Notes under the pieces: model-generated | Databases searched by the model: none | Told to the model about the DNA's origin: nothing | The model's input: the letters and a program-made list of their open reading frames with translations, nothing else | Assembly: GCA_014384375.1 (NCBI GenBank) | Contig: JACNFY010000014.1 | Span: forward strand, 1 to 45,299 | Length of the DNA: 45,299 nucleotides | Origin: Nanobdellati archaeon | GTDB lineage: Archaea > Nanobdellota > Nanobdellia > Woesearchaeales > GCA-2686295 | Direction of reading: 5' to 3' | Made by a program: the position numbers and the translations under genes | Shown here: piece after piece, positions 1 to 45,299 of the stretch | Layout: each line of letters starts with the position of its first letter | Numbering within the stretch: the stretch's first letter is position 1

Positions 1-254
1 ACCATAGCGTCTTCAGCCACAGCCACACCAGCAGCTAAATCCATTCCTCGAGCATAATAATAGCTAGTAGTGCCTGCATTAGCTCTAATGAACTGCTTCA
101 ACTCCTCGATTGATTTGAAGTTCTTTGCAGTTATCTCCTCATCTGGCTCAAAAGTTGGTATCGGAGTATATGTTCCATCCGGAGGAACATATGGGGGTGT
201 TGTACATCCTACTAAAAGCATCAATACCAAAATTGCAAATATTGTCTTTTTCAT
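1..254 (-). CDS. Secreted lipoprotein, 3' part outside window
   Basis: The reverse strand opens with ATG at 254 and reads off the window edge, giving 84 residues. The N-terminus is a lipoprotein signal (MKKTIFAILVLMLLVGCTT) with the lipobox Cys at residue 17. A Pro/Thr-rich linker and a helical stretch with a TSYYYARGMD segment follow. The linker plus EELKQFI/YYY pattern resembles the start of secreted archaeal beta-propeller proteins, but the propeller itself would lie outside the window, so that assignment is inference. A GAGGTTGAT ribosome site sits about six bases before the ATG. The gene is divergent from tRNA-Ser across a short AT-rich promoter region. Confidence 0.75.
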   Translation of the reverse strand, partial: MKKTIFAILVLMLLVGCTTPPYVPPDGTYTPIPTFEPDEEITAKNFKSIEELKQFIRANAGTTSYYYARGMDLAAGVAVAEDAM

Positions 255-347
255 GATAATCAACCTCGTTTCAAACTAATGAATACTATTATATTAATAT
301 GTTTTGCTAAGACTTCAAATTGATTTGAAGTTAAAAGTAGAACGATA

Positions 348-358
348 AGTATATAAAC
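348..358 (+). promoter_or_regulatory. TATA box of tRNA-Ser
   Basis: AGTATATAAAC is centred about 30 bases before G1 of tRNA-Ser. Archaeal transcription usually starts 25-30 bases after the TATA centre, so the transcript should begin at or next to the tRNA itself, without a leader. Confidence 0.6.
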
Positions 359-382
359 AGTTTTTTATTTTTTTCAGAGGTT

Positions 383-519
383 GCTGCGGTCGCATAACCT
401 GGTACATGTAAATGCAGGAAATTGCGCCAGCTTGGAAAGCTGGTTCCTTCGGGAATTCCCGGTTCGAAACAACCCTTTTCACTTCGTGCAAAGCGTTGAC
501 GGAAGTCCGGGCCGCAGCG
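383..519 (+). tRNA. tRNA-Ser(GGA) with two introns
   Basis: The acceptor strands GCTGCGG (383-389) and CCGCAGC (512-518) pair fully, with discriminator G519. The anticodon arm is CCAGC-TTGGAAA-GCTGG (427-443, anticodon GGA at 434-436). A long TTCC/GGAA variable arm marks a class II serine tRNA. Two insertions must be removed. A 17-base intron at 404-420 lies in the D-loop; its BHB has central helix CCTG/CAGG, bulges GTA and AAA, and a CAT-GTAA-ATG hairpin. A 37-base intron at 469-505 lies at position 59/60 in the T-loop, with central helix TTCG/CGGA and bulges AAA and AGT. Splicing gives an 83-base tRNA with canonical T-loop TTCGAAT. CCA is not encoded. The exact intron ends are inferred. Confidence 0.9.
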
Positions 520-615
520 TATTTTTCCGATTTTTTAACACAAAGGTTTATAAAGTTCTCTTCAAACCTTCAATGTGAATACCTCATTAAGTAGTAGTAA
601 AAAAAGTAGTAGAAA

Positions 616-1377
616 ATGATAAGCACAAACAAATTCTACGTGATTGAGGGAGATAATTGTGTTGGAAAAACAAGCGTTCTTAATGAAGTAAGTCCCCGAT
701 TAGATATCGCAACTTTTTCAACTCCGGGGATAGACTATGAGCCAATAAGAGAAATAATTAACACAAAAGGAGACAACCTCACAAAATTTTTGTTCTACTT
801 ATCATCAAATTTTTATATTGCTCCACAAATTCAAAAAGCACTAGAAAGCAAATCTGCGATTTGTGATAGATATATTATTAGCAGTTTTGTCGATTTTATG
901 ATTCAAGAGGATATTACATTTGAAGGAATAAAACTAGCTGATTCTGCAGATGAAAAAGTGCAAAGAACAATTATGAATTTAGAACTTGAAAGAGATAAAC
1001 AAATATATCAATGGCTTCATGAAGGAATTGGACCTGTTTTTGTTGAAACATGGCATGTTGGTAATTTAGCGCATTGTCAGATAGTGGCTCCTAATTTATT
1101 TAAAGAATATCTGCATATTTTCAAAAACATTCTACAAAAGTATAGAGTTCATTGCTTCTACCTAGATCTAAATTCTGAAAGTATCTACACAAGAACTCAT
1201 ATTGAAGATTCAAAAAGAAAGTCTGACCTTATTGAATTCCATAGAGAGGTTGGATCAAACATGATTAAACTATTGAAAGAATTAAATATTCCTTACAGCA
1301 CTCTTGATGCTAATAGATCTCTGGATTATGTTAAGAAATCATTTACAGATATGCTACCAGCGCAATCTATTTCTTGA
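616..1377 (+). CDS. Thymidylate kinase-like P-loop kinase
   Basis: A 253-residue protein of the dTMP kinase fold, which phosphorylates (deoxy)nucleoside monophosphates with ATP. Visible: a Walker A loop GDNCVGKTS at residues 12-20, a DRYIIS motif near residue 83 matching the DR(Y/W) substrate-side motif of Tmk, and a basic ERDKQIYQW/TRTHIEDSKRK region where the lid would be. It is longer than typical Tmk (about 200-210 residues), with an insertion around residues 95-145, so the substrate may differ. A TATA-like GTTTATAAAG lies near 545-555. The 3' end overlaps the convergent CYTH gene by 11 bases. The family is secure; the thymidylate specificity is not. Confidence 0.75.
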   Translation: MISTNKFYVIEGDNCVGKTSVLNEVSPRLDIATFSTPGIDYEPIREIINTKGDNLTKFLFYLSSNFYIAPQIQKALESKSAICDRYIISSFVDFMIQEDITFEGIKLADSADEKVQRTIMNLELERDKQIYQWLHEGIGPVFVETWHVGNLAHCQIVAPNLFKEYLHIFKNILQKYRVHCFYLDLNSESIYTRTHIEDSKRKSDLIEFHREVGSNMIKLLKELNIPYSTLDANRSLDYVKKSFTDMLPAQSIS

Positions 1378-1936
1378 AAGAAAATTTTTTCATATAAAGA
1401 TAAGTAATACTTTTTTCTATCTTATCCTCTTCCTTTATACCTAACCTATTCAGAAGTCCTCGCAAATAAGATTTATGATTGTCTATATCATTATCATCAA
1501 TGATCTCTAACTCAACCGCTGGCCTAAATCCTTTAATATCTTCAAGGTTTATTAAACAATGATCTAATTTGTAGACTTTTCTTTTTTTATCAACAGTACA
1601 AAACACTTTAAAGCCTATTGCTTCAAGTATTTGTTTTGCTTGTTCATAATTCTCTATTTTGGTTTCAAACTCGTGGAAAGCATTATGGTCTCCTTCTTTT
1701 TCAAGAACTTTGCAATTAAATTCACTCACTGTTTTTCCATTGTTTGTTTCTCTTCTTATTCTTAGGGCATAAGAACCGGGTTCGTGCTGTTGAACTTGTT
1801 CAAATTTATTAAATTCCTTCTTGCAAAACCAGAAGTCTAATATTTGCTTTTTCGAAACCAGTTTTGCATCAATACTCTTCAATCTACTTTCAAAAGCTTC
1901 AAAATCATCAATAAAAGCCCTAATCTCTATTTCCAT
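1367..1936 (-). CDS. CYTH-domain protein (class IV adenylate cyclase/ThTPase-like)
   Basis: A 189-residue CYTH (triphosphate tunnel) protein. The signature appears as MEIEIRA at the N-terminus; the last position of the usual ExExK is Arg-Ala here. Further charged strands typical of the tunnel follow: LRIRRE around residue 77, EFNCKVLEKEG, and VELEIID near residue 145. Members hydrolyse or cyclise triphosphates with divalent metal: archaeal CyaB-like proteins, thiamine triphosphatases, tripolyphosphatases. The substrate cannot be read from sequence. Divergent variants are common in archaea. The gene is convergent with, and overlaps, the kinase gene. Confidence 0.8.
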   Translation of the reverse strand: MEIEIRAFIDDFEAFESRLKSIDAKLVSKKQILDFWFCKKEFNKFEQVQQHEPGSYALRIRRETNNGKTVSEFNCKVLEKEGDHNAFHEFETKIENYEQAKQILEAIGFKVFCTVDKKRKVYKLDHCLINLEDIKGFRPAVELEIIDDNDIDNHKSYLRGLLNRLGIKEEDKIEKSITYLYMKKFSFKK

Positions 1937-2000
1937 ACCAAGATTAAAGAAAGAAGTTTTTTATAAATCTTTTCAAAACAAAATTATATAAAGTACTGAA

Positions 2001-2486
2001 CTACTCTTGTTGATTTACAACCCAGCTTAATGGTTTTACATCAAGAACCTCTATTTCTTGTTTTTCACCCATAAACTCGGCTTCATATTTATCTCCTTTT
2101 TTATGACCCATTAACTTTTGAATAATTGGTGCATTGTAAAGAATTCTGAATTTGTCAAAATCATCTTCACCATAACCGACTATTTCATAAGTATTTACTT
2201 GCCCATCAATTGAGAAAGCAACCTCAGAACCAATCATAACATGATCAACAGATGAAGGATAAGTCACTAGTTCAATATTTCTTATTGGAGCCATAGCCTC
2301 ATTCAATCTTATGTCTGCCACACGGATATCCATAACCAAATGATCATAACCAGCATTATCATGCCAAGTGTTGGTGCCCTCTGTAACCACACCTACTTGA
2401 AGCTGTAATTCTTTTAGACGGTTCTCTAATCCCTCAAGATATTCTTTGTAATTGTCAAGTCCTTGCTTTGTAAAATATGTCGGCAT
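2001..2486 (-). CDS. GreA/GreB-family transcript cleavage factor-like protein
   Basis: A 161-residue protein with the two-domain Gre layout. An N-terminal helical hairpin spans about residues 8-75 (TKQGLDNYKEYLEGLENRLKEL then IRVADIRLNEAMAP), with an acidic tip around DNAGYD. A C-terminal FKBP-like domain (residues 80-158) carries APIIQKLMGHKKGD, the counterpart of the bacterial SPLGxALLGxxxGD segment. Gre factors enter the RNA polymerase secondary channel and stimulate cleavage of backtracked RNA. Archaea normally use TFS for this, so the gene is probably of bacterial origin (inference). Tip acidic residues are present but not in the exact GreA arrangement, so it could also be a Gre-like inhibitor or regulator. 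Confidence 0.75.
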   Translation of the reverse strand: MPTYFTKQGLDNYKEYLEGLENRLKELQLQVGVVTEGTNTWHDNAGYDHLVMDIRVADIRLNEAMAPIRNIELVTYPSSVDHVMIGSEVAFSIDGQVNTYEIVGYGEDDFDKFRILYNAPIIQKLMGHKKGDKYEAEFMGEKQEIEVLDVKPLSWVVNQQE

Positions 2487-2544
2487 TTTAACTCTTAATT
2501 TAAAGAATCAAAAGATGTTTAAATAAGTTTCTTTAAAAAAGAAA

Positions 2545-3831
2545 TCAAATCACTTTCTGCGCTAATATCTTCTTCTTGCCCATGTACTTTTGCAGGACTT
2601 TTGGAATTGAAACAGAGCCGTCTTTGTTCTGATAGTTTTCAAGGATAGCTACGATCGTTCTCGAGGTTGCTATTGCAGTGCTGTTCAAGGTGTGTAGTAT
2701 TCTATTGTTGCCTTTCTTGTCTCTGCATCTTATGTTTAATCTTCTAGCTTGGTAATCTGTGCAGTTCGAGCATGAAACTACTTCCTTGTAATCTTTTGTT
2801 CGTGGCATCCAAGTCTCTAAGTCGTATTTCTTGGCAGCGACTATTCCTAGGTCTCCTGTACAGATATTGGTTATTCTATATGGTATCTTTAGTTCTTTGT
2901 ACATCTCCTCTGCGTTTTTTATTATCTCTTCATGTATCTTCCAGCTCTGCTCAGGAGTGCAGAAGATTAATTGTTCTACCTTCCAGAACTGGTGCATCCT
3001 GAAAAAACCTTTCTCGTCAACGCCATGACTTCCTATCTCTTTCCTGAAGTTAACGCTTAGACCTACGAATTTCAACGGAAGCTTACCTTCAGGGATTATC
3101 TCATTCATAAGCATGGCAGCTATGGGATGCTCACTCGTCGCTATTAAATATTCATCCTGGTCTTCAACCTTGTACATCATCGTGTCGAAATCACCAAGGT
3201 CAGTCACTCCCTCGTAAGGTTTGCGTCTCATCATCTCAGGCGGCTCGACAGGGATAAAGCCTTTATTGATTAGCTTTTCCATAGCATACCTTATCAAGGC
3301 CTGGTTGAGCAGAACAAGGTCTCCCAGCATGAAATAAAAACCAGTGCCAGATATCTTAGCACTTCTCTCAAAGTCTGCAATTCCCAAACTCTCTGCTAAC
3401 TCTACGTGGTTCTTTAATTTGAAACCAAACTTCTTAGACTTACCCCATCTCCTCAGCTCAACATTATCCGAGTCGTCCTTGCCGTATGGCACGCTTTTAT
3501 GCATGAGGTTTGGGAGTCTCATCAACTCCTTGCTCAACTGTTTCTTGAATTTAGTCAGTGAGACTTCTTTCTTTTCAAGCTCTTTGTTGACTTTTCTAAC
3601 TTCTGTGATTACTTTTTTGAAATTCTTCTTTTCTTTCTTGAGTTTGTTTATCAGCAAGCTTTTCTCGTTCCTCTTATGTCTTAATGTTTCTACAGCGTGC
3701 AGAACTTTCCTGTACTCTTTGTCTTTTTTCAGAATTGTTTCAAACCTTTTTAGAACTTCCTTATCTTTCTTCCTCGCAAGATTCTTCTTTACAGCTGTCG
3801 GGTTTTCCCTTATATTCCGAATGTCAAGCAT
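2545..3831 (-). CDS. serS: Seryl-tRNA synthetase
   Basis: 428 residues, normal length for the common (non-methanogen) SerRS. An N-terminal coiled-coil arm very rich in Lys/Glu (residues 25-110) would contact the long variable arm of tRNA-Ser. The class II core follows: motif 1 region around ALIRYAMEKLINKGFIPV, motif 2 NFRKEIGSHG...GFFRMHQFWKVEQ near residues 262-288, and motif 3 with the catalytic Arg in NSTAIATSRTIVAILENYQ near residues 387-405. It charges tRNA-Ser with serine; a tRNA-Ser(GGA) gene with two introns lies about 2 kb upstream. The start MLDIRNIREN matches the family's usual N-terminus. Confidence 0.97.
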   Translation of the reverse strand: MLDIRNIRENPTAVKKNLARKKDKEVLKRFETILKKDKEYRKVLHAVETLRHKRNEKSLLINKLKKEKKNFKKVITEVRKVNKELEKKEVSLTKFKKQLSKELMRLPNLMHKSVPYGKDDSDNVELRRWGKSKKFGFKLKNHVELAESLGIADFERSAKISGTGFYFMLGDLVLLNQALIRYAMEKLINKGFIPVEPPEMMRRKPYEGVTDLGDFDTMMYKVEDQDEYLIATSEHPIAAMLMNEIIPEGKLPLKFVGLSVNFRKEIGSHGVDEKGFFRMHQFWKVEQLIFCTPEQSWKIHEEIIKNAEEMYKELKIPYRITNICTGDLGIVAAKKYDLETWMPRTKDYKEVVSCSNCTDYQARRLNIRCRDKKGNNRILHTLNSTAIATSRTIVAILENYQNKDGSVSIPKVLQKYMGKKKILAQKVI

Positions 3832-3854
3832 TTTATGATAATAATAATTAATCT

Positions 3855-4289
3855 TTATAAAATTTTTGTGAAAAAATCATACAGGAAAACTATTGCCGAT
3901 TTTCTGAAAACAACTAGCGAATAAGGTCCTCTCCACTTGTATAATGTGTATAAGAAATCAGAAAGCATGTGTTCTATGACGCCTATTAACAAGAGAACAA
4001 ATTGAGGTATGAAGAAGGATAAAACTGCCAATACTACTAGTGCCTCATAGCTATGAAAAATCAAAACAGCTTTCTTATACTCCTTAGTGTCTTTGTTATC
4101 AGAAATAGCTCTACAATAGCTATAAACCTTTCTTAAATTAAAGTCTCCTCTTCTATAATAATACCAAAGAACGTGATCAGAGTCAATCAACACCCCGCCA
4201 ACAAGCACTAGCAAAGACCACCAGCTGAAAAAAGGCCATAGAACCGCGGTTATAATCGCTGATATTACTGTATGTTGCCAGATCTCCAT
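3855..4289 (-). CDS. Membrane-bound putative metal hydrolase, DUF457/YdjM-like
   Basis: A 144-residue integral membrane protein with about four hydrophobic segments. The family hallmarks are an early H (MEIWQHT), the GGVLIDSDHVLWYY segment near residues 31-44 and GVIEHMLSDFL near residues 103-113, where the His/Asp residues are thought to bind metal. The second-domain phrase FHSYEAL also fits the LexA-binding/YdjM (PF04307) family. Function in archaea is not established. It ends just after serS on the same strand and starts beside the 3' end of tRNA-Met. Confidence 0.65.
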   Translation of the reverse strand: MEIWQHTVISAIITAVLWPFFSWWSLLVLVGGVLIDSDHVLWYYYRRGDFNLRKVYSYCRAISDNKDTKEYKKAVLIFHSYEALVVLAVLSFFIPQFVLLLIGVIEHMLSDFLYTLYKWRGPYSLVVFRKSAIVFLYDFFTKIL

Positions 4290-4304
4290 TTTTGATTAAA
4301 ATAG

Positions 4305-4424
4305 TGTCGGCGGGGGGATTTGAACCCCCGATCACCAGATATCCCCATGAGGTCTATCATCGCTTTTCAGCTCAACACTCAAATATATGAGTCTGGGGCA
4401 ATAACCAGTCTATACTACGCCGAC
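4305..4424 (-). tRNA. tRNA-Met(CAT) with a 45-base intron
   Basis: On the reverse strand the acceptor GTCGGCG (4424-4418) pairs with CGCCGAC (4312-4306), discriminator A. T-arm GGGGG-TTCAAAT-CCCCC. Anticodon stem CCAGA/TCTGG with loop CTCATA+A gives anticodon CAT. The loop is interrupted after position 37 by 45 bases (4385-4341). The BHB is relaxed: CTC pairs with GGG and the interior closes with TGAG/CTCA. The spliced tRNA is 75 bases. An elongator Met tRNA is the likeliest reading; it lacks typical archaeal initiator features, but an Ile2 tRNA (CAU modified at C34) is not excluded by sequence alone. Confidence 0.88.
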
Positions 4425-4482
4425 AACGGAAATAGCCGTTGACGCTATAAGCCTCCTTTCAGTCGGGATGCTACGCATCAAG
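4425..4482 (-). ncRNA. Structured tRNA-leader module, copy 1 (tRNA-Met)
   Basis: Reading 5' to 3' on the reverse strand: hp1 GATGC-GTA-GCATC (4479-4467); then, with no spacer, hp2 CCGACTGAAAGGAGG (4466-4452); a 10-base linker CTTATAGCGT; and hp3 CAACGG-CTATTT-CCGTTG (4441-4424), whose last G is G1 of tRNA-Met. In hp2 the outer two bases pair (C-G, C-G), a GA/A internal loop follows, and a C-G, U-G pair closes a GAAA loop. A TATA-like stretch (TAAATATATATAAGG, about 4498-4510) lies roughly 25-30 bases before hp1, so transcription probably starts at hp1. Confidence 0.75.
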
Positions 4483-4582
4483 AAAAAAATATTCCTTATA
4501 TATATTTAACTATTTTTGAAAAAATATAAATAGTATTAGAGTTTCAGATTATATAATTAAAAAAACATTGTGAGGTGTTATT

Positions 4583-5047
4583 ATGAAAAAGTTGTTTGCA
4601 AGCATGTTTATGCTGACACTGCTTTTTGCGAGTTTGGTGTTGGCACAATTAGACACTGTTCCAGGACTAGGTAGTTTTATAACATTATTCGCCGGAGCTT
4701 TAGTGTTGGCTTTAATAATTGGTCTGGCTGTTTATGTCTACATTGCAATAGCGCTTATGACGATTGCAAAAAAGACAAATACACCACTTGCTTGGCTGGC
4801 ATGGATCCCGCTAGCGAATATCTACCTAATGACTCAGATAGCAGATCTTTCATGGTGGTGGACTTTAGCAATACTTCTGCCTATAATACCATTTATTGGA
4901 CAAATTGCACTAATAGTAATAATGGTCTGGTGGTGGTGGAAGATCGCTGAGAAAAGAGGATTCCCTGGATGGCTAGGTATCCTAACGATTATACCATTGG
5001 TAAACTTAATCGTGATGGGAGTATTAGCCTGGGCAGAACACAAATAG
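4583..5047 (+). CDS. Small membrane protein, DUF5684-like
   Basis: 154 residues with an N-terminal signal-like segment (MKKLFASMFMLTLLFASLVLA) and three or four further membrane helices. The repeated phrases LAWLAWIPLANIYLM, WWTLAILLPIIPFIGQ and GFPGWLGILTIIPLVNLIVM are characteristic of DUF5684-type proteins, where a Gly-Trp-Pro membrane motif recurs. Function is unknown. A clear TATA box (AAAAAATATAAATAG, about 4517-4531) and a GAGGTG ribosome site just before the ATG support this start. It is convergent with the HIT gene, two bases apart. Confidence 0.75.
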   Translation: MKKLFASMFMLTLLFASLVLAQLDTVPGLGSFITLFAGALVLALIIGLAVYVYIAIALMTIAKKTNTPLAWLAWIPLANIYLMTQIADLSWWWTLAILLPIIPFIGQIALIVIMVWWWWKIAEKRGFPGWLGILTIIPLVNLIVMGVLAWAEHK

Positions 5048-5049
5048 AA

Positions 5050-5457
5050 TTACAAATTTTTTATTATTTTTTCTTTTATTTCTTCCATCTCGCCTTCTTT
5101 GTATTCCTTGTCAGGCCATGAAGACAATCCGTCATCGTTGAATCTTGGTATTATGTGGAAGTGTGCATGCATAATAACTTGTCCTGCAGCTCTCTCATTG
5201 TTCATTCCTATGTTGAAACCATCTGCACTTAGGCCTTTGACAACTGCTTTTGAGATTTTTTTCAATACTTCCATCAAGTCTGTCTCTTCTGACTTCGGAA
5301 AATCAAAAAGATTCTTGCAATGCAGCTTGGGAACTACGAGTGTATGTCCTTTATTTATAGGGCGTAAGTCTAGAAAAGCGTAGAATTCATCATCCTCATA
5401 AATCTTTGTTGAAGGTATTTCTCCTTTTACAATCTTGCAGAATATGCAGTCCTCCAT
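5050..5457 (-). CDS. HIT family nucleotide hydrolase/transferase
   Basis: A 135-residue histidine-triad protein. The zinc-type N-terminus CIFCKIVKGEIPS (residues 4-16) and the catalytic triad HAHFHIIPR (residues 97-105) are intact, with GHTLVVPK in between. HIT enzymes of the HINT/Fhit branch cleave nucleoside phosphoramidates or dinucleoside polyphosphates through a His-AMP intermediate. Length and motif spacing are normal. The start codon lies one base after the stop of the upstream HAD gene, so the two are one transcription unit. Confidence 0.93.
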   Translation of the reverse strand: MEDCIFCKIVKGEIPSTKIYEDDEFYAFLDLRPINKGHTLVVPKLHCKNLFDFPKSEETDLMEVLKKISKAVVKGLSADGFNIGMNNERAAGQVIMHAHFHIIPRFNDDGLSSWPDKEYKEGEMEEIKEKIIKNL

Positions 5458-5458
5458 A

Positions 5459-6088
5459 TTATAATCCCTCTATTTTTTCCTTTAATTCCGAAAGATCAGC
5501 TATCTTGTTCTCATACTCTCTGGTGTCTCTTCTGTCGACGAGAATCGCTTTTATGCCTGCTTTCTTGGCACCTTCTATATCTGTTGGTATGGCATCACCA
5601 ACCATGATTACCTCTGACTTTTTCAGTTTTACCTTCTTCAAAGCCTGTGCAAATAGCTTTTTATCTGTTTTTAGCATTCCATGATCACAGGATAATACTA
5701 TGTCATCGAAATATTTCTTTAGTTTAAACTTATCAAGTAGTTGTGGAACAGAGAGATTGTCAGTGTTTGATATCAGCACTAATTTGTAATCCTTCTTTAA
5801 ATCTTCTAAAACTTCAATGGTTTCTGGGAATGGTTTGCAAAGGATGGTGTTCTTGTTCCACATACCCACAAGCTTGTCATACACAAATTCTGGTATGTTG
5901 ATATTGAACTCCTGAGTAACATTTTGAAAAGCTTCAGTCAAGGTTTCAACTTTCTTGGTCATGAAAGCATTTTCAAACCTCTCAATGTACTCTGAGAAAG
6001 GCATGTCTAACCTCAAGATTCTCTGAGCTCTTCTCGATGGACTTGGAAATAGCCCGTTCTCAACAACTGTGCCCCAGAAATCAAACAA
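5459..6088 (-). CDS. HAD-superfamily hydrolase
   Basis: 209 residues with all four HAD motifs. Motif I is FDFWGTVV at the extreme N-terminus: the nucleophile Asp is present, but the second Asp of DxD is Trp. Motif II is ISNTDN, motif III the Lys of KTDKKLF, and motif IV MVGDAIPTDIEGAKKAG. A helical cap lies between motifs I and II. Likely a small-molecule phosphatase or a dehalogenase-like enzyme; substrate unknown. The start is odd. The only acceptable in-frame codon is TTG at 6088, preceded by AAGGG; the codons before it (reading KLKGI) would complete the first strand but offer no normal start. An upstream ATG near 6128 is out of frame. Confidence 0.8.
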   Translation of the reverse strand: MFDFWGTVVENGLFPSPSRRAQRILRLDMPFSEYIERFENAFMTKKVETLTEAFQNVTQEFNINIPEFVYDKLVGMWNKNTILCKPFPETIEVLEDLKKDYKLVLISNTDNLSVPQLLDKFKLKKYFDDIVLSCDHGMLKTDKKLFAQALKKVKLKKSEVIMVGDAIPTDIEGAKKAGIKAILVDRRDTREYENKIADLSELKEKIEGL

Positions 6089-6164
6089 TATACCCTTAAG
6101 CTTTGCTTTAGCGATTCAAACCACCCATGCGAGAAAAATAATCCATGCTTTTTAAATATTGCTG

Positions 6165-7391
6165 TTAATAGTTATTCTTGAAGATTTGTAACAATTCAGA
6201 ATTAGATTTTTTCCAAGGCTTGTCTTGGTTATGAAATCCTGAAACATCGTTGAAAAGCCTATAGGTTTCCCTGTTGACAGGCATTCTTAAAACTTCTCTT
6301 ATTTCATCCCTGCTTCTTGGAACTCTTTTCAGCACTTCATTAATACTTTGTCTGTGATATTCAAAAAGAGAGTCAATCTCTTCTAATTGGAAGGTTGCAT
6401 CTCTCTGACCATACCTTGCAACACCTGTAACAGAAGCGTAACTAGCTCCTAGCAACTCTGATACAGTTCTGGATAAAGCAAACATGTAAGGGATTAGAGT
6501 GCTGCTAACCTTGTACAGACATTTACCCCAAACACCATCAGTTCCGAGAGGATGTACTCCTCCATTGATGATAACTCCGTCTTTTACCTTGCTAACACCT
6601 GCATCTGCTTGGACAAAATAGTGACTGAAATCTCCTCCAGCATTGATATACCACTTAGTTTCTCTAAACAGATCTGAGTAACCATTATTTGATATTATAG
6701 CTTCCTTAACTCTTTCTCTAAAACCATTTGTTGGATTCTGTTCATGAGAAACTGATAAATATACATCTTCAACTGTGAAATCGTTTTCTCCATACCTTAT
6801 AGTAATATGAACCTTTCCGTCTGGTCTCAGTTCAGAAATATCTTTGTCACTTATGATTTTTTCAAGAGTGTTATCTATTGCTTTTCCAAGTGCAAGAGCA
6901 GGAAATGTTCCATTTATGCCAAAAGGCTCTTGAATGTAATGACCTGTCACAACACATGAATCTGCGAACTTATTGGAGTTAGTGGTTCCATTAATAGCAG
7001 GTGCCTGAGATGTTATTTTCTCAATATCAACTATGCCATTAGAGAAGCCAAAAGAATCATAGCCTGAATCTGATAGCAAATTGTCTACTTCATCAACAAC
7101 AGCGCTGTGTAGATCAATCGCATCAGGGATTATTAATTGTCCGGCAACACTTACACTTAACTGAGTTAAATCACCATTAGTGCCTAACGCACCAACCTGA
7201 GCATTCAAATCTGCACGGAACTTATTAATCTTACCAAATTCATCACTTTTTTCTGCCAAGGAATCAACTATTCTAGCTACAAGAGTAGTTGCAAAGATAT
7301 CAGGATGTCTCCTTGAAAACTCCACCTCAGCCGTTGTCTTATGATCCGGAGTCATTATTATACTCATATGTATAGTAAGTTTACAAATCAT
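6165..7391 (-). CDS. Divergent S-adenosylmethionine synthetase-like protein
   Basis: 408 residues that can be followed through the bacterial/eukaryotic methionine adenosyltransferase fold. SRRHPDIFATTLVARIVDSL stands where the family has SEGHPDK.ADQISDAVLDA. LRPDGKVHITIRY matches the RPD-K-QVTV-Y segment. INAGGDFSHYFVQADAG and NGGVHPLGTDGVWGK match the INPTG...GDAG and YGG...SGKD segments. The known reaction makes AdoMet from ATP and methionine. However, the SEG Glu before HPD is replaced by Arg and several loop residues differ, so activity is uncertain. Canonical archaeal MAT is a different, strongly diverged branch. The first ATG (7391) lies about 28 bases after a TATA-like TTCTTATAAG; Met9 or Met13 are alternative starts. 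Confidence 0.65.
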   Translation of the reverse strand: MICKLTIHMSIIMTPDHKTTAEVEFSRRHPDIFATTLVARIVDSLAEKSDEFGKINKFRADLNAQVGALGTNGDLTQLSVSVAGQLIIPDAIDLHSAVVDEVDNLLSDSGYDSFGFSNGIVDIEKITSQAPAINGTTNSNKFADSCVVTGHYIQEPFGINGTFPALALGKAIDNTLEKIISDKDISELRPDGKVHITIRYGENDFTVEDVYLSVSHEQNPTNGFRERVKEAIISNNGYSDLFRETKWYINAGGDFSHYFVQADAGVSKVKDGVIINGGVHPLGTDGVWGKCLYKVSSTLIPYMFALSRTVSELLGASYASVTGVARYGQRDATFQLEEIDSLFEYHRQSINEVLKRVPRSRDEIREVLRMPVNRETYRLFNDVSGFHNQDKPWKKSNSELLQIFKNNY

Positions 7392-7440
7392 TTAAATAAT
7401 CTCGTGAAAAGAATATTCTTATAAGAATAATCCTTATCAG

Positions 7441-7525
7441 GGTTAATCGGGATCATGCTCCCATTGGTCGCGATGCTTACGCATCAAGCTATGGGGCTGA
7501 GCATTAGCGAATGCCACATTTCCGG
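7441..7525 (-). ncRNA. Structured module, copy 2 (downstream of tRNA-Ala(GGC))
   Basis: Reverse strand, downstream of tRNA-Ala(GGC): an imperfect hairpin around 7493-7523 containing GCATTCGCTAATGC; then hp1 GATGC-GTAA-GCATC (7485-7472); then directly hp2 GCGACCAATGGGAGC (7471-7457). The following bases (ATGATCCCGA then TTAACC) do not form the third hairpin seen in the other copies, so this copy is degenerate or truncated. No tRNA follows; the next gene in this direction is the AdoMet-synthetase-like CDS at 7391. Confidence 0.6.
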
Positions 7526-7531
7526 AGCTAC

Positions 7532-7582
7532 TATCAAAAATCGTAGATTTTTGGGAGTCCCAAAACGTTCTGCGTTTTGATA
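7532..7582 (+). repeat. Three-way-junction inverted-repeat element, copy A
   Basis: Read on the plus strand: outer stem TATC/GATA, hairpin AAAAATC-GTA-GATTTTT, 9-base linker GGGAGTCCC, and hairpin AAAACG-TTCTG-CGTTTT. The same order, stem lengths and 9-base linker ending TCCC recur at 20660-20721. Lies downstream of tRNA-Ala(GGC) between the tRNA trailer and module copy 2. Function unknown. Confidence 0.6.
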
Positions 7583-7600
7583 CAACGGAAAAAGTAGTTA

Positions 7601-7765
7601 TGGACGGACCGGGACTTTCACCAGCGAATACCATTTCAAGCCACTACGCAGGATTTTGCAAAGCAAATATCCTGCTGACGTTAGCCGTCAACGGGTATCC
7701 GTTGTTTTGAACCCGGGGCCACTCGATTGCCAACCGAGTGTTCTACCAGACTGAACTATCCGCCC
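7601..7765 (-). tRNA. tRNA-Ala(GGC) with a 91-base T-loop intron
   Basis: Reverse strand: acceptor GGGCGGA (7765-7759) pairs with TCCGTCC (7608-7602) and contains the G3-U70 pair that specifies alanine. D-stem GTTC/GAAC; anticodon stem CTCGG/TCGAG with loop TTGGCAA, anticodon GGC. A 91-base insertion (7705-7615) splits the T-loop between positions 59 and 60. The central BHB helix TTCA/TGAA pairs perfectly, with bulges AAA and AGT. Removal gives T-loop TTCAAAT and a 74-base tRNA. The intron opens with hairpin CAACGG-ATAC-CCGTTG and contains a second hairpin, GCAGGAT/ATCCTGC. CCA is not encoded. Confidence 0.9.
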
Positions 7766-7828
7766 AACCTTTTGAGAAAAGCTTGGACAAAACCAAGCTC
7801 CTTTCAGTCGCATTGAACTTTGTTCAAC
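7766..7828 (-). ncRNA. Structured tRNA-leader module, copy 3 (tRNA-Ala(GGC))
   Basis: This lies between the two alanine tRNAs on the reverse strand. hp1 is TTGAAC-AAA-GTTCAA (7827-7813). One base later comes hp2 GCGACTGAAAGGAGC (7811-7797), then the 10-base linker TTGGTTTTGT. A longer imperfect hp3 (7786 to 7764) closes CCAA against TTGG, with an inner CTTTT/AAAAG stem, so it again pairs with G1 of the following tRNA. hp1 shares no stem sequence with other copies but keeps the shape. Both tRNAs are probably one transcript, because no TATA box fits immediately before hp1. Confidence 0.7.
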
Positions 7829-7844
7829 TTTAAAAAATTATTGA

Positions 7845-7919
7845 TGGACTCGGCGGGATTTGAACCCGCGGCCTCCCCGTTGCGAACGGAACGCTCTAGC
7901 CGAACTGAGCTACGAGCCC
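7845..7919 (-). tRNA. tRNA-Ala(CGC), intronless
   Basis: Reverse strand: acceptor GGGCTCG/CGAGTCC with the alanine-specific G3-U70 pair, D-stem GCTC/GAGC, anticodon arm TTCCG-TTCGCAA-CGGGG (two G-U pairs), anticodon CGC, T-arm CGGG/CCCG around TTCAAAT, discriminator A. 75 bases with no insertion. An AT-rich TATA-like AATTAAAA is centred about 31 bases upstream, near 7950, so the transcript should begin at or near G1. It is followed, on the same strand, by module copy 3 and tRNA-Ala(GGC). Confidence 0.92.
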
Positions 7920-8022
7920 ATATCCAACCCGAATGATGTGTGTTTTTTAATTATTTCTATTTAATTAGCTTAGAAATATTTATAGAAATATTTATATACT
8001 ATAATACTCAAAAAAAAACAGT

Positions 8023-8700
8023 ATGCGAAAAGGCCAAGTAACTGTGTTTGCAACTTTAGGCTTAGTAATTCTAATCATAGTCGGCTTGGTTCTCTTTGTC
8101 CTCACTGATATCTATGAGGAGGAATCGACCTTTGAAAAGCCAAATGAGATGACATTCTTCATCAAGACATGCGCAGAGAACCTTTTAGATGAAGGTGTGG
8201 AGATTGTTAGTCGACAAGGAGGATACATATTCACTCCTGAACCTTATGTAATAATGTACGGCTACAGAATACCTGTCTACACCAATTCTATTGATATCTC
8301 TGTTATTGAAGACAACCTAAAGTCTTATATTGACGATAACATGATTCGCTGCATTGAGTTATCAGATTTTCCAACTTTCGATGTTAATATATTCTCAGGT
8401 TCCGTGACTGAAGTTGCGCTTGGAGAGGCTGCATTGACTTCAAGAACCTTATTTGTTTACGACGAGAAAGCCTATCAAGTATCTCTAAGCAAAGAAACTG
8501 CTCTCAAGGAATTAGTTGATGTCGCAAACGAAGCAATGGATATCTACAACTCAGTTGGATATGATCAACTACAACTATCAATACTTGGAGCAAGTCACAA
8601 TACAATCATAGAGAGTTTCAGACTAATAGACACATTCATATTTTACCTTAAAAAAGGAGATTCAAAATTCGGATTTTCAATTGAGGAGGCAACAGCATGA
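8023..8700 (+). CDS. Pilin-like membrane-anchored extracellular protein
   Basis: 225 residues beginning MRKGQVTVFATLGLVILII: a short basic head followed directly by one hydrophobic helix (residues 7-30), the class III (type IV pilin-like) N-terminus common in DPANN archaea. The rest is a soluble extracellular domain with no motif I recognise. A TATA box (ATATTTATATAC, about 7986-7998) lies 25-35 bases before the ATG. Its stop overlaps the start of the 1442-residue protein (ATGA), so the pair is translationally coupled and probably functions together at the cell surface. Confidence 0.75.
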   Translation: MRKGQVTVFATLGLVILIIVGLVLFVLTDIYEEESTFEKPNEMTFFIKTCAENLLDEGVEIVSRQGGYIFTPEPYVIMYGYRIPVYTNSIDISVIEDNLKSYIDDNMIRCIELSDFPTFDVNIFSGSVTEVALGEAALTSRTLFVYDEKAYQVSLSKETALKELVDVANEAMDIYNSVGYDQLQLSILGASHNTIIESFRLIDTFIFYLKKGDSKFGFSIEEATA

Positions 8701-11700
8701 AAAAGATTGGTTTAATAATGATTTTACTGATTAACTTAGTGCTTGCCTCTAACTTTATTTCTGCTACACCAACCGAAGAAGAAGTGAAGATTTGGGAGCA
8801 AGAGATAAGAGATGACCCGACAGCAATAAAAGATATGAGCAGGGAAGAGATAAAGTGGGTGAGGCCACACTTAATACTCCAAGCCTTTGAACAGCTTCTT
8901 GAAGATAATCTATCAATACACATGTTTGTTTTGGAACCCCAACGTGAGTTAAGAATAACTAGCTTCCGTAAAGACATAAAGCTAATGCTTCCTCATACAG
9001 GCCTTGATCATCTGGAGATAGTCAATCTGCCTGCTTTAAGAGAGGTCTTTGAAGGATACTTTCGCAATAATTTTCAAGCTCTTCAAGATGAAAAAACAGA
9101 AGTCTGGTTCTGGTACTGGTACGAACAGAACCTAATCGTAGATTGGGGATCTAGTGACTACAGTTTCTCACTCACATCATCAACAAACGACTGGTTTTTA
9201 AGAGATGCAGAAACTAATGACCCTGAAGGATATGAAAGATTTATGGGTGTAGTTGGTGACTTACCAAGTGATAATGAAAACCTAATGGTGTATCTATATG
9301 GCTTCATTGTGAAAAGGATTTTTGAAAATGATCACTTGAAATCACTAGACGACTTCACACGTAATGAAATAATACTAACTGGAATGTCTCCTGACTATAC
9401 AAAACCAGGAAAATTGTACTTTCCAGAGGTTAATATCATCGAAGTAACAGCTAGTCTGAGCCTGGTAGATTACTTAAAGAAAAACTTTCCTGAAGGAGAA
9501 TTCATCCCTTTCAAAGACTTGACTTATCCAGAGAAATCTTTGCTTTCAATCTACTATGATAATGTACTTCTTAGTTTAAAAGATCCAAACGCAAAAACAG
9601 AAGATTTTGGTTTTGATAGAATACATTTTGGAGTACATGGAGTCGGAGATGAGACGTGGCTCAATAATCATTTGTACTTCCTATACAGCGATGAAGAACA
9701 GAGAGGTGAAACAGGATTAATACATGATCCAATAACATTAGGTATTGGCTGGAATGACGAGGTGGATATAGCTCTTGTAAATCTTATAGAATTAACATTT
9801 GGTGGAGTCTCGGTAATCCTATCTTTGGAAGAAAAGAATGATGATTTCACAAGCATAGATATAACATTAGACTGGGGCCCCACAGTTAACTCAGCTTGGG
9901 ATCTGGAAGTAAATAAGGGAAACCAGATAACATTCTTCAGTTCCGAATCAATTATAACAGAACCAGTTATTACAGAGACAAAAGAGCTAGGAGGGTCTGC
10001 AATAACAGGCCAAGTAACTGGTGAACAAGATGACGAAGCTGCCAAAAAATGGCTCATTGAACAAGCTGGAATAGCGCCAGTAAAAGAAATAATTGAAGCA
10101 GGTGGCGAAACATGGGGTTTCTTAGGAATATACGCAGCCAGGGATTATAATAAACTTTCGAACTATAATACTTGGAGGCTTCCAACGCCTGAAGAACTTA
10201 AACAAAACATAGACACCCTGGAAAAAGAATTTGGCTCTGAATATACTTTTTTATCAGATAAGAAAACCCGCAGCCTCAATGAGTGGCAATATGAAACTTA
10301 TTCCAGTAGAAATGGAAAAGAATTATTATATCCTGAAGATGATGTGTTGGTCTCTTTGATTAAAAAACCACAAGGTGAAAACGAACTTTTTGACATGGAT
10401 AAGGCGTTGCTTTTGATGATTTCTCAAATGTTTGAAGAAGACACTTCTGAATCTTCTGATGAAAGATTCCTAAGTGATGACTTGGCATCACTGTTCTTAA
10501 AACTCGCAGATGCGCAAGAGCAAAGTGATTGGAGCGCAAGAGACTCGCTTGTTCAAGCTATAAAAGATAAAGGGGTTGATCCTTACAACAGAAACATGGC
10601 TGGAGGAAGAGGAAAGAAGACATACTCTGAGTATTGGAGAGAGGTAGGAAACAAGTATTACAACATGTCATGGCCAAAAGGTCTTGGTTCTATCACAGGA
10701 GAGGTTACTGCTGAAACAATAGAACCTGTAATTGTTTTTCCAGGAATACCATTCGGCAGAGCTGTTGGAACTGTACAAGTTATTACAATTAACATTAACA
10801 ATAAAGAGTATAATATAAAATACAATCCTGAATTTGTAGAAAATGGATTCCTTTACTCATCTAGCCTAATAACTAAATTCGATGAAAATGGAAATGGAAT
10901 ATTAACAGCAGACGAACTAAAAAATGGCTCTGAATCCACTGGTTGCCCGATGTGTGCAAAGAAAGCAAAGGAACTTCTGGATAAATATCCATCAGGCATA
11001 CAAGCACTGCCATTCTCGACAGACGCTGAAAAAGCAACTGCAGCAAAGATGATCGCTTGTGAAAGAGAAGGCGGACTTCTGGATGTAAACGGAAATAATA
11101 TTCCATGCAGTGAACAAGACATGTCTAACGTTGCTTGTGAAGAACATAACTCAAAGTGGAGCTGTCAGTGTGACATGAATGAATGGACTGCACAGGAGTG
11201 TGATGATTCTGGAGAATGCCAGAGAAATCTATGTCTAGAAGAATCAGTTTATGATTTCTACTGCTGCAGTAACAAAGCAAAAAGAAGTAAAAAACTTATA
11301 AAAGTGATTGTTAATGACAAAAAAATTACTTCTGACAAACCAGTAGTTATTGCTGCAAGTGAACCAACTACTGGGAATGAATTAACATCTGATCAGAGAA
11401 GATTATTCGCTCGACTTGCAAACGCTCAGGAGAAACTAACTTTAGGAGATAAAAAAGCAATAGCCACAAGAGACAATTTGATCAAAGAACTAAGTGACAC
11501 ACATAAAGTAGATGTATATCAAGTAGCTGAAAGACAAACAGATGACAATGGAAGAACAATGCCGTGGTATCAACACTGGAGACAACTAGGTAGAGGGGTG
11601 GACATAGCCAAGAAAGTAGAAGAATTAAGAAAGAGAATCGAGAAATACGAGGCCAAGAAAGATAAGGAAAGAGTATACGTTTTAATCGATAAAAAACATG

Positions 11701-13025
11701 ACTTACATTTGGTGAATGATGATAAACATGCACAAGCGACTATAGAAGTGGATGATAAAGGATATATAACCCTCGATGCCAGTGAAATAGATAAAGACAC
11801 AAAGATAAGCTTTGAAAAACAGAAGAGAGAACTTTCATCACTATTCATAAAAAAACATGGAAGCTTCACAATAAAAGAAGATGGATCAATACCATGGTAC
11901 CAGCGAAACGCTGAAATCTTAGCAGATATAATCAATATGAAAGTTTTAACTTCCAGTGGAGTATATTACTTCGAAGAAGGAGGTATAGACCATTATCTTT
12001 CAGTTGCAGATGAACTCAGCAAAATAGAGGAAATACAGCAAAAAATAAATGATAAAAACTGCGAAGAGGAATGGGATAAAGGAGACCGAACACAACTCTC
12101 AAGAGAGTGTGACCAACTATCTCTCGAGAGAGACAGACTATATTTAGAGGCAGCTAAAAAATTATCTAAATCATTATATTATAGGGGCACTCTTATAAAG
12201 GATGAGTACAAAGCTCTTGAAGATAAGTACGAAGAATTACTGGCAGAAAAAATTAGAAATAAAAAATTACAAGCTCTAAAAGCTACTATACTATCCAAAG
12301 CCAAATGGCTTATAACACCTGAAAATGAAGCTCTTTCACTTCAAAACCTAAATATAGAAATAACATATGAACGAGGACAGGATTATACTAGACTAGCAGA
12401 GTTTCAGGAGAGAATAAACGAGCTGGATAAGAAAGGAAAAGACAAAACCATAACAGAGGAAGAGATGAAAGAATACGGATTGGTTGTGATAGAAAGAAAC
12501 AAAGTGAGAAAGCAGATGAGAACAGAAGGCGACCCATGGATTGACAGAAGAGGAAATATGAATGCTGATGAATGGTATAGACACATTGCAAGCCTAGCTC
12601 CTGAAGCACCACCTGAAAAAGAACCGGAAATACCGGAAATACCACTTCCTGAGCCTTATATAGTCAAAGTAGGTGAGGGACTAACGTTAGCAGCAGTTCA
12701 GATACCTGCAAGTTGTCGCGCCATAAACTGTCACTGGGCACCTGAATTATTACCTCAAAAACTGCCAGAAGAACATCCTCCAAAAGGATTCTTGGTGGAA
12801 ATAACTAATGCTGACACAGGTGAAGTAACACGTTATGTTGCAGAAACAGGAGACCTACCAGAAGTACCTGAGGATGGAAGATATGCAGTAAAAATAACTA
12901 ACATTGACACAGGCAAAATAACAACTATGATTGAAGCTCCAAGCAGGATGGAAAAAGACTATAGTATACCAATAACAAGTTTAATTGGTAATTACTGGAA
13001 GATCATGGCTCTATCTTGGCCTTAG
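8697..13025 (+). CDS. Giant secreted protein with EF-hand and repeats
   Basis: 1442 residues with a Sec-type signal (MKKIGLIMILLINLVLA, residues 1-about 23). No enzymatic domain is recognised. Visible features: two Thr/Gly linkers (ITGQVTG near residue 435, ITGEVTAE near 665); an EF-hand-like calcium loop FDENGNGILTADEL near 727-740; and a Cys-rich block at about 800-860. Recurring modules near 590-660, 900-965, 1040-1090 and 1225-1305 begin with a Leu-rich helix and end in a PWYQ/YW-type aromatic motif (PWYQHWR, PWYQRNA, DEWYRHI). A C-terminal doublet carries ITNxDTGxxT twice (about 1362-1410). Likely a calcium-stabilised surface or cell-contact protein (inference), coupled to the pilin-like gene. 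Confidence 0.8.
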   Translation: MKKIGLIMILLINLVLASNFISATPTEEEVKIWEQEIRDDPTAIKDMSREEIKWVRPHLILQAFEQLLEDNLSIHMFVLEPQRELRITSFRKDIKLMLPHTGLDHLEIVNLPALREVFEGYFRNNFQALQDEKTEVWFWYWYEQNLIVDWGSSDYSFSLTSSTNDWFLRDAETNDPEGYERFMGVVGDLPSDNENLMVYLYGFIVKRIFENDHLKSLDDFTRNEIILTGMSPDYTKPGKLYFPEVNIIEVTASLSLVDYLKKNFPEGEFIPFKDLTYPEKSLLSIYYDNVLLSLKDPNAKTEDFGFDRIHFGVHGVGDETWLNNHLYFLYSDEEQRGETGLIHDPITLGIGWNDEVDIALVNLIELTFGGVSVILSLEEKNDDFTSIDITLDWGPTVNSAWDLEVNKGNQITFFSSESIITEPVITETKELGGSAITGQVTGEQDDEAAKKWLIEQAGIAPVKEIIEAGGETWGFLGIYAARDYNKLSNYNTWRLPTPEELKQNIDTLEKEFGSEYTFLSDKKTRSLNEWQYETYSSRNGKELLYPEDDVLVSLIKKPQGENELFDMDKALLLMISQMFEEDTSESSDERFLSDDLASLFLKLADAQEQSDWSARDSLVQAIKDKGVDPYNRNMAGGRGKKTYSEYWREVGNKYYNMSWPKGLGSITGEVTAETIEPVIVFPGIPFGRAVGTVQVITININNKEYNIKYNPEFVENGFLYSSSLITKFDENGNGILTADELKNGSESTGCPMCAKKAKELLDKYPSGIQALPFSTDAEKATAAKMIACEREGGLLDVNGNNIPCSEQDMSNVACEEHNSKWSCQCDMNEWTAQECDDSGECQRNLCLEESVYDFYCCSNKAKRSKKLIKVIVNDKKITSDKPVVIAASEPTTGNELTSDQRRLFARLANAQEKLTLGDKKAIATRDNLIKELSDTHKVDVYQVAERQTDDNGRTMPWYQHWRQLGRGVDIAKKVEELRKRIEKYEAKKDKERVYVLIDKKHDLHLVNDDKHAQATIEVDDKGYITLDASEIDKDTKISFEKQKRELSSLFIKKHGSFTIKEDGSIPWYQRNAEILADIINMKVLTSSGVYYFEEGGIDHYLSVADELSKIEEIQQKINDKNCEEEWDKGDRTQLSRECDQLSLERDRLYLEAAKKLSKSLYYRGTLIKDEYKALEDKYEELLAEKIRNKKLQALKATILSKAKWLITPENEALSLQNLNIEITYERGQDYTRLAEFQERINELDKKGKDKTITEEEMKEYGLVVIERNKVRKQMRTEGDPWIDRRGNMNADEWYRHIASLAPEAPPEKEPEIPEIPLPEPYIVKVGEGLTLAAVQIPASCRAINCHWAPELLPQKLPEEHPPKGFLVEITNADTGEVTRYVAETGDLPEVPEDGRYAVKITNIDTGKITTMIEAPSRMEKDYSIPITSLIGNYWKIMALSWP

Positions 13026-13069
13026 TTTTTTCACAAATTATATAAACCCTTTTTCTAATTCTTTTATGC

Positions 13070-14737
13070 ATGGATGAACTGATTGAGAAGTACGCTTTGG
13101 AGAATGCTGTGCGCTACAAAGGAAGAGCCAATCCTGGTGCAGTTATCGGCTCTATCATAAAGGAATACCCTTCTGCCAAGAAAAAAATCAAGGAGCTGCA
13201 GAAAAAGGTTTCTAATATGATAAAGAAAGTCAACTCTATGAAATTAGATGCTCAGAAAAAGAGGTTGAAAGAGTTAGCTCCTGAACTATTGGAGAAGAAA
13301 AAAACAAAGAAGAAAGACTTATTCGAATCATTCCCAGTGTCTGGCGAGGTAGTCACTGCTTTTCCACCAGAGCCAAGCAAATACCCGCATATAGGCCATG
13401 CAAAGGCCTTGCTTGTTAATTATGAATTTGCAAAGAGGCATGAGGGAAAATTCATTCTTAGATTTGAAGACACCAATCCAGAACTAGCCAAGAAGGAGTT
13501 CTATGATATACACTTGAAGAACTATAAATGGCTTGGTGTGAAGCCTGACATGATTGACAACGCATCAAATCATATGCTTGACTTCTTCAAGTATGGTGAG
13601 AAACTAATAAACATTGGAAAAGCATATGTCTGCACTTGCAATCAAGATAAAGTGAGGGAAAGCCGTTTGAAAGGTAAAGCTTGTGATTGCAGATACAAGC
13701 ACATAAGAGAGAACCTACTTCTTTGGAAGAAAATGAGTTCTATGAAGGAAGGAGAAGCAATCGTTAGGATGAAGATTGACTTAAAGCATAAAAACAGCGC
13801 TATGAGAGACCCAACGATTTTTAGAATCATAAGGAAGCCACATTGCAGAACTGGTGAAAAGTTTGTTATCTGGCCGAACTATGACTTTGAGAATGCTGTC
13901 ATGGATGGCTTGGAAGGTATCACTCATAGGTTCAGAAGCAAGGAGTTCGAGCTTAGAAACGAGCTTCAGAGATACATCCAGAGGCTTTTAAACTTTGAAG
14001 AAACCTCAATCTACGAGTTTGCAAGGTTCAACATGCAAGGTGTTGAGAGCTCAGGAAGAACCATTAGAGAGCTCATAAGAGGACGCAAATTAACAGGCTG
14101 GGATGACCCATCACTCACAACTCTTGTGGCTTTGAAGAGGCGTGGATTCGTGCCAGAAGCGATAAAGAACTTTGTTTTGAGCACCGGCATAACAAAGTCA
14201 GAGGCAACGCTTACTTGGGATGATTTAATAGTTCATAACAAGAGGATCCTTGACGCTAAATGCAACAGATACTTCCTAATTGAAAATCCTGTCAGGGTTA
14301 GAATGCAAGAAGTTCCAAAGAGGAATATAGAGCTTAAATTACATCCTGACTTTCCAAAACGTGGTAGAAGGAAGTTCAAAACCTACGACTTGTTTTTCCT
14401 CTCACAAAATGATATTGTTAAGTTAAAAAACAAAAAACTCTACCGATTGATGGACTGCTTGAATTTTATCAAGAAGAACGGCTATTATATTTTCCAGAGC
14501 ACTGATTATGAGGATTACAAGAAGAACGGTGAGATGATAATACACTGGTTGCCAGTTATGAAAGGTTTAGTGGAGGTCAAGGTTTTGATGCCTGATAAGA
14601 AGGTGGTTAGTGGAATTGCAGAGCCTCTTGTCTCGAAGCTAAAAACAGGAACTACAATACAATTCGAGCGTTTCGGCTTTTGCAAGCTTGATAAGAAGAC
14701 TAAGAACAAGCTATATTTCTGGTATACACATAAGTAA
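13070..14737 (+). CDS. gltX: Glutamyl-tRNA synthetase, archaeal type
   Basis: 555 residues of the archaeal/eukaryotic GluRS-GlnRS branch. An N-terminal helical domain (1-90) precedes the class I Rossmann core with the PHIGH signature at 106-110 and ILRFEDTNPE. A zinc-like CTC...CDC pair is near 186-206. VIWPNYDFENAVMDGLEGITHRFRSKEF, LTGWDDPSL and a C-terminal beta-barrel anticodon-binding domain follow. The second signature is degenerate: VESSGRTIRELI stands where archaeal GluRS has a KMSKS-like SKRKL loop. It supplies Glu-tRNA for tRNA-Glu(TTC) (43199-43335) and possibly, as in most archaea, mischarged Gln-tRNA for GatDE. A TATA-like ATTATATAAAC lies just before the start. Confidence 0.95.
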   Translation: MDELIEKYALENAVRYKGRANPGAVIGSIIKEYPSAKKKIKELQKKVSNMIKKVNSMKLDAQKKRLKELAPELLEKKKTKKKDLFESFPVSGEVVTAFPPEPSKYPHIGHAKALLVNYEFAKRHEGKFILRFEDTNPELAKKEFYDIHLKNYKWLGVKPDMIDNASNHMLDFFKYGEKLINIGKAYVCTCNQDKVRESRLKGKACDCRYKHIRENLLLWKKMSSMKEGEAIVRMKIDLKHKNSAMRDPTIFRIIRKPHCRTGEKFVIWPNYDFENAVMDGLEGITHRFRSKEFELRNELQRYIQRLLNFEETSIYEFARFNMQGVESSGRTIRELIRGRKLTGWDDPSLTTLVALKRRGFVPEAIKNFVLSTGITKSEATLTWDDLIVHNKRILDAKCNRYFLIENPVRVRMQEVPKRNIELKLHPDFPKRGRRKFKTYDLFFLSQNDIVKLKNKKLYRLMDCLNFIKKNGYYIFQSTDYEDYKKNGEMIIHWLPVMKGLVEVKVLMPDKKVVSGIAEPLVSKLKTGTTIQFERFGFCKLDKKTKNKLYFWYTHK

Positions 14738-14791
14738 AAAAACAAAACATTTAAATACTTATTGTTCTTATTGTAATTACAGGTGTTACAC

Positions 14792-14992
14792 TTGGATATT
14801 AGATATAGTAAACACGCAAGAGAACAAATTATTACAAGAGGAATTTCAGAAAGAGAGGTTGAAGAAGGAATCAAAAGAGGCAGAAAAGAACTACAGAAAC
14901 CGAATAAGATACTCTCATACTACAAATATTTTTGTGTTGTATACAAGAAAATTGGAGGAATTAATTATATCATAACCGTAAAACCGAGGTGA
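14792..14992 (+). CDS. DUF4258-family toxin-like protein
   Basis: About 66 residues: LDIRYSKHAREQIITRGISEREVEEGI then YYKYFCVVYKKIGGINYIITVKPR. The RYSKHAREQ...RGIS opening and the final hydrophobic strands with a basic end match DUF4258, a RelE/BrnT-like fold often encoded beside YgiT/MqsA-type antitoxins. Start choice: TTG at 14792 has an AGGTG ribosome site six bases upstream; GTG at 14783 is the alternative and would lie inside that site. The stop (14992) overlaps the next gene's ribosome site, indicating coupled expression. TATA-like ATTTAAATAC is near 14748. mRNA cleavage is an inferred activity. Confidence 0.75.
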   Translation: MDIRYSKHAREQIITRGISEREVEEGIKRGRKELQKPNKILSYYKYFCVVYKKIGGINYIITVKPR

Positions 14993-15333
14993 TAAAAATT
15001 AAATGCCCTATTTGTGAAGAAGGAACTTTAAAGAAAGGAAAAATAAAAGAAAGCATGTTCGGAACCTATTTAGGAGAGTTTCCAGCCGAGATTTGTACTA
15101 AATGCAATGAGTCTTTTACAGATTCTAAGACTACAAAAAAGATAGAAGAAATAGCAAAAAAGAAAGGAATTTGGGGTTTAGGTAAAAAGACAAAGATTAC
15201 AAGAACAGGCAACTCCCTAGCAGTAAGAATACCCCATAACATCGTAGAGTTTTTGAAATTAAATGAGGGAAAAGAAGCATACATACACCCAGAAGATGAT
15301 AAGATAGTGATTGAACCTAGTCATAGTAACTAA
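14989..15333 (+). CDS. YgiT-type zinc finger fused to AbrB-like antitoxin domain
   Basis: 114 residues. Residues 4-45 form a zinc-binding domain (KCPICEEGT...EICTKCNES, two CxxC pairs) as in YgiT/MqsA. Residues 60-112 form a SpoVT-AbrB DNA-binding domain (KITRTGNSLAVRIPHNIVEFLKLNEG...YIHPEDDKIVIEP). The combination reads as an antitoxin/autorepressor for the preceding DUF4258 protein. The translation start is ambiguous: GTG 14989 overlaps the ribosome site GAGGTGAT, while an in-frame ATT at 14998, ideally spaced from that site, would give the family-typical MKCPICEEG. Confidence 0.8.
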   Translation: MIKIKCPICEEGTLKKGKIKESMFGTYLGEFPAEICTKCNESFTDSKTTKKIEEIAKKKGIWGLGKKTKITRTGNSLAVRIPHNIVEFLKLNEGKEAYIHPEDDKIVIEPSHSN

Positions 15334-15386
15334 ATAGTAAGGTTTAAATATAATAGGATAATTAAACTCTTTGAGGTGCTTTAAAA

Positions 15387-15557
15387 ATGTCAGACTTGTT
15401 TATCGTAAAAGCAAAGGTAAAAGAGATTGCAGGGGACTTCAATGTTGCAGGAGACTTTTCTGACGCTTTGAACAACAAAGTAAAAGAACTTATTCTAGAA
15501 GCTATTAATCGTGCCAAAGCCAACGGAAGAAGAACCCTGATGGCTAAGGACCTGTAA
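15387..15557 (+). CDS. Single histone-fold protein, DUF1931-like
   Basis: A 56-residue protein, MSDLFIVKAKVKEIAGDFN at the N-terminus and ANGRRTLMAKDL at the end. The helix-loop-helix with VKELILEAINRAKANGRRTLMAKDL matches the histone-fold core of DUF1931/archaeal histone-like proteins; the R-T and K-D-L positions correspond to the DNA-contacting loop and last helix start. It probably dimerises and binds DNA, though DUF1931 proteins are less well characterised than HMf-type histones. TATA (GGTTTAAATATAA, about 15341-15353) and ribosome site GAGGTG (15373-15378) support the start. Confidence 0.75.
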   Translation: MSDLFIVKAKVKEIAGDFNVAGDFSDALNNKVKELILEAINRAKANGRRTLMAKDL

Positions 15558-15565
15558 ATTTCTAC

Positions 15566-16048
15566 TTATTTTTTTGGAGGAGGCATTAGGTTTAGAAGCT
15601 TAGTGGATGGTCTCTCTGGAGGAGTTATAGCATCTGGTTTCCCCACCTCTTCAGTTTGAGGTTCTTCAGGAATTTCATCTCTCTTTGGAATGTTGAACTC
15701 CTCATCTAAGCTCTCAAGATCATCATGCAAGTCTTCGAATATAGGCGCTGTGATCATCATACCATCGTGCTCTATGAAGTCTTCCATCTCTTCCTGGTCT
15801 TCCTCTTCTAGTCTGGATTTTAAAGATTCCATTCTTTCACCTATCTCTTTGAGTTTCTTCTTTGTAACTTTCCCCTTCAGTTTTTTGTAGATGTTTTCTG
15901 CTTTCTCAAGCTCTTTTCTCAAATCATCCTTTGTATCAGTAGTTCCAAAGCTTAAAAAATCTACCTCTTCACCTTTCTTTACCTTTACTGTCTTCTTCCT
16001 AGTTGCTTTTCCAGCAGATATGAAGAAGTCCCTTGCTAAGAAGTTCAT
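15566..16048 (-). CDS. Hypothetical coiled-coil protein of two-gene unit
   Basis: 160 residues, not recognised. A short hydrophobic N-terminus (MNFLARDFFISAGKATRKK) is followed by a Lys/Glu-rich coiled coil (residues 40-90), an acidic stretch and a Pro-rich C-terminus ending LMPPPKK. Charge pattern and lack of motifs suggest a scaffold or adaptor rather than an enzyme (inference). The start overlaps the stop of the upstream partner (ATGA), so the two proteins are made together. Confidence 0.7.
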   Translation of the reverse strand: MNFLARDFFISAGKATRKKTVKVKKGEEVDFLSFGTTDTKDDLRKELEKAENIYKKLKGKVTKKKLKEIGERMESLKSRLEEEDQEEMEDFIEHDGMMITAPIFEDLHDDLESLDEEFNIPKRDEIPEEPQTEEVGKPDAITPPERPSTKLLNLMPPPKK

Positions 16049-16530
16049 TTTTTAAACGCGCTGAATAAACCTTTTCTTTTCTTCTTCTTTAAGTCCAAAT
16101 CGTGAGAATCAAGGTCAGGCATGCCTAAATCACCTTTAGGTCCTGGTTTTGTTGGTGGAGCTGTGCTTGTTGGTGTAGTAAAAGAGGGTGGTACAGCTGC
16201 TTTTGGAGGAGCAACTCCTGGTGTCTTAGGAGAGCCTTTCTTAACCATGTCTGCCAACGCAACAATACCCTCTGCTATCTTTGCGTTTTGCTCAGAGATT
16301 TGCTTCAAAATCTTTGTAGGGCTTGACTCAGAGTACTCTTTGATAAGATCTTCCTGAGCCCCCTCGAATATCTTTATAAGCTTGTTAATAGAAGTGGAAA
16401 GAGCATCCATGGATTCCAGAAGAGTTTTGTTCTGTTTGGAATTTGGGAAAGGACTCTTCTTTAAACGTTCAATCTCTTTTCTCAGATTTTCAAGCTCTTC
16501 ATGCGGTAGAAGTTCATAATCGTCAACCAT
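16045..16530 (-). CDS. Hypothetical protein, helical N-terminus and Pro-rich linker
   Basis: 161 residues from the ATG at 16530, which lies seven bases after an AGAGGTG ribosome site; GTG at 16539 is in frame but falls inside that site. MVDDYELLPHEELENLRKEIERLKK starts a helical region reaching residue 100 (LLESMDALSTSINKLIKIFEGAQEDL..., ISEQNAKIAEGIVALADMV). A Pro/Thr-rich linker and a basic tail KKKKRKGLFSAFKK follow. I have an impression that this protein recurs next to its partner in DPANN genomes, but no function can be read from sequence. Confidence 0.7.
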   Translation of the reverse strand: MVDDYELLPHEELENLRKEIERLKKSPFPNSKQNKTLLESMDALSTSINKLIKIFEGAQEDLIKEYSESSPTKILKQISEQNAKIAEGIVALADMVKKGSPKTPGVAPPKAAVPPSFTTPTSTAPPTKPGPKGDLGMPDLDSHDLDLKKKKRKGLFSAFKK

Positions 16531-16621
16531 TAACCACACCTCTTTTCAAGTATTAAAAATATTAGACTATATAAATTTTATGGCGAAAAGCTTTAAAAAA
16601 CAATTCCATATACTTTTTTCT

Positions 16622-17029
16622 ATGGTTAAGGTTATGGCTTTCGGCTCTTTTGATATATTTCATAAAGGGCATGAAGATTATTTGAGACAGGCTAAGAGCT
16701 TTGGAGATTTCTTAATCGTTGTTGTTAGTAGAGATAATAATTTCCTGAAATTCAAACACCGAGAGCCAAAGCATTCTGAGGAAGAAAGGTTAGAGTCTGT
16801 TTCTGGATGCGAATATGTTGACAAGGCAGTTCTTGGTCATAAAGAGAACATACTAGATATAGTCGTCGAAGAGAAACCTGATATTCTTTGTTTAGGATAT
16901 GACCAGCAAGTTGATGAAAAATGGCTAGAAGAAGAACTGAAAAAAAGGGGATTTACAGATTTTAAAATAGTGAGAGCTAAAGCCTACAAGCCAGAAGAGT
17001 ATAAAAGCTCTAAGATGATAAAAAAATAA
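16622..17029 (+). CDS. Cytidylyltransferase-fold protein, FAD synthase-like (RibL type)
   Basis: 135 residues from ATG 16622: MVKVMAFGSFDIFHKGHEDYLRQAK. The (H/K)xGH nucleotide-binding motif FHKGH, the following YLRQAK helix, VVVSRD, HSEEERLESV and LGYDQQVDE are those of archaeal FAD synthase/glycerol-3-phosphate cytidylyltransferase-like enzymes, which transfer a nucleotidyl group from ATP or CTP. RibL-type enzymes make FAD from FMN in archaea, so that role is likely but not proven. An in-frame ATG at 16580 would add 14 non-conserved residues and overlaps the TATA region; Met4 would also be possible. Confidence 0.8.
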   Translation: MVKVMAFGSFDIFHKGHEDYLRQAKSFGDFLIVVVSRDNNFLKFKHREPKHSEEERLESVSGCEYVDKAVLGHKENILDIVVEEKPDILCLGYDQQVDEKWLEEELKKRGFTDFKIVRAKAYKPEEYKSSKMIKK

Positions 17030-17032
17030 ATT

Positions 17033-17329
17033 TTAATCATAGCGATCTATGTCTTCGCTTTCTAATTCTATTGATGTTTCTAATAAATTAATAAATCCGG
17101 GAGTTCCGCATATTATAATCTTATCAAGCAATTGAGTTATGAAAATACTATCATATAATACCTCTCTGGCTCCAGTACCGGGATTTTCCTGTAAATACTT
17201 GTTAACACTTTTTATGTAATTGCCTATGAATTTCTGTATTGTCTCTAATCTTGCATATTCTTTTACTAAATCAAGTTCTCCTTTCTCATTTTTTAGAATT
17301 TTTTCCAGTCTTCCTTTATCATCAAACAT
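17033..17329 (-). CDS. Hypothetical helical protein
   Basis: 98 residues from ATG 17329 (GTG at 17338 would add three). Predicted largely alpha-helical with a central IQKFIGNYIKSVNKYLQ helix and an acidic C-terminus (ELESEDIDRYD). No family recognised. Convergent with, and three bases from, the nucleotidyltransferase gene. It begins a stretch of genes without recognisable homologues that runs to about 20,000. Confidence 0.6.
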   Translation of the reverse strand: MFDDKGRLEKILKNEKGELDLVKEYARLETIQKFIGNYIKSVNKYLQENPGTGAREVLYDSIFITQLLDKIIICGTPGFINLLETSIELESEDIDRYD

Positions 17330-17385
17330 TTTAATCACTAAAAAGTAGTCTTACTTCTCTCTTAAAAAATCTTTACCAAGATTTT

Positions 17386-17411
17386 CCGGAAGATTTCCGG
17401 ATATGTTTTTT
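17386..17411 (+). terminator. Hairpin with T-run, terminator-like
   Basis: CCGGAA-GAT-TTCCGG forms a perfect six-base-pair stem, followed after four bases by TTTTTTC. It sits in the 180-base gap between the two small hypothetical genes; no plus-strand gene immediately precedes it, so its role is uncertain. A second weaker hairpin (TTCTTC/GAAGAA) follows at once. Confidence 0.35.
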
Positions 17412-17512
17412 CTTCTCGAGGGAAGAAAATAAATCATTTCGAAAATCCTTCAATTTTTTCTCAGAAACTCATTTTAAAACAAACCACTAATTTTAGTCTG
17501 AGGTGTTGCAAA

Positions 17513-17896
17513 ATGTCAGAAAAAAAGAAAACATTGGAAGAATACTTGTTAGACTTGGATTTAATGAATTTTCTGAACTCAAATCTGAATAATACAGAGG
17601 AAATGATTGAAGAAACAAAGAGGATTTATATAATTTCAAAAGAATACGTATCTACAACACAACATTCACATGATGCAGAAACACTTTCTAAGGTAAATAG
17701 GTTAGCTAGTGAATATATTGTCTTCTTGAATAACAAAAAAAGTGCAATAGAAAAAAGAATGAAGGAGGTAATGGATTCAAAAAATATAAAAGTATATAAG
17801 AAAGCTATCAATGAATCTGAGAGAAAGATAACCCAAATTGCGAATAATCTGTTCTCTATAGGAAAAATGATAGGATTAGAAGTAGAATACAACTAA
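17513..17896 (+). CDS. Hypothetical helical protein
   Basis: 127 residues, Lys/Glu/Asn-rich and probably all-helical (YLLDLDLMNFLNSNLNNTEEMIEETKRIYIISKEYV; MKEVMDSKNIKVYKKAINESERKI). No motif or family recognised. A GAGGTG ribosome site eight bases before the ATG supports the start. Isolated within the accessory island. Confidence 0.6.
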   Translation: MSEKKKTLEEYLLDLDLMNFLNSNLNNTEEMIEETKRIYIISKEYVSTTQHSHDAETLSKVNRLASEYIVFLNNKKSAIEKRMKEVMDSKNIKVYKKAINESERKITQIANNLFSIGKMIGLEVEYN

Positions 17897-17985
17897 TAGC
17901 AAAATTTATGGGAAGAATTAAGATTTATTCTACAAAAGAATTAGCAGCAATAGTTTGAAAAAACGATTTTTTGTTAAAATTGTAT

Positions 17986-18321
17986 TCAAATGTGCCTTCC
18001 ACCACAATTATAGCACTCCCAATACTCAACTTTTCTTCTATGAAATAATTTCCAAAACCAATAAGTTACTTCTCTCATGACTTTACAAAAACCAATTACT
18101 CTATAAAAATTGTTTTTGAAATGACAAGCTCTGAATTTATTAAACGAATTATCAACTGGTTCGTAAACCCATCCATCAAAATAGTTTTTATCTAACTTTG
18201 TATAGAAGTGTTTGCTTAGAATCTTCCCATCACTAATTCTAATTTTCGGCCTGATATTACATCTACAAACAATACAATTCTTTTTTAGTGTTTCGTATTC
18301 TTCTTTCATTTCAGAGAACAT
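17986..18321 (-). CDS. Hypothetical zinc-ribbon-like protein
   Basis: 111 residues with two Cys pairs: NCIVCRCN near residues 15-22 and EYWECYNCGGRHI at the C-terminus, plus aromatic-rich middle segments (YFDGWVYEP, TYWFWKLFHRRK). The spaced CxxC pairs suggest one structural zinc. It follows another Cys-rich gene on the same strand by eight bases, so the two form an operon. No family recognised. Confidence 0.6.
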   Translation of the reverse strand: MFSEMKEEYETLKKNCIVCRCNIRPKIRISDGKILSKHFYTKLDKNYFDGWVYEPVDNSFNKFRACHFKNNFYRVIGFCKVMREVTYWFWKLFHRRKVEYWECYNCGGRHI

Positions 18322-18329
18322 TATTATAA

Positions 18330-18644
18330 CTAAGATGTTTTCATGGATGATTTTTTCCTAGTGCCTTCTTTTAGCCATTTTGCAAAAACTTTACCATCTA
18401 AACCATCCCAAAAAAACCAAACATCACAATTTTCAGTTATACATTTTTCATCACAAATAAAATCATAATAAATCCTCTTACACTTAGGACAAGTTATTCT
18501 GTAAGCAACCTCATCACACCACTCATCTCGAACTACTTTCTCTTGTTTTTTAAACTTTTCATAACAGATCTTACAGAGTCCTAAGTTATAATTAGAAAAC
18601 ATAAACATCTTATACTCGCTTCCACAATTAACACAAACATTCAT
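18330..18644 (-). CDS. Hypothetical zinc-ribbon protein
   Basis: 104 residues from ATG 18644, which lies about 28 bases after a TATA box (GGTTTATAAATAA), so the mRNA is probably leaderless; an upstream in-frame GTG (18656) is less likely. Four Cys pairs are visible: CVNCGS, LCKICYEK, CPKCKR and CDEKCITENC, suggesting two zinc sites. WFFWDGLDGKVFAKWLKEG closes the protein. No family recognised; first gene of a two-gene unit. Confidence 0.65.
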   Translation of the reverse strand: MNVCVNCGSEYKMFMFSNYNLGLCKICYEKFKKQEKVVRDEWCDEVAYRITCPKCKRIYYDFICDEKCITENCDVWFFWDGLDGKVFAKWLKEGTRKKSSMKTS

Positions 18645-18698
18645 CTTAATAAGCACTTACTTGTTATTATTTATAAACCTTGCCTTAAGAATTTCGAG

Positions 18699-18753
18699 CT
18701 CCTCGTAAATCTTTCGATTTTTCTTTGATAATCTTTATTAAGGATTATTTTTA
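18699..18753 (+). repeat. Direct repeat flanking NTase/RelE-like cassette, left copy
   Basis: About 55 bases starting CTCCTCGTAAATCTTTCG. The sequence recurs with roughly 80% identity at 19991-20044, just past the second gene of the cassette. Shared cores are AAATCTTTCGATTTTT (a small AAATC/GATTT hairpin plus T-run) and TTTATTAAGGA. The left copy also forms an ATAATC...GATTAT stem. It may be a duplicated terminator or the scar of a mobile cassette. Confidence 0.5.
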
Positions 18754-18814
18754 AGTTCTAACCGTGCTAAAAACGAAAGATTTATATAAAAATATGATAA
18801 TCTATTATCATATA

Positions 18815-19678
18815 ATGGAGAATTTAATAACTGTTGAAATGATAAAAAAAAATGAGAATCAACTAAAAGGAAGAATATTCACACAACTACAACTAAATAT
18901 CATCAAAAAGAAATTACGGAAAGAACAATTAAACACTAATGAGAAAACCTATTATTACAAGTACATCAAACCTAAACTAAAAGCAATGCTTTCATTCTTT
19001 AACATAGATGAAATTAACTTTAAAGGAAAAGAAAACATAATTACAGAAAGAATCCCTAAAGCGATACGAATCCTTAGCAAAATAAAACAAAAACACAAGA
19101 ACAAGAAAATCATGATTTCAGGATCTTTCTTATTCAACAGAGATTATCATGACATAGATGCTTTTATTTTCACAAAATACAACAAAGAAGACTATAACAA
19201 AGGAAAGCTACACGTCAATTTTCTTCCAGAAACAACGATAGACTCCTTATTCTTTAACTCTCTTTCACAAATAAGCATCAGTAATTTCTCATATACTCCT
19301 AAAAAAGAATTCAATATCGAACTAAATCATACCTTAAAGAGTTACGAGCTCCTTGTTAATCAGATTCTAAACGAGGAAGAATACCAGAAAGAACTAAGAA
19401 CCTTTTTACTAGAAGTAGAGTATACCTCTAAAGGCGTAATCTTGAATCCTAAACAGCTTTATGATTTAAGAGAAAAAACAATAAAGCGAAACACCATAAA
19501 AGTCCTTTCTAACATACTCATCAACACTCTAATACTCTCTTATGAAAAGAAAACATTAAATCAAAATTTAAAACAACACATAAAAGATTACAAAGGACTA
19601 TTAAACGTTTATAAAAGCTCTAGAAATCTAAAGATATACATCCAAACCTATAAACAGGTGATGACTAGTGCAGCATGA
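18815..19678 (+). CDS. Nucleotidyltransferase-fold protein, putative TA component
   Basis: 287 residues from ATG 18815, placed 30 bases after the TATA box TTTATATAAA (leaderless mRNA likely; a GTG at 18764 lies upstream of that box). The central MISGSFLFNRDYHDIDAFIF matches the GS...DxD motif of minimal nucleotidyltransferases (MNT/AbiEii class), with the two metal-binding Asp residues in HDID. An N-terminal helical region may be a winged helix, and the C-terminus is helical. The stop overlaps the start of a RelE-like gene by 11 bases, so both are co-translated. Whether this is toxin, antitoxin or modifier is unknown. Confidence 0.6.
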   Translation: MENLITVEMIKKNENQLKGRIFTQLQLNIIKKKLRKEQLNTNEKTYYYKYIKPKLKAMLSFFNIDEINFKGKENIITERIPKAIRILSKIKQKHKNKKIMISGSFLFNRDYHDIDAFIFTKYNKEDYNKGKLHVNFLPETTIDSLFFNSLSQISISNFSYTPKKEFNIELNHTLKSYELLVNQILNEEEYQKELRTFLLEVEYTSKGVILNPKQLYDLREKTIKRNTIKVLSNILINTLILSYEKKTLNQNLKQHIKDYKGLLNVYKSSRNLKIYIQTYKQVMTSAA

Positions 19679-19985
19679 AAAAGCCAGAAAAATCATAAAA
19701 AAAATACTTGAAACCAATGTCAGATTTGAAGGTCACTTCAATAAATGCTTTGACAACTTAAAAGAAACACAACAAGAAGAACTCATTGAATGGATAAAGG
19801 AATGTAAAGAATATAAAATAAACCCTATTCAATCAAAGAAAGACCGCAACATAATAGGATTCGTCAAAAGAATAGGAAGCAACCTAAGAGCAATATTAAC
19901 AAAGGAAAAAGAAGGATACTTCATAGTACTATTTCTAGACAAACACAAATACTACGAAACAGAAATAGAAAGAATAGGATTCTAA
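19668..19985 (+). CDS. RelE/HigB-like toxin-fold protein
   Basis: 105 residues starting at GTG 19668. FNKCFDNLKETQQEELIEWIKEC, a NPIQSKKDRN turn, then VKRIGSNLRAILTKEKEGYFIVLFLDKHKYYE follow the RelE/ParE layout: two helices, then a four-strand sheet whose central strands carry R-I-(G)-x-x-R and end in a H-K-x-Y-Y motif. Such toxins cleave ribosome-bound mRNA. It lacks an ordinary small antitoxin; its partner is the overlapping nucleotidyltransferase-fold protein. The family call is from pattern only. Confidence 0.5.
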   Translation: MQHEKARKIIKKILETNVRFEGHFNKCFDNLKETQQEELIEWIKECKEYKINPIQSKKDRNIIGFVKRIGSNLRAILTKEKEGYFIVLFLDKHKYYETEIERIGF

Positions 19986-19990
19986 ACCAA

Positions 19991-20044
19991 CTCTTCGAAA
20001 ATCTTTCGATTTTTTGTAAGGAATGTTTATTAAGGAATAGTTTT
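19991..20044 (+). repeat. Direct repeat flanking NTase/RelE-like cassette, right copy
   Basis: Starts CTCTTCGAAAATCTTTCG and aligns with the left copy at 18699-18753 over its whole length, with one short gap. It begins six bases after the RelE-like stop codon. The hairpin AAATC-TTTC-GATTT followed by T residues could terminate the cassette transcript. Confidence 0.5.
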
Positions 20045-20126
20045 CTTTTTTATATTGTTGAAAAACATAAACTTTAAATACATATTATCTATATGTGATA
20101 TATAGGTGATATAGGTGGTTAATGCG

Positions 20127-20357
20127 ATGATAAACATATCTAAAGAAGCAAATCAAATATTGAACATAGTGAAAGCAAAATACGACTTGAAAGACAAGTC
20201 AGAAGCAATAGAGAGAGTAGTTATGGAGTACGGAGAAGACCTGTTAGAACCTCAGCTAAGACCTGAGTATATAGAAAAAGCCAAAAAGATAATGAAAGAG
20301 AAAGTTGTAAAAATAGGTAGTTTAGAGAATTTCAGAAAAAGATATGGATTAGACTAA
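20127..20357 (+). CDS. RelB-like antitoxin
   Basis: 76 residues from ATG 20127, seven bases after an AGGTGGT ribosome site; GTG 20115 is in frame but lies inside that site. MINISKEANQILNIVKAKYDLKDKSEAIERVVMEYGEDLL forms a ribbon-helix-helix-type N-terminus; the charged C-terminus (RPEYIEKAKKIMKEKVVKIGSLENFRKRYG) is the usual toxin-binding tail of archaeal RelB proteins. One base separates its stop from the toxin start. A TATA-like ACTTTAAATACATA is near 20070. It should repress its own operon with the toxin. Confidence 0.8.
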   Translation: MINISKEANQILNIVKAKYDLKDKSEAIERVVMEYGEDLLEPQLRPEYIEKAKKIMKEKVVKIGSLENFRKRYGLD

Positions 20358-20358
20358 A

Positions 20359-20622
20359 ATGTATTCTTTCCACCCTAGAGATCATGTTGATAATATATTC
20401 TTAAAGCTAGGAAAAAAGAATCCAAAACAACTAGAAATAATATATAAGAAAATACGCGAAATAATACAGAACCCACACAGATACAAAAACCTGAGAAAAC
20501 CACTCAACAACTGGAAAAGAGTACATATTGACAAGCACTTCGTGCTAGCATTCTCAATAGAAGAGAACACTAACACTATAATATTAGAATACTACAACCA
20601 TCACAACAACATCTACAAATAG
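20359..20622 (+). CDS. RelE-family mRNA interferase toxin
   Basis: 87 residues: MYSFHPRDHVDNIFLKLGKKNPKQLEIIYKKIREI, NPHRYKNLRKPLNNWKRVHIDKHFVLAFSIEEN and a last strand TIILEYYNHHNNIYK. This is the archaeal RelE plan: helical hairpin, LRKPL-x-x-WKRVHI-x-x-x-FVL strands, and a basic/aromatic His-rich C-terminus (YYNHHNNIY) that carries the catalytic residues. It cleaves mRNA in the ribosomal A site in characterised members. Paired with the RelB-like gene directly upstream. Confidence 0.85.
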   Translation: MYSFHPRDHVDNIFLKLGKKNPKQLEIIYKKIREIIQNPHRYKNLRKPLNNWKRVHIDKHFVLAFSIEENTNTIILEYYNHHNNIYK

Positions 20623-20659
20623 TTCTTATCACAAAATTTATATATTAATAGGTTAACAG

Positions 20660-20721
20660 TAATTAACAAGAATCAAAGATTCTTGAAATTCCCAAAACTC
20701 TGTACTGAGTTTTGTTAATTA
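20660..20721 (+). repeat. Three-way-junction element, copy B, in a 5' UTR
   Basis: The outer stem TAATTAAC/GTTAATTA pairs perfectly over eight bases. Inside are hairpin AAGAATC-AAA-GATTCTT, linker GAAATTCCC, and hairpin AAAACTC-TGTACT-GAGTTTT. The order, stem lengths and 9-base linker ending TCCC match 7532-7582. A TATA box (AATTTATATATT, about 20636-20647) would start transcription near the outer stem, so the element is probably the beginning of the mRNA for the PKD protein, ending right before its ribosome site (AAGAGGAG). It may control translation or RNA stability. Confidence 0.6.
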
Positions 20722-20738
20722 AAAAGAGGAGTTGGGTT

Positions 20739-22724
20739 ATGAAAAAGATACTTTTGACGCTGATATTGTTTGTTCTAATTATTGGGAGTGTTGAATCAGC
20801 TGGATTACTACCAGGAGGAAATGGAAATGGTGGAGGAGGCCCTTTGGGAGTCGTTATAAGCGAACCTCCAACGCAGGAAGACCCGAAAACAATATTTCCT
20901 GGTACCTATTTAAATTTCAGCTCGTCAGTCTCAGGAGGAACACCCTCCTATGATTATTTATGGGTTTTTTGTTCTAACTCAGATGACTGCAATCCTACTA
21001 TCTCAGACGCAGCAAATCCTCGTAACGTTCAGTTCAACACAACAGGGACTTACCTTGTCGTTCTAACAGTGACTGATGATGATGGAACTGGGACTTCAAA
21101 AAACGATGACTTCACAATCATAGTATCTTTGGCTAAAATAATAAATCCTGACCCTTACACTGGATGGGGTGCTAATGAAACTATTCCTTTCCAGGGAAAT
21201 GCTACAAGCAACAATGCTGGGGTGACATTCAACTATAACTGGGATTTTGGCGACGGACAAACTTTCGATGATAATAACAAGCCGCGAGGAGAATTATCAA
21301 TACCACCTGATATCCAATACGAAACCCCTGGGACCTATACAGTGACTCTTACAGTCACTGACAGCACTGGAAGAAACGTTGATTCAGACTCAATCCAAAT
21401 ATACATCATAAACCCAATTGAACTAGAGTTTGAATGCTATGTTAAAGGCGATGAATGTGTTTCTGCTCCAAAGGAGATTGAACTGCTAAGATTCTACAGA
21501 CCCTTAAATTCCCATGCTCGTGCGTTTGACGACGTTAACAAAAACTTATATGATTATCCTTTGTGTTGCCGAAGTACTTCTGTGGAGCCAATATCTAGCG
21601 ATAGCGATCCTGGAGTCACAGGGGTATACGCAATACTACAGACAGACTCTGATGCGATAAGCGTTCCAACTGATCTTGGTGGCGGACCTCACAAGGCAGG
21701 AGTTGATAATCAAATAATAAAATATTACTACCTTGACAGCTTTATAGGAGCTGGTACTGAGTGTCAAATAACTTCAGGAGAGTGCGAGGACTTAGACGGT
21801 AACAAGACATGCATGTACGAGTTCTATCCAGGAGAAGATGAAAGGATGGGTAGTCACTTTGCTAACTGCACAGGTGGTGCCCCTCATAACTATCCTTACC
21901 AGATGTGCTGCGAGGTAGTGGACTGCACGAACAACATTGATGACAACTTGAATTCTTGGACTGACTGCGCAGATTCCAGTTTCTGCCTAGAAAACCCTTG
22001 TGGAATTAGCAGCATCCCTAAATATGATGAGTGCTGGTGGTACGAGAACTATGAGACAGACTTAGGATACAACTTTACAGCTTTCTCAGAGCCTGTGATA
22101 ACTCCTTTTTTTGGTCAACAATATATCTGCTATGATAACCTAGTAGATGGTTATCCTGACTGCGAAATATGTGTTATTGATGGAAACCTAGAATATTTCT
22201 TTTTGGTTAGTCCTTCTGACTGTCCCTCCGGTGATCCTACTATGGACATGATTGACTTGCCGCAGGAAGTGTTGGATATGGAACCTGAGGGCTACAACCC
22301 TGCAGAGCTGTATGGCAGGTGCAGAGTTTATTACTGCTCAAAAGGACAAAATGAGATCACTGACCCGCTGCCCGCCTTTGTTGAAGACATGAAGACAAAC
22401 AGCGAACAAACAAGGCATTGCTGCCCTAAAGGAACATACTGGGATCCAACAACAGAATTATGTGAAGACTTTTCAGAGTGCTACAACCCAGACCCAGACG
22501 GCCAAACTCCTTGCAATGCTAGCTTTTTGACTGAGTTTAGCTTATGGCTTGAAGACGCGACAGGCTCATTCTGGGAGGAAGGAGACTTCTACTACCCAAC
22601 AGATTGTATTCTTGAATACGAGTTAGAAGCAGGCAACACTGATAACGTTCTTTGCTGTCCTATTTGGCGATTTCATTTGCAAACTTATGATTACTTGGAT
22701 ATAGTGTATTATGTGCAAGAATAA
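20739..22724 (+). CDS. Secreted PKD-domain, Cys-rich surface protein
   Basis: 661 residues from ATG 20739, eight bases after AAGAGGAG; an in-frame TTG at 20712 is inside the 5' UTR structure. Signal peptide MKKILLTLILFVLIIGSVESA. A Gly-rich linker is followed by two PKD domains: residues about 45-130 (FNTTGTYLVVLTVTDDDG) and 135-220 (NYNWDFGDGQTF, TPGTYTVTLTVTDSTG). From residue 225 the protein is rich in paired Cys (CCRST, QMCCEVVDC, HCCPKG, VLCCP), implying many extracellular disulfides. PKD domains mediate protein or glycan contacts on archaeal surfaces. No enzymatic motif. It faces the convergent 1138-residue surface protein. Confidence 0.85.
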   Translation: MKKILLTLILFVLIIGSVESAGLLPGGNGNGGGGPLGVVISEPPTQEDPKTIFPGTYLNFSSSVSGGTPSYDYLWVFCSNSDDCNPTISDAANPRNVQFNTTGTYLVVLTVTDDDGTGTSKNDDFTIIVSLAKIINPDPYTGWGANETIPFQGNATSNNAGVTFNYNWDFGDGQTFDDNNKPRGELSIPPDIQYETPGTYTVTLTVTDSTGRNVDSDSIQIYIINPIELEFECYVKGDECVSAPKEIELLRFYRPLNSHARAFDDVNKNLYDYPLCCRSTSVEPISSDSDPGVTGVYAILQTDSDAISVPTDLGGGPHKAGVDNQIIKYYYLDSFIGAGTECQITSGECEDLDGNKTCMYEFYPGEDERMGSHFANCTGGAPHNYPYQMCCEVVDCTNNIDDNLNSWTDCADSSFCLENPCGISSIPKYDECWWYENYETDLGYNFTAFSEPVITPFFGQQYICYDNLVDGYPDCEICVIDGNLEYFFLVSPSDCPSGDPTMDMIDLPQEVLDMEPEGYNPAELYGRCRVYYCSKGQNEITDPLPAFVEDMKTNSEQTRHCCPKGTYWDPTTELCEDFSECYNPDPDGQTPCNASFLTEFSLWLEDATGSFWEEGDFYYPTDCILEYELEAGNTDNVLCCPIWRFHLQTYDYLDIVYYVQE

Positions 22725-22822
22725 GCTTCTTTAATAATTTTTTTTAAGAACCATTAAAAAAATATTTTTTACTTAAATTATATTTTAAAACATTATATTA
22801 AAAAAAATAATTGAGAATGTTT

Positions 22823-25800
22823 TTACTTTTTCAGATAATCCAAAGACACTGGGATGTCAGAGGGGGTTGTAGTGGCGTTTTCTATGTAATTAGGTGCTTT
22901 GGGTGATTGTATGATTATTTTTCTCATATTTGATGTCATGTCTGAGTTTGATTCTATATATTGGGCTAGGACTTGTGTTGTTAATCCGAATCCTGCTCCG
23001 TAGAATGAGCTTAGGCTTATGAATTGGTGTCCTGTTTCGTTTATTCCATCAACACCAATTATTGGCGGGTCAGTGCCACCAGGGTCCTCCATATCAAACA
23101 TTGCTTGCAAAATTTCTATGTAAAACGTATATTTATCTGGCCATGGGGGGTATCTTGCATGACATTCAATTATTTCATAAGTTTGATCGTCATAAGTTGT
23201 TCCATTTGTTCCAGGACTTGGAAAGCTTGAATCAACTGCTGTCCAAAGATATGGTTCAGTTGGTGTTTCTGTGCTTTGTATTATTGGTAGTGTTAGTCTC
23301 ACATGGTTTACTGCTTGTATTTCATCTTTCAAATCTTGAGTCCATTGTAGCCTTGTTGAATCAGGTGGCATATAGTTAGTATTCCACCACATTGGTGCGT
23401 CTTGGTCGTCATTGCCAAAAGCTACTATCACTGCGCCCATGTAAGTTAGTGCACTACCAAGAGGAAAACCAAATACTATCTTGTTTGCATATATCGTGTC
23501 TGTTGAGCTGCTGATTGTTATAGGACTACTATTATCAAGACCATGCCTTTTTTCGAATGGGATTTCATCTCCTGGTCTCATAAGGCCTAGATATGACTCT
23601 GCATTCCACCATGAAGCACCATCCCATGTGTTCGGGTTTGTTGCGTTGAATTCGTATGTTCCTTGTGGTAGTTCAACTGTTAGTTCTCCGTTTGTGCTGT
23701 AGTATGTGCTGTCTCCTATCCAGAATGTGCTTGTGTCTGCTGTTATTGTGCTGTCTGTGTAGAAGTCTTTTAGTATGAAGTGCACTGTCGCCATTGGTGG
23801 TGGTGTTACTGTTATGTCAAATTGGTTGCTTTGTGCTGTGTATTCTCCGTCTGTGCCTTCAAGTATTAGTCCTGTTATTGATCCGTTCCAACTTGGTGTT
23901 GGCGTTACTGTTATTATGCTGTCTTGGATTGTTTGGGTTGCATTGACAAGATTTTGTATTATATATTCTAATGTATCGTTATCTATGTCAGTAAAGAATG
24001 GTGCTGCGTTGATTACTAGGAATGAATCTTGTGGTACTGTGTAGTTTGGTACAGTTCCTGCAAATACTGGGGCGTCATTTACAGCTGCTACTTCTATGTT
24101 GAATTGATTGCTTTGTGCTGTTGCTGCTGTGTCTTGGGCTTCTATTATTAGTCCTTCTAGTGTTCCGTTCCAATTAGCAGAGGGCGTGATTGTTATTATT
24201 CCGCTTTCTGTTGCTTGCGTCGCATTTGAGAGGTTTTGTATTATGTAATCCAATGTGTCATTATCTACGTCTGTGAAGTATTGGGCCACATTAATTGTCA
24301 GCAAAGAGTCTTCAACTGTCTCTTGATTTGGCACTGTGCCGGCAAACACAGGCGCATCATTAACTGCCTCAACAGTTAAGCTGAACGGATTTAAGTTTAT
24401 AGCTGCTTGACCGTCACTAACATTTACCACTATGCTATCTATTCTTCCATTATAATCTTGCGAAGGCGTTATCGTGATCGTGTCTGCTTCAACTTCATAA
24501 GTCGCATCTGGCAAAGTACTTATCAAATACTGCAAGCTGTCATTGTCAACATCTGTTACATACGTTGGCCTCATCACTAAGCTTAATGGCTCATCCTCGT
24601 TTGTTGTCTGGTTTAGGATGTCTGCCACTTGCTCTGGCGGTGTGTTTTCTAGTGTGTCTTCATACACAGTTATATTAAATGAGTTTAGGTCTATATTGTG
24701 CTCTCCATCTGATATGTTTATCACTACACTGTCTATTGTTCCTACATAGCCAACTGTTGGTATTATCTTCAAAGTGTCTAGTACTTGCTCGTAGGTCGCG
24801 TTCTGTAGTTCAGGTATGTCTGCTGTTAATGGGTCGTTTTCTGGGTCTGATACGTACTGGCTTATCAGCAGTTGCACCAGTGAATCAACTGCTATGCTTT
24901 GGTTTGGTATCTGCGCTGTCTGTGTTGGAGGTTGATTAACGTATGGCACAAATACTCTCAGCATCAACGAGTCCCTCAACGCTGCATCCGTGCTGTCAAC
25001 TATATCTATCCATGTTGAAAGCGTTTCTGGCTGTGCAGCTATGTAAGTCACTAAGCTTTCTTCTACGTCAAAGTTTGCGCTGTCTCTCGGCACGTACAAG
25101 CCTGTTTCATCATTGTATACAAAGTCGTTCATGTTTACTTGTATTGTGTCTCCTACGTTCAGCACTTGGTCTGGTATCGTGTCTAAAATGCTAGGTCCTA
25201 CATTTCCGATTATATCTCCTAGGTTTATATCAGCGTTTTCATGGTTGAATGCAAACTCCAAAGTACTTGTGTTTTGTTTTATGAATCTCAAGGTGTCTGT
25301 TTCTGTCAGTGTTTTTGCAGTATCCACCAATCCATAGCTGCTACTCACTATTCCTAGTCCTGAGCTTCCTCCTCCATCTAGGAGTGTCATCTTTTCTGCT
25401 TTCACTTGGTCGTCTGCTCTTAGGACATATATGTATATTCCACTTGCCACTCCTTTTCCATATTTGTTTAATCCTCCCCAGCTAAGAGTATAATAACCTG
25501 CTCTTGGCAAATTTATGTTGTCTATCTCTTGTCCTAATATATTATAAATCGTAACTGTTCCTAAACTTAGTGTTTCTACTTCAAACTTTGTGCTTGGATT
25601 GAATGGGTTCGGCCAGTTGTGTCCTAACCTGTATTCGTCAGCTACAAATGTGTCGTCAGGATCTACACTTACGCTTGGTATTTGTATATTAAATTCTCCT
25701 GTTAGACCTGTTTGTACAATATTCCCTGTTTCTAGGTGCTCGACATTTGCTTCTATTATTGGGTTTCCTAGTTGGTCGGCGTAGTTCCCAGACACTATGA

Positions 25801-26239
25801 TATCATTCTGTGATTGTGCAAACATAATGTCAGGACCAACGCTAATTCCTAGTGTAGCTAATCCAAGCATTGCTGTAGCAATCGCAGGTCCTTTCTCGCC
25901 CAGGCCTTTTCTAACTAGCTCAAAAACCAGTCCATCTGTGCCAAATGTCAGCTTAGACTCTAAGAAACCTTCAGAAACATAGTCAGTTATATTTAAGTTT
26001 GAGAATGCTTCATCCACTTGCTCAAGACTCACACCTTTCTTTAAATAATATGTTCCATCAGCCTCTACAATTAGTTTATTAAATAATTCTTCAGAATCGT
26101 TGACGAATTCTTTCTGTGCAAAATAGACTTCTGGTTCGAATTCTGGTGAGTCTATCAGGTTCAGAATTTCCTCTCTACTAAAGCCATCTCTATACATAGA
26201 TTTAATAATTTTCTTTTCTAATTCGCTGAATTCAGCCAT
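22823..26239 (-). CDS. Giant surface protein with T9SS-like module and cadherin-like repeats
   Basis: 1138 residues from ATG 26239, about 30 bases after the TATA box (ATTTATATATG); an in-frame TTG at 26257 precedes it. Residues 1-110 are a charged, probably cytoplasmic domain; 115-135 form one membrane segment. A carboxypeptidase-regulatory-like domain (about 142-190) follows. Residues 205-285 match the Bacteroidota type IX secretion sorting domain: NWPNPFNPSTKF, VTIYNILGQEI, KGVASGIYIYVLRA, KMTLL. That domain is normally C-terminal, here internal. Four cadherin-like repeats start near 436, 533, 623 and 718; two carry VNDAPVFAGTVPN. A C-terminal region (about 830-1138) has no recognised family. 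Probably anchored by the membrane helix and involved in contact with other cells (inference). Confidence 0.85.
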   Translation of the reverse strand: MAEFSELEKKIIKSMYRDGFSREEILNLIDSPEFEPEVYFAQKEFVNDSEELFNKLIVEADGTYYLKKGVSLEQVDEAFSNLNITDYVSEGFLESKLTFGTDGLVFELVRKGLGEKGPAIATAMLGLATLGISVGPDIMFAQSQNDIIVSGNYADQLGNPIIEANVEHLETGNIVQTGLTGEFNIQIPSVSVDPDDTFVADEYRLGHNWPNPFNPSTKFEVETLSLGTVTIYNILGQEIDNINLPRAGYYTLSWGGLNKYGKGVASGIYIYVLRADDQVKAEKMTLLDGGGSSGLGIVSSSYGLVDTAKTLTETDTLRFIKQNTSTLEFAFNHENADINLGDIIGNVGPSILDTIPDQVLNVGDTIQVNMNDFVYNDETGLYVPRDSANFDVEESLVTYIAAQPETLSTWIDIVDSTDAALRDSLMLRVFVPYVNQPPTQTAQIPNQSIAVDSLVQLLISQYVSDPENDPLTADIPELQNATYEQVLDTLKIIPTVGYVGTIDSVVINISDGEHNIDLNSFNITVYEDTLENTPPEQVADILNQTTNEDEPLSLVMRPTYVTDVDNDSLQYLISTLPDATYEVEADTITITPSQDYNGRIDSIVVNVSDGQAAINLNPFSLTVEAVNDAPVFAGTVPNQETVEDSLLTINVAQYFTDVDNDTLDYIIQNLSNATQATESGIITITPSANWNGTLEGLIIEAQDTAATAQSNQFNIEVAAVNDAPVFAGTVPNYTVPQDSFLVINAAPFFTDIDNDTLEYIIQNLVNATQTIQDSIITVTPTPSWNGSITGLILEGTDGEYTAQSNQFDITVTPPPMATVHFILKDFYTDSTITADTSTFWIGDSTYYSTNGELTVELPQGTYEFNATNPNTWDGASWWNAESYLGLMRPGDEIPFEKRHGLDNSSPITISSSTDTIYANKIVFGFPLGSALTYMGAVIVAFGNDDQDAPMWWNTNYMPPDSTRLQWTQDLKDEIQAVNHVRLTLPIIQSTETPTEPYLWTAVDSSFPSPGTNGTTYDDQTYEIIECHARYPPWPDKYTFYIEILQAMFDMEDPGGTDPPIIGVDGINETGHQFISLSSFYGAGFGLTTQVLAQYIESNSDMTSNMRKIIIQSPKAPNYIENATTTPSDIPVSLDYLKK

Positions 26240-26322
26240 TCTCCTCTGATTATACAACTTCTCATATATAAATGTTTCGATTTTGTATTAACTGTGAAGT
26301 GACAAAAATCTTTTCACAAGGT

Positions 26323-26335
26323 TTTTATATAAAAA
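26323..26335 (+). promoter_or_regulatory. TATA box of tRNA-Pro
   Basis: TTTATATAAAAA is centred about 27 bases before G1 of tRNA-Pro, placing the expected start of transcription at the tRNA 5' end. Confidence 0.6.
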
Positions 26336-26355
26336 CTGTTCTTTTGACGAATTGT

Positions 26356-26569
26356 GGGGCTGTGGTCTAGCTTGGTATGATACGTGCCCGGGGCGCACGT
26401 GATCCGGGGTTCAAAACAATGGTTTCGCCCATTGACGACGAAGTATGTTTCGCTTCGCTCAAGCATACAGTATCGAAACCACACCTGACGCTGTAAAGCG
26501 TCGCAACTGCAAGGAGCATGATGGTGTCGACGGAAATGACCGTCGTTGGCGAAAGTCCTCGCAGCCCCA
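26356..26569 (+). tRNA. tRNA-Pro(GGG) with a 140-base T-loop intron
   Basis: Acceptor GGGGCTG (26356-26362) pairs with CAGCCCC (26562-26568), discriminator A. The D-arm TGGTCTAGCTTGGTATGAT is typical of archaeal tRNA-Pro. Anticodon arm CGTGC-CCGGGGC-GCACG gives anticodon GGG; position 33 is C rather than the near-universal U. A 140-base intron (26416-26555) lies at position 59/60. The T-stem CGGGG/CCTCG flanks a BHB with three paired bases (TTC/GAA) and bulges AAA and AGT. Splicing restores T-loop TTCAAAT and a 74-base tRNA. The intron starts with hairpin CAATGG/CCATTG and holds a complete copy of the structured tRNA-leader module. Confidence 0.9.
26487..26545 (+). ncRNA. Structured module, copy 4 (inside tRNA-Pro intron)
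   Basis: hp1 GACGC-TGTAAA-GCGTC (26487-26502); then immediately hp2 GCAACTGCAAGGAGC (26503-26517, with a GCAA loop); 10-base linker ATGATGGTGT; hp3 CGACGG-AAATGA-CCGTCG (26528-26545). A 27-base stretch running from the linker through hp3 is identical to the leader of tRNA-Gly (reverse strand, about 44630-44604), showing recent common origin. It is preceded in the intron by another hairpin, GTATG/CATAC (about 26443-26468). Confidence 0.75.
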
Positions 26570-26579
26570 CTACTTTTTC

Positions 26580-27398
26580 TCAAAAGAACAGAAATATTAA
26601 AGCGATTATTAGAAACCCTATATAAACCAGTTTGAAGAATATGTGAGCTAGCTTCTCAGAAGGATATATCAAATAGATAAAGAACAGTAACGCGCAGAAA
26701 ACAAGATATGCGCTGATAAAAAACGTTTGGATACCTGCAAAGAGAATAGCTATAACAAACACGAGGAAAGCAAAAAAGGCAGCATTGCGTTTACCAAAGA
26801 CAACAGCAAAGGTCTTGTCACCAACTTTTTTATCAACACTATAATCCATGATCGTGCTAAAGGAATGAATCCCCACAACACACAGTGTTATTAAGTAAAT
26901 CTTGGAAGAAACATCAAAGAGAGTTCCATGAAAGCTGAAGCCCAGAAAGAAAGGAGCAAAGAAATAGAAAATCCCGTTGGAAAAAGAATCCAGAGGAGGC
27001 TTTTCTTTCAACCTCAATGGAGGTGCAGAATAGAAATAAGAGAAGAACAATAACAAAAACATCCCAATAATATTAGTTATATTCAAAGTCAATAAAGAGC
27101 TTATGACTAAAAGAATCACCATAAACAAAGAAGCTTTCTTCACAAATGAATGATTTTTCTTCTCTAACTTTACCCCTTCTATAACATTTTTTCTAGGATT
27201 TAACCTGTCTGATTCATAATCATAAATATCATTAATACCATAAAGAAATAGACAATAAGGAAAAGACAACAACAAAATCTGAACAACTGGTAAAACGCTT
27301 AAAGACTTTCCAATGTAAAAAAAACCTATCAAGAAAACAATGGGACCTACAATCCACCCAAGAGGCCTGCTAATCTTTATCAACAATGAAAGCTTCAT
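26580..27398 (-). CDS. UbiA-family prenyltransferase
   Basis: 272 residues with about eight membrane helices. The first Asp-rich motif NDIYDYESDRLNPRK (residues 55-69) matches NDxxDxxxD; the second, near residue 184, is DYSVDKKVGDKTF. These bind Mg-diphosphate of the prenyl donor. In archaea UbiA members make digeranylgeranylglyceryl phosphate (membrane lipid) or prenylate quinones, hemes or chlorin-like rings. Which one cannot be decided here; the absence of lipid genes nearby leaves it open. Overlaps the upstream gene by four bases (ATGA), indicating co-translation with the membrane-anchored hypothetical protein. Confidence 0.9.
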   Translation of the reverse strand: MKLSLLIKISRPLGWIVGPIVFLIGFFYIGKSLSVLPVVQILLLSFPYCLFLYGINDIYDYESDRLNPRKNVIEGVKLEKKNHSFVKKASLFMVILLVISSLLTLNITNIIGMFLLLFFSYFYSAPPLRLKEKPPLDSFSNGIFYFFAPFFLGFSFHGTLFDVSSKIYLITLCVVGIHSFSTIMDYSVDKKVGDKTFAVVFGKRNAAFFAFLVFVIAILFAGIQTFFISAYLVFCALLFFIYLIYPSEKLAHIFFKLVYIGFLIIALIFLFF

Positions 27399-28072
27399 TT
27401 TTCCAATTCCTTTCTGAAAACATTCACAATCGATGAAACTTGTTGTATAAATGAATTTAAATCCGCAGGTTTAACCTTCTTTCCAGGTCTAAAAACAACT
27501 AAGGTATCGCCTTCAGCTTCTACAGTAAACTTTAGTTCCATAGTTTCAAAGAAACTCATAACAGATGATGAAAACAATTTCTTGACAGCAGCCTCATCAG
27601 TGCCTCTAAGAAAATACTTGTCTGAAAAAGCAGGATTTGCCTCAAAGTCTATGTCCTTGGACCCAAAAGCCTCACCTAACTTATGCAAAAAAGATTCCTT
27701 GGTCAAATAAAAAGTCGGGGCCAGAACACCCAGCTTAACCAATGCAATTGTGTGGTTGTAAGTCCTAGAATGTTTACCATAACCAACTGTATACTTAAAG
27801 TCGAAGATAGTGAAGCCGATACCTCCCCTCCTGCCTCTCATCACATTCCTAGCTCTATAACTATGGCCTCCATGAAAACTAGTGAATCTCGTAAAACTAG
27901 AAACAAATGATTGATCTCCTTTCGGCTCAAAGAAGAAACCAATACCAACAGCAGCATTACTTAGAGCTTCTCGTCTCTTCTTCTCAAAATAGAAAGCTAA
28001 CCAGATGATAATAGCTACTATTACTAAAGGAATTAGAAAAGGTGAAAAAGACAAAATATTGATATGCAACAT
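27395..28072 (-). CDS. Membrane-anchored hypothetical protein, DUF3137-like
   Basis: 225 residues: one N-terminal membrane helix (about residues 9-28, FSPFLIPLVIVAIIIWLAFYF), a basic stretch, then a soluble domain with IGFTIFDFKYTVGYGKHSRTYNHTIALVKL. That central strand pattern (GFTIFDFxYTxGxGK-x-x-x-T) resembles DUF3137-type cytoplasmic domains, but this is only a pattern match. Co-translated with the UbiA enzyme. Confidence 0.65.
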   Translation of the reverse strand: MLHINILSFSPFLIPLVIVAIIIWLAFYFEKKRREALSNAAVGIGFFFEPKGDQSFVSSFTRFTSFHGGHSYRARNVMRGRRGGIGFTIFDFKYTVGYGKHSRTYNHTIALVKLGVLAPTFYLTKESFLHKLGEAFGSKDIDFEANPAFSDKYFLRGTDEAAVKKLFSSSVMSFFETMELKFTVEAEGDTLVVFRPGKKVKPADLNSFIQQVSSIVNVFRKELEK

Positions 28073-28122
28073 GAAAAAGAAAAACGTTCGTTATTCTATA
28101 AAAGTTTTTCTATTACAAAAAT

Positions 28123-28701
28123 TCATCTATAGGCATGCACAGGATTAGATACTTCCGGAACAATAACAGGTTGCTCGCCCACTCTGTCAACGAGTTTATC
28201 AAGATGTTCATCAACGATTTTCTTTTGTTCCAATCCTTTCAAAACAGAAAAAAACCTCTTCGTCTGCCTTCCCAAGTCCCTTTCAAGATTATAAACAACA
28301 TTCTTATTATACAACTCGTATTTTCTTACCAACTCGTTAGCAGTTGCACCTGAGTTGTACTCTGACAATATCTGATTAGCCTCTGGCAAAGTCATGAAAC
28401 GAAACTTCTTGTAAGGCGAACTCACGCCGTAAACCTTGGAAGCGATATGCATAGAATCTAAAAAAACATCAAGATTTTCAAAGTGATTACCCTCTTTTTT
28501 TGTCTTTGGGTCCACCCAATCAATAATCTTATCAATACTCTCCCCTCTTCTAAAAAATCTGGCAAAGAACTTTATATAATCCTCCACCCAACTAGCAACT
28601 CCACTCACATGCCATTTTGCAGACTTACTAGTGTAAAAGTGCCTTGAAGGATAATACCAATCCAAAATACTCTTTGTTACTACCAAAGTACTTAATGACA
28701 T
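28123..28701 (-). CDS. Hypothetical protein
   Basis: 192 residues starting at ATG 28701 (MSLSTLVVTKSILDWYYPSRHFYTSK). A longer frame to 28800 would add a hydrophobic, TATA-containing upstream stretch and is less likely. The middle has WHVSGVASWVEDYIKFFARFFRRGESIDKIIDWV; the C-terminal half is helical with a NELVRKYEL...RDLGRQTKRFFSVLKGL segment that could be a helix-turn-helix. No family recognised. Divergent from the following membrane protein gene. Confidence 0.6.
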   Translation of the reverse strand: MSLSTLVVTKSILDWYYPSRHFYTSKSAKWHVSGVASWVEDYIKFFARFFRRGESIDKIIDWVDPKTKKEGNHFENLDVFLDSMHIASKVYGVSSPYKKFRFMTLPEANQILSEYNSGATANELVRKYELYNKNVVYNLERDLGRQTKRFFSVLKGLEQKKIVDEHLDKLVDRVGEQPVIVPEVSNPVHAYR

Positions 28702-28814
28702 TTTTGCAAAACAAAGTATTATTTCCAATAATAAATATTTTTCTATAGTTAAAAATATAAAATCAGGGAAAAGTTTATATAGTAGAATATTCTTAAGCAA
28801 ATCAGAGGGATACT

Positions 28815-30221
28815 ATGAGGAGGAAACTTATAATTTTACCAATATTACTAGTTTTGACAGCATACTCAGTGCTTGCGGCAAACTTCTACGTATCCAGTGA
28901 GCCTATCAAAAAAGATATATTCATAAGTGAAGTTGCACAGTTCAACGTAACAATAGCTAACATGCTTGGCATTCCGGATGTGTATACCCTATCAACTCAA
29001 GACCCGTTGTGGAATCTGCTAACAAACCAGGTACAAGTTCCTGCTAACAGTGTCAAATCATTCATCCTAGAAATTTACCCTGGAGCTAACATTGATATCA
29101 AACCACATGCTTTTACAGTCAAGATAAAATCCTCTATGACAGGAGATTTCAGCCAAGAATTGTTCTTAGTTAATGTAAGACCATATGACCCTGTATTTGG
29201 TGAATACAGACCATCAATTCAATTCGGAGTAACAATCGACAAAGAAATTGACCCAAGAAAAAAAGTGCCTGTCGAGGTATACACGAGAAATCGAAACGCG
29301 CTCGACATAGGAGAACTAATTATAGCTGTTGACGGAACATTATTCTCAGATGAAATAAAGACTACCCTTGGACCGTTGGAAGAAAAAAGAACAGAGTACC
29401 TCTTTGAAATAGATCCTCTTCAAGAACCAGGACTATACTCACTAGATGTCAAGATAAAGGTTAAGAATGTCACTATAAGCAGGTCCACGCAAAACTATGA
29501 AGTAATTGCTTACTCAACCATCACAATGGACAGCGTGGAGAAGACATTCCTATTCAAAACAACAGAGACAATAACCTTAGAAAACCTTGGAAACACTGAG
29601 AAGATAAAGAAAGTCAATCTAGTGATGCCTTGGACAAAAAGAATATTCACAAATTCAGAACCAGACTATAAAACTGCAAGAGCAGATGGAGAAACATCCC
29701 TACAATGGGAGATAACAATCAAACCACAGGAATTCACTGAGATAACAGTAACAACTAATTATAGAATTCCAATCTTCATTATAATACTAATAATAGTGAT
29801 AATAGTGCTCTACTATGTTTTAAGAAGTCCGGTAGTGATAACAAAGGAAGCCCTGATATCTGGCTCGAGAGAGGAAGGAGTAGAGCATTTAAAGATAAGA
29901 TTATTTGTGAAAAACCGCTCTAGAAAAACAGTTGAAAATGTAACTGTATTCGACAGAGTTCCTGGAATAGCGGAATTTGTTAAGAAGAAAGTGCTTGGAA
30001 CACTATATCCTGAAAAAATAACAAAGCAGGAGAAGAAAGGAACATTGATAAAGTGGAACCTAGAAAACTTAGAGCCATTTGAAGAGAGGATAATAACCTA
30101 CGAGATAAAATCAAAACTCAAGATAATAGGAAACATCTCACTGCCAACCGCCAGCGTAAGATTCATAGACAACAACAAGGAGAAAAGAATGTATTCTCAA
30201 AGAGTAGTTGTAACTAACTAA
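28815..30221 (+). CDS. Secreted/membrane protein with Ig-like domains and cytoplasmic tail
   Basis: 468 residues. Signal peptide MRRKLIILPILLVLTAYSVLA; extracellular Ig-like beta domains to about residue 310 (ISEVAQFNVTIANMLG, EPGLYSLDVKIKVKNVTISRS); a membrane helix at about 318-334 (PIFIIILIIVIIVLYYVL); then a cytoplasmic DUF11-like domain (LKIRLFVKNRSRKTVENVTVFDRVPGIAEF...WNLENLEPFEERIITYEI). The arrangement recalls COG1470-type archaeal membrane proteins. It may sense or scaffold envelope components (inference). A TATA (GTTTATATAG) and AGAGGGA ribosome site precede the ATG. Confidence 0.8.
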   Translation: MRRKLIILPILLVLTAYSVLAANFYVSSEPIKKDIFISEVAQFNVTIANMLGIPDVYTLSTQDPLWNLLTNQVQVPANSVKSFILEIYPGANIDIKPHAFTVKIKSSMTGDFSQELFLVNVRPYDPVFGEYRPSIQFGVTIDKEIDPRKKVPVEVYTRNRNALDIGELIIAVDGTLFSDEIKTTLGPLEEKRTEYLFEIDPLQEPGLYSLDVKIKVKNVTISRSTQNYEVIAYSTITMDSVEKTFLFKTTETITLENLGNTEKIKKVNLVMPWTKRIFTNSEPDYKTARADGETSLQWEITIKPQEFTEITVTTNYRIPIFIIILIIVIIVLYYVLRSPVVITKEALISGSREEGVEHLKIRLFVKNRSRKTVENVTVFDRVPGIAEFVKKKVLGTLYPEKITKQEKKGTLIKWNLENLEPFEERIITYEIKSKLKIIGNISLPTASVRFIDNNKEKRMYSQRVVVTN

Positions 30222-30260
30222 GAAAATCTTATTCTAAAAAAACTTTGGTTTTTTAAAAAA

Positions 30261-30290
30261 ATAAAAAAAGTAACCTTTAAGAGGTTACTT
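30261..30290 (-). terminator. Hairpin terminator of the small membrane protein gene
   Basis: AAGTAACC/GGTTACTT pairs over eight bases (30268-30290) and on the reverse strand is followed by TTTTTTTAT. It overlaps the last codons of the 52-residue membrane protein, whose TAA lies in the loop. Confidence 0.65.
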
Positions 30291-30435
30291 TCCAAAGTCC
30301 CAATAGGACAAACATGACGGTCCACCAGCTGATGGTGTCACCCCACCAAGCAAACACGCCTAGGTCTGCTAATAGGTATAAAATACCAACAATTAATACA
30401 ACCCAGTTCATCCAGACTGGACAATCTTTTGCCAT
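30277..30435 (-). CDS. Small two-helix membrane protein (52 aa)
   Basis: The reverse strand encodes a 52-residue protein beginning MAKDCPVWMNWVVLIVGILY and ending LLGLWKVTS. Two hydrophobic helices (residues about 8-27 and 35-48) flank a short polar turn GDTISWW. Small Trp-rich membrane proteins with a C-P-x-W-x-N-W opening are frequent in DPANN genomes (recollection, not a search). The ATG follows a GGGTGATAAT ribosome-like site, and a terminator hairpin overlaps the stop, both supporting a real gene. Function unknown. Confidence 0.65.
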   Translation of the reverse strand: MAKDCPVWMNWVVLIVGILYLLADLGVFAWWGDTISWWTVMFVLLGLWKVTS

Positions 30436-30560
30436 ATTATCACCCCGAAAGATATTACTTTATAAGACTATTTCCTTAATCATTTATAAATTTTTTGAAA
30501 ATCAAGGTTAAATAGCATAATCTTTATAAATAGGCAATAATTTTTCGAAGATGAGTAACT

Positions 30561-30749
30561 ATGGGAAGAATCAAGACACAACTAGTAAAAAGCGTGACAC
30601 ACAAGCTAATGAAAGAGCACGGAGAAGAATTCACGGAAGAGTTCAATAAAAACAAAGGACTCGTTAATGAATTAACAGACGTTGAATCGAAGAAGATAAG
30701 AAACATAATAGCAGGATACATAACGAGAATGAAGAAAAGTGGGGGATAA
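30561..30749 (+). CDS. rps17e: Ribosomal protein S17e
   Basis: 62 residues, the archaeal length of eS17: MGRIKTQLVKSVTHKLMKEH, FTEEFNKNKGLV, and the family ending SKKIRNIIAGYITRMKK. It is a small-subunit protein found only in archaea and eukaryotes, so it fixes the domain of this organism. The Alba gene follows after two bases, so ribosomal and chromatin proteins share a transcript. A TATA-like ATCTTTATAAATAG (about 30520-30533) precedes it. Confidence 0.97.
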   Translation: MGRIKTQLVKSVTHKLMKEHGEEFTEEFNKNKGLVNELTDVESKKIRNIIAGYITRMKKSGG

Positions 30750-30751
30750 AC

Positions 30752-31039
30752 ATGGCAGACGAAGACAACTCGATATTCATAGGCGGAAAACCGTTTATGA
30801 ACTATGTGACCAGTGTAGTCATACAGTTCACGACAAAGGAAGCGAAAGAAGTGATAGTGAAAGCGAGAGGAAAGTTTATCAGTAGAGCAGTGGATGTATC
30901 AGAAGTTGCAGTAAACAGGTTCCTGAAAGACCAGATAGAGAAAAAAGGAATAGAGATAGACTCAGAGGAATTCCAGAACAAGGAAGGCAAAGACGTCAGA
31001 GTATCCACAATTGAGATAACACTTAAACGAAAGAAATAA
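30752..31039 (+). CDS. albA: Alba DNA/RNA-binding protein
   Basis: 95 residues: IFIGGKPFMNYVTSVVIQFTTKEAKEVIVKARGKFISRAVDVSEVAVNRF. The G-K-P-x-M-x-Y-V and KARGK-x-I-x-(R/K)AVD segments are the nucleic-acid-binding loop and core of Alba; the last strand VSTIEITLKRKK is typical. Alba dimers coat DNA and bind RNA in archaea. The Lys of the usual acetylation site near residue 16 is not conserved (GGKPFMNY begins at 9). Co-transcribed with eS17; tRNA-Arg follows on the same strand with its own TATA. Confidence 0.95.
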   Translation: MADEDNSIFIGGKPFMNYVTSVVIQFTTKEAKEVIVKARGKFISRAVDVSEVAVNRFLKDQIEKKGIEIDSEEFQNKEGKDVRVSTIEITLKRKK

Positions 31040-31099
31040 TTTTTAGTTCTACTAAAAATAGTAAGATATTAATATAGCTAGTTCTATAAATTACCTTAC

Positions 31100-31235
31100 G
31101 GCCCTGTAGTATAGCCTGGATAGTACAATCGGCTTCGGAACAACGGGTTACGCTCCGTTGACACGCAAAGTGCGGCGTAAAGCCCCACAGTTGTGAGGAT
31201 ACCGATAGACGGGGGTTCGAATCCTCCCAGGGTCA
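31100..31235 (+). tRNA. tRNA-Arg(TCG) with a 62-base anticodon-loop intron
   Basis: Acceptor GGCCCTG (31100-31106) pairs with CAGGGTC (31228-31234), discriminator A. D-stem GTAT/GTAC; anticodon stem ATCGG/CCGAT; anticodon TCG (31135-31137); T-arm GGGGG-TTCGAAT-CCTCC. The intron (31139-31200) sits at the canonical 37/38 position in a strict BHB: helix CTTC/GAGG, three-base bulges GGA and ATA, then ACAAC/GTTGT. The intron contains hairpin CAACGG/CCGTTG and the stretch AAGTGCGGCGTAAAGCC, which is repeated downstream of the gene. The spliced tRNA is 74 bases. A TATA-like ATATTAATATAG is centred about 29 bases upstream. Confidence 0.93.
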
Positions 31236-31350
31236 CTACGTTTTCGGCCGATAGCCATCGAAGTGCGGCGTAAAGCCACACAGCGCTTGACGATGAAGTC
31301 GTCGCGACTGCAAGGAGCATCTAAGTGTCAACGAATTAATGTCGTTGTTC
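31236..31350 (+). ncRNA. Structured module, copy 5, in tRNA-Arg trailer
   Basis: Downstream of tRNA-Arg come, in order: hairpin CGAT-AGCC-ATCG; hairpin GTGCGGC/GCCACAC (within AAGTGCGGCGTAAAGCC, the 17-base repeat shared with the tRNA-Arg intron); hp1 GACGA-TGAAG-TCGTC (31289-31303); then immediately hp2 GCGACTGCAAGGAGC (31304-31318); 10-base linker ATCTAAGTGT; hp3 CAACGA/TCGTTG (31329-31347). No tRNA follows. This is the most complete free-standing copy and could be an independent small RNA processed from the tRNA transcript. Confidence 0.7.
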
Positions 31351-31505
31351 ATGGATTCTCCAAGGATCATTTTAAAATCGAAATTTATTTATACTAGCTT
31401 TTACAGTAAGAGAAACTCCGATTAGACCAGAGGTAATACTTTAATCACTTGCAGATAGTAAAATAATAGAAAGGTTTAAAAAAAGAAAGCACTCCTGAAT
31501 AAAAA

Positions 31506-32699
31506 ATGGGATACGAAGACTTGAGAACACCAAAACAAGTAGCTGATTTAGTTACAAGATTGAAAGAAGAGTTAGAGGTTTCTTACGAATTAAGAAAAGA
31601 TGAATTAACAACAAAGAAAGCTGCCAAAGACACAGATCCTGAAGAAAAAATAAAAACAATTAAAGAACTAGACAACCTAGCGACATCAGAAGATGTCGAA
31701 ACTAGAATCATTGATTTCATAACAGAGAGAGGGTTTGACATTCCACCAGAAGCTATAGGAAACGCAGAGTCTGCTCAAGAAGCTATCAGAGATCCTAAGA
31801 ATCTTGAAAAAGCTCTGGAAACTCATTATAATAATAAGACAAAAGAAGTTTCAGGAACATTCAAATTCGTTGCTAGAACAATATCTTTAGCAAATAAAAT
31901 ATTCCAAGTCGATCTTAATGAAGCATATCCTGCACCAATAATTATTTCTACTTTTGACTTATTATCAAGAGTTGCAGATAACACAGCCACAACAGGGCTT
32001 ATGCATTCAATATCGCAATACATCAGCAATGATAGAAGAGAAAAAGGAGGATACAAGGTTTTACCAGAGCTAATGTCTGAAATCTTCGGTGCAATAAATA
32101 AACATTATGATCACCAAATTGAAGACATAAGGAGTTCAAGAGGCAGTCCTGTACAAATAAAAGTAAGAATGAAAAATTACAACGAAAAACACCTTCAAAA
32201 CATAAGATCTTTCTTTTCAGAAGTGCATGATTTAACTCTGCAGGCTGCAACAAATCCTTATTCATTAGATGAGGAAGTAAAGGAAAAAGGTGTAGAGGAA
32301 GTCTTGAAGGATAAAATCTATCAAGCAGCAGAGAATATCTTCGGCGTTAAAATGAATGGCTCCAAATCAGAGCAGTACTTTGTTGATCCCTCAGATATAG
32401 AAAAGATCGCAAGAAGTGAAGGCCCCGAAGGTTTTGAGAACGAGCACGGAGTATCAATAGGGGCTAAGTTTAGGAATATAAGAAACCATACAAAAATTAC
32501 AATACATACTAAAAAAAATGGAGGTTATAACTCAGTTAAAATTCTTTTCAGAGAACCAGTTGATATACACACAGATAGCATGATGTTGCAATTGACTTCC
32601 TTAGCTATTAAAAGAGGATTTGTTGATAGACCAGAGCTTATGGATGGAACAAATAAGACCCACAGATGCATTGAGAGAGGTTATCTGCGAACACAATAA
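31506..32699 (+). CDS. Hypothetical protein
   Basis: 397 residues with no recognised family, signal peptide or membrane helix. The N-terminal third is helical and highly charged; the middle (residues 115-250) is helical with HSISQYISNDRREKGGYKVL; the C-terminal part has beta-like strands (TKITIHTKKNGGYNSVKILFREPVDIHTDSMMLQLTSLAIKRGF) and ends KTHRCIERGYLRTQ. The I-x-I-x-T-K and VKILF strands could be an ACT- or RelA/SpoT-like fold, but nothing decisive is visible. A TATA-like GGTTTAAAAAAAG lies about 28 bases before the ATG. Confidence 0.65.
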   Translation: MGYEDLRTPKQVADLVTRLKEELEVSYELRKDELTTKKAAKDTDPEEKIKTIKELDNLATSEDVETRIIDFITERGFDIPPEAIGNAESAQEAIRDPKNLEKALETHYNNKTKEVSGTFKFVARTISLANKIFQVDLNEAYPAPIIISTFDLLSRVADNTATTGLMHSISQYISNDRREKGGYKVLPELMSEIFGAINKHYDHQIEDIRSSRGSPVQIKVRMKNYNEKHLQNIRSFFSEVHDLTLQAATNPYSLDEEVKEKGVEEVLKDKIYQAAENIFGVKMNGSKSEQYFVDPSDIEKIARSEGPEGFENEHGVSIGAKFRNIRNHTKITIHTKKNGGYNSVKILFREPVDIHTDSMMLQLTSLAIKRGFVDRPELMDGTNKTHRCIERGYLRTQ

Positions 32700-32731
32700 A
32701 TTATTTAAACTTTTAATTTCTTAATTTCTTT

Positions 32732-33865
32732 ATGACTGAAAGAGTGGTGATAGCAGGTTCTGGCTTTGGCGGATTGGATACTGCTTTAAAACTCAGAGAG
32801 AAGAACAAGAAAGAAGAGATAATAGTCATTGACAAGAGTTCCTTCTTCACCTCCCAAATCTCACTTTACAAACTCATTTCTGGAAGGACAAAAAAGAAAA
32901 GAATAACTATAAACCTCGAAAAACTGTATAAAAAACACAATATCAAATTCTACAAGGATGAGATAGTACAAGTCAAGCCATTGGAGAAAGCAATAATAAC
33001 AATGGCAAGAAAAATCAATTTTGACTATCTTGTGTTGGCTATCGGCGGTGTCACCGACTACTTCGGAACAGAGGGAATAAAAGAAAACTCTTTTGAGTTG
33101 AAGAAAATCATCGATGCAGAGAAAATAAACAAGCATGTAGAGGAAGAGATTGAGAAGTCAAAGTACTACACTGAGCCGATAAACATAGTGATATGCGGGG
33201 GAGGATTGACAGGTGTAGAGACTGCTGCTGAAATCGCAGATTTGACCAGAAAAAAAGCTAGGGTAATAATCATAGAAGCATATCAAACTATCATGAATGG
33301 TTTCAGTAAGAAAGCAATAAACTATGCTGAGAAAATCCTGAAAAAGAAAGGAATAACTATCAAGACAAACAGCCACATAAAGAAAGCAGAGAAAGGAAAA
33401 GTAATCCTTAAAGACGGAACTGAAGTATATAGCAGCATGATAATCTGGTGCGGAGGAATAAAACCAAACCCTTTAACACATAAAACAGGTTTGAGAACGA
33501 ATGAAAAAGGAGCCATAATGACTAATGACTTCCTGCAAACAAGCCATCCACACATCTATGCCATCGGTGACTGTTCATATATGTACAAGAATCCGCAACC
33601 AACAACAGCGTTTACAGCAACCCAACAAGCAAACATAGTCGCGTGGAACATACACGCAGATATAACTAAAAAAGACAAGAAAGCATTCATGCCTAAAGAC
33701 TGGCCATACCTAATAGCTCTTGGGAAAAGAAAAGGCATAATGATAAGAAAGAATTCCATAAAAACAGGATTAACTCCTTCAATAATCAAAAAATTTATAG
33801 AGAAACAATACCTATTCACTCGAAAACACCGGCGATGGCCACTTAGTAAGATAGAATTTAAATGA
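32732..33865 (+). CDS. NADH dehydrogenase-like FAD oxidoreductase
   Basis: 377 residues of the type II NADH dehydrogenase/sulfide-quinone reductase family. The FAD site is VVIAGSGFGGLDTALKL at the N-terminus, the NAD(P)H site VICGGGLTGVETAAEIA near residue 150, and the second FAD motif HIYAIGDCSY near residue 275. FTATQQANIVAWNI follows, as in Ndh proteins. It would oxidise NADH or a similar donor and pass electrons to a quinone or soluble acceptor. The usual C-terminal membrane-binding amphipathic helix is short here. Its stop overlaps the argS start (ATGA), so the two are co-translated. Confidence 0.85.
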   Translation: MTERVVIAGSGFGGLDTALKLREKNKKEEIIVIDKSSFFTSQISLYKLISGRTKKKRITINLEKLYKKHNIKFYKDEIVQVKPLEKAIITMARKINFDYLVLAIGGVTDYFGTEGIKENSFELKKIIDAEKINKHVEEEIEKSKYYTEPINIVICGGGLTGVETAAEIADLTRKKARVIIIEAYQTIMNGFSKKAINYAEKILKKKGITIKTNSHIKKAEKGKVILKDGTEVYSSMIIWCGGIKPNPLTHKTGLRTNEKGAIMTNDFLQTSHPHIYAIGDCSYMYKNPQPTTAFTATQQANIVAWNIHADITKKDKKAFMPKDWPYLIALGKRKGIMIRKNSIKTGLTPSIIKKFIEKQYLFTRKHRRWPLSKIEFK

Positions 33866-35556
33866 ACTACAGACAAGAAATAATAAAAATCTTGGAGAAA
33901 GAAACCAAACTAAATGAGAAAGAGATAGAAGCACTGCTTGAAAAACCTCCCTCACTAGAATTCGGAGACTTTGCCTTTCCATGCTTCGTTCTGTCTAAGA
34001 AGCTGAAAAAAGCACCACACTTGATTGCAGAAGAATTATTGAAAAAGATAAAACCTAACAACAAGATAAGCAAGATAGAAGTGAAAGGACCATACCTAAA
34101 CTTCTTCATAAACAAGAAGCTATGGAACAAAGAAGTTATAGAAAAAGTTCTGAAAGAAGGAGAAAACTATGGAAAAGGTAAGAAAAAGAAAGAGAAAATA
34201 ATGATAGAGTACCCTGCGCCGAACACCAACAAGCCACTACACTTAGGACATGTTAGGAACATGCTACTAGGAAAAAGCCTGGCAAACATTCTTGAGTCGC
34301 AGGGATACAAGATCATACATGTCAACCTGAACAACGACCGCGGTATCCACATATGCAAATCAATGCTTGCATACAAGAAATGGGGGAAAAACAAGCAACC
34401 CAACAAGAAGTCAGACCGTTTCGTAGGCGACTTCTACGTATTATACACGAAGAAAGCTAAAAAAGACGAGAAACTAGAGATAGAAGCATATGACATGCTG
34501 AAAAAATGGGAGGAAGGAGACAAGGAGACAAGAGCGCTATGGAAGAAAATGAACTCCTGGGCAATGAAAGGTTTTAACGAGACCTACAAGAAGTTCGGGA
34601 TAAAGTTTGACAAAACCTACAATGAAAGCGAGCACTATGAGAAAGCAAAAGATATCGTGTTAGAAGCCTATAAGAAAAGAAAACTAAAGAAGGACGAACA
34701 AGAGAATATCATCGTGGAACTAGAAAGATATGGGTTACCAAACAAGATTCTCCTAAGAGCTGACAAAACAGCTGTTTATATGACTCAAGACATAAACTTG
34801 GCGAAATTAAAGTATGACGACTTCAAGATGGACCGCTCAATCCACGTTGTTGGCTCAGAGCAGAATCTGCACTTCAAGCAGTTATTTAGAATTCTCAAGA
34901 TAATAGGATTCAAGAACACAGAAGGATTGCATCACTTGAGCTATGGAATGATATACCTGCCTGAAGGCAAGATGAAATCAAGGGAAGGCAGTGTTGTGGA
35001 CGCAGATGATCTGATAGATGAAATAATATCAATGGCCAAGAAAGAAGTTAAGAAAAGACACAAGCTAAGCAATGAGGAACTAGAAAAAAGAAGTAAACAG
35101 ATAGGGTTCGGAGCGTTGAAATTCTTCATACTGAAATATGAGCCTGCAAAGGACTTTGTCTTTAACCCTAAAGAATCGATATCATTCGAAGGAGAGACAG
35201 GCCCGTACATACAATACGCACATGCAAGGATAAGCTCTATACTGGATAAGAGCAAAGATAAACCAATAGGTGTTGACTACTCAAAGCTCAACAGCAAGGA
35301 AGAACAACTGTTGATATCAAAACTTGCCGAATACCCAAAAAAGGTGGAAGAAGCATCTAATAACTACAAGCCATCCTTAGTTTCGCGCTACTTGCTTGAG
35401 CTAGCGCAGAATTTCAACGAATTCTACCACGAACATCCTATTCTAAGAACAGAGCCAACGCTGAGAGGTGCAAGGATTGCGCTGATACTTGCGATAAAAA
35501 GAGTATTGAAAAACGGATTGGCATTGCTAGGCATAGAAGCGCCTGAGAAGATGTGA
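33862..35556 (+). CDS. argS: Arginyl-tRNA synthetase
   Basis: 564 residues, normal for ArgRS. The N-terminal Add-1 domain (residues 1-105, with FGDFAFPCF and VKGPYLNFFI) binds the tRNA D-loop corner. The class I signature is HLGH in APNTNKPLHLGHVRN near residue 122. The second signature appears as GKMKSREG near residue 371. The C-terminal anticodon-binding domain has GETGPYIQYAHAR and NEFYHEHPIL...RIALILAIKRVLKNGLALLGIEAPEKM. It charges tRNA-Arg; a tRNA-Ar g(TCG) gene with an intron lies 2.7 kb upstream. Confidence 0.97.
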   Translation: MNYRQEIIKILEKETKLNEKEIEALLEKPPSLEFGDFAFPCFVLSKKLKKAPHLIAEELLKKIKPNNKISKIEVKGPYLNFFINKKLWNKEVIEKVLKEGENYGKGKKKKEKIMIEYPAPNTNKPLHLGHVRNMLLGKSLANILESQGYKIIHVNLNNDRGIHICKSMLAYKKWGKNKQPNKKSDRFVGDFYVLYTKKAKKDEKLEIEAYDMLKKWEEGDKETRALWKKMNSWAMKGFNETYKKFGIKFDKTYNESEHYEKAKDIVLEAYKKRKLKKDEQENIIVELERYGLPNKILLRADKTAVYMTQDINLAKLKYDDFKMDRSIHVVGSEQNLHFKQLFRILKIIGFKNTEGLHHLSYGMIYLPEGKMKSREGSVVDADDLIDEIISMAKKEVKKRHKLSNEELEKRSKQIGFGALKFFILKYEPAKDFVFNPKESISFEGETGPYIQYAHARISSILDKSKDKPIGVDYSKLNSKEEQLLISKLAEYPKKVEEASNNYKPSLVSRYLLELAQNFNEFYHEHPILRTEPTLRGARIALILAIKRVLKNGLALLGIEAPEKM

Positions 35557-35558
35557 TT

Positions 35559-36245
35559 CTAAACAGTCTCCTTCAACCAACTAAGAATCAATTCAGAAAG
35601 AGTGTCTTCCACAAACATGTTAGTGCCATGCCCTGCGTTCTCATACAGCATGAACTTCTTCTTGCCAGTTGCAGTTTCATGCAAAATCAAGGAATCGTCA
35701 GCTGACTGTGTATCCTCTTTGCTTGTGACAATGAAAATTGCTCTGTCATAAGTTCTAACATTTTCCAAAGTTTCAACACTCTTATAGTCCAAGCTTGGAG
35801 ATAAGAGAATTATTGATTTGACATCTTTGTCTTGTACAGCATACTTCAATGCAATATTGGCACCAATGCTAGCTCCTATAATACCAACATCAGTAACGCC
35901 TTTTTCTTGCAAGTAACTCATTGCAACTTCAACATCCAAGACAGATCTGCTAAATTCAACCTCTGAAAACTGTTTCCAGTTCAGGTCGCTCATTCCATGT
36001 CCGCGAAGATCAATAGCAATAACATTGAAGCCATTTGAAGTCAATTCAGGAGCAAACTCGTTCCAATCATTCTTACCCTTATTCAACATGTGGAGCAGTA
36101 TAACCCCTTTAGTGCTCTCTGCAGGAAAGAAATTAGCTGATATCTTAACATCATCTGTTGTTTTTATAAAAAAAGGATTTACATCACCTGAAGTGGTACA
36201 TGCTGTCAATAACAATAAACCCAAGAATAACAGTATTCTTCTCAT
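35559..36245 (-). CDS. Lipoprotein alpha/beta hydrolase
   Basis: 228 residues. The signal MRRILLFLGLLLLTAC ends in a lipobox with Cys16, so the enzyme is probably anchored outside the membrane. Alpha/beta-hydrolase features: ILLHMLNKGKNDW (oxyanion region), AIDLRGHGMSD, nucleophile elbow GASIGAN (Ser near residue 126), an acid in SKEDTQSAD, and the catalytic His in ENAGHGTNMF. Likely an esterase/lipase or dienelactone hydrolase-like enzyme acting on external substrates. Convergent with argS, two bases apart. Confidence 0.88.
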   Translation of the reverse strand: MRRILLFLGLLLLTACTTSGDVNPFFIKTTDDVKISANFFPAESTKGVILLHMLNKGKNDWNEFAPELTSNGFNVIAIDLRGHGMSDLNWKQFSEVEFSRSVLDVEVAMSYLQEKGVTDVGIIGASIGANIALKYAVQDKDVKSIILLSPSLDYKSVETLENVRTYDRAIFIVTSKEDTQSADDSLILHETATGKKKFMLYENAGHGTNMFVEDTLSELILSWLKETV

Positions 36246-36343
36246 AAAAAAAGGAATAGATTTCTTGTTTTTTAAAACTTACGAAAGAGTTGTAACTATT
36301 GGACAATAGAAACTTTTAAATATCTGCTTACATCCTCCGACAC

Positions 36344-36817
36344 ATGAAGGCCCATATGCTTGAAAAACCAAAAACTAATCTTAGCTCTGTAATAGATGAA
36401 CTTCTAGAAAAAACTTATAGTTATAGAGATGTTGGAGAGCTATTCACAAGAGGACTAGTGAAAAAAAGAACCGACATAAACGCATTTAGTAATCATATAC
36501 CAGCACATAAACTCCAAAGAATAAGAAGCGAGACAATGCGCAAACTAAAAGTATACTTTGCAGATATACCTTCACAAAAACCGCATTATCTAGGAACTGA
36601 ACTAACTATAATCAGACAAGTCAACGAGAATACACTCCTCGGAACAATAAACAACATCTTAGAGGGAGAAGGCACTGAAGGTCTTGAATCAATAGGAAAA
36701 GCTGTTCATGAAGGCTCAGATGAATATGTAAGAAGAAATCCTCAGGCAAAAACCATGAACATTTCTCAGTTCAAGGAGTACAACTGTATTCTTATGTATC
36801 TACAAAAACTTCTATAG
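36344..36817 (+). CDS. Hypothetical helical protein
   Basis: 157 residues, no family recognised. Helical N-terminus (LSSVIDELLEKTYSYRDVGELFTRG) containing a possible helix-turn-helix with YSYRDVGELF; the rest lacks motifs. A TATA-like CTTTTAAATATC (36311-36322) lies about 28 bases before the first ATG, suggesting leaderless translation from 36344; Met5 is an alternative. Divergent from the lipoprotein hydrolase. Confidence 0.6.
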   Translation: MKAHMLEKPKTNLSSVIDELLEKTYSYRDVGELFTRGLVKKRTDINAFSNHIPAHKLQRIRSETMRKLKVYFADIPSQKPHYLGTELTIIRQVNENTLLGTINNILEGEGTEGLESIGKAVHEGSDEYVRRNPQAKTMNISQFKEYNCILMYLQKLL

Positions 36818-36861
36818 AAATGCTTAAGAGTGATAAAATAAAGAGAAATCCTCCATTGTAA

Positions 36862-37407
36862 TCATAACTTCGCCTTAACAACCTTCTCTGAAACGATTGC
36901 TGAGTTACCTGCAGGGTCTTCTACAGTCATCTTAAGCTTTTCCTGACCCCACATCACTCTTGTGAGCTTCTTTATGATATTCTTGGCTTTCTTGATATCT
37001 GATTTGTCCTCTGATTCGTCACGCAGAATCTCCACTTGCTTCTTCACCCTATTGAGAATACCTTCAATATTCGTAACATAACCATTAGAAGCCTCACCTG
37101 GCTCTATGCTCCCTACATGTGGTATTCTAACAGTTGCAGTACTTGACTTAACAACCCTTATCTTCATGTCATCCTCAGAATCAACCTCTATAACATACTT
37201 GACAGGGCCATGCTCCTCTACAGTCTCAACATCTGCCTTATGATAATTACACTCAGAATTAGAACAATCCATAGAAAAAATGTAGATTTTACCAAAGTAA
37301 GGTATATCTCTCTCAGCCTCTCTCAAAGTAAGTGTCTTTTGATGACAAAAAGGGCAAGTCTCTCCCTCTATAACACTCATTTCTCCCACTTCTTCTTTCT
37401 TGGCCAT
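36862..37407 (-). CDS. ZPR1 zinc-finger domain protein
   Basis: 181 residues with one ZPR1 domain. Zinc ligands CPFCHQKT and CSNSECNYHKADVE (two CxxC/CxxxxC pairs) are followed by the beta-rich part with STATVRIPHVGSIEPGEASNGYVTNIEGILNRV, a diagnostic ZPR1 phrase. Eukaryotic ZPR1 chaperones elongation factor eEF1A; archaeal single-domain proteins are thought to act on aEF1A similarly (family knowledge). A TATA-like ATTTAAAT centred about 30 bases upstream makes the ATG at 37407 the likely leaderless start. Confidence 0.88.
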   Translation of the reverse strand: MAKKEEVGEMSVIEGETCPFCHQKTLTLREAERDIPYFGKIYIFSMDCSNSECNYHKADVETVEEHGPVKYVIEVDSEDDMKIRVVKSSTATVRIPHVGSIEPGEASNGYVTNIEGILNRVKKQVEILRDESEDKSDIKKAKNIIKKLTRVMWGQEKLKMTVEDPAGNSAIVSEKVVKAKL

Positions 37408-37551
37408 CACGCTCTTAATCTGAGAAATTTCATTTAAATATATTATGGTATTTTAACATATACTCAAGAAATTCTATAATGAAGCCCAACAAAATTTAAA
37501 AAGAGGAAATACCGTGACTATATGTCTAGTTCTTTAAGAATAAGAAAAGGA

Positions 37552-37947
37552 TTAGTCTTCCCCAATGTTATTGGTTGATTTCGTCCTGAATATCTCTGCA
37601 AAGCTAGGTGTGACAACAACGTAGTCGTCTCCAAACCCAGCAATGTCGCCGTCGATCGCGTCGCAAGTCTTCTTGAGCTTGTTAATGGCTCTCTTCAACT
37701 CAACCAAATCCTTGTCTTTCAAAGGTTTTATATTGATTAAAGCGATTGTGTATCCTTCTCTTAATGAGTCAAGAATCTCCTTTATATCTGAGAAATCCTC
37801 CATCACAAACGGTCGAACTATGATTTTTGAGGTTTTATCTCGCTCTGCCTCTGTATCTATCTCTACATACTCTTCTTCCCCAGCACCTTCTTCGATGTCG
37901 TCGTCATGCTTCCTTGCTAATTTTTTTAGTGAAAAAAGGCTTTTCAT
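37552..37947 (-). CDS. sepF: SepF-like cell division protein
   Basis: 131 residues. After a basic N-terminal helix (MKSLFSLKKLARK, membrane-targeting in SepF) and an acidic linker comes the SepF core: KIIVRPFVMEDFSDIKEILDSLREGYTIALINIKPL, then LVELKRAINKLKKTCDAIDGDIAGFGDDYVVVTPSFAEI. SepF anchors FtsZ to the membrane in archaea that divide with FtsZ. Start: an AGGAGGG ribosome site lies seven bases before the ATG at 37947 but only one base before the ATG at 37953, so the inner start is preferred. Confidence 0.9.
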   Translation of the reverse strand: MKSLFSLKKLARKHDDDIEEGAGEEEYVEIDTEAERDKTSKIIVRPFVMEDFSDIKEILDSLREGYTIALINIKPLKDKDLVELKRAINKLKKTCDAIDGDIAGFGDDYVVVTPSFAEIFRTKSTNNIGED

Positions 37948-38014
37948 AGTCATTCCCTCCTAGAGCGTAATTAATAATTTGATTTGGAATACAAGTATAT
38001 AAAAGTTTCGATTA

Positions 38015-38854
38015 TTAGTGGAGGAAAGCAGCCCCTATAACTCCTGAACTATCACCTAACTTGTTCTTAACGATTTTTACGTTTTTTGCAAGCGCTGGAA
38101 TCACATATCTCTTTACTTCCCTGTTTAACCTTGAGTAAAGCGGCAGATTGCTCAAACCACCGCCAAGAACAATGATGTCAGGATCCAAAGAGTTTATTAT
38201 ATTAACAAAACCAATCCTGAAATAATTATAGGTGTCTTCTACAACCTGTCTTGCTATTAGTTCCTTGGAAGCGAAAATCTTCTCTGGATTCGGGTCCTTA
38301 ATCTTGCCCCCTGCATCCCTGTATCTCCTGACAATTCCGGGCCCAGAACATAATGTTTCAAAATCTTTGTTAGCACTAATTACTGTATGACCGAATTCTC
38401 CTGCACCACCAGTTTTTCCCTTATAGAGCTTCCTGTTTATTATTATACCTCCACCAATTCCTGTACCAAGAATAATCCCAACAACGTTTTTGTAGCCTCT
38501 TGCAGCTCCAATTTTATACTCAGCTAACACAAAGCAATTCGCATCGTTCTCCTGCAAAACTTTCTTTCCAAATGACCTCTCAAGCTCCTTGGCAACATTC
38601 ACTCCTTCAAGGCATTTCAGATTTGAGGGACAAGAAAGAACACCCTTCTCATCAATAACACCTGCGATACTAAGCCCTACAACTGAGAGATTTTTTTTAT
38701 CAAGCTTTTTTATCACAGAGAGAATATTGTTAATTACTACTTTTCTTCCCTTAGAATCCTGTGTTGGCGTTCTTATTCTATTGATTATCTTCCCGTCTTC
38801 AGATACAAGCGCTGCTTCTATCTTTGTCCCGCCAACATCAACTCCTAATCTCAT
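38015..38854 (-). CDS. ROK-family sugar kinase (glucokinase-like)
   Basis: 279 residues. N-terminal phosphate loop LGVDVGGTKIEAAL; VVGIILGTGIGGGIIINRKLYKG with the second phosphate motif; GGAGEFGHTVI, in which E-x-G-H binds sugar; then LCSGPGIVRRY. The full CxCGxxGC zinc motif of ROK kinases is absent: only one Cys of it remains. The adenosine region is VLGGGLSN. Probably phosphorylates glucose or N-acetyl-hexosamine with ATP. A GTGAGGT ribosome site precedes the ATG. Confidence 0.9.
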   Translation of the reverse strand: MRLGVDVGGTKIEAALVSEDGKIINRIRTPTQDSKGRKVVINNILSVIKKLDKKNLSVVGLSIAGVIDEKGVLSCPSNLKCLEGVNVAKELERSFGKKVLQENDANCFVLAEYKIGAARGYKNVVGIILGTGIGGGIIINRKLYKGKTGGAGEFGHTVISANKDFETLCSGPGIVRRYRDAGGKIKDPNPEKIFASKELIARQVVEDTYNYFRIGFVNIINSLDPDIIVLGGGLSNLPLYSRLNREVKRYVIPALAKNVKIVKNKLGDSSGVIGAAFLH

Positions 38855-38906
38855 AATTTTACCTCACTAAAATTATAGGACACTAAAACCTTTTGTTTTA
38901 GTTGTT

Positions 38907-39338
38907 TCATATGGCATCAAACTGTGGAGCGCTCTGCGTTCCAGGCTGCGACTGAGGTCTTACAGGTTGCTTAACCTGTTGCTTTGGAGCAGTTCCAGGC
39001 TCAGCAACATACATTACTAAAGCTGTGTAACCACCTGTCTGAGCTTCGTACTCCGCCCACTCGGTGAATTTGATATCAACAACTGTTTTTCCAACTATAA
39101 AGGCATTAATCTGCTGTTCGAGCTCAGTTTCTCCAGTTGTTGCAAAGATTTTAACCTGAACCTGTCTTGTCGGAGGACCATCTTCATAAGTTATGAAGGC
39201 GCTATAACCACCTGTCTGGTGCTGATAATTAACCCATTCAGTAAGTTTGATGTCAACAACATTCTTTCCCACTATAAAAACATTAACCTGCTGCTCTAAT
39301 TCAACTTCCCCGGTCGCAGCTATGACTCTAGTCAGCAT
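38907..39338 (-). CDS. Tandem-duplicated Cse60-like small domain protein
   Basis: 143 residues made of two near-identical units: residues 4-50 (ATGEVELEQQVNVFIVGKNVVDIKLTEWVNY, QTGGYSAFITY) and 60-107 (ATTGETELEQQINAFIVGKTVVDIKFTEW, QTGGYTALVMY). A Pro/Gln-rich tail follows. Each unit resembles the DUF2758/Cse60 group of small proteins whose core is E-x-x-(I/V)N-x-F...(V/I)DIK...Y-x-A-x-(I/V)-x-Y. Function is unknown; the duplication suggests an intramolecular dimer. Confidence 0.75.
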   Translation of the reverse strand: MLTRVIAATGEVELEQQVNVFIVGKNVVDIKLTEWVNYQHQTGGYSAFITYEDGPPTRQVQVKIFATTGETELEQQINAFIVGKTVVDIKFTEWAEYEAQTGGYTALVMYVAEPGTAPKQQVKQPVRPQSQPGTQSAPQFDAI

Positions 39339-39399
39339 TAAAAATCACCCAGAAGGAAGATAAGATAAAGTGTTTTTAAATGTTTTTAGAAAACTTTGA

Positions 39400-39609
39400 T
39401 TACTTCTTGTAAATAGGACTATGCTTCAGATTATAAAAGAATATATCTTCTGCTCTATTAGGAACAAAGTTCATACGAGCACCTATTTCTTCAAAAGCTT
39501 GTTGCTCTTCTGCAAAGGTTTTATTAACCTTGTTTATAATATCCATAAATCTAGTATTTTCTTGCAACCTTTCCACCAAATCCTTTTCTTCTTGGGTTAG
39601 TTTCATCAT
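39400..39609 (-). CDS. Hypothetical small protein
   Basis: 69 residues, Lys/Glu-rich: MMKLTQEEKDLVERLQENTRFMDIINKVNKTFAEEQQAFEEIGARMNFVPN. Helical, no family recognised. Its start overlaps the upstream stop (ATGA at 39606-39609), so it is translated with the 118-residue protein. Confidence 0.6.
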   Translation of the reverse strand: MMKLTQEEKDLVERLQENTRFMDIINKVNKTFAEEQQAFEEIGARMNFVPNRAEDIFFYNLKHSPIYKK

Positions 39610-39962
39610 GCCTGAAATTCACGGATTATTTTATTCTCATCATAAACATCTACTACGATCTCAATAGGTTTCTCTTCAAAGAATTGTGAAAGATACATAT
39701 TTACAGCAGTATTTATAACAGGGTAACTATGATTAACCCAATTAATAAACATTAAACCCATATAGCTCCCATAAGTGATTGAACCAACGAATTCAGAAGA
39801 CTTGTCTGACAAACCAGGTCCTCTTTTATAGAAGAGAAACAGAACTAGATTGTTATAACAACCATCAATTAACGAAGTATCAACCTTTAGATCATAAGCA
39901 TCAACTATTGTTTCAAGCTTTTCATAAGGGATATCCCTATGCATGTTTTCGTTTTCAGACAT
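39606..39962 (-). CDS. Hypothetical protein
   Basis: 118 residues from ATG 39962, placed about 30 bases after a TATA-like GCTTTATAAC; a TTG at 39986 would add eight residues. Features: IPYEKLETIVDAYDLKVDTSLIDGCYNNLVLFLFYKRG and GLMFINWVNHSYPVINTAVNMYLSQFFEEKPIEIVVDVYDEN. Mixed alpha/beta, no family recognised. Forms an operon with the overlapping 69-residue gene. Confidence 0.6.
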   Translation of the reverse strand: MSENENMHRDIPYEKLETIVDAYDLKVDTSLIDGCYNNLVLFLFYKRGPGLSDKSSEFVGSITYGSYMGLMFINWVNHSYPVINTAVNMYLSQFFEEKPIEIVVDVYDENKIIREFQA

Positions 39963-40059
39963 ACTATCTGTGAAGAAAGAAATCAATTGTTATAAAGCTT
40001 ACCAAAAAATATAAAAACAAGCTATATCATGAACAATTTTAAATTATAGAGGTGTCATA

Positions 40060-40287
40060 ATGGCTAAATTCAAAATCATATATGATAGGGATGCTTGCAT
40101 TGGAGCAGCAGCTTGCGCAGCACTTGATCCTAAGAGATTCGAGATGAACACAGATGGAAAAGCTGACCTGCTCAAAGGCAAAGAAACTAAGCCAGGATTA
40201 TGGGTGCTAGAAGTCAATGACCTTGGTGAGGCACAAGAAGCTGCAGATGGCTGCCCTGTGGATGCTATAAAGATAGAAGAGTTGTAA
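40060..40287 (+). CDS. Ferredoxin with three cluster cysteines
   Basis: 75 residues, single-cluster ferredoxin of the Thermococcus/Pyrococcus type. The cluster motif reads CIGAAAC near residues 12-18 instead of CxxCxxC: the middle Cys is Ala. The remaining ligand is in GCPVDAI. With three Cys the protein more likely holds a 3Fe-4S cluster, or a 4Fe-4S cluster with a non-Cys ligand. Carries electrons between redox enzymes. A GAGGTG ribosome site lies seven bases before the ATG. Confidence 0.9.
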   Translation: MAKFKIIYDRDACIGAAACAALDPKRFEMNTDGKADLLKGKETKPGLWVLEVNDLGEAQEAADGCPVDAIKIEEL

Positions 40288-40406
40288 AATAACACTGGAC
40301 AGCAACACACAGAGTTTATAAAGTATTTCTCTCATTATTTAATTTATGATTAGAGATAGCAGATCATGCAATCAAGAAGTTGTGGGAGAAAACAAAGTGT
40401 TAAGAA

Positions 40407-40643
40407 TTAGTTTGCAACATGCTCGTTCATTCTCTTGAGAACCTTATCAATCTCTTTCTCAGATTTTCCATGAACCATTAGACCTTGCTCGATTGTTTCA
40501 AAGAATGCTGCTCCACAGCCCACACAGTGGACTCCTTCTGCTAACAATATCTCAATCGCAGCTGGAAAGTTTTGTGCGACTTCTCCAATAGTCATATCTT
40601 TGGTTATTTTCTGTTTAGCCACTTTCTGCTTTTGTTTCATCAT
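40407..40643 (-). CDS. DUF1858 redox-disulfide domain protein
   Basis: 78 residues, MMKQKQKVAKQKITKDMTIGEVAQNFPAAIEILLAEG then HCVGCGAAFFETIEQGLMVHGKSEKEIDKVLKRMNEHV. The C-x-x-C in HCVGCG followed by ETIEQG and HG is the signature of the hybrid-cluster-protein-associated DUF1858 domain (ScdA-like N-terminal domain), thought to take part in redox or iron-sulfur repair. It neighbours a ferredoxin gene on the opposite strand. Confidence 0.88.
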   Translation of the reverse strand: MMKQKQKVAKQKITKDMTIGEVAQNFPAAIEILLAEGVHCVGCGAAFFETIEQGLMVHGKSEKEIDKVLKRMNEHVAN

Positions 40644-40758
40644 AATACCTACCTTTTATGAAAATGATTTTAACTATGGTTAATTAATTTATATTTAAAT
40701 GTTTTGAAAATTATAAAAAATCATAAGACATAAAAACCATGAAAACAATCCATTCTGC

Positions 40759-41040
40759 ATGAAAAAGAGACTCCATCTAATTGTTCACGGAAGAGTGCAG
40801 GATGTTTCTTACCGCTATTATACAGCAAGAAATGCTAGAGGATTACAACTCACAGGGTTTGTAAGAAACCTGGCCGATGGAACAGTTGAAGTTGTTGTAG
40901 AAGGAGAAGAGGAAAACCTGAAAAAACTATTAGAGTACTCCAAAGAAGGCCCGATGTTCGCAAAAGTAACGAGAGTAGACCATGAATGGGAAGAACCCAA
41001 AGACGAATTCACAGAGTTCAATGTTGAGTATTTTTTCTGA
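40759..41040 (+). CDS. acyP: Acylphosphatase
   Basis: 93 residues: LIVHGRVQDVSYRYYTARNARGLQLTGFVRNLADGTVEVVVEGEEENLKKLLEYSKEGP. The catalytic Arg (YRYY, residue about 19) and the Asn in FVRNLADGTVEV are in the family positions. It hydrolyses acyl phosphates such as carbamoyl or acetyl phosphate. Length is normal. Confidence 0.95.
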   Translation: MKKRLHLIVHGRVQDVSYRYYTARNARGLQLTGFVRNLADGTVEVVVEGEEENLKKLLEYSKEGPMFAKVTRVDHEWEEPKDEFTEFNVEYFF

Positions 41041-41309
41041 CTGCTAAAGGTTGCAGAAAAGTTCTATAAAAAAAGAAAATAATTAAATAAGATTTATTAG
41101 CTCCTGCTCAAGAAAAGAGCAGAAGCTGTGTTGTGTTGTAATAGCAGGATAGATTAGTATTTTATAAAGGTTTAGGGGAAAAACTTTTTCGAGCAAAAAA
41201 AAAATAACATTCTCGTCTAAAATTCTGTTACACGAAAAAGCCACCAACACCACTATAGAGTGGTGGAGACCTAAAGATTTATAATAATAACTGTCTTTCC
41301 TAATCTAAA
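41041..41309 (+). other. Intergenic region with hairpins, possible small RNA
   Basis: No coding sequence seen. Contains hairpin CTGCTC-AAGAAAA-GAGCAG (41104-41122), enclosed by AGCT repeats, and hairpin CACCAC-TATAGA-GTGGTG (41248-41265). TATA-like stretches lie near 41063 and 41158, so one or two short transcripts are possible. The box GATTTATAATAAT near 41277-41289 belongs to the following gene. Confidence 0.3.
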
Positions 41310-41786
41310 ATGTTAGGTAAGAAGGGTGATGTGGCGGTCATTATTATCTTGATCATTATTATAATAGTAGTGATTGTGTGGCTAATTAGTTTAGCCCTTA
41401 GAGAGTGCCGGCAAGATAATGACTGCGAAGAGGATTATTACTGCGACTCTGATTTCACATGCAATAAAATACCTGTTATAGAGAAAACTACTACGCCTGT
41501 AATTATTAACAGGGATTACAGTGGCTTAGCAAAATATTTCACATTCCTGGGATTAGCAGTAATCATTGGCGCAATAATATTGAAGTTCAAAAGGAGCAAG
41601 AAAGAAACAGGTTTAACTAAGAAATTATTCAAAAGAGACAAGAAAGAGGCCAGATTTACTGAAACACCTTCTAAACCTGCAAAAAAAATATCGAGAGACA
41701 GTGCAAAAACCTATGTTCTAATCGGTGCAATAGCAGGCACACTTATAATCTGTTTATTAGCATTAATTGTTTTAATTCTTTCATAA
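41310..41786 (+). CDS. Membrane protein with Cys motif
   Basis: 158 residues. N-terminal pilin-like head MLGKKGDVAVIIILIIIIIVV with one helix. A short external domain has four Cys (CRQDNDCEEDYYCDSDFTC, a pattern common in DPANN surface proteins). Second helix near residues 75-92, a basic loop, and a last helix near 132-157. Function unknown. The TATA box is only about 27 bases before the ATG, so the mRNA is leaderless. Confidence 0.7.
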   Translation: MLGKKGDVAVIIILIIIIIVVIVWLISLALRECRQDNDCEEDYYCDSDFTCNKIPVIEKTTTPVIINRDYSGLAKYFTFLGLAVIIGAIILKFKRSKKETGLTKKLFKRDKKEARFTETPSKPAKKISRDSAKTYVLIGAIAGTLIICLLALIVLILS

Positions 41787-41798
41787 GTGATTTCTAGA

Positions 41799-41812
41799 AA
41801 TGCCCCGAGCGA
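41799..41812 (+). repeat. tRNA-Glu 3'-end fragment, copy 1
   Basis: AATGCCCCGAGCGA carries 12 bases identical to the 3' end of tRNA-Glu (ATGCCCCGAGCG, at 43198-43209). It lies just after the stop of the 158-residue membrane protein, in the same orientation as the tRNA-Glu sequence on this strand. Confidence 0.55.
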
Positions 41813-41862
41813 AAAAAGAATAAAAAAAAATTGTGTCTAGAAAAGTATCAAAAAATATAAAC

Positions 41863-42024
41863 TTAGAACTTCCTGTGCTTTCTAAAACAGTCTCTGCAGT
41901 AAACAGGTCTGTCTTCTGATGGCTTAAATGGAACTTCACATTCATTTTTACAATCAGCACAAACTGCCTTGTGCATTTCCCTTGGGCCCTGGCTTCCTCT
42001 GAAACCATCTCTCCTATAACTCAT
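41863..42024 (-). CDS. Small CxxC zinc-binding protein (53 aa)
   Basis: 53 residues: MSYRRDGFRGSQGPREMHKA, then VCADCKNECEVPF and PVYCRDCFRKHRKF. The two CxxC pairs spaced by 17 residues with C-E-V-P-F are the signature of the small CxxC-x17-CxxC protein family found in bacteria and DPANN archaea; function unknown, probably nucleic-acid related. A TATA-like AGATTTATAAAGAG (about 42088-42101) lies upstream. An imperfect inverted repeat GTTTAAAGCAT...ATGCTTAAAC (42042-42075) sits near the transcription start and could be an operator. Confidence 0.75.
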   Translation of the reverse strand: MSYRRDGFRGSQGPREMHKAVCADCKNECEVPFKPSEDRPVYCRDCFRKHRKF

Positions 42025-42252
42025 TGTTTTTCACACTCCATGTTTAAAGCATAGATTTATTATCCATGCTTAAACCTTATATTGGTGCACTCTTTATAAA
42101 TCTTACCAATTCGTTTTAAGAATCAAAGGGGGAATTATTTTTTTAGCCTCTCAAAATTATTGGATTTAAATGTGATGGCTGTAATAAAGAAAAATAAATA
42201 GAAGCATTTAAAAAGGAAAGGGCAGAAACTATTAGATAAAAAGATTTATCAA

Positions 42253-42381
42253 ATGATAGAATATAAAATAATTAAGTATTGCAGATTATGTAAAATAAGA
42301 TTTGTTGTGAATAAAGGCGAATCGAAAAAGAATTTCTGCAATGATTGTCAACTAAAAATAGACAAAGAGCAGAATAACTGA
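42253..42381 (+). CDS. Tiny zinc-ribbon-like protein (42 aa)
   Basis: 42 residues with two CxxC pairs: [21 protein letters not shown] and [16 protein letters not shown]. Looks like a single zinc ribbon. Only 14 bases separate it from cspA, whose ribosome site directly follows this stop, so they are probably co-transcribed. No strong ribosome site of its own. Confidence 0.5.
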
Positions 42382-42395
42382 ACGGAGGTGAGAAA

Positions 42396-42587
42396 ATGAA
42401 GGGAACAGTGAAATTTTTCAATGAAATGAGAGGATTTGGATTTATTGCTGCTGAAGATGGAAAAGAAGTTTTTGTGCATAAGTCAGCACTAGAGGAAGGC
42501 GTTTCTTTGAATGAAAACGACTCAGTTACATTTGATGTGGAGAAAGGAGATAGAGGTCCAAAAGCAGTCAATGTGAAAAAAGTGTAG
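42396..42587 (+). CDS. cspA: Cold-shock-domain protein
   Basis: 63 residues, a single cold-shock domain: [37 protein letters not shown]1 appears as RGFGFI and RNP2 as VFVHKS, the single-stranded nucleic-acid-binding surface. Acts as RNA chaperone. CspA is mainly bacterial and sporadic in archaea, so a bacterial origin is likely. A strong ribosome site (GGAGGTG, 42384-42390) lies five bases before the ATG. Confidence 0.95.
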
Positions 42588-42741
42588 TTAAAACTTGTTG
42601 AATTGAGAATTAAATTGGATTAACTGGAGTCACAAACTCTTTGCTAAATCAAAAGTTTTTTCTGAATTGAATTTAACACTTATTAAACGAAGTATTATCG
42701 CGTTTAATACAAAGAGCTCTAAAAACCAACCAAAAGAGTAG

Positions 42742-42755
42742 TATGCCCCGAGCGG
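42742..42755 (+). repeat. tRNA-Glu 3'-end fragment, copy 2
   Basis: TATGCCCCGAGCGG is identical over 14 bases to the last bases and trailer of tRNA-Glu at 43198-43210. It lies in the gap between cspA and the HNH gene, about 455 bases from the real tRNA end and 943 bases from copy 1. Confidence 0.6.
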
Positions 42756-42833
42756 TATGTTTACTGTTTTGTTAATAAAAAAGGACACGATTATTAGGAA
42801 ATTTTTATAAATTCCAAGACACAATAAAATTTC

Positions 42834-43178
42834 ATGAGCAATAAATTTGGAATTGCAAATAATGAATTGCTAAAAATACGTGCAAGAGATAAGAACTGTG
42901 TATACTGTCACAAAGAAATGATTTATCCTTTTATCAGAAATAAGCAACGAGATTGTGCAACTATTGAACATTTAAATTTTGACGGACCATTTTATTTAAA
43001 AGATGGATTACAAATAAAAGATATTGTGATGTGTTGTGGTAGTTGTAATTCTAGTAGAGGTATAAAAAAATTATTTGATTGGTTTAAAACTAAATATTGT
43101 ACTGATAAAAATATTAATGAAAATACAGTAGCTACTCCAGTCAAAGAATATTTAAAACGAAAAAAATACACAGTTTAA
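42834..43178 (+). CDS. HNH endonuclease
   Basis: 114 residues. CVYCHKEM near residues 22-29 and CCGSCNSSRG near 76-85 supply four zinc ligands; TIEHLNFDG carries the catalytic His of the HNH motif (E-H-L) and NSSRG is the usual final Asn segment. Such small proteins nick or cut double-stranded DNA and often travel with mobile elements. It sits between a tRNA-Glu 3'-end fragment (42742) and the real tRNA-Glu end (43199). A TATA-like TTTTTATAAATTCC is about 28 bases before the ATG. Confidence 0.88.
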   Translation: MSNKFGIANNELLKIRARDKNCVYCHKEMIYPFIRNKQRDCATIEHLNFDGPFYLKDGLQIKDIVMCCGSCNSSRGIKKLFDWFKTKYCTDKNINENTVATPVKEYLKRKKYTV

Positions 43179-43198
43179 GCAATTCTCGAAAAATAATA

Positions 43199-43335
43199 TG
43201 CCCCGAGCGGGATTCGAACCCACGTCCTCGGCTGTTTTTGAAACGAAGATTTTCTCCGAATTCTCGAAAAGCCGAGATGATTGGTTACCCAACGAACAGA
43301 TTTCTCTGAATGCTTCCGGGCTACACCATCGGGGC
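43199..43335 (-). tRNA. tRNA-Glu(TTC) with two introns
   Basis: Reverse strand: acceptor GCCCCGA/TCGGGGC, discriminator A, T-arm GTGGG-TTCGAAT-CCCGC. Intron 1 (43315-43285, 31 bases) lies in the D-loop after G19; helix GCCC/GGGT, bulges GGA and AAC, inner stem CAGA-GAAA-TCTG. Splicing restores the Glu/Asp-type D-loop AGCCCGGCCA. Intron 2 (43264-43234, 31 bases) is at 37/38: stem TCGGC/GCCGA, helix TTTT/AAAA, bulges CGA and ACA. Anticodon TTC. The mature tRNA is 75 bases. The charging enzyme GltX is encoded at 13070. Two stray fragments of this gene's 3' end lie at 41799 and 42742. Confidence 0.93.
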
Positions 43336-43392
43336 AAGGGTATCGTTCCTTGAGCCCTAATGCCTCCCGTTGGTCGGGACGCTTCGCGTCAA
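43336..43392 (-). ncRNA. Structured tRNA-leader module, copy 6 (tRNA-Glu)
   Basis: Reverse strand: hp1 GACGC-GAA-GCGTC (43390-43378); then directly hp2 CCGACCAACGGGAGG (43377-43363); 10-base linker CATTAGGGCT; hp3 CAAGG/CCTTG (43352-43335), ending on G1 of tRNA-Glu. A TATA-like AATTTAAAAA is centred about 33 bases before hp1 (near 43423), so the transcript should begin at or just before hp1. Confidence 0.75.
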
Positions 43393-43439
43393 GGATGATA
43401 TTCTCAGGGAAAATCTTTTTTTTAAATTTTCCCTAATCA

Positions 43440-43516
43440 TGAAAGTTTTCGTCGTAACCAAGGGGGCTGAAGCGTAGCGAAACGCCGCCTCTCCGTGGCT
43501 ACGGCGGAAAACGTAG
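43440..43516 (-). other. Structured tRNA-Ile trailer
   Basis: Immediately after tRNA-Ile the reverse strand reads ACTACGTTTTCCGCCGTAGC; the tRNA-Arg trailer begins ACTACGTTTTCGGCCGATAG. Here CCGCC/GGCGG forms one hairpin and GCGT-TTCGCT-ACGC another. The latter lies where the Arg trailer has the GTGCGGC hairpin. No hp1-hp2 module follows. The T-run probably marks the main end of the tRNA transcript. Confidence 0.45.
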
Positions 43517-43654
43517 TGGGCCTACCGAGATTTGAACTCGGGACCACTGGTTCTCTTAGACACCAAGCGGCGGTCGTATAAGACCAGCACTCTAATTGCC
43601 CAACAGACAATTGCAAGTGCAATCAATCTCGTTGCCAGACTAAGCTATAGGCCC
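43517..43654 (-). tRNA. tRNA-Ile(TAT) with two introns
   Basis: Reverse strand: acceptor GGGCCTA/TAGGCCC, discriminator A, T-arm CCGAG-TTCAAAT-CTCGG. Intron 1 (43634-43596, 39 bases) lies after G19: helix GTCT/GGGC, bulges GGC and AAT, inner AAC/GTT; splicing gives D-loop AGTCTGGTTA. Intron 2 (43576-43553, 24 bases) is at 37/38: stem CTGGT/ACCAG, helix CTTA/TAAG, bulges TAC and AGA. The spliced anticodon loop is CTTATAA, anticodon TAT. The mature tRNA is 75 bases. A TATA box (TTTATAAAA) is centred about 30 bases upstream, so the transcript should be leaderless. Confidence 0.9.
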
Positions 43655-43679
43655 ATCTGAAACTTTGAATTCGTATTTA

Positions 43680-43690
43680 TTTTATAAAAC
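43680..43690 (-). promoter_or_regulatory. TATA box of tRNA-Ile
   Basis: On the reverse strand GTTTTATAAAAT is centred about 30 bases before G1 of tRNA-Ile, with no room for a structured leader. Confidence 0.55.
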
Positions 43691-43736
43691 TTATCATTTA
43701 AAAAGATTTATATAACTAAAGAAAGTTGCTTGCAGC

Positions 43737-44525
43737 ATGTCTAAAGAATTAGAAATTGCAAAAGAAATCGCTTTGAAAGCTGGAAAGCTAATAATGGATT
43801 TCTATAATAAAAAGGATCCTGGTATTATTGAAGACAAAGGAGGCTTCTATCAAAATTACCTGACAGAAGCAGATCAGGCATCAGAAAAGCTAATCTTCGA
43901 GGAATTGAAAAAACACTTCCCAAACTACGGTTTCATAGGAGAAGAGACTGCAAACGAGTCATCTGACAAAAAACTTGTATGGATAGTCGATCCAATAGAT
44001 GGAACCAAGGGATTCGTTAATAAAACTGATCAATTCGGAGTACAGATAGGTCTTGCAAGAAATGGAGAAGTAATTCTTGGAGTTGTGTACCTACCTGCTC
44101 TTAAAAAATTGTTTCATGCTAAGAAAGGCAAAGGAGCTTTTTTGAACGATAAAAGAATACATGTCTCAAAAATAGACAGAATAGAAGATTTTAGAGTAGG
44201 GATTAGCAGGAGAGCGTTGCATGACAAAAATTTGCATATGTTATTTGACAAGATAAAAGGTAAAGAAAAGGAATACGCAGATTCAATCGCTTACAAATGG
44301 TCTAAAATCGCAGAAGGGGAATCAGAGGTAAGCCTTGTCAAGAAGAGAGCTTCAAAAGAATGGGATCTATGCGCGCCAGCAATTATAGTCCAAGAAGCTG
44401 GTGGGAAGGTAACAACTTTCTCAGGCAAATATGTAACCTTCAACAAAGAGAAAATAGATTATCCTGAAGGAATAATTGCTTCTAATAACACAATACACGA
44501 AGACCTTCTTAAGTTGTTTAATTAA
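43737..44525 (+). CDS. Inositol monophosphatase-family phosphatase (CysQ/SuhB-like)
   Basis: 262 residues. The metal-binding motifs are complete: GEET near residue 73, WIVDPIDGTKGFVN near residues 83-96, and EWDLCAPAIIVQEAGGKVT near residues 203-221. The family removes phosphate from inositol phosphates, 3'-phosphoadenosine 5'-phosphate, NADP or fructose-1,6-bisphosphate with Mg2+. GTKGF and the wide-open substrate loop resemble the CysQ/PAP-phosphatase side, but specificity is uncertain. A TATA-like GATTTATATAAC lies just upstream of the ATG. Confidence 0.9.
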   Translation: MSKELEIAKEIALKAGKLIMDFYNKKDPGIIEDKGGFYQNYLTEADQASEKLIFEELKKHFPNYGFIGEETANESSDKKLVWIVDPIDGTKGFVNKTDQFGVQIGLARNGEVILGVVYLPALKKLFHAKKGKGAFLNDKRIHVSKIDRIEDFRVGISRRALHDKNLHMLFDKIKGKEKEYADSIAYKWSKIAEGESEVSLVKKRASKEWDLCAPAIIVQEAGGKVTTFSGKYVTFNKEKIDYPEGIIASNNTIHEDLLKLFN

Positions 44526-44532
44526 AATAATA

Positions 44533-44604
44533 TGCGGCGGCTGGGATTTGAACCCAGGTCACAGCGTTGGCAACGCCGAATACTAACCACTATACTACCA
44601 CCGC
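44533..44604 (-). tRNA. tRNA-Gly(GCC), intronless
   Basis: Reverse strand: acceptor GCGGTGG/CCGCCGC (one G-U pair), D-arm GTAGTATAGTGGTTAGTAT, anticodon arm GGCGT-TGCCAAC-GCT region with anticodon GCC, T-arm CTGGG-TTCAAAT-CCCAG, discriminator A. 72 bases, no intron, CCA not encoded. Preceded by a structured leader module whose last hairpin ends on G1. Confidence 0.95.
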
Positions 44605-44662
44605 GACGGTCATTTCCGTCGACACCATCAACCTCCCGTTGGTCGGGACGCTAAAGCGTCAA
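44605..44662 (-). ncRNA. Structured tRNA-leader module, copy 7 (tRNA-Gly)
   Basis: Reverse strand: hp1 GACGC-TTTA-GCGTC (44660-44647); directly hp2 CCGACCAACGGGAGG (44646-44632), identical to the tRNA-Glu copy; 10-base linker TTGATGGTGT; hp3 CGACGG-AAATGA-CCGTCG (44621-44604), ending on G1 of tRNA-Gly. A TATA box TTTTATAAAT (about 44692-44700) lies roughly 36 bases before hp1. Twenty-seven bases of linker and hp3 are identical to the copy inside the tRNA-Pro intron. Confidence 0.78.
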
Positions 44663-44701
44663 CTTTGACATCTTTAGCAATTTAGAACTCATTTATAAAA
44701 T

Positions 44702-45250
44702 TTATTGCTTATCCTCTCCAACTAGCTCCTTCTCACTCTTTATCTCTGATTCGAAGTGCTCTTCCTTCATCTTTTCTTGCAGTTCTTTCTCTCCTATTTC
44801 GAATTTAAGTTCTTCGACAGGCGTTACTTTTTCTCTTAGTTTCTCAAAAATTTTCTGACCTTTTGTCTTTGGTTTTTTCTTCTTTTCTTTCTCTGCTTCC
44901 TCAGCTCTTCTCCTCTGCAACTTCTTAGTTATCAGAATCATGTCAGACAGCAATATCATATGGGACTGTGTTATGAAAGCCATCAGAACAAGCGAGACGT
45001 ATACAAACTCGAGTACAACCCTTATCATAGACACTTTTATCCCAAGAACAGCAGCATCTCCATAAAACAAAGATACCCCCAAAACCTCAGATATTAAGAA
45101 GAAAAAAGCTCCTGCAAAGAGTAACTCCCAAGGTTTCCTATCAGGATAATTCTTTGTTCTAGTAAGGAAGATGAACGCATAGACAACTATGTAGAAAGAG
45201 AGAAGAGTATTCACTATCAAAAAAAGTCCCTGAGCATAATCAATAGCCAT
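44702..45250 (-). CDS. Membrane protein with four helices and charged tail
   Basis: 182 residues. Four hydrophobic segments (about residues 6-28, 42-60, 70-92 and 92-108) are followed by a long Lys/Glu-rich cytoplasmic tail (QRRRAEEAEKEKKKKPKT...). The tail probably forms a coiled coil. No family recognised. A TATA-like CTTTAAATATC lies about 28-30 bases before the likely transcription start. Its 3' end is close to the promoter of the tRNA-Gly unit on the same strand. Confidence 0.7.
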   Translation of the reverse strand: MAIDYAQGLFLIVNTLLSFYIVVYAFIFLTRTKNYPDRKPWELLFAGAFFFLISEVLGVSLFYGDAAVLGIKVSMIRVVLEFVYVSLVLMAFITQSHMILLSDMILITKKLQRRRAEEAEKEKKKKPKTKGQKIFEKLREKVTPVEELKFEIGEKELQEKMKEEHFESEIKSEKELVGEDKQ

Positions 45251-45299
45251 TAATCTAATTCTATGCCTCTATAGATATTTAAAGTTTTGTCTTCACTAA

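Follow-up and report, generated by a model that had tools for sequence, protein, structure and literature searches.

In the Thermoproteales, very similar BHB introns are found at several positions in different tRNA genes and are regarded as recent gains (PMC4090602). In Nanoarchaeum equitans, C/D box sRNAs are placed in a tRNA intron, in tRNA-sRNA precursors and beside split genes, and their mobility has been suspected (PMC3491384). The hairpin elements of mitochondria, described as GC clusters in yeast (PMC4478555) and also from sponges (PMC2800124), are tiny and non-coding, with a conserved structure, short flanking repeats and rapid turnover. A model proposed for Caldiarchaeum has tRNA fragments duplicated around the insertion of a mobile element and links this to intron gain (PMC3293823), while casposons, which are large and code for Cas1, target tRNA 3' ends and duplicate a short segment (PMC6614799).

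The folded RNA module described here, of which a full copy is placed in the intron of a tRNA-Pro(GGG) gene, has something in common with each of these systems. As in the Thermoproteales (PMC4090602), similar BHB introns are found in different tRNA genes, but the module is also present in leaders, trailers and protein-gene ends, with target repeats, and in a DPANN lineage. It shares with the sRNAs of N. equitans (PMC3491384) the position of a small RNA in tRNA transcripts and a suspected mobility, although it has no consistent C/D boxes and its structure is different. Its size, conserved structure and turnover recall the mitochondrial hairpin elements (PMC4478555, PMC2800124); however, the repeats of the yeast GC clusters have 2-3 nt (PMC4478555), whereas those of the module mostly have 14-22 nt, and the module has tRNA hosts and a sense bias. 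Duplicated tRNA pieces around an insertion are also part of the Caldiarchaeum model (PMC3293823), which concerns a 1.8-kb element with an ORF in one tRNA, in contrast to about 60-150 nt, no ORF and many genes in the present case. Casposons (PMC6614799) share the tRNA 3'-end targets and the short duplication, but no Cas1 was found in the eight genomes of the module's host family. By analogy, the closest match would be the transposed introns of the Thermoproteales combined with the suspected mobility of the C/D sRNAs of N. equitans. We believe that the module is probably the core of a small, non-coding and apparently mobile RNA cassette of one DPANN-archaeal family. As to its class, it would be a mobile element, for which flanking repeats and empty sites were found in a minority of the copies.

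The features of the tRNA-Pro(GGG) locus, in the coordinates of the window (the whole stretch of 45,299 nucleotides that was analysed), are the following:

26356 to 26569, plus strand: tRNA-Pro(GGG) gene, with acceptor stem GGGGCTG/CAGCCCC and T-stem CGGGG/CCTCG
26356 to 26415, plus strand: 5' exon of tRNA-Pro(GGG), up to T-loop position 59 (from the sequence and the BHB placement)
26416 to 26555, plus strand: T-loop intron of tRNA-Pro(GGG) (59/60), 140 nt, BHB type
26417 to 26434, plus strand: 5' hairpin of the intron, CAATGG/CCATTG, with covarying pairs; it recurs in the pattern search
26443 to 26468, plus strand: second hairpin of the intron, GTATG/CATAC, upstream of the module (from the sequence and the intron alignment)
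26485 to 26545, plus strand: full copy of the module (covariance model R1, 66.5 bits, this copy being in the training alignment)
26487 to 26502, plus strand: hp1, GACGCT-gtaa-AGCGTC, with covariation at 3 of 5 pairs across copies
26503 to 26517, plus strand: hp2, a tandem-G.A hairpin with a triloop, in the Pro copy GCAACTGCAAGGAGC, where A.A replaces one G.A
26518 to 26527, plus strand: 10-nt linker, proposed to pair with the hp3 loop as the 5' strand of a pseudoknot that is weak in the Pro copy
26528 to 26545, plus strand: hp3, CGACGG-AAATGA-CCGTCG, with covariation at 5 of 6 pairs
26556 to 26569, plus strand: 3' exon of tRNA-Pro(GGG) (from the sequence)

The first-pass annotation had described a 140-nt T-loop intron with hp1, hp2, the linker and hp3, and all of its coordinates proved to be exact. 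Both Rfam and ARAGORN miss this tRNA gene, presumably because of the T-loop intron; as the tools missed many intron-bearing tRNAs, tRNA identities were called by eye from the anticodons.

BHB borders are the signature of introns that are removed by the archaeal splicing endonuclease. In tRNA-Pro(GGG) the exon bases TTCA pair with the intron bases CGAA, with A.C at the last pair, and the two bulges have 3 nt each (AA^A and AG^T). The general form in these T-loop introns is an exon TTC(A/G), or TTCR, that makes the central helix with an intron (C/T)GAA, or YGAA. The pair between exon R57 and intron Y covaries (A-T or G-C) in eight of nine introns of the same type, the A.C of tRNA-Pro(GGG) being the sole mismatch. 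The 5' hairpin CAATGG/CCATTG is common to all T-loop introns of this type, and the second hairpin is also present in others. Judged from its sequence, the Pro intron is a member of the archaeal BHB class of tRNA introns, and its removal by EndA is predicted from the BHB signature. The anticodon loop of this gene (CCGGGGC) has C33, where the relative G002 has U33. C33 and the single A.C of the splice motif may be signs of a gene in decay.

Changes among the copies bear on the structure of the module. In hp2, two pairs that enclose an internal 5'-GA/3'-AG tandem and a triloop were 100% paired over 14 copies, the outer pair being C-G or G-C (7:7) and the inner one C-G or U-A (8:6); in the relatives from another genus the inner stem of hp2 has three pairs and the G.A tandem is retained. 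Compensating changes were likewise found in hp1 and hp3. Taking the helices of the module together, 90.9% of the cells were paired and 34 cells held a double change, against 12.7 after shuffling, and the helix covariation score was 0.41 against 0.17 when shuffled, collapsing to far lower values in slid registers.

The complementarity between the linker and the hp3 loop leads us to propose that they form a pseudoknot. At least four contiguous pairs are available in 24 of 48 copies, compared with 11.2 when the loops are permuted, and the complementarity was register-specific when tested over 45 distinct copies. In class I, defined by a loop without TGATAA, one linker-loop register was 71% paired (p 0.001) and the other registers 26-57%; the first core pair is A-U, G-C or U-A and the second U-A, C-G or A-U. 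The corresponding register of the TGATAA class was 78% paired, with a loop so nearly constant that permutation is of little use. The putative pseudoknot is weak in both the Pro and the Gly copies, which have two adjacent pairs each. In minimum-energy folds, hp3 was absent from the isolated Pro intron and present in the whole pre-tRNA.

By inspection, neither a C box (RUGAUGA) nor a D box (CUGA) is constant over the aligned module copies, and no H/ACA hallmarks were evident, tRNA or target sequence being placed directly 3' of hp3. On this inspection the module does not appear to be a C/D or an H/ACA RNA. An identity as Pab19 was discarded, since the best Rfam match reached 20 bits against a cut-off of 55 bits.

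A pattern based on hp2 gave 22 matches in the 1.27-Mb genome to which the window belongs, against 5 for the reversed control. The covariance model R1 was built from 14 copies of this genome, including those of Pro and Gly, and only matches outside these training copies are independent of it; its E-values are rough, and copies in this genome were counted at E < 0.01. The search with R1 identified 21 copies in the window's genome and further ones in four other congeners (6, 9, 13 and 6) and in two species of another genus (4 and 2). In total 61 copies were analysed, about 40 of them in relatives of the same family. R1 found no module in a fifth congener (84% complete), and elsewhere among the relatives it gave only two doubtful matches. 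Two matches in G008 were set aside, as they look like chance and have no visible tRNA context.

In a search of 371 genomes of the phylum the module was confined to one family, bar isolated marginal matches, and in the module-bearing loci searched with Rfam at the gathering threshold only tRNA matches were obtained. The module is a previously uncatalogued RNA family, not in Rfam and restricted to one family of DPANN archaea, tiny and of the symbiont type, a lineage for which the best protein relatives with a name carry the labels Nanohaloarchaea and Aenigmatarchaeota; these comparisons all rest on draft, metagenome-type genomes. Carriage by viruses was also considered. Nine pattern matches in IMG/VR, mostly on GC-rich contigs and without the full module, were judged to be chance, and the best full-length module match there had at most 12.9 bits.

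Besides the copy in the Pro intron, the following sites were found in the window:

4424 to 4481, minus strand: module in the leader of tRNA-Met(CAT)
7428 to 7487, minus strand: module 3' of tRNA-Ala(GGC), before the downstream gene (R1)
7610 to 7703, approximate bounds, minus strand: T-loop intron of the same type in tRNA-Ala(GGC), without the module
7765 to 7827, minus strand: divergent module in the leader of tRNA-Ala(GGC) (R1, E 0.009)
31287 to 31347, plus strand: module 3' of tRNA-Arg (R1)
43335 to 43392, minus strand: module in the leader of tRNA-Glu(TTC)
44604 to 44662, minus strand: module in the leader of tRNA-Gly(GCC), ending at tRNA base 1

Over the whole of this genome, leader modules are found at Gly, Met, Glu, Ala, Pro(TGG), two Val and Thr tRNAs. 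Most leader modules end at or beside tRNA base 1, and they often begin about 10 nt or less past the expected transcription start. Several of these sites are filled in relatives: that of tRNA-Gly(GCC) in G004 and in G006, which is of another genus, that of tRNA-Met(CAT) in G004, with compensating pseudoknot bases, and that of tRNA-Ala(GGC) in G004, as a clear module. Gly and Leu leader sites are filled in two genera. T-loop introns with the module are those of Pro(GGG), Gly(TCC), Ser, Leu and one more tRNA in the window's genome and two in G001, and D-loop introns carry it in G005 and G007. The 3' trailer copies belong to Arg, Ala and Lys tRNAs in the window's genome and to Val, Pro, Leu and Gly tRNAs in relatives; the one of tRNA-Arg has a second hairpin before it, like the module copies in introns, and a degraded repeat of the tRNA 3' end after it. 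Three protein genes in all have a module at their 3' end, one encoding ribosomal protein L35Ae (Pfam) in the window's genome and two called from C-terminal sequences as AAA-ATPase-like (two genera) and thermosome-like. When orientation was assessed by the T-arm motif, a tRNA was present exclusively on the strand of the module for 49 copies and exclusively on the other strand for 2. This sense bias may be due to an RNA route or to selection against antisense copies, which the data do not separate.

Other repeated elements were observed. In G005 (loci L098, L119 and L123) the hp3 loop of modules contains another hairpin element, TATCAAAAATC..GATTTTTGGGA..TTCCAAAAA..TTTTTGATA, and at about 7500-7600 of the window (minus strand) the trailer of tRNA-Ala has stretches similar to it. 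The motif CTAC(G/T)TTTTC is placed directly after several tRNA 3' ends, at 31236, 43516 (minus strand), about 7607 (minus strand) and 26570; it starts larger hairpin stretches and is possibly a third type of element. A 227-nt direct repeat (71%) is also present in the window, at 23804-24030 and 24086-24312, inside the gene for a large Ig/cadherin-type surface protein (22823-26257, minus strand).

Some T-loop introns have no module, namely those of tRNA-Pro(TGG), of a tRNA in locus L023 and of the tRNA-Ala(GGC) of the window, and their 5' hairpin and 3' end are the same as in the filled ones. Filled and module-free introns have the flanks ATCGAAACCAC and GCGAAAG in common, and between these flanks there are two bases in one short intron, against the module and a few flanking bases in Pro. 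Since the short introns share the flanks but are without the module, we suggest that the module entered a T-loop intron lineage and that filled introns were then copied; alternatively, the short introns may have lost it. The second hairpin and CACACCTGAC are common to the filled introns of Pro, Gly(TCC), Ser and Leu; near-alike introns of this kind are present in different tRNA genes of this genome and missing from tRNA-Pro loci of the relatives compared.

The tRNA-Pro(GGG) gene of G002 has neither an intron nor a leader module (synteny not established), so the module in the Pro intron is not kept in all relatives. In the case of tRNA-Pro(TGG), there is a leader module and a T-loop intron in the window's genome and a leader module and a 3' copy in G004, while G003 and G005 have no leader module, T-loop intron or 3' copy (synteny again not established). 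UbiA was tried as a synteny anchor, and no tRNA-Pro adjoining it was found in the relatives. We take the module-free T-loop introns, the intronless gene of G002 and the differing tRNA-Pro(TGG) loci to be empty sites, paralogous or orthologous, with the same proviso on synteny.

The first-pass annotation had also reported that 27 nt of the linker and hp3 match the tRNA-Gly leader exactly, and this is correct: the sequence TGATGGTGTCGACGGAAATGACCGTCG is present at 26519-26545 (plus strand) in the Pro intron and at 44604-44630 (minus strand) in the Gly leader. Its proposal of recent copying or conversion between these two sites is not supported, as the 27-mer is found elsewhere and each of the two copies is nearest another one. 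Contig C39 has a T-loop intron with this complete 27-mer, and three further introns share 25 nt of it, two of them on C13 and C18 and the third in another species, G001. The closest copy to the Gly leader is the G004 leader (0.93 identity) and that to the Pro intron is the C39 intron (0.89), compared with 0.77 between the Pro and Gly copies. From these alignments, the 27-nt identity is best read as a subfamily consensus. The nearest neighbour was in the same genome for 27 of 61 copies, against 12.0 expected from the labels; this excess means that within-genome amplification or conversion occurs, not demonstrably between Pro and Gly.

Direct repeats scoring at least 12 bracket 12 of the 61 copies. 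The two controls of this bounded test, random sites and mismatched flank pairs, gave 0.60% and 0.66%, respectively. An earlier test with loose limits (15/63 copies, 59/745 in the control) was weakly informative because shared tRNA sequence inflated the control. Many of the repeats have 14-22 nt, their lengths vary and some abut the module exactly. In the tRNA-Gly of G005:C70 a flush 18-nt repeat, CCGGTCGCCGCATATTTT, stands on each side of exactly 60 nt. Further examples are a 15-nt repeat at the tRNA-Lys of the window's genome (ATCTCGTCCGGCCCA), an 18-nt repeat at tRNA-Pro in G004 (ATCTGGGCAGCCCCATAT), a 14-nt repeat taken from the 5' end of the tRNA-Thr of the window's genome (TTGCCTCTGTAGCT), the repeat at the end of the thermosome-like gene (GAATGCCACCTATGTA) and one of 21-22 nt, with one or two mismatches, at the end of the AAA-ATPase-like gene in two genera. 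At the 3' module copies, the repeated part of the tRNA starts at about the T-loop and runs to the 3' end. We take these repeats to be probable target-site duplications. A clear flanking repeat is absent in 49 of the 61 copies, including the Pro intron and leader copies, which may be explained by the decay of older repeats.

Three observations can be added on single loci. In L029 (G000:C3, about 5600-5800, minus strand) a tRNA-Thr has two tandem modules, between which its 5' end is partly repeated (TTGCCTCTGTAGCT). The end of the same AAA-ATPase-like gene carries the module and target repeats in two genera (L085 of G002 and L094 of G006). In the gene of G002, the copies of the repeat differ solely at third codon positions.

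We therefore favour a mobile cassette on the strength of the repeats and the empty sites together, and its history could be pictured as follows. The cassette, of about 60 nt, would comprise hp1, the tandem-G.A hairpin and hp3 with its loop pairing to the linker, and would insert in sense orientation into transcribed genes, mainly tRNA genes, leaving a direct repeat of the target in a substantial minority of copies. In the Pro case, the module would have come to be inside a T-loop intron lineage of EndA type (BHB) that also exists without it, and the filled intron would afterwards have been copied among tRNA genes. The RNA of the module might be freed by tRNA processing, through RNase P in leaders, EndA in introns and RNase Z in trailers, and the mobile intermediate would presumably be RNA or single-stranded. 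Leader copies that are kept across species, such as those of Gly and Leu, may have been domesticated.

The strong conservation of structure and the leader sites shared across species could equally be compatible with a host function. The module might have been in the first place a family of small RNAs serving the host, such as guides or protein-binding RNAs, which the cell carries in tRNA transcripts for their release and which spread by duplication or conversion and not by transposition. The leader modules at the same tRNAs across species and genera, with compensating changes, are consistent with this, as are the three contexts, each releasable by tRNA enzymes, and the known presence of archaeal C/D sRNAs in tRNA introns and tRNA-sRNA precursors (PMC3491384). 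However, a constant single-stranded segment that could act as a guide is missing from the module, direct repeats lying flush against copies in many unrelated targets are hard to reconcile with such an origin, and copy number varies from 0 to 21 between close relatives, with none in G003. We consider this origin unlikely.

Much less probable still is a cis-acting element that served the transcription or 5' maturation of tRNAs and strayed into introns. It would account for the position of the leader copies, which stop at the tRNA 5' end or next to it and often begin no more than some 10 nt downstream of the expected transcription start, but introns, 3' trailers and the 3' ends of protein genes also contain many copies, many tRNA genes have no module and the genome has an ordinary RNase P RNA. 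The earlier suggestion that the module is independent of tRNA 5' processing agrees with its movement among leaders, introns and other sites.

The duplication by 3' copies of the tRNA from around the T-loop to the 3' end resembles the duplication of a short tRNA 3' segment by casposons, and it might point to an integrase of the Cas1/casposase type inserting at tRNA 3' ends. This is hardly credible, since no Cas1 was found in any of the eight genomes of the family that were searched, the targets include tRNA 5' ends and protein genes, and the length of the repeat varies. Among other candidate enzymes, a tyrosine recombinase is present in all eight genomes, including the module-free one, and a Y1 transposase in four of the eight, not in the window's genome, and neither is discriminating. 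A reverse transcriptase (RVT_1) was found in only three carriers, in two of them beside RT-16 RNA and in none near a module. These searches thus picked out no mobilising enzyme. Reverse transcriptases adjoining RT-16 RNA, which we take to be a marker of diversity-generating retroelements, were seen in several relatives (L128-L131, L133 and L134).

Chance similarity of short GC-rich hairpins, which the shortness of the hairpins might suggest, is refuted for practical purposes by the reversed control for hp2, the covariation, the copies here and in relatives and the excess of flanking repeats.

Returning to the mobile cassette, we are tempted to go further and to suggest that it represents a new class of mobile elements with RNA as the moving form, in which a pseudoknotted RNA of ~60 nt is freed from pre-tRNAs by ordinary processing enzymes and re-inserted in sense orientation, with target-site duplication, into tRNA genes and other genes that are transcribed. 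This is a speculative extension, in our opinion clearly less likely than not. If it is true, insertions would create new archaeal tRNA leaders and introns.

For the origin and spread of archaeal tRNA introns, transposition has been inferred previously. In this family one defined cassette, an RNA family new to Rfam and with a proposed pseudoknot, can be traced among close relatives through their introns, filled or empty, and their leaders, trailers and gene ends. Since the flanking repeats would mark insertion events, the gain of introns and leaders in tRNA genes may be traceable here step by step.
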